The translations under genes and the position numbers were made by a program. 15,823 nucleotides of DNA from Gemmatimonadota bacterium (GTDB taxonomy: Bacteria > GCA-2686955). Where the stretch lies: NCBI GenBank assembly GCA_002686955.1, contig NYZA01000187.1:1-15823 (forward strand). Direction: 5' to 3'. Position 1 is the first letter of the stretch. Every line of letters begins with the position of its first letter. The notes beneath the pieces were generated by a model that did no database searches, was not told where the DNA came from, and worked only from the letters and a program-made list of their open reading frames with translations. Below, piece after piece: positions 1-15,823 of the stretch.

Positions 1-1
1 G

Positions 2-196
2 GTGGTGGACCTCGAGACGGCGCGCAACGAGGCCCAGTACGCACCCACCGAGGTCGCAGCGACGATCGCCCTGGGAATCGCCCGGGCCTCCGACTACAGC
101 TCCTACAGCGCGGTCGTGCACCAGAGCTACTCCGAGGGGCTGCCCATCACGCAGGACGGCTGCATCGGCATCGAGATGGTCTCGCGCGATCGCCTC
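2..196 (+). CDS. Gene fragment running in from the window edge, unknown function
   Basis: From the first bases the plus strand reads as a convincing protein in the frame starting at base 2, with almost every third codon base G or C up to about base 196. The residues (for example ALGIARASDYSSYS and GLPITQDGC) look like a normal folded protein, but I do not recognise the family. After about base 196 the same frame stays open to 460 but becomes Leu/Arg/Gln-rich antisense-like sequence, while the minus strand takes over the coding signal. So the plus gene seems to stop being coding without a stop codon. It may be a truncated gene at an inversion or assembly junction. The true start lies outside the window or is unknown. 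Confidence 0.4.
173..196. repeat. Imperfect palindrome at the coding-strand switch
   Basis: This 24-base stretch matches its own reverse complement at about 17 of 24 positions and contains the perfect palindrome GCGATCGC. It sits where coding signal switches from the plus strand (left) to the minus strand (right). Such short palindromes can seed fold-back or inversion junctions, natural or produced during amplification and assembly. Confidence 0.35.
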
Positions 197-379
197 GTTC
201 GCCCGACTCAGCAGCTGCTCCAGCTCGCCCCGCTCCGGCGACACCTCCGGCAGCCCCTCCAGCGCCTCGTTGCAGGCGATCCGCGCATCCATCCAATCTC
301 CTCGTTCGGCGAAGGCGAGGGCTTTGGCCTTGAGCTTGTCGGGTGTGCGACCGAGCAGCCGCTTCATGAACGACATCGG
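190..379 (-). CDS. N-terminal part of a small helical protein, broken at its 3' side
   Basis: On the minus strand an ATG at 379 opens a frame beginning MSFMKRLLGRTPDKLKAKAL and continuing with a helical stretch rich in Ala, Glu and Leu (including GDWMDARIACNEALEGLP and ERGELEQLLSRANEAIARDHL), which looks like a short helical-repeat or TPR-like protein. An AGGGAG sequence lies about 11 bases upstream of the ATG, somewhat far. Codon third positions are GC-rich until about base 190. Further on, the minus frame stays open to the window edge but loses this bias, and the plus strand becomes coding. The gene therefore looks truncated near 173-196. Function unknown. Confidence 0.4.
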
Positions 380-493
380 AACCGAGTCTCCCTCGCCGAC
401 ACCGTGCGCGGTATGGCGGCTTCGGATTGTGATGATGGACGATGGGGCCGTGTAGCTTAGCCCGCATTCCTCACAAAGTCCCGTCGCGAGGCA

Positions 494-569
494 TCAGCGC
501 GCCCCCAGGATCTCCACCTCGTAGCCGTCGGGATCGCGCACGCGAAGCTATGGTGTGGGCGAGCTTCAT
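494..569 (-). pseudogene. Remnant of a glyoxalase/VOC-family gene (start and end only)
   Basis: On the minus strand GGGAG lies four bases before an ATG that reads MKLAHT, the usual opening of lactoylglutathione-lyase-like VOC proteins. Only 76 bases later, in another frame, comes VRDPDGYEVEILGAR followed by TGA, the usual end of the same family. The middle of the protein, normally well over 100 residues, is gone, and the length (25 codons plus one base) puts the two ends out of frame. This is an internally deleted pseudogene. VOC proteins often carry similar (V)RD-D motifs near both ends, so recombination between them could have caused the loss; that is inference. Confidence 0.6.
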
Positions 570-768
570 GGGGCTCCCGCGAATGGGGGGAAGCTATCGG
601 TGAGATTGGCTCACCCAGCGCCAAGCCGATCGTTATTAGGTTCTGATCGCGGGTTGGCCTCGACTTCGACTCGCTTCGCGGATTACAAGTAGTCAATCCC
701 CAAGAACTTCCTCCCCCAGAACCTCACCAGCCCGGCGAGACCAAGCGCCCGCCAAGGAGAAGCGCGAA

Positions 769-1989
769 GTGAGCAAGTCGCAGTCGATCATCGAGCAGGC
801 CGAGCGTTTCGGCGCCCACAACTACCACCCATTGCCCGTGGTCATCGCCGAGGCCGAGGGGGTCGTCGTGCGCGATCCCGAGGGGAAGGAGTATATGGAC
901 TTTCTCTCGGCCTACTCCGCCGTGAATCAGGGGCATCGGCACCCTCGGATCATCGGCGCGCTCAAGGCGCAGGCCGATCGTTGCACACTGACGAGCCGCG
1001 CTTTCCACAACGACCGCATGGGGGAGTTTCTCGAGAAGCTCTGCGCCTACACCGGCTTCGAGATGGCGCTGCCGATGAACACCGGCGCCGAGGCGGTCGA
1101 GACGGCGATCAAACTGGCGCGGCGCTGGGGCTCGCTCGTGAAGGGGGTCGAGAACGGCCGACAGCGGATCATCGTCTGCGAGGATAATTTTCACGGGCGA
1201 ACGTCGACGATCATCTCGTTCAGCACCGACGCCGAGGCGCACGATCATTACGGTCCCTATACTCCCGGTTTCGAGATCATTCCTTACGACGATACCGGCG
1301 CCCTCGAGGGGGCGATCGACGGCGACACCGTCGCCTTTCTTTTCGAGCCGATCCAGGGCGAGGCGGGGGTGGCCCTGCCGCGCGAGGGGTTCTTGGCGGA
1401 AGTTCGTCGGATCTGCACCGATCGGAAGATCCTGATGATCGCCGACGAGGTACAGACCGGCTTCTGTCGCACCGGACGCCGCTTCGCCTGCGAGCACGAG
1501 GGGGTGCGTCCCGACGTCATGACCCTCGGCAAGGCGCTGGGGGGTGGGGTTTTTCCGGTGAGCGCGGTCGTCGCCGATCGGGAGCTGATGGGGGTGTTCG
1601 AGCCGAATACGCACGGCTCGACCTTCGGCGGGAATCCGCTCGGCGCGGCGGTTGCGATCGCGGCCCTCGAGGTACTCGAAGATGAGGAGCTCGATGCGCG
1701 CGCGGAACGGTTGGGCAAGCGCTTCCGGGAGCGGATCGCGGACATGAAGTGCGATCGCATCCGCCAGGTTCGCGGCAAGGGCTTGCTCAACGCGGTGGTC
1801 TTCGATGACGATTTCGAGGCCTGGGATGTCTGCCTGGCCCTGCGCGACGCCGGAATTCTCGCGAAGCAGACCCATGGGAACATCATCCGATTTGCGCCAC
1901 CGCTGGTAATCGGCGAGGACGAGCTCGACGTGGCGATCGAGCGGATTCGCGCAGTTTTCGAACAGATCGAAGAACTCGTGCGCTCGTAG
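769..1989 (+). CDS. rocD: Ornithine--oxo-acid aminotransferase (RocD)
   Basis: A PLP-dependent class III aminotransferase of 406 residues, the usual length for RocD. It transfers the delta-amino group of ornithine to 2-oxoglutarate, giving glutamate semialdehyde for proline/glutamate or arginine breakdown in the cytoplasm. Visible motifs in order: NTGAEAVETAIK at 104-115, NFHGRT at 140-145, EPIQGEAG at 193-200, IADEVQTG with the cofactor aspartate D226, and TLGKALGGG with the Schiff-base lysine K255, then HGSTFGGNPL. The GTG start is supported by AAGGAG at 754-759, nine bases upstream. It is followed after 115 bases by an Rrf2 regulator on the same strand. Other class III aminotransferases are possible, but the overall pattern (NYHPLPVV, SAYSAVNQGH) is that of RocD. 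Confidence 0.93.
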   Translation: MSKSQSIIEQAERFGAHNYHPLPVVIAEAEGVVVRDPEGKEYMDFLSAYSAVNQGHRHPRIIGALKAQADRCTLTSRAFHNDRMGEFLEKLCAYTGFEMALPMNTGAEAVETAIKLARRWGSLVKGVENGRQRIIVCEDNFHGRTSTIISFSTDAEAHDHYGPYTPGFEIIPYDDTGALEGAIDGDTVAFLFEPIQGEAGVALPREGFLAEVRRICTDRKILMIADEVQTGFCRTGRRFACEHEGVRPDVMTLGKALGGGVFPVSAVVADRELMGVFEPNTHGSTFGGNPLGAAVAIAALEVLEDEELDARAERLGKRFRERIADMKCDRIRQVRGKGLLNAVVFDDDFEAWDVCLALRDAGILAKQTHGNIIRFAPPLVIGEDELDVAIERIRAVFEQIEELVRS

Positions 1990-2063
1990 GTTCCCCTAAG
2001 AGCTGGAATTGCTTACAGTGTGCTGAAAGGTCGTGTCCCGGGGGGGCTCGCGGCCTGCCTTCA

Positions 2064-2084
2064 GGGCGGAGCGTGGCTTCGCCC
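2064..2084 (+). promoter_or_regulatory. Strong hairpin in the leader or operator region of the Rrf2 gene
   Basis: The arms GGGCGGAGC (2064-2072) and GCTTCGCCC (2076-2084) pair over nine positions, one of them G-T, around a three-base GTG loop. There is no T-run behind it, so it does not look like an ordinary intrinsic terminator for rocD. It lies 20 bases upstream of the Rrf2 start and just before TATATAC at 2094-2100, so it could be an operator overlapping the promoter or an RNA structure. Rrf2 regulators often bind imperfect palindromes in their own promoters; binding here is inference. Confidence 0.4.
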
Positions 2085-2104
2085 GCTGACGGGTATATAC
2101 GAAG

Positions 2105-2551
2105 ATGTTCGGATTCTCTCGCGCGGTGGAATACGCGCTTATCGCCCTGATCAACGTGGCCAAGAAGGGACGGGGCGCCCCCGTCAGCGTAGCCAGCATC
2201 GCTGACGCGGAGGGGCTGCCTCGCGACTATCTGTCGAAGATCATGCCGACCCTGCTCCATCAGGGCATCGTGCGCTCGGTGCGCGGCATCGGCGGCGGTT
2301 TCATTCTGGCCCAGGACCCCTCCGAGATCTCGGTGCTGGAAGTGGTTCGCTCGGTCGACGGTGCGGTCGAGGTGGCGAAATGCCTCGGAACGGAGGAGTG
2401 CTGCGCGCTTCACCACCGCTGCGGGCTGGTCCCGCTGGTCTCGATCGTGCAGATCGAGCTCTCGAAGGTGCTGGAGCGGATCACGCTGGCCGACGCTATG
2501 AAGTGGGGAGAGCAGAGGGTGGGCGTGTCCTCCGGTGGGTGGCGCGGCTGA
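2105..2551 (+). CDS. Rrf2/IscR-family transcriptional regulator
   Basis: A 148-residue winged-helix regulator. The opening (SRAVEYALIALINVAKK), the helix-turn-helix (VSVASIADAEGLPRDYLSKI) and the wing (VRSVRGIGGGFILA) are typical of Rrf2. Cysteines at 93, 99, 100 and 106 give the Cx5Cx6C or closely spaced pattern that holds an iron-sulfur cluster in IscR/NsrR/RsrR-type sensors, so it probably senses Fe-S status, NO or redox state. The start has no good Shine-Dalgarno, only GAAG next to the ATG; TATATAC ends four bases before it, so a leaderless transcript is possible. It is not next to isc/suf genes. Its targets might include rocD upstream or itself, but nothing in the sequence proves this. 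Confidence 0.88.
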   Translation: MFGFSRAVEYALIALINVAKKGRGAPVSVASIADAEGLPRDYLSKIMPTLLHQGIVRSVRGIGGGFILAQDPSEISVLEVVRSVDGAVEVAKCLGTEECCALHHRCGLVPLVSIVQIELSKVLERITLADAMKWGEQRVGVSSGGWRG

Positions 2552-2766
2552 CGTCATGAGCTTCTGAGGGCTCAGGGCTTTCATTTGGAATTGGGACCCG
2601 GGGGGACCGCGCACTCGCCGCTGGTCGCCGTGACAGCCCGCCAGGCCCGCCCCGCGGCTCCGCGACCTTCGAACCTGGCCACCAGTCCTGGTCTTTTCGT
2701 ACATCCCGAAGCGAATTCGGAGCGTGGGCCAAGAACTCCGGCCCCGAGCGCGACGGTTAAGCTTAG

Positions 2767-2786
2767 ATCGAGCAAGTCCGCTCGAT
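2767..2786 (+). promoter_or_regulatory. Perfect inverted repeat just upstream of the subtilase ribosome binding site
   Basis: ATCGAGC (2767-2773) and GCTCGAT (2780-2786) are a perfect 7-base inverted repeat around AAGTCC. The right arm touches the GGAG ribosome binding site (2787-2790) used by the subtilase gene. It could be an operator for the whole protease/sigma/anti-sigma operon or an RNA hairpin that affects translation of its first gene. Confidence 0.4.
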
Positions 2787-2796
2787 GGAGATCCCG

Positions 2797-4377
2797 ATGA
2801 CGCGCAACGCCCCGATTCGAAAGCTGCTTCCGCTGGCCCTCGCCGTGGCCGGCGTCGCCGCCGCCGCGCAGCCGCGGACGCCGGTGCAAGTTCGTGCCCC
2901 GTCGGTCGATGGCGGCGACGAAGATCCCTGGTATCTCTGCTGGTTTCGGGATCTGAACAACAACCGGATCGACGACGAGATCGAGGATTTCGAGATCGGT
3001 GCCCCGATGAGGGTCGACTTCATGGTGACCTTCGAGCGGGCCGCCTACGCCGCCGACCGCGATTCGCTGGTGGCGGAGCTCGACGCGATCGCTGCTCCCT
3101 TCGGCGGACATGTGGAGCAGGCATTCGAGATCCTGCCGAGCGTTCTGGTCGTGGGCACCGAGCTCAACTACCCGCTCTGGGACAACTTCTTCAATACCTA
3201 CCTCGACCCCTTCTTCATCAATCTCTTCATGGTGCCGATGCCCTTGCCGGTGGTCATGGTCGAGTCGATTCACCAGTCCGGTCCCGGTGCCGCCGTTGCA
3301 CCGTGCTCTACTACCCTGAGCGATCCCCTTTTCGACAGCGACTTCCTCGCCGACAGCAATGTGCTTCCAGCTGTTTGGGATACGACCGGCGGTGAGTGGC
3401 CCTGCGGCACGAGCGGCCTGAGCACGACGGTGGCGATCGTCGACGCGGGTGTGGACGGCTACGGATCGATCGACCCGCTCAAGCTCGCTGGTGGCTACGA
3501 TGCGGTGGCCGGCATGGAGCTCGATCCGGCCGATCAAACCGGACCGACGGGGGCCGATAATCTGTGGCACGGCACGCGGGTGGGGCATGTGGCGATGGGG
3601 CTCGATCGGGCCTACGGCGTGGCCCCCTTCGCCGCCCTGATCGATGTCAATATCGCCTATGCCCATACCGACACATTGCCCGAGGGGCACACCACTTCCG
3701 ATCGCATCTTGGCCGCCTTCGATTGGCTCTTGGCGCACAAGGACGACACATGGTCGCCGATCGGAGCGCCGAGCATCGATATCGGCCGGATCGACGCGGT
3801 CAATGTCTCCTACACCGACCACGGGCCGATCGCGGTGCGCTTCCTGCCGATTCCGACGAGCCCGGGTGCGCCGATGGGGCTCTCCGACGGAAGCGATCTG
3901 CTCTCGCGCGCCGTCGACAGTCTGGTGGTGAACGGCGGAATGCCGGTGGTGGTGGGGGCGGGGAACGATGGGGAGGCGGGTGCGGGATTCGGCGGGCTCG
4001 CGGCGGCCGCGAACGCGATTACGGTCGGTGCCTACGATTCCGCGGAGCCCGATAGCTCGGTGGCGTGGAGCAATCACGGCGTCGGCATCTATGGTGTCGT
4101 CAAGCCCGATCTCGTGGGATCGGGTGTCGATATCTACACCGGCGGCGCAAAAGGTAGCGGCACTTCCTTCGCGGCTCCCCAGGTGGCCGGGGCGGTTGCG
4201 TTGATGCGATCGGCTCACCCGACGGCCACCCCGGCCGAGTTGGCCCGGGCACTACGCGACTCGGCCGTGCCGCCCGAAGGCAGTTCGGGCTATCACTCTT
4301 ACTTCGGCTACGGTCGACTCGATGTCGAGGGCGCTCTGGCGGTCATCGACACTCTCGTCGGGGGAGGTGCGCCGTGA
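2797..4377 (+). CDS. Secreted subtilisin-like serine protease (S8 family)
   Basis: 526 residues. The start at 2797 is chosen because GGAG lies six bases upstream; an in-frame ATG at 2785 would add four residues but has no such site. The N terminus (MTRNAPIRK then a run of Leu/Ala/Val ending near AAAAQ) is a signal peptide. A Ca-binding-like loop (DLNNNRIDDEIE, about 52-63) follows, then a region of about 70-160 resembling an inhibitor-I9-type propeptide. The subtilase triad is intact: Asp216 in VAIVDAGVDG, His258 in WHGTRVGH, Ser457 in GSGTSFAAPQVAGA, with oxyanion Asn390 in GAGNDG. It should act outside the cytoplasm. It is the first gene of an operon; its stop overlaps the GTG start of an ECF sigma gene, so its expression is tied to that regulator. 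Substrate unknown. Confidence 0.92.
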   Translation: MTRNAPIRKLLPLALAVAGVAAAAQPRTPVQVRAPSVDGGDEDPWYLCWFRDLNNNRIDDEIEDFEIGAPMRVDFMVTFERAAYAADRDSLVAELDAIAAPFGGHVEQAFEILPSVLVVGTELNYPLWDNFFNTYLDPFFINLFMVPMPLPVVMVESIHQSGPGAAVAPCSTTLSDPLFDSDFLADSNVLPAVWDTTGGEWPCGTSGLSTTVAIVDAGVDGYGSIDPLKLAGGYDAVAGMELDPADQTGPTGADNLWHGTRVGHVAMGLDRAYGVAPFAALIDVNIAYAHTDTLPEGHTTSDRILAAFDWLLAHKDDTWSPIGAPSIDIGRIDAVNVSYTDHGPIAVRFLPIPTSPGAPMGLSDGSDLLSRAVDSLVVNGGMPVVVGAGNDGEAGAGFGGLAAAANAITVGAYDSAEPDSSVAWSNHGVGIYGVVKPDLVGSGVDIYTGGAKGSGTSFAAPQVAGAVALMRSAHPTATPAELARALRDSAVPPEGSSGYHSYFGYGRLDVEGALAVIDTLVGGGAP

Positions 4378-5141
4378 TCGCCGCCGCCGCTTCTTTCCCG
4401 GGTGGTGCCGACACTTCTGGCGCCCGAGAGGCCGACCGGAGACTCGCGCGGGTCTGCGCCGCCTCGCCGCCCGATCGTTCCGCCTGGGAGCAGCTATACG
4501 CGTCGCATTCCGCTGGGGTGAGACAGTGGATTCGGCGGGGGCGTCGCCTCGGTTCCGACGAGGGTGTCGAAGACATGCTGCAACAGGTTTTTCTGCTCTG
4601 TGCGCAAGGAGCTCTGGCCCGATACCGTGGCGAAACCTCGCTGCGTGCCTATCTGTTGCGGATCGCCGAGCGGGTTCGGATCAGCGAGAATCGTCGCTTG
4701 ACCCGGCAGTGCCGGGACGTTCGCGGCGAAGTGTCGCTCGATGCTCCGGTCGGTGATGGTGATGACGGCGGCGGATCGTGGATGAACATGATGGGGCGGG
4801 ACCATTCCGTCCCCCACAGTCTCGGCTTCTGGTGCTCCGAATTCGGGCAAAGACCCGATGAAGCGTTGGAAGCACGGGAACGACTCCTCCAGATCAACCA
4901 CCTGGTCGACGCGCTCGAGGATTCCCTCGATCGCAAGATCCTGAGGGAGTACTTCTGGGAGAGTCGAAAAGACCGCGAGATCGCCGAAAGTCTGAAGATC
5001 TCGATCAATACAGTGACGTGGCGCCGCCACCGAGCCCAGGCCCGGGTAGAAGAAACCTGGTGCCAACAGTTCGAGGGGGAGCCGCGATCCCACAAAAACA
5101 AGAAAATGCGTTCGAAATCGCGAGAGGGGAAGAAGTCGTGA
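4374..5141 (+). CDS. ECF-type sigma-70 family factor
   Basis: A 255-residue sigma factor that would direct RNA polymerase to alternative promoters. Region 2 spans about 35-108 (AWEQLYASHSAGVRQWI, then VEDMLQQVFLLC and the LRAYLLRIAERVRISENRR helix). Region 4 spans about 163-226, with the HTH in DREIAESLKISINTVTWRRHR. Between them is a long, Gly/Asp/Met-containing linker of about 54 residues, longer than in simple ECF factors. The tail is very basic (HKNKKMRSKSREGKKS). GGGAGG sits just upstream of the GTG start, which overlaps the subtilase stop as GTGA. The next gene overlaps the same way, the normal arrangement of a sigma factor with its inhibitor. Target promoters unknown. Confidence 0.85.
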   Translation: MIAAAASFPGGADTSGAREADRRLARVCAASPPDRSAWEQLYASHSAGVRQWIRRGRRLGSDEGVEDMLQQVFLLCAQGALARYRGETSLRAYLLRIAERVRISENRRLTRQCRDVRGEVSLDAPVGDGDDGGGSWMNMMGRDHSVPHSLGFWCSEFGQRPDEALEARERLLQINHLVDALEDSLDRKILREYFWESRKDREIAESLKISINTVTWRRHRAQARVEETWCQQFEGEPRSHKNKKMRSKSREGKKS

Positions 5142-5779
5142 AAGCCCTACACGCCCTCTGCCCGGCACCCGAGCGGCTCGTCGAGTATGTTCTGGACGGT
5201 CCGACCGACGAGATCACTACCCATATCGAGGACTGCGCCGAATGCTCGCGAGAAGTGATCGACATTTTCAAACGCTTCGACCAATTCAACGCGCTCGAGC
5301 GCAAAGGCGAAGGCGATACTCTGCCAACCGGGTTGTGGGAATCGCTCCACGCCGAGCACAAGACGCCACGGCCACCGGTGGTGCTGAGCCTGCGGCTGCA
5401 CCCGAAGCCCTCCTTCGTCGGTGGTGAGGGTGAGGGCGAGGGGGCGGAGCTGCGGGCGGCCGCGGGCGGTGGGTTGCGGGGTGGTGGAAAGGAATCCGCG
5501 GTGGCCGAGCTGACGACCAACGGCGGTTTGCGGCTGGTATTCGTGATCGTCGACGGCATGCTCTCGGTGCGGGCTCTGCGGGACGGTGCGCCTGAGGAGG
5601 GAGTGCGGCTCTCGCTGGGGGAAGTGTCGGGGGAGGGCGCCGAAGGCGAGGGCGAGAGCGGGAGCGGCCGAACGATCGCGCTGACGATCAGCACCGATGA
5701 AGCGGGGCAGGCGCGGGTGGAGCTGGCACCCTTCGCGGAGTGCGAGGGTTTGGGGATTCGATTGGAGCCGACGACGTAA
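5138..5779 (+). CDS. Putative zinc-finger anti-sigma factor, soluble
   Basis: Start set at GTG 5138: it overlaps the sigma stop as GTGA and has AGGGG about eight bases upstream. A longer open frame back to 5018 lies inside the sigma gene and is unlikely to be used. The 213-residue product has the zinc-binding anti-sigma motif HxxxCxxC (His29, Cys33, Cys36 in HIEDCAEC), as in the ZAS domain that clamps ECF sigma factors. No membrane helix is visible, so it is predicted cytoplasmic, unlike many anti-sigmas. Residues about 90-120 and the Gly/Glu-rich stretches (about 93-118 and 163-178) look flexible; the C-terminal part (VFVIVDGMLSV, TIALTIS) looks like beta strands. The stop codon TAA is the first three bases of the fold-back element, so the natural C terminus may have been altered. 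The anti-sigma role is inferred from motif and gene order. Confidence 0.7.
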   Translation: MKALHALCPAPERLVEYVLDGPTDEITTHIEDCAECSREVIDIFKRFDQFNALERKGEGDTLPTGLWESLHAEHKTPRPPVVLSLRLHPKPSFVGGEGEGEGAELRAAAGGGLRGGGKESAVAELTTNGGLRLVFVIVDGMLSVRALRDGAPEEGVRLSLGEVSGEGAEGEGESGSGRTIALTISTDEAGQARVELAPFAECEGLGIRLEPTT

Positions 5780-5958
5780 GGGTCCGCGCAAGAATTGCTT
5801 GTCATTTTGCATCCCATCTGCACCACAATCGGCCGATCGGCGAGCCCCGAAAGCCTCGAAATAGCCCGACTATTCCTCCGGTTTCGAGGCTCGCCGATCA
5901 ACCGGATCTGCGGCACATCTGGGCGCCAAGATGACAAGTAATCTTGCGCGGACCCTTA
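5777..5958. mobile_element. 182-bp fold-back MITE-like element with TA ends
   Basis: The two ends are inverted copies: TAAGGGTCCGCGCAAGA at 5777-5793 matches the reverse complement of 5942-5958 exactly, and after a small difference CTTGTCAT matches again (the other end reads ATGACAAG at 5931-5938). The similarity runs on weakly through the whole element to an inner 18-base arm pair (5835-5852 with 5882-5899, one mismatch) around a centre near 5867. It has no coding capacity. Ends of TA-AGGG and CCCT-TA fit a TA target duplication, as in IS630/mariner-type and some related transposon families; which family mobilised it is unknown. As RNA it would fold into a long hairpin between the sigma/anti-sigma genes and the CHAT gene. 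Confidence 0.75.
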
Positions 5959-6201
5959 GGATCCTTGGCGGGATGCCGCGAAGAAAGCGATTCCTTCCCC
6001 TGGCCTCGAGCCCCACGTCCGCCCAGTACTCCAGCGGGCGAGGCGTACTCCACGACCCCAGCCAGGAGCGACACTGCCGTCCATGCGCCACAGCGCGCTC
6101 GGAGTCGATACCGGGTCGAATTCGGGTGTCGCCGGAATCGACGCCGGTGGGTGCGCACCGAGTGCGAGAGCGGCTGTCGCCGAGAAGGCGGTGATCCTCA
6201 T
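5956..6201 (-). CDS. Small minus-strand reading frame with leader-like start, possibly a gene remnant
   Basis: An ATG at 6201 on the minus strand follows GGAGA with seven to eight bases spacing and opens an 81-residue frame starting MRITAFSATAALALGAHPPA, which looks like a signal or lipoprotein-like leader. The rest is not recognisable. The frame ends at the TAA formed by the outer end of the fold-back element, so it may be a gene cut off by that insertion. A second minus frame over the same stretch (around 5960-6070, including PLEYWADVGLEARGR) also has a coding-like look, hinting at a frameshifted remnant. Evidence is weak; no function assigned. Confidence 0.25.
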   Translation of the reverse strand: MRITAFSATAALALGAHPPASIPATPEFDPVSTPSALWRMDGSVAPGWGRGVRLARWSTGRTWGSRPGEGIAFFAASRQGS

Positions 6202-6332
6202 TGCCTATCTCCATGCTCAGGTCATCGGTACACTCGGATCGATCGCCAGTCGCCGATCCGCTCTTCGCGTGACGGAGTGCGAGCCTTTTCGGTCGAAGTC
6301 GAGTCTCGCGGAGCCAAACCCAACCCAACGGA
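5959..6332. other. Region between the fold-back element and the CHAT gene
   Basis: Nothing firmly identifiable lies here beyond the weak minus-strand frame. The CHAT start has no strong Shine-Dalgarno sequence, and I see no convincing promoter, although the distance from the sigma/anti-sigma operon suggests that the CHAT gene has its own promoter here. Confidence 0.4.
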
Positions 6333-9176
6333 ATGCCCGACCCAGAAGATCCCGCCGAGCGACCGCCGAAGGCACCGCGGCGCGCCTCCCCGCAGTCGGA
6401 GCTGCGCACGGCCCGCGCGAAGCTGCGCGCCCTCGGCCGCCGCGCGCCCCCCTCGGAACGCGCCAAGGCTCACCTCGAGCTCGCCATGGCCCTTCGAACC
6501 CTCGGGCGTTACCGCGACGCCGACGCCACTCTCGGCGACGCGCGATCGCAGCTCACGCCCGCGCCCACCGAACCCCCCGACTCCCGCATCGCCGCCGAGA
6601 TCGCTCTGGAGCGGGCGCGCGTTCTCTGGCAGACCGGCGACCACGAGGGCGCGCGGGCCGAGGGAGTTCTAGCGCGCGAACGGTTTCAGGCGCTGAACGA
6701 CGAGCTGGGCGAGGCCGAGGTCGATCTGGTGCTAGCCGAGATACTGCACCACGATCTCGATGCCCGAGACGTCGACAGTGCCCTCGAACGTGCGCACGCG
6801 ATCTTCGAGAGGCAGGGCGAGGAATGGCTCGCGGCCAGAGCCGACACGGTGCTGGCCAATCGGCAGGCGCAGGCCGGCGAAATGCCGGAAGCCGCCATCC
6901 GCTATGAGCGTGCGAGCGAGATCTTCGAGCACCTCGACGACATCGGAGCGGTGGCCACCTGTCAGGCGAATCTCGCCACGATCCATCTTCTGCGGGGCGA
7001 GCTCCAGCGGGCGGTGCGACGCGCCACCCGTGCCCGCGACGAGTATCGGCGCCTCGGTATGTTGACCTACGCGGCGCTCACCGAGCTGAATCTCTGCCAG
7101 CTCCTGCTCGATCTCAACCGGAACGACGAGGCCCTCCAGCTGGCCCGATCCGCCCGCGAACAGCTCGCGGCGGAGGGGCTGGCCTACGACAACGCGATCC
7201 TCGCCATCAACCTGGGCCGAGCATTGGCCCGCACCGGAGATGCAGCCGAGGCCCGCCGGGTGTTGGGCGACGCGGCTTCCGTCTTTCGCGAATCCGGCGC
7301 CTCGCTCTGGGAGGCTCAGGTCGATGTGGACGTCGCCGCGATCGACCTCGCCGGCGGCCACTGGAAACAGGCGCAAGAACGCGCGGCCCAGGCCCGCGCG
7401 GTCCTGGACGAAGCCGGGACTCCCCTCTACGCGGCGTATGCGCTGCTGGTCGAAGCACGGGCCGCCGAAGAGATCGATCCCGCCGAATCGCTGACCCTGC
7501 ACCGCCGTGCCCTCGCCCTGGGAGAAGCGACCCACATCACCTGGCTCAGCTACCGGGCCCACCACCGGATCGCCCTCCTGCTCGATGCCGCCGGCCACCC
7601 CACCGCGGCCCGCCGGCACGCCGATCAAGCCCTGCGCCTCATTGAGGACTCCCGCCTCGCCCTCGCCGGCGACCTCGCCAAAACCGCCTTCCTCGAGGAC
7701 AAGGGGGAGGCGTTCGAGACAGCGGTCCGCCTGCACCTCTCCGCCGACGATCCGTCCGCCGCCCTGCGCGCCGCCGAGTCGGCGAAATCGAGCGCCCTCG
7801 CCGATCTCGTCGCCGCGAGCGGAGAGAGCGTCGCGCCCGCCGCTGCCCTCCCCGAAGACGTCGCCGCCGACTGGAGAGCGCTCGAAACCACCCGCAAGGA
7901 GTATTTCGCCCTCGCCTCCGGTCTCGCGGCCTCCGACGAATCGGGCGTCCCCTCCGCTCCCGGACCCGAAGGAGCACTCATGCGGGCCGCGGTTCGCACC
8001 CAGACCCTGGCCGAGCAGTACGAACGCCTGCGCGACCGCCTCCAAGCAAAGGGACGCGGCGATCTGATCGATCTGCACAGCGCCTCGCCGATGACCGCCT
8101 CCGAGATCGCCGCGCTCCTCGGCCCGAACGACCTCTTCCTCGACCTCTTCGCGCACGACCAGGAGCTCTCCGCCTTCCTCATCGACCCATCCGGAGGCGT
8201 CAAGGTCGAGAGCATCGGCGACTGGAACAAGATTCGCCACCTGCTCCATGACGATTGGAACCGAGAGATCGGGGAGATGGCGAGCCTCGGCCCCGATCTG
8301 CGCCGGACCCTCGCCCCGAGCCTGCTCGCCTCCGCCGAGCGCTGCCTCGCCTCCCTAGGCGACCTGCTCCTCGCCCCCTTCGCCAACGAAATCGGAGCCG
8401 CCCGCACCCTCTTCATCGCCCCCCACGGCCCCCTCCACGCCGCGCCCTTCCCGGCCCTCCTCCTCGACGGCGCCCCCCTAGCCACCCACATCGAGACCGC
8501 CATCGTCCCCAGCGCCTCGGTTCTCCGCTCCCTTGCCGCCCGCGGACGCGGCGCCTCCCCCGGCGCGCCCCCCCTGATCTGCGCCGTCGCCGACGAGGAC
8601 GCCCCGGCCTTCGAGCACGAGGCCCGCGAAGTGAAACTGCTCCTCGGCGAAGACGCCCAACTCCTCGAAGGCGCGTCCGCCACCCCAGCCCGCCTGCTCG
8701 CCGGCGCCCGCGACGCCTCCCATCTGCACATCGCCTGCCACGGCGAATTCGACGGCGCATCCCCCATGGCCTCCGCCCTCTCCTTGGCGGGGGGCAAGCT
8801 CACCGCCGCCGACCTCTACCGCGCCCGGATCGCCGGCCCCCTCGTCGTCCTCTCCGGATGCGAAACCGGCAGATCCCGCGTCCGCCCGGGCGACGAGCTG
8901 CTCGGACTGCTCCGCGGCATCCTCTTCGCCGGCGCCGGCGCAGTCGTGGCCAGCCTTTGGCGCGTCGACGACCGCGCCGCGGCCGATCTCATGGGCGCCC
9001 TCTATCGCCACCTGAAATCGGGAGCGCCGGCCGCCGCCGCGCTCCGCCACGCCCAGCTGGAGATCCGCGAACGCCGCCCCCACCCCTACGACTGGGCATC
9101 GTTCGAGGTCTTCGGACGCGGCGATATCACGCTTGCGGTCTCGCCCCCCGACGAAGACGAAGAGGGGGAGGGATGA
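6333..9176 (+). CDS. TPR-CHAT protein, predicted caspase-like cysteine protease
   Basis: 947 residues. About 40-450 is a row of TPR-type helical repeats (for example ELAMALRTLGRYRDADATL, CQANLATIHLLRGELQRAV, NLGRALARTGDAAEARRVL). About 600-940 is a CHAT domain (caspase HetF associated with TPRs). The catalytic pair is present: His803 in HIACHGEF and Cys843 in LSGCETG, followed by GDELLGLLRGILFAGAGAVVASLW and the end motif YDWASFEVFGRG, all typical. It has no signal peptide, so it should act in the cytoplasm, with the repeats sensing or holding a partner. In type III-E CRISPR, a TPR-CHAT protease cuts the inhibitor of a sigma factor; here a sigma/anti-sigma pair lies just upstream, suggesting the anti-sigma as substrate (inference). 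Start at ATG 6333 has a weak ribosome binding site. The coding strand is strikingly C-rich, especially in the second half. Confidence 0.9.
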   Translation: MPDPEDPAERPPKAPRRASPQSELRTARAKLRALGRRAPPSERAKAHLELAMALRTLGRYRDADATLGDARSQLTPAPTEPPDSRIAAEIALERARVLWQTGDHEGARAEGVLARERFQALNDELGEAEVDLVLAEILHHDLDARDVDSALERAHAIFERQGEEWLAARADTVLANRQAQAGEMPEAAIRYERASEIFEHLDDIGAVATCQANLATIHLLRGELQRAVRRATRARDEYRRLGMLTYAALTELNLCQLLLDLNRNDEALQLARSAREQLAAEGLAYDNAILAINLGRALARTGDAAEARRVLGDAASVFRESGASLWEAQVDVDVAAIDLAGGHWKQAQERAAQARAVLDEAGTPLYAAYALLVEARAAEEIDPAESLTLHRRALALGEATHITWLSYRAHHRIALLLDAAGHPTAARRHADQALRLIEDSRLALAGDLAKTAFLEDKGEAFETAVRLHLSADDPSAALRAAESAKSSALADLVAASGESVAPAAALPEDVAADWRALETTRKEYFALASGLAASDESGVPSAPGPEGALMRAAVRTQTLAEQYERLRDRLQAKGRGDLIDLHSASPMTASEIAALLGPNDLFLDLFAHDQELSAFLIDPSGGVKVESIGDWNKIRHLLHDDWNREIGEMASLGPDLRRTLAPSLLASAERCLASLGDLLLAPFANEIGAARTLFIAPHGPLHAAPFPALLLDGAPLATHIETAIVPSASVLRSLAARGRGASPGAPPLICAVADEDAPAFEHEAREVKLLLGEDAQLLEGASATPARLLAGARDASHLHIACHGEFDGASPMASALSLAGGKLTAADLYRARIAGPLVVLSGCETGRSRVRPGDELLGLLRGILFAGAGAVVASLWRVDDRAAADLMGALYRHLKSGAPAAAALRHAQLEIRERRPHPYDWASFEVFGRGDITLAVSPPDEDEEGEG

Positions 9177-9318
9177 GACGGAGTACTGGCAACGAATGGT
9201 GGCTGCCCTCGGTCATAGTTGGCGAATCTGCCAGACGCCCGAGCGGCCTCGCCTTCCCGGTCAATTCCGTGCAGTATCGCCAGTTGGGCGTCCGGCCAAT
9301 CCGTCACTGTGAAGCCGG

Positions 9319-9330
9319 GTGATGAATCAC
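9319..9330. repeat. Short inverted repeat between convergent genes
   Basis: GTGAT and ATCAC flank GA, and TCACTGTGA lies just to the left (9304-9312). These short palindromes fall between the end of the CHAT gene and the end of the antitoxin gene. A terminator or operator role is possible, but there is no T-run and the stems are short. Confidence 0.25.
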
Positions 9331-9335
9331 ATCGT

Positions 9336-9668
9336 TCAGTTAGGTCGGTCCGCGTTTGCATTTCCGATGGTCCGTCCAAGTTCGGTCAATGGGGCACCGA
9401 GGGAGAGCAATGTTCGGACCAGTAGGTCAATGGAAACCGTGGGATCCGCAGCCTCCATCTTGGCTACTCGTGACTGGCTGGACTGGACCAGCCGAGCCAC
9501 ATCGATTTGGGTCATACTCCGGGACGAGCGCCAGGCCCTGATGGCGCCCGCGAGGGCGATCTTCGCGTTGAGGAATGCCTGCTCTTCTGGAGTGAGATCC
9601 AGGAACTCCTCCGCGGTGCCGACCATCCAACCTGCGGCTTCGAGGCGCCGCTTTTTTTCTTTCTTCAT
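9336..9668 (-). CDS. HigA-type antitoxin, XRE-family DNA-binding protein
   Basis: A 110-residue protein with an XRE-type helix-turn-helix (MTQIDVARLVQSSQSRVAKMEAADPTVSIDLLVRTL, about 53-88) after a basic start (MKKEKKRRLEAAG) and an acidic segment (AEEFLDLTPEEQAFL). This matches the antitoxin family paired with Gp49-like HigB toxins. It would neutralise the toxin and repress the operon. GGAAA lies six bases before the ATG. The toxin gene comes first on the same strand and ends 12 bases upstream, the HigBA order. It converges with the CHAT gene, with about 160 bases between them holding GTGA/TCAC inverted repeats (9304-9330). Confidence 0.85.
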   Translation of the reverse strand: MKKEKKRRLEAAGWMVGTAEEFLDLTPEEQAFLNAKIALAGAIRAWRSSRSMTQIDVARLVQSSQSRVAKMEAADPTVSIDLLVRTLLSLGAPLTELGRTIGNANADRPN

Positions 9669-9680
9669 GTTGCTTTCCAG

Positions 9681-10043
9681 TCAAGAGATCGCATCGTAGC
9701 TACGCAAGCGCTTCCGGCAGCGGCCCATGATGGCGTTCGGGGTCTTGCCGGTCTTCTTGCTGAATACGTCCACGATCACGATGGCATCCAAGTCAATCCT
9801 GTAGATGAGCCGCCAGCTCTTCTCTCCGTCCTGGATTCGCAATTCGTGGCATCTCGACGCTACCGATGGCATTGGTCGGGAGTGGGGTAAACCCAGGCTC
9901 TGTCCTGCCTGAAGAGCACGGAGCAAGAACCCAGAACGAAGTCGAGCACTTCTGGAAAACGGCGGGCTCCTTACTTCGCCGTGGAGCCACACCAGGGGCT
10001 TGTCGTCCGTGCTAATAGGACCATGATATGTCCGATCCGGCAT
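9681..10043 (-). CDS. HigB-type toxin (phage-derived Gp49-like, RelE superfamily)
   Basis: A 120-residue basic protein matching the Gp49-like HigB toxins: KPLVWLHGEVRSPPFS near 15-30, FLLRALQAGQSLGLPHSRPMPS, CHELRIQDGEKSWRLIYRID and the end KKTGKTPNAIMGRCRKRLRSY. In this family the toxin is a ribosome-dependent mRNA cutter. It looks complete. Most relatives start close to the KPLVWL motif, so the first dozen residues may be extra and the true start slightly later. The ATG at 10043 lies inside a perfect inverted repeat, which suggests self-regulation by the toxin-antitoxin complex. Confidence 0.85.
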   Translation of the reverse strand: MPDRTYHGPISTDDKPLVWLHGEVRSPPFSRSARLRSGFLLRALQAGQSLGLPHSRPMPSVASRCHELRIQDGEKSWRLIYRIDLDAIVIVDVFSKKTGKTPNAIMGRCRKRLRSYDAIS

Positions 10044-10059
10044 TCCGTCAAAGGAATGC
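10040..10059. promoter_or_regulatory. Perfect inverted repeat over the toxin start, likely operator
   Basis: GCATTCC (10040-10046) and GGAATGC (10053-10059) form a perfect 7-base inverted repeat around GTCAAA. The left arm contains the toxin start codon on the minus strand. HigA-type antitoxins bind such palindromes near their operon start to repress it, so this is a candidate operator; it could also be a leader hairpin. Confidence 0.5.
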
Positions 10060-10225
10060 GGCCATCGACTTCGACGAAGAGCGGCTCCACGCCAGCACGC
10101 CTTGTGTCCGCGGCGCTGCTGCCTGATCCCTGAAGATGCCCTATCCCGTCTGCCCAGAGACGTGGGGAGAAGCTTGGAAGGCCATCTCGATCAGCTGCCT
10201 CGGCACAAGCACCCGCGCATTCAGC

Positions 10226-10762
10226 TCATTCCCATTCCTCTCTGAAGCCCTCATCGTGCGTAGACCAGGGTTCGTTCTTCAGACGCTCGTACACGTTGAA
10301 GACAATTGGGCAGATCGAGCAGTTATGAACCGCTCGACCCAATCGGAAACCAAACTCACCTTTGTCCAGGTGCGGGAATGAGCGGCAAGCCTTCGGCCGG
10401 TGCCCATACGCGCGACAGAGATTCTCTGTCAGGAGTGGACACGGCTTTTTGTTGAAACTCAGGTCGCCGTCTTCATCTGGGGCCAGAAGACGTTTCGTCA
10501 GGTCCTCTGTGGAGAATCCAAGGCCAGACGCAAGTCTCCCTACGTCATCCTGGTCGAGGGACGGAATTACCTCGCAGCAACAATTGTAGCATGAAGTGCA
10601 GTCAATCTGTTTCGATACGGCTTCATAGTGCCGATAGACTATGGCATCCAGTTCCTCGAGCTCTAGATCTACTCGCTTGAGAAACGAGCGGAATCGCCAA
10701 TTCGTGCCCTCGCGTTCCGCGGCAAGCATCGCAATCACCTTCGGGTGTGTTTGAACTTTCAT
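10226..10762 (-). CDS. YkgJ-like cysteine-cluster protein
   Basis: A 178-residue protein of the YkgJ/PF03692 type, thought to bind zinc or iron through clustered cysteines; its biochemical role is unclear in general. Cysteines here: 55, 58, 61, 62, 63 (CTSCYNCCC), then 108, 116, 126, 148 and 151, with the family's RPKACRSFPH and CSICPIV segments. No membrane helix or signal peptide. AAGAGG sits directly before the ATG. It lies on the same strand as the toxin-antitoxin genes but 182 bases upstream of the toxin, so co-transcription is uncertain. Its DNA is less GC-rich than the neighbouring regions, which suggests transfer. Confidence 0.75.
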   Translation of the reverse strand: MKVQTHPKVIAMLAAEREGTNWRFRSFLKRVDLELEELDAIVYRHYEAVSKQIDCTSCYNCCCEVIPSLDQDDVGRLASGLGFSTEDLTKRLLAPDEDGDLSFNKKPCPLLTENLCRAYGHRPKACRSFPHLDKGEFGFRLGRAVHNCSICPIVFNVYERLKNEPWSTHDEGFREEWE

Positions 10763-11292
10763 CCTCTTCTTCTGCAGAACTCAACAATACCCCGCAACCA
10801 GCTTTCACCGGCCCGCCCCCCTCGCGGCACCATCTCTAGCCGCCGTAAATGGGCGCAGGGATCCAAGTCTCGATCGGCACGAGCCTCGCGCCTCATCCAA
10901 GAGCTGTCAATGCCCCTTGATTGGCTACCGCCCGCAGCGGAACCCCTCGATTTCGCGCTTACCCGCCCCGCCGGATAACCAGGGGTAGCGATACCCTTCA
11001 TCGCATCGCGCCGTCTTACCTCCCGCGATATCTGGATATGCGGCGTGGCGGCCAACAGCGGACCGGGGAAAACCCCCGATCGGGGACCACATCGAACCCC
11101 GCCGAGCAAACAGACCGTCGCGTTCGGCCACGCGGAGCCACTGGGCGTGCCTGGCTGCGAATGGCGGCGACCCGCCGGTCAATGCTCAGTCGTCCCAAGA
11201 TTCCCCCTTCTTTCGAACCCGAACTTGAGCCCCGCAGAGAGCCGCCTGTAGACTGCGCGTTTCGTCGACCTCACCTTCCGGAGACCCCTGAA
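10763..11292. other. 530-base gap between the YkgJ-like gene and the next operon
   Basis: No convincing gene is visible in either strand. A plausible sigma-70 promoter (11225-11254) lies near its right end. Small palindromes occur: GGGTA/TACCC around 10983-10997, and GGGG-AAAA-CCCC overlapping the 12-base palindrome CCCCGATCGGGG (11065-11085). These can form alternative hairpins, but they lie about 140 bases upstream of the promoter. Confidence 0.5.
11225..11254 (+). promoter_or_regulatory. Candidate sigma-70 promoter of the radical SAM operon
   Basis: TTGAGC (11225-11230) and TAGACT (11249-11254) are separated by 18 bases and lie about 40 bases upstream of the gene at 11293. TAGACT is a common -10 form in high-GC bacteria, and TTGAGC is one base off the TTGACN -35. 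This fits a promoter for the three-gene operon that follows. Judged by eye only. Confidence 0.45.
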
Positions 11293-11793
11293 ATGACGCA
11301 TCGAGAACTGGCCCTTGCCCTCTCCGAAGAGAACTTCTCGCGCCTGGTCGAGCTGGCCACACGCAAATTCCGGGCGGAGGTTTTTCGCGTTACGGGCATT
11401 CAGAAGGCGACGAAGCGGCTGATCGATCCCCGCCGACGTCGCGAGGCGTGCACTTCGAGGCTGCGGGCCTGGCTCGGCGAAGATGACCAGCAGCGGAACG
11501 AGGTGGCCTTTCGGCTGGAGTACGATGTGCTGGCCGGCAAGCTGCGGCCCCTGATCGTCGATTTTCTCGATCTGCACGATATGCCCCACGAGGAGGGGCT
11601 CACCGACGACCTGGCGAAGCTGAACGAGCTCTCGGTGGAAGAGCTGAGATCGGCCGTGAAGAAGCTCTCGGCCACCCATCCGCCCGCCGACGTCGCTCTC
11701 TATCTCTTCTTCACCGCGGGCGATGCCGATTTCAAGCCTCTGGCCGGGCGCCTGGCCGAGATGCCGGAGCTCAGGGAGGCGTTGGCGCAATGA
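11293..11793 (+). CDS. Unrecognised helical protein, first gene of the radical SAM operon
   Basis: 166 residues starting at ATG 11293, chosen because CGGAG lies about nine bases upstream; the frame is open further back to 10921, but that part is Arg/Pro-rich non-coding-looking sequence. The protein is mostly charged helices (for example FSRLVELATRKFRAEVFRV, DDLAKLNELSVEELRSAVKKL) with basic clusters such as RRRREACTSR. No signal peptide, membrane segment or familiar motif is visible, and I do not know the family. Its stop overlaps the start of a TPR lipoprotein gene (ATGA), so the two are translationally coupled. Confidence 0.7.
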   Translation: MTHRELALALSEENFSRLVELATRKFRAEVFRVTGIQKATKRLIDPRRRREACTSRLRAWLGEDDQQRNEVAFRLEYDVLAGKLRPLIVDFLDLHDMPHEEGLTDDLAKLNELSVEELRSAVKKLSATHPPADVALYLFFTAGDADFKPLAGRLAEMPELREALAQ

Positions 11794-12428
11794 GATTGCT
11801 CATTCCCTTGGTCGTTCTGGAGTTGACTCTCAGCGCCTGCGACAAGAACACCCGCGAATTCGGGACGCCCGCGGCGCAGGAATCTCACGAGTATCACGAG
11901 TCGCACGGGACCGGGACCGCGGCCGATCCCCACGCCGGCATCGGCTCCTTCGCGTCGCCTTCGGAGGCGGCCGAAGCGGTGGCGAACGACGGCCACGACG
12001 TCCCCCTGCGTGCGGAGGGGCAGAGCAGTGTTGTCGAAATGCGGCGCGACCTCGCGCGTCTGCCGGAAGGGGAGTTGCGCGAGCGATTCGATCACGGCTT
12101 CCGAGCCTGCTTCACATCCGATTCGTCGAAGCGGGACTATCCCGCGGCGGCCCGCGAGTTCGAGGCGATCCTCGATGCTGAGCCGGAGTTCGGGCCGGCG
12201 TGGCGCGGGCTCGGATATGCGCGATTCAACATCGGTTTCGACGTCGATGGCGCCATGCAGGCCTATCTGAAGGCGGTTGAGGTCGATCCGGAGTACGGCG
12301 AGGCGCACTACGCCCTCTCGTTCATGTACGTCATGAGCGACATAGAGAAGGGGCGCCCGCATTTCGAGAGGGCGCTGGCCCTGGGCGTCGCGGACGAGCG
12401 GCGGCTGGGTGAGCAGTTCTATCACTGA
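11790..12428 (+). CDS. TPR lipoprotein with a His-rich segment
   Basis: 212 residues. A short hydrophobic leader ends in the lipobox LSAC, with Cys17 as the acylated residue; the next residue is Asp18, which in E. coli would keep it in the inner membrane. Residues about 30-50 are His-rich (ESHEYHESHGTG, DPHAG), suggesting metal binding. The C-terminal part has two or three TPR-like repeats (FEAILDAEPEFGPAWRGLGYA, AMQAYLKAVEVDPEYGEAHYAL). AGGGAGG lies about ten bases before the ATG. It overlaps the previous gene by four bases and the following radical SAM gene by 20, so the three proteins probably work together. Role not known. Confidence 0.8.
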   Translation: MRLLIPLVVLELTLSACDKNTREFGTPAAQESHEYHESHGTGTAADPHAGIGSFASPSEAAEAVANDGHDVPLRAEGQSSVVEMRRDLARLPEGELRERFDHGFRACFTSDSSKRDYPAAAREFEAILDAEPEFGPAWRGLGYARFNIGFDVDGAMQAYLKAVEVDPEYGEAHYALSFMYVMSDIEKGRPHFERALALGVADERRLGEQFYH

Positions 12429-13467
12429 GCGACACCGGATTCGGCGCGGTCTCCGAATCGCCGACCCTCCCCCGAAGCTCAATCTCCGCGTCACCGATCG
12501 GTGTGATCTCGACTGTGCCATGTGCGGCCAGGCCGAGCGCAGGCGAGGCGGGGGACGATCTTCGCGGAGTGAGCTCGCCGCCGACGACTTGGATCGCTAT
12601 CTGCGCACGCGAACCGGATCGAGCGAGGGACGGGCCTATGTTTGGGGCGGCGAGCCCCTGCTCCATCCCGATCTCGAGGGGCTGCTCGAGGTGCTCGAGA
12701 GCCGAGGCTTCTCGATCGTTTTGGGGACCTCCGGATCTCGATTGACGGATAGCTTCGCCGCTCTTTCCGTGGTGGACGAATGGATCGTTTCGATCGACGG
12801 CCCGCGACCTATCCATGACCGGATCCGTCGTTGCGAGGGGCTATTCGACCGCGTGATGGCGGGCGTCGAGCTGCTTCGGAGACGGACTCGATCGACCCTG
12901 GTGGCCAACCTGACCATCAGCGAGCTCAATCAGGGCCATCTCGAAGAGGGCGCGCGTGCTCTCGACGCGGCCGGATTCCACCGGATCACGCTGCAGCTTC
13001 CGACGTTTACGACCGCCGCGACCGGCGCCCTCTACGAGGCCGCCCTCGCGGGAGCTCTCGGTCCCGGCGTGGCGGGCGTCCATTGGAAGCACTTCCAGCG
13101 CAGCTACTCCGGCATCGAGCCCGATCTCCTGTCGGAGCAGGTCGCGGCCACCTTCGCGCTTCTGCCGGGACGGGTCCAGATCTTCCCTTACCATCCGGAG
13201 AGCGCTGAAGGGTTCGGGCGCTACTTTGCCGATCCTCAGGCTCTGGTCAGCCGCAAGCGCGGTCGCTGTCTCGCCTTGGGCGAAGAGATCTCGATCGAGC
13301 CCGACGGCACGATCGTCGTTTGCCCCGATTTTCCGGATGCGGATCTCGGCCACATCACCGAAGCGCCCTGGCCGCATCCCTGGAAGACCGATAAGATGGC
13401 GCGACTGCGCGCGGCATATCGATCCGAGGATTTTGGGATCTGCGCGCGCTGCTGCAGGTTCTTTTGA
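12409..13467 (+). CDS. Radical SAM enzyme with SPASM/Twitch-like C terminus
   Basis: 352 residues. The radical SAM cluster motif CxxxCxxC is present as Cys32-Cys36-Cys39 (CDLDCAMC), followed by the GGEPLLHP motif (80-87). C-terminal cysteines 287, 305, 345, 348 and 349 resemble a partial SPASM/Twitch domain holding an extra iron-sulfur cluster, found in enzymes that modify peptides or proteins and in related families. The GTG start lies inside the lipoprotein gene (20-base overlap), showing tight coupling. The substrate is unknown; the His-rich lipoprotein next door is a candidate partner or substrate, which is inference. No short precursor-peptide gene is obvious beside it. Confidence 0.85.
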   Translation: MSSSITERHRIRRGLRIADPPPKLNLRVTDRCDLDCAMCGQAERRRGGGRSSRSELAADDLDRYLRTRTGSSEGRAYVWGGEPLLHPDLEGLLEVLESRGFSIVLGTSGSRLTDSFAALSVVDEWIVSIDGPRPIHDRIRRCEGLFDRVMAGVELLRRRTRSTLVANLTISELNQGHLEEGARALDAAGFHRITLQLPTFTTAATGALYEAALAGALGPGVAGVHWKHFQRSYSGIEPDLLSEQVAATFALLPGRVQIFPYHPESAEGFGRYFADPQALVSRKRGRCLALGEEISIEPDGTIVVCPDFPDADLGHITEAPWPHPWKTDKMARLRAAYRSEDFGICARCCRFF

Positions 13468-13541
13468 CAGGTTCCGCGCGGCTGATCGAAGCGGCGCGAG
13501 CCGATCACACGCACCGGATCACAGCAGGAAGTTGGTGAAGG

Positions 13542-15389
13542 ATGCGGTCCAAGCGCCCGCCTGGCTCTCGGCTTTTCGATTTCAATGACGAACGCGCCGC
13601 CATCATCGCGGAGGTCGAGCGACGTGTCATGGGCTCGGTGTCGGAGACCGGCGACCGCGGCAGCCTCGAGTTCCTACTGAACGACGCCGTGTTCAACGAG
13701 GTCGCCCGTTACGAGCGGGTCAAGACGCGACACGGAAAGCGGCAGCTCGCCCGGTGGCTCGCCCTTCGCCGACAGCTGCCCCGGCGAGACCGCCACTGGA
13801 TCGAGAGCCAGGCATGGAAGCTGGTCCGCTACCACACGCGCGATATCGCGGGCAATTTCAACCCTCGAGTCTACGGCTTCGCCGGGCGCGTCCTGCCGTT
13901 CATCTTGGCGGCGCTCCTCAACGCCGGCAGTCTCGACCGCAAGCTGCGGATGTTTCGCGGGCTGCGCACGCGCGCGAGCGTGGGGGGCGATATCGAGAAT
14001 CTGCGGGGCCTCGCGGAAAAATCGACACTCATCTTCGTCCCCACCCACTCCTCGAATCTCGATTCATTGGTGCTGGGTTGGGCGCTGTACGATCTCGGTC
14101 TGCCCCCGGTCACCTATGGAGCGGGAAAGAACCTCTTCAGCAACCGTGCATTCACCTTTTTCATGCACAATCTCGGCGCTTACCGCGTCGATCGCCGACT
14201 GCGCTTCCGGCTCTATAAGGAGACACTAAAGGACTACTCGCAGGTTCTGCTGGAGCGTGGCTATCACTCGCTCTTCTTCCCGGGGGGCACACGCTCGAGA
14301 AGCAATATCATTGAGCGACACTTGAAGCTGGGATTGCTCGGCACGGCGTTTCCCGCGCAGGTCGCGAGATTGAAACAGAATATCCCGTCCGCACTGATTG
14401 TCATCGTGCCGGTGACGCTGAGCTATGCGCTCGTGCTGGAGGCGGAGACGTTGATCGATGAGCACTTGAAGCGGGAGGGACAGCAGCGATTTATCATCAC
14501 CGACGACGAATCGAACCGTCTGGGCAAGATCGCATCGTTCCTTTTTCATCTTTTGCGCATGGACTCCAGCTTGCATCTGCACTTCGGCGCTCCGATCGAT
14601 CTGCTCGGAAACGAAGTCGATTCCGCCGGTCTCTCGCACGACCCACGGGGACGACCGGTCGATCTGGCGAGCTACTTCACGATCGATGGTGAGCTGCGCG
14701 AAGATGCGAAGCGGGACCAGGAATACACACGCCTGTTGGGTGAGCGTCTCGTCGAGATCTTCCACAGGGACAACACTGTTTTGCCGACCCACCTTCTGGC
14801 CCGCGCGATATACCAGCGCGTGCGCTCCCGTTTTCACGATGAGGACCTCTATCGATTCCTGCGCAGAGATGGAACACTCTCGATTGCGCGGTCGCAGGTA
14901 GAAAACGATGTCGACTCCTTGCGAGAGCTTCTGCGCGGTCTTCGCGACCGTGGCGATGTGCGACTCTTCTCGAACAGTGACCGGGGGTCGGCCTCCGATG
15001 TCGTCGATACCGCACTGAGCATCTTCGGTAAACATCACACTCGTCCGGCTGTTCGGGTCGAGGGCGAGCGACTGGTCGCCGCCGATCTGAAGCTGCTGCT
15101 CTTCTATCAGAATCGTCTGGAGGGGTATCGCCTCGAGGAGAGGTTGACCGGGGTTGCCGGCACCGGAGCGGGCGTTCTGATCGGAACTCCCGACGATCTC
15201 GATACCCAGATCGCCATGCGCGAGATTCCCAGGCGCCTCCGCCGGATCGCCCAGTCGGAGGATGCCGAGGTGCCGACCGGCCAAAAGCGCAGGCGGAAAG
15301 AGCGCGGCGGAGAGGATGAGGATGATCCCGAGGAGCCCGACGATGTGGCGGTGAGCTCGCGCCCCGAAGCGAAGGAGGTCGGGCCATGA
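13542..15389 (+). CDS. plsB: Glycerol-3-phosphate acyltransferase, PlsB-like
   Basis: 615 residues. The enzyme puts the first acyl chain on glycerol-3-phosphate in phospholipid synthesis at the membrane. The catalytic HxxxxD motif is HSSNLD (His169, Asp174), followed by GAYRVDR (212-218) for motif II and FFPGGTRSRS (245-254) for motif III, where the usual Glu of PEGTRS is Gly. A PVTLSY segment (motif IV-like) follows. The C-terminal tail (about 578-615) is charged and acidic and probably disordered. An AGGAAG ribosome binding site lies about ten bases before the ATG. The stop overlaps gpsA (ATGA), so substrate supply and use are coupled in one operon. It could be a related acyltransferase, but the context favours PlsB. 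Confidence 0.82.
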   Translation: MRSKRPPGSRLFDFNDERAAIIAEVERRVMGSVSETGDRGSLEFLLNDAVFNEVARYERVKTRHGKRQLARWLALRRQLPRRDRHWIESQAWKLVRYHTRDIAGNFNPRVYGFAGRVLPFILAALLNAGSLDRKLRMFRGLRTRASVGGDIENLRGLAEKSTLIFVPTHSSNLDSLVLGWALYDLGLPPVTYGAGKNLFSNRAFTFFMHNLGAYRVDRRLRFRLYKETLKDYSQVLLERGYHSLFFPGGTRSRSNIIERHLKLGLLGTAFPAQVARLKQNIPSALIVIVPVTLSYALVLEAETLIDEHLKREGQQRFIITDDESNRLGKIASFLFHLLRMDSSLHLHFGAPIDLLGNEVDSAGLSHDPRGRPVDLASYFTIDGELREDAKRDQEYTRLLGERLVEIFHRDNTVLPTHLLARAIYQRVRSRFHDEDLYRFLRRDGTLSIARSQVENDVDSLRELLRGLRDRGDVRLFSNSDRGSASDVVDTALSIFGKHHTRPAVRVEGERLVAADLKLLLFYQNRLEGYRLEERLTGVAGTGAGVLIGTPDDLDTQIAMREIPRRLRRIAQSEDAEVPTGQKRRRKERGGEDEDDPEEPDDVAVSSRPEAKEVGP

Positions 15390-15823
15390 CGAGCGCCCGG
15401 GTCGGAGTCATTGGAGGCGGGTCGTGGGGAACCACGCTGGCGCATCTCGCGGCGGTTGCCGGCAGCGACGTGACCCTCTGGGTTCGGAGCGACGCGGTAC
15501 GAGACCGGATCAACGCGGAGCATCGTTCCCCTGCCTACACGGGGGAAACCGAGCTCCATGCGGGTGCGGTCGCCACCACCGAGATGGGCGAGATTCGGGG
15601 CTGCCCCCTGATTCTCGTCGTCGTTCCCTCGCAGGCCTTCAGAGGCGTCGCCGCTGCGCTGGGCGACCACATCGACGGAAGCCATCTCGTCGTGCATGCG
15701 ACCAAGGGTCTCGAGCGCGAGACCGATCTGCGGATGAGCGAGGTGCTGATGCAGGAGACCTGTTGCCGCAAGATCGGAGCACTCGCGGGGCCGAACCTCT
15801 CGGCCGAGATCTTGGCGGGCGAA
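15386..15823 (+). CDS. gpsA: Glycerol-3-phosphate dehydrogenase, NAD(P)-dependent, cut by window end
   Basis: The first 146 residues of GpsA, which reduces dihydroxyacetone phosphate to glycerol-3-phosphate for phospholipid synthesis in the cytoplasm. Motifs: the Rossmann GVIGGGSWGTTLA (7-19), VPSQAFR (80-86), KGLE (107-110) and AGPNLSAEI (134-142). AAGGAGG at 15372-15378 precedes the ATG by seven bases, and the start overlaps the plsB stop by four. The gene runs off the right edge of the window. Confidence 0.95.
   Translation, partial: MTSARVGVIGGGSWGTTLAHLAAVAGSDVTLWVRSDAVRDRINAEHRSPAYTGETELHAGAVATTEMGEIRGCPLILVVVPSQAFRGVAAALGDHIDGSHLVVHATKGLERETDLRMSEVLMQETCCRKIGALAGPNLSAEILAGE

Follow-up and report, generated by a model that had tools for sequence, protein, structure and literature searches.

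A possible CRISPR-independent sigma switch: a TPR-CHAT protease gene beside subtilase, ECF sigma and putative zinc anti-sigma genes in a Gemmatimonadota bacterium

Genes and Repeat of the Locus

The window, the whole stretch of 15,823 nucleotides from a Gemmatimonadota bacterium that was analysed here, carries on its forward strand the genes for a subtilase, an ECF sigma factor, a putative zinc anti-sigma factor and a TPR-CHAT protease, with a palindromic repeat between the last two (Table 1). The first three genes are joined by GTGA overlaps, one at the junction of the subtilase stop and the sigma start and the other between the sigma and anti-sigma genes, which bears out the coupled operon that an earlier note had read from the letters of this DNA. 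The subtilase, described there as intact and secreted, keeps, besides its Pfam match, the catalytic triad D220/H262/S461 (numbered in the ORF from 2785) and has an N-terminus that resembles a signal peptide when read by eye; a relative occupies the same position in locus L036 of a sister genome, G001. The assignment of the ECF sigma factor also held, as its TIGR02937 score exceeds the cut-off of that NCBIfam profile.

The third protein, P0003, carries the zinc motif H29-x3-C33-x2-C36, whose three residues are invariant in the compared set; the motif lies in an N-terminal helical domain of a protein encoded next to an ECF sigma gene, the combination described for zinc (ZAS) anti-sigma factors. 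P0003 by itself gave no Pfam match, and the name anti-sigma factor therefore rests on the motif, on the overlap with the sigma gene and on a profile of nine related proteins, which in the PDB matches two solved anti-sigma factors, RsiW at 1.6e-5 and ChrR at 6e-4. No transmembrane segment was seen in P0003, and its single-sequence AlphaFold model, of low confidence (pLDDT 44), has a secondary structure that is first helical and then beta. These results agree with the HxxxCxxC anti-sigma-like protein that had been proposed.

P0004, the TPR-CHAT protease, has an intact reading frame that is open over 947 codons, and its catalytic residues, His803 and Cys843, confirm the intact His/Cys pair claimed for it. 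No cas gene was found among the window ORFs examined, and no RAMP-family protein (PF03787, E 0.001) was found in the window's own genome, G000, which is 84.5% complete, in line with the earlier description of the set as one without CRISPR.

Table 1. Features of the window, with positions counted from its first nucleotide
Feature	Position	Strand	Remarks
Secreted S8 subtilase	2797–4377 (alternative start 2785)	+	First operon gene; Pfam Peptidase_S8 1.1e-25
ECF sigma factor P0002 ("sigma-B", family-specific clade)	4374–5141	+	sigma70-ECF TIGR02937 4.3e-19
Putative soluble zinc anti-sigma factor P0003	5138–5779	+	HxxxCxxC domain and predicted beta-rich C-terminal domain
Dispersed near-perfect palindromic repeat, MITE-like, 182 bp	5777–5958		Ends TAAGGGTCC...GGACCCTTA
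TPR-CHAT cysteine protease P0004 (separase/Csx29-like)	6333–9176	+	Pfam CHAT 4.5e-55 plus TPR
HipB/Y4mF-like antitoxin gene	9336–9668	−	Part of probable toxin–antitoxin pair
Gp49/RelE-like toxin gene	9681–10043	−	Part of probable toxin–antitoxin pair

Directly after the CHAT gene, a probable toxin–antitoxin pair lies on the minus strand (9336–10043). It is followed on the same strand (10226–10762) by a gene for a 178-residue cysteine-rich protein, which by eye has the look of a YkgJ-type metal-cluster protein and gave no NCBIfam match above cut-off.

The repeat that separates the anti-sigma and CHAT genes has TA-ended inverted repeats and a folding energy of −107 kcal/mol (z −11), and the genome contains dozens of copies of it, with at least 40 sites scoring on either strand; it looks like a MITE or a REP-like mobile element. 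The anti-sigma gene takes its stop codon from the terminal TAA of this repeat, and the CHAT gene starts 553 bp after that stop. Because of this gap and the intervening palindrome, CHAT is probably not part of the transcript of the subtilase/sigma/anti-sigma operon, and the window, with the gene order subtilase, sigma, anti-sigma, repeat, CHAT, is therefore regarded as a three-gene operon plus a separate CHAT gene. The earlier statement that the protease follows the operon holds for its downstream position and its integrity, and has to be qualified by the repeat and the 553 bp.

Fold of the TPR-CHAT Protease and a Zinc-Finger/TPR-CHAT Fusion at Another Locus

The AlphaFold model of P0004 (pLDDT 76.6) matches the TPR-CHAT protein of Craspase with a Z score of 32.9 and separase with a Z score of 32.2 (2.7 Å over 330 residues), and it also matches the solved structure of a transmembrane anti-sigma factor, DdvA, with a Z score of 24.2 over 611 residues. 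Across the CHAT proteins that are encoded near a sigma gene, the catalytic His and Cys are kept in 32 of 33 aligned rows, gaps excepted.

At locus L092 (6149–10407), the end of a sigma gene is overlapped by an ORF for a fusion protein of 1200 residues, in which a pair of HxxxCxxC motifs, a hydrophobic segment and TPR repeats are combined with a CHAT domain that keeps both catalytic residues. The Pfam domains zf-HC2, TPR and CHAT all score above cut-off in this protein, and the order is zf-HC2, transmembrane segment, TPR and CHAT. The fusion and the DdvA match together mean that a union of TPR-CHAT with an anti-sigma factor has arisen at least once among the loci examined. L092 can be viewed as a one-gene version of the anti-sigma and CHAT pair, and it is perhaps the best object for experiments.

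The same two proteins bear on the alternative that TPR-CHAT is a sensor or scaffold that binds the anti-sigma factor and does not cut it, with other proteases responsible for the cutting or the active site working on something else. A transmembrane anti-sigma factor with a TPR-CHAT-like fold is consistent with such a role, as is the similar fusion of L092, in which the CHAT part would lie across the membrane from the sigma factor. However, a pure scaffold would have no need of the His/Cys pair, which is kept in almost all sigma-linked CHATs, and this explanation is clearly unlikely.

Linkage of CHAT with ECF Sigma Factors across Genomes

CHAT domains were searched in 386 diverse genomes, and 80 neighbourhoods from 59 families were taken, with 40 regions of the same genomes as controls; ECF sigma factors and the other families were found with iterated HMMs grown from the window's own proteins. 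At 26 of the 80 loci, the CHAT ORF has an ECF sigma gene no more than 1.5 kb away, against 2.4% expected for random placement in the controls, and the sigma-linked loci are distributed over 21 of the 59 families (p 2.6e-22). The linkage between CHAT and ECF sigma is above chance, with no excess left beyond about 2 kb. Inflation of the statistic by a single lineage was considered and rejected because of this spread over 21 families. On the CHAT tree, the sigma-linked label changes 22 times, compared with 26.9 times in shuffles.

A subtilase was found within 1 kb of CHAT at nine of the 80 loci and in none of the control regions. Where the sigma gene is upstream on the strand of CHAT, the intervening gene carries HxxxCxxC in most such loci, and the complete set of sigma factor, zinc anti-sigma factor, TPR-CHAT and secreted subtilase is plain at L099 and L102, with the same families at L135. 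The other 54 CHAT loci have no sigma gene nearby. A module anti-sigma (see below) had no relative in a plasmid collection, and the plasmid CHATs of Azospirillum, Streptomyces and Hymenobacter have no sigma gene adjoining. At three loci of family f77 (L108, L111 and L114), a CHAT of the module clade is directly followed by a subtilase, with no sigma gene nearby; the subtilase of L111 begins with no evident signal peptide.

A Four-Gene Module

In a reciprocal search, the anti-sigma factor of L099 alone was used as the query in 201 genomes of one phylum, and 18 relatives were recovered with their surroundings. An ECF sigma gene is present in 17 of the 18 loci, and TPR-CHAT directly follows the anti-sigma gene in 17, the remaining locus ending at a contig edge; a subtilase comes directly after CHAT in 13 of the 16 loci whose sequence continues past CHAT. 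By eye, these subtilases have signal peptides at their N-termini, and the anti-sigma gene overlaps the CHAT gene that follows it in most module loci. The canonical module is one operon in the order sigma, anti-sigma, CHAT, subtilase. In several loci, the protein between sigma and CHAT combines an HxxxCxxC start with a CarboxypepD_reg-like C-terminus, and six module anti-sigmas (L212–L217) lack HxxxCxxC and keep the C-terminal domain and the operon position.

Two proposals of the earlier note are borne out in part by these data. A conserved linkage of CHAT with sigma/anti-sigma pairs is supported by the enrichment, by the reciprocal search and by one fusion, and the note's idea thus withstood the refutation that it had named, a lack of such linkage, whereas CHAT is linked to the window's own type of pair in only two genomes of one family. 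The co-occurrence of the four families is upheld in that a subtilase regularly completes the operon as its fourth gene, but the gene order and the pair found elsewhere differ from those of the window.

In one family, a perfect GGAAC-N19-TCTAA stands upstream of the sigma gene, at −80 to −98, in four of four loci, where 0.03 sites with up to one mismatch would be expected per 400 bases. It looks like an autoregulated ECF promoter; the motif was absent from the other loci searched and from the window. An ECF-type promoter that precedes the operon, with all genes of the operon lying downstream of sigma, is consistent with the alternative that CHAT and the subtilase are both outputs, two effector proteases made on activation, of which one stays in the cell and the other is exported, and that the sigma/anti-sigma pair senses otherwise, for example through redox at the zinc site. 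Zinc anti-sigma factors such as ChrR and RsrA do their own sensing, and the subtilase operon also occurs at L036 with no CHAT adjacent. By contrast, the overlapping order of anti-sigma and CHAT, together with the L092 fusion, points to a physical or regulatory partnership, and the six module members have lost the zinc motif while retaining the C-terminal domain; the explanation by outputs appears rather doubtful.

Shared CHAT and Different Sigma/Anti-Sigma Pairs in the Window and the Module

Among the compared genomes, G001 is the only one of the window's family, the others being related at the domain level. It carries three copies of the window's sigma type. At L036, the order is subtilase, sigma, anti-sigma, as in the window, with no CHAT in the 2.8 kb that remain on the contig, and at L034 the sigma copy is accompanied by a cut-off anti-sigma. 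At L035, the window-type sigma gene (sigma-B) is directly downstream of a TPR-CHAT gene whose product is 44% identical to P0004 over 841 residues, and a second, different pair is found upstream of this CHAT. That pair consists of an ECF sigma factor, sigma-A, and of anti-sigma-A, a zinc-finger protein whose C-terminus is CarboxypepD_reg-like and whose stop codon overlaps the CHAT start. The complete order is sigma-A, anti-sigma-A, CHAT, sigma-B, anti-sigma-B, with one pair on each side of CHAT.

The trees place the genes of the window differently. P0004 is one of ten CHATs that group with 98% support and of which nine have a linked sigma factor and/or subtilase, whereas the window sigma and the three G001 sigma factors form their own clade (support 100) outside the module sigma clade; sigma-A of G001 stands at the base of the latter (support 88; 96 when sigma-A is left out). 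Among the subtilases, those of the window and L036 stand apart as a pair. An HMM of the module anti-sigma matches anti-sigma-A (2.3e-9) and the proteins of L071, L102 and L135 and gave no match to P0003, and in a profile comparison of the window and module anti-sigmas the zinc part alone aligns (probability 77); the two were therefore rejected as orthologues. Anti-sigma-A was not found in the window's genome, at 84.5% completeness, and there is no convincing remnant of it between the repeat and CHAT.

The window lies outside the sigma and anti-sigma clades of the module and departs from its gene order, and elsewhere CHAT and the subtilase accompany a pair other than that of the window. The simplest reading would be that CHAT is shared between the window and the module and that the sigma/anti-sigma pair is different. 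The original pair of the module seems to have been replaced, or displaced, by a lineage-specific one, joined by overlap to a subtilase gene of its own, and G001, where CHAT has a pair on either side, looks like an intermediate in what we infer to have been the order of events.

The same differences would also fit a merely historical neighbourhood, in which CHAT would be what remains of the module, now silenced or independent, and the subtilase/sigma/anti-sigma operon would function by itself. The different sigma clade, the unrelated C-terminal domain of the anti-sigma, the repeat insertion with the 553-bp gap, the missing anti-sigma-A and the L036 operon with no adjacent CHAT are all in keeping with it. 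A silenced leftover is hard to square with a CHAT gene whose long frame and catalytic pair are intact, and in the sister genome CHAT lies directly beside sigma-B and anti-sigma-B in another order, which argues that the association survived rearrangement; a historical explanation is very improbable.

The window's genome contains further CHAT genes. One TPR-CHAT gene is split over two contigs, the 5' end of L038 (C245) continuing the TPR protein at the edge of L040 (C152), with a shared DRIHEPARRHEL that joins the contigs, and an ECF-like sigma gene is located about 1 kb after the CHAT of this split gene. At L039 (C166, 11246–17317), tandem CHAT/TPR paralogues have a common 5' part, as if they had arisen by recent duplication.

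Proposed Mechanism

With a probability of about 0.5, the locus belongs, in variant form, to a widespread non-CRISPR regulatory module in which TPR-CHAT controls an ECF sigma factor via a zinc anti-sigma factor, with an exported subtilase encoded in the operon. As the subtilase is exported and the anti-sigma factor is predicted to be cytosolic, the subtilase would not be the protease of the anti-sigma factor, unless it acts on an outside signal, and CHAT, predicted to share the cytosol with the anti-sigma factor, is therefore the candidate protease. Such a cut has proven precedents in Csx29 acting on Csx30 (PMC10028731) and CalpL acting on CalpT (PMC11417357). Most likely, CHAT would cleave the cytosolic anti-sigma factor and free the sigma factor, which would drive the secreted subtilase.

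In the resting cell, the anti-sigma factor would hold sigma through its HxxxCxxC domain. The TPR solenoid may sense a signal, upon which the CHAT active site would open and the anti-sigma factor would be cut, most likely in the linker or in the beta-rich C-terminal domain. The cut fragment would lose its grip on sigma or be degraded, and the freed sigma factor would turn on its own operon, leading to the synthesis of the subtilase and its secretion as the output. The binding of sigma by the anti-sigma factor, the cleavage by CHAT, the sensing by TPR and the direction of control are predictions here, as is the role of the subtilase as output.

Counted against this switch are the six module anti-sigmas that lack the zinc motif and the 54 of 80 CHAT loci with no sigma gene, and, for the window in particular, L036 with no CHAT in its 2.8 kb and the absence of the ECF promoter motif. 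The repeat, the gap and the differing sigma/anti-sigma pair make the claim weaker for the window than for the canonical module.

Relation to Known Systems and Biological Meaning

In type III-E CRISPR systems, which include Cas7-11 and CASP-sigma, the TPR-CHAT protein Csx29 cuts the sigma inhibitor Csx30 (PMC10028731). The window resembles this system in the fold and catalytic pair of its TPR-CHAT, as judged from the model, in having neighbouring genes for a sigma factor and a putative sigma inhibitor, and in the proposed logic of protease, inhibitor and sigma. In contrast, no RAMP/Cas7-11 match was found in the window's genome in the PF03787 search, the putative inhibitor is a small zinc-type protein in which similarity to Csx30 was not detected, the set includes a secreted subtilase, and the trigger cannot be a guide RNA held by Cas7-11. 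In the comparison with Csx30, anti-sigma profile A1 matched no Csx30 chain among PDB sequences at E 5, and the model of P0003 was poor.

In the CalpL/CalpT/CalpS system of type III CRISPR, CalpL cuts CalpT, a soluble anti-sigma factor in complex with an ECF sigma factor (PMC11417357). The proposal for the window is alike in its soluble protease, soluble anti-sigma factor and ECF sigma factor, with a cleavage that is predicted here, but CalpL is a Lon/SAVED protease that is activated by cyclic oligoadenylate (PMC11417357). DdvA (PDB 8rot, 8rw5 and 8rlz) is likewise an anti-sigma factor with a TPR-CHAT-like region by structure; it is one membrane protein, whereas the anti-sigma factor and TPR-CHAT of the window are separate soluble proteins, and L092 is its closer analogue. 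In the EACC2-caspase systems, a caspase-superfamily protease is encoded with an ECF sigma factor and a transcriptional output has been proposed (PMC8195603); unlike the window, these systems have a different caspase family and different partner domains, and a zinc anti-sigma factor or a subtilase is not described there.

For the ECF54 group, the review PMC8999054, relaying Huang 2015 and Casas-Pastor 2021, names subtilase, CHAT and "carboxypeptidase" domain proteins as the conserved neighbours, with proteolytic regulation proposed, and lists the group as having no anti-sigma factor. The window sigma likewise has neighbouring subtilase and CHAT genes, but, in contrast to that listing, an HxxxCxxC protein overlaps it and is present in most module loci. 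The association of ECF sigma factors with subtilase and CHAT is already known from this account of ECF54; beyond the Strecker paper, the ECF54 sentence in that review was the only text found in the literature on CHAT with ECF or anti-sigma factors. Apparently new are the zinc-type anti-sigma nature of the protein encoded between sigma and CHAT, which at its C-terminus can be scored as CarboxypepD_reg, the conservation of the four genes as an operon in several families beyond the phylum of the window, and the exchangeability of the sigma/anti-sigma part.

Because the four kinds of gene recur together in unrelated bacteria without CRISPR, a protein-cutting switch that turns genes on is probably more general than its CRISPR version, for which proof already exists. 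More tentatively, there may be a general, CRISPR-independent switch family in many phyla, in which TPR-CHATs cut zinc anti-sigma factors that have a conserved beta-rich C-terminus and exported subtilases are the output; Csx29–Csx30–sigma would be one CRISPR-adopted branch of this older logic, and the window an exchange of the sigma/anti-sigma pair under a conserved pair of proteases. For most bacterial CHAT (caspase/separase-like) proteases, we know of no natural substrate, and the reciprocal linkage of TPR-CHAT with a specific small anti-sigma protein over multiple families names a candidate substrate for an entire clade of them. This linkage would explain a possible origin of the CRISPR-associated protease–sigma logic, and the zinc anti-sigma factor would supply the factor that the review's account of ECF54 gives as missing from CHAT- and subtilase-linked sigma factors of that type.
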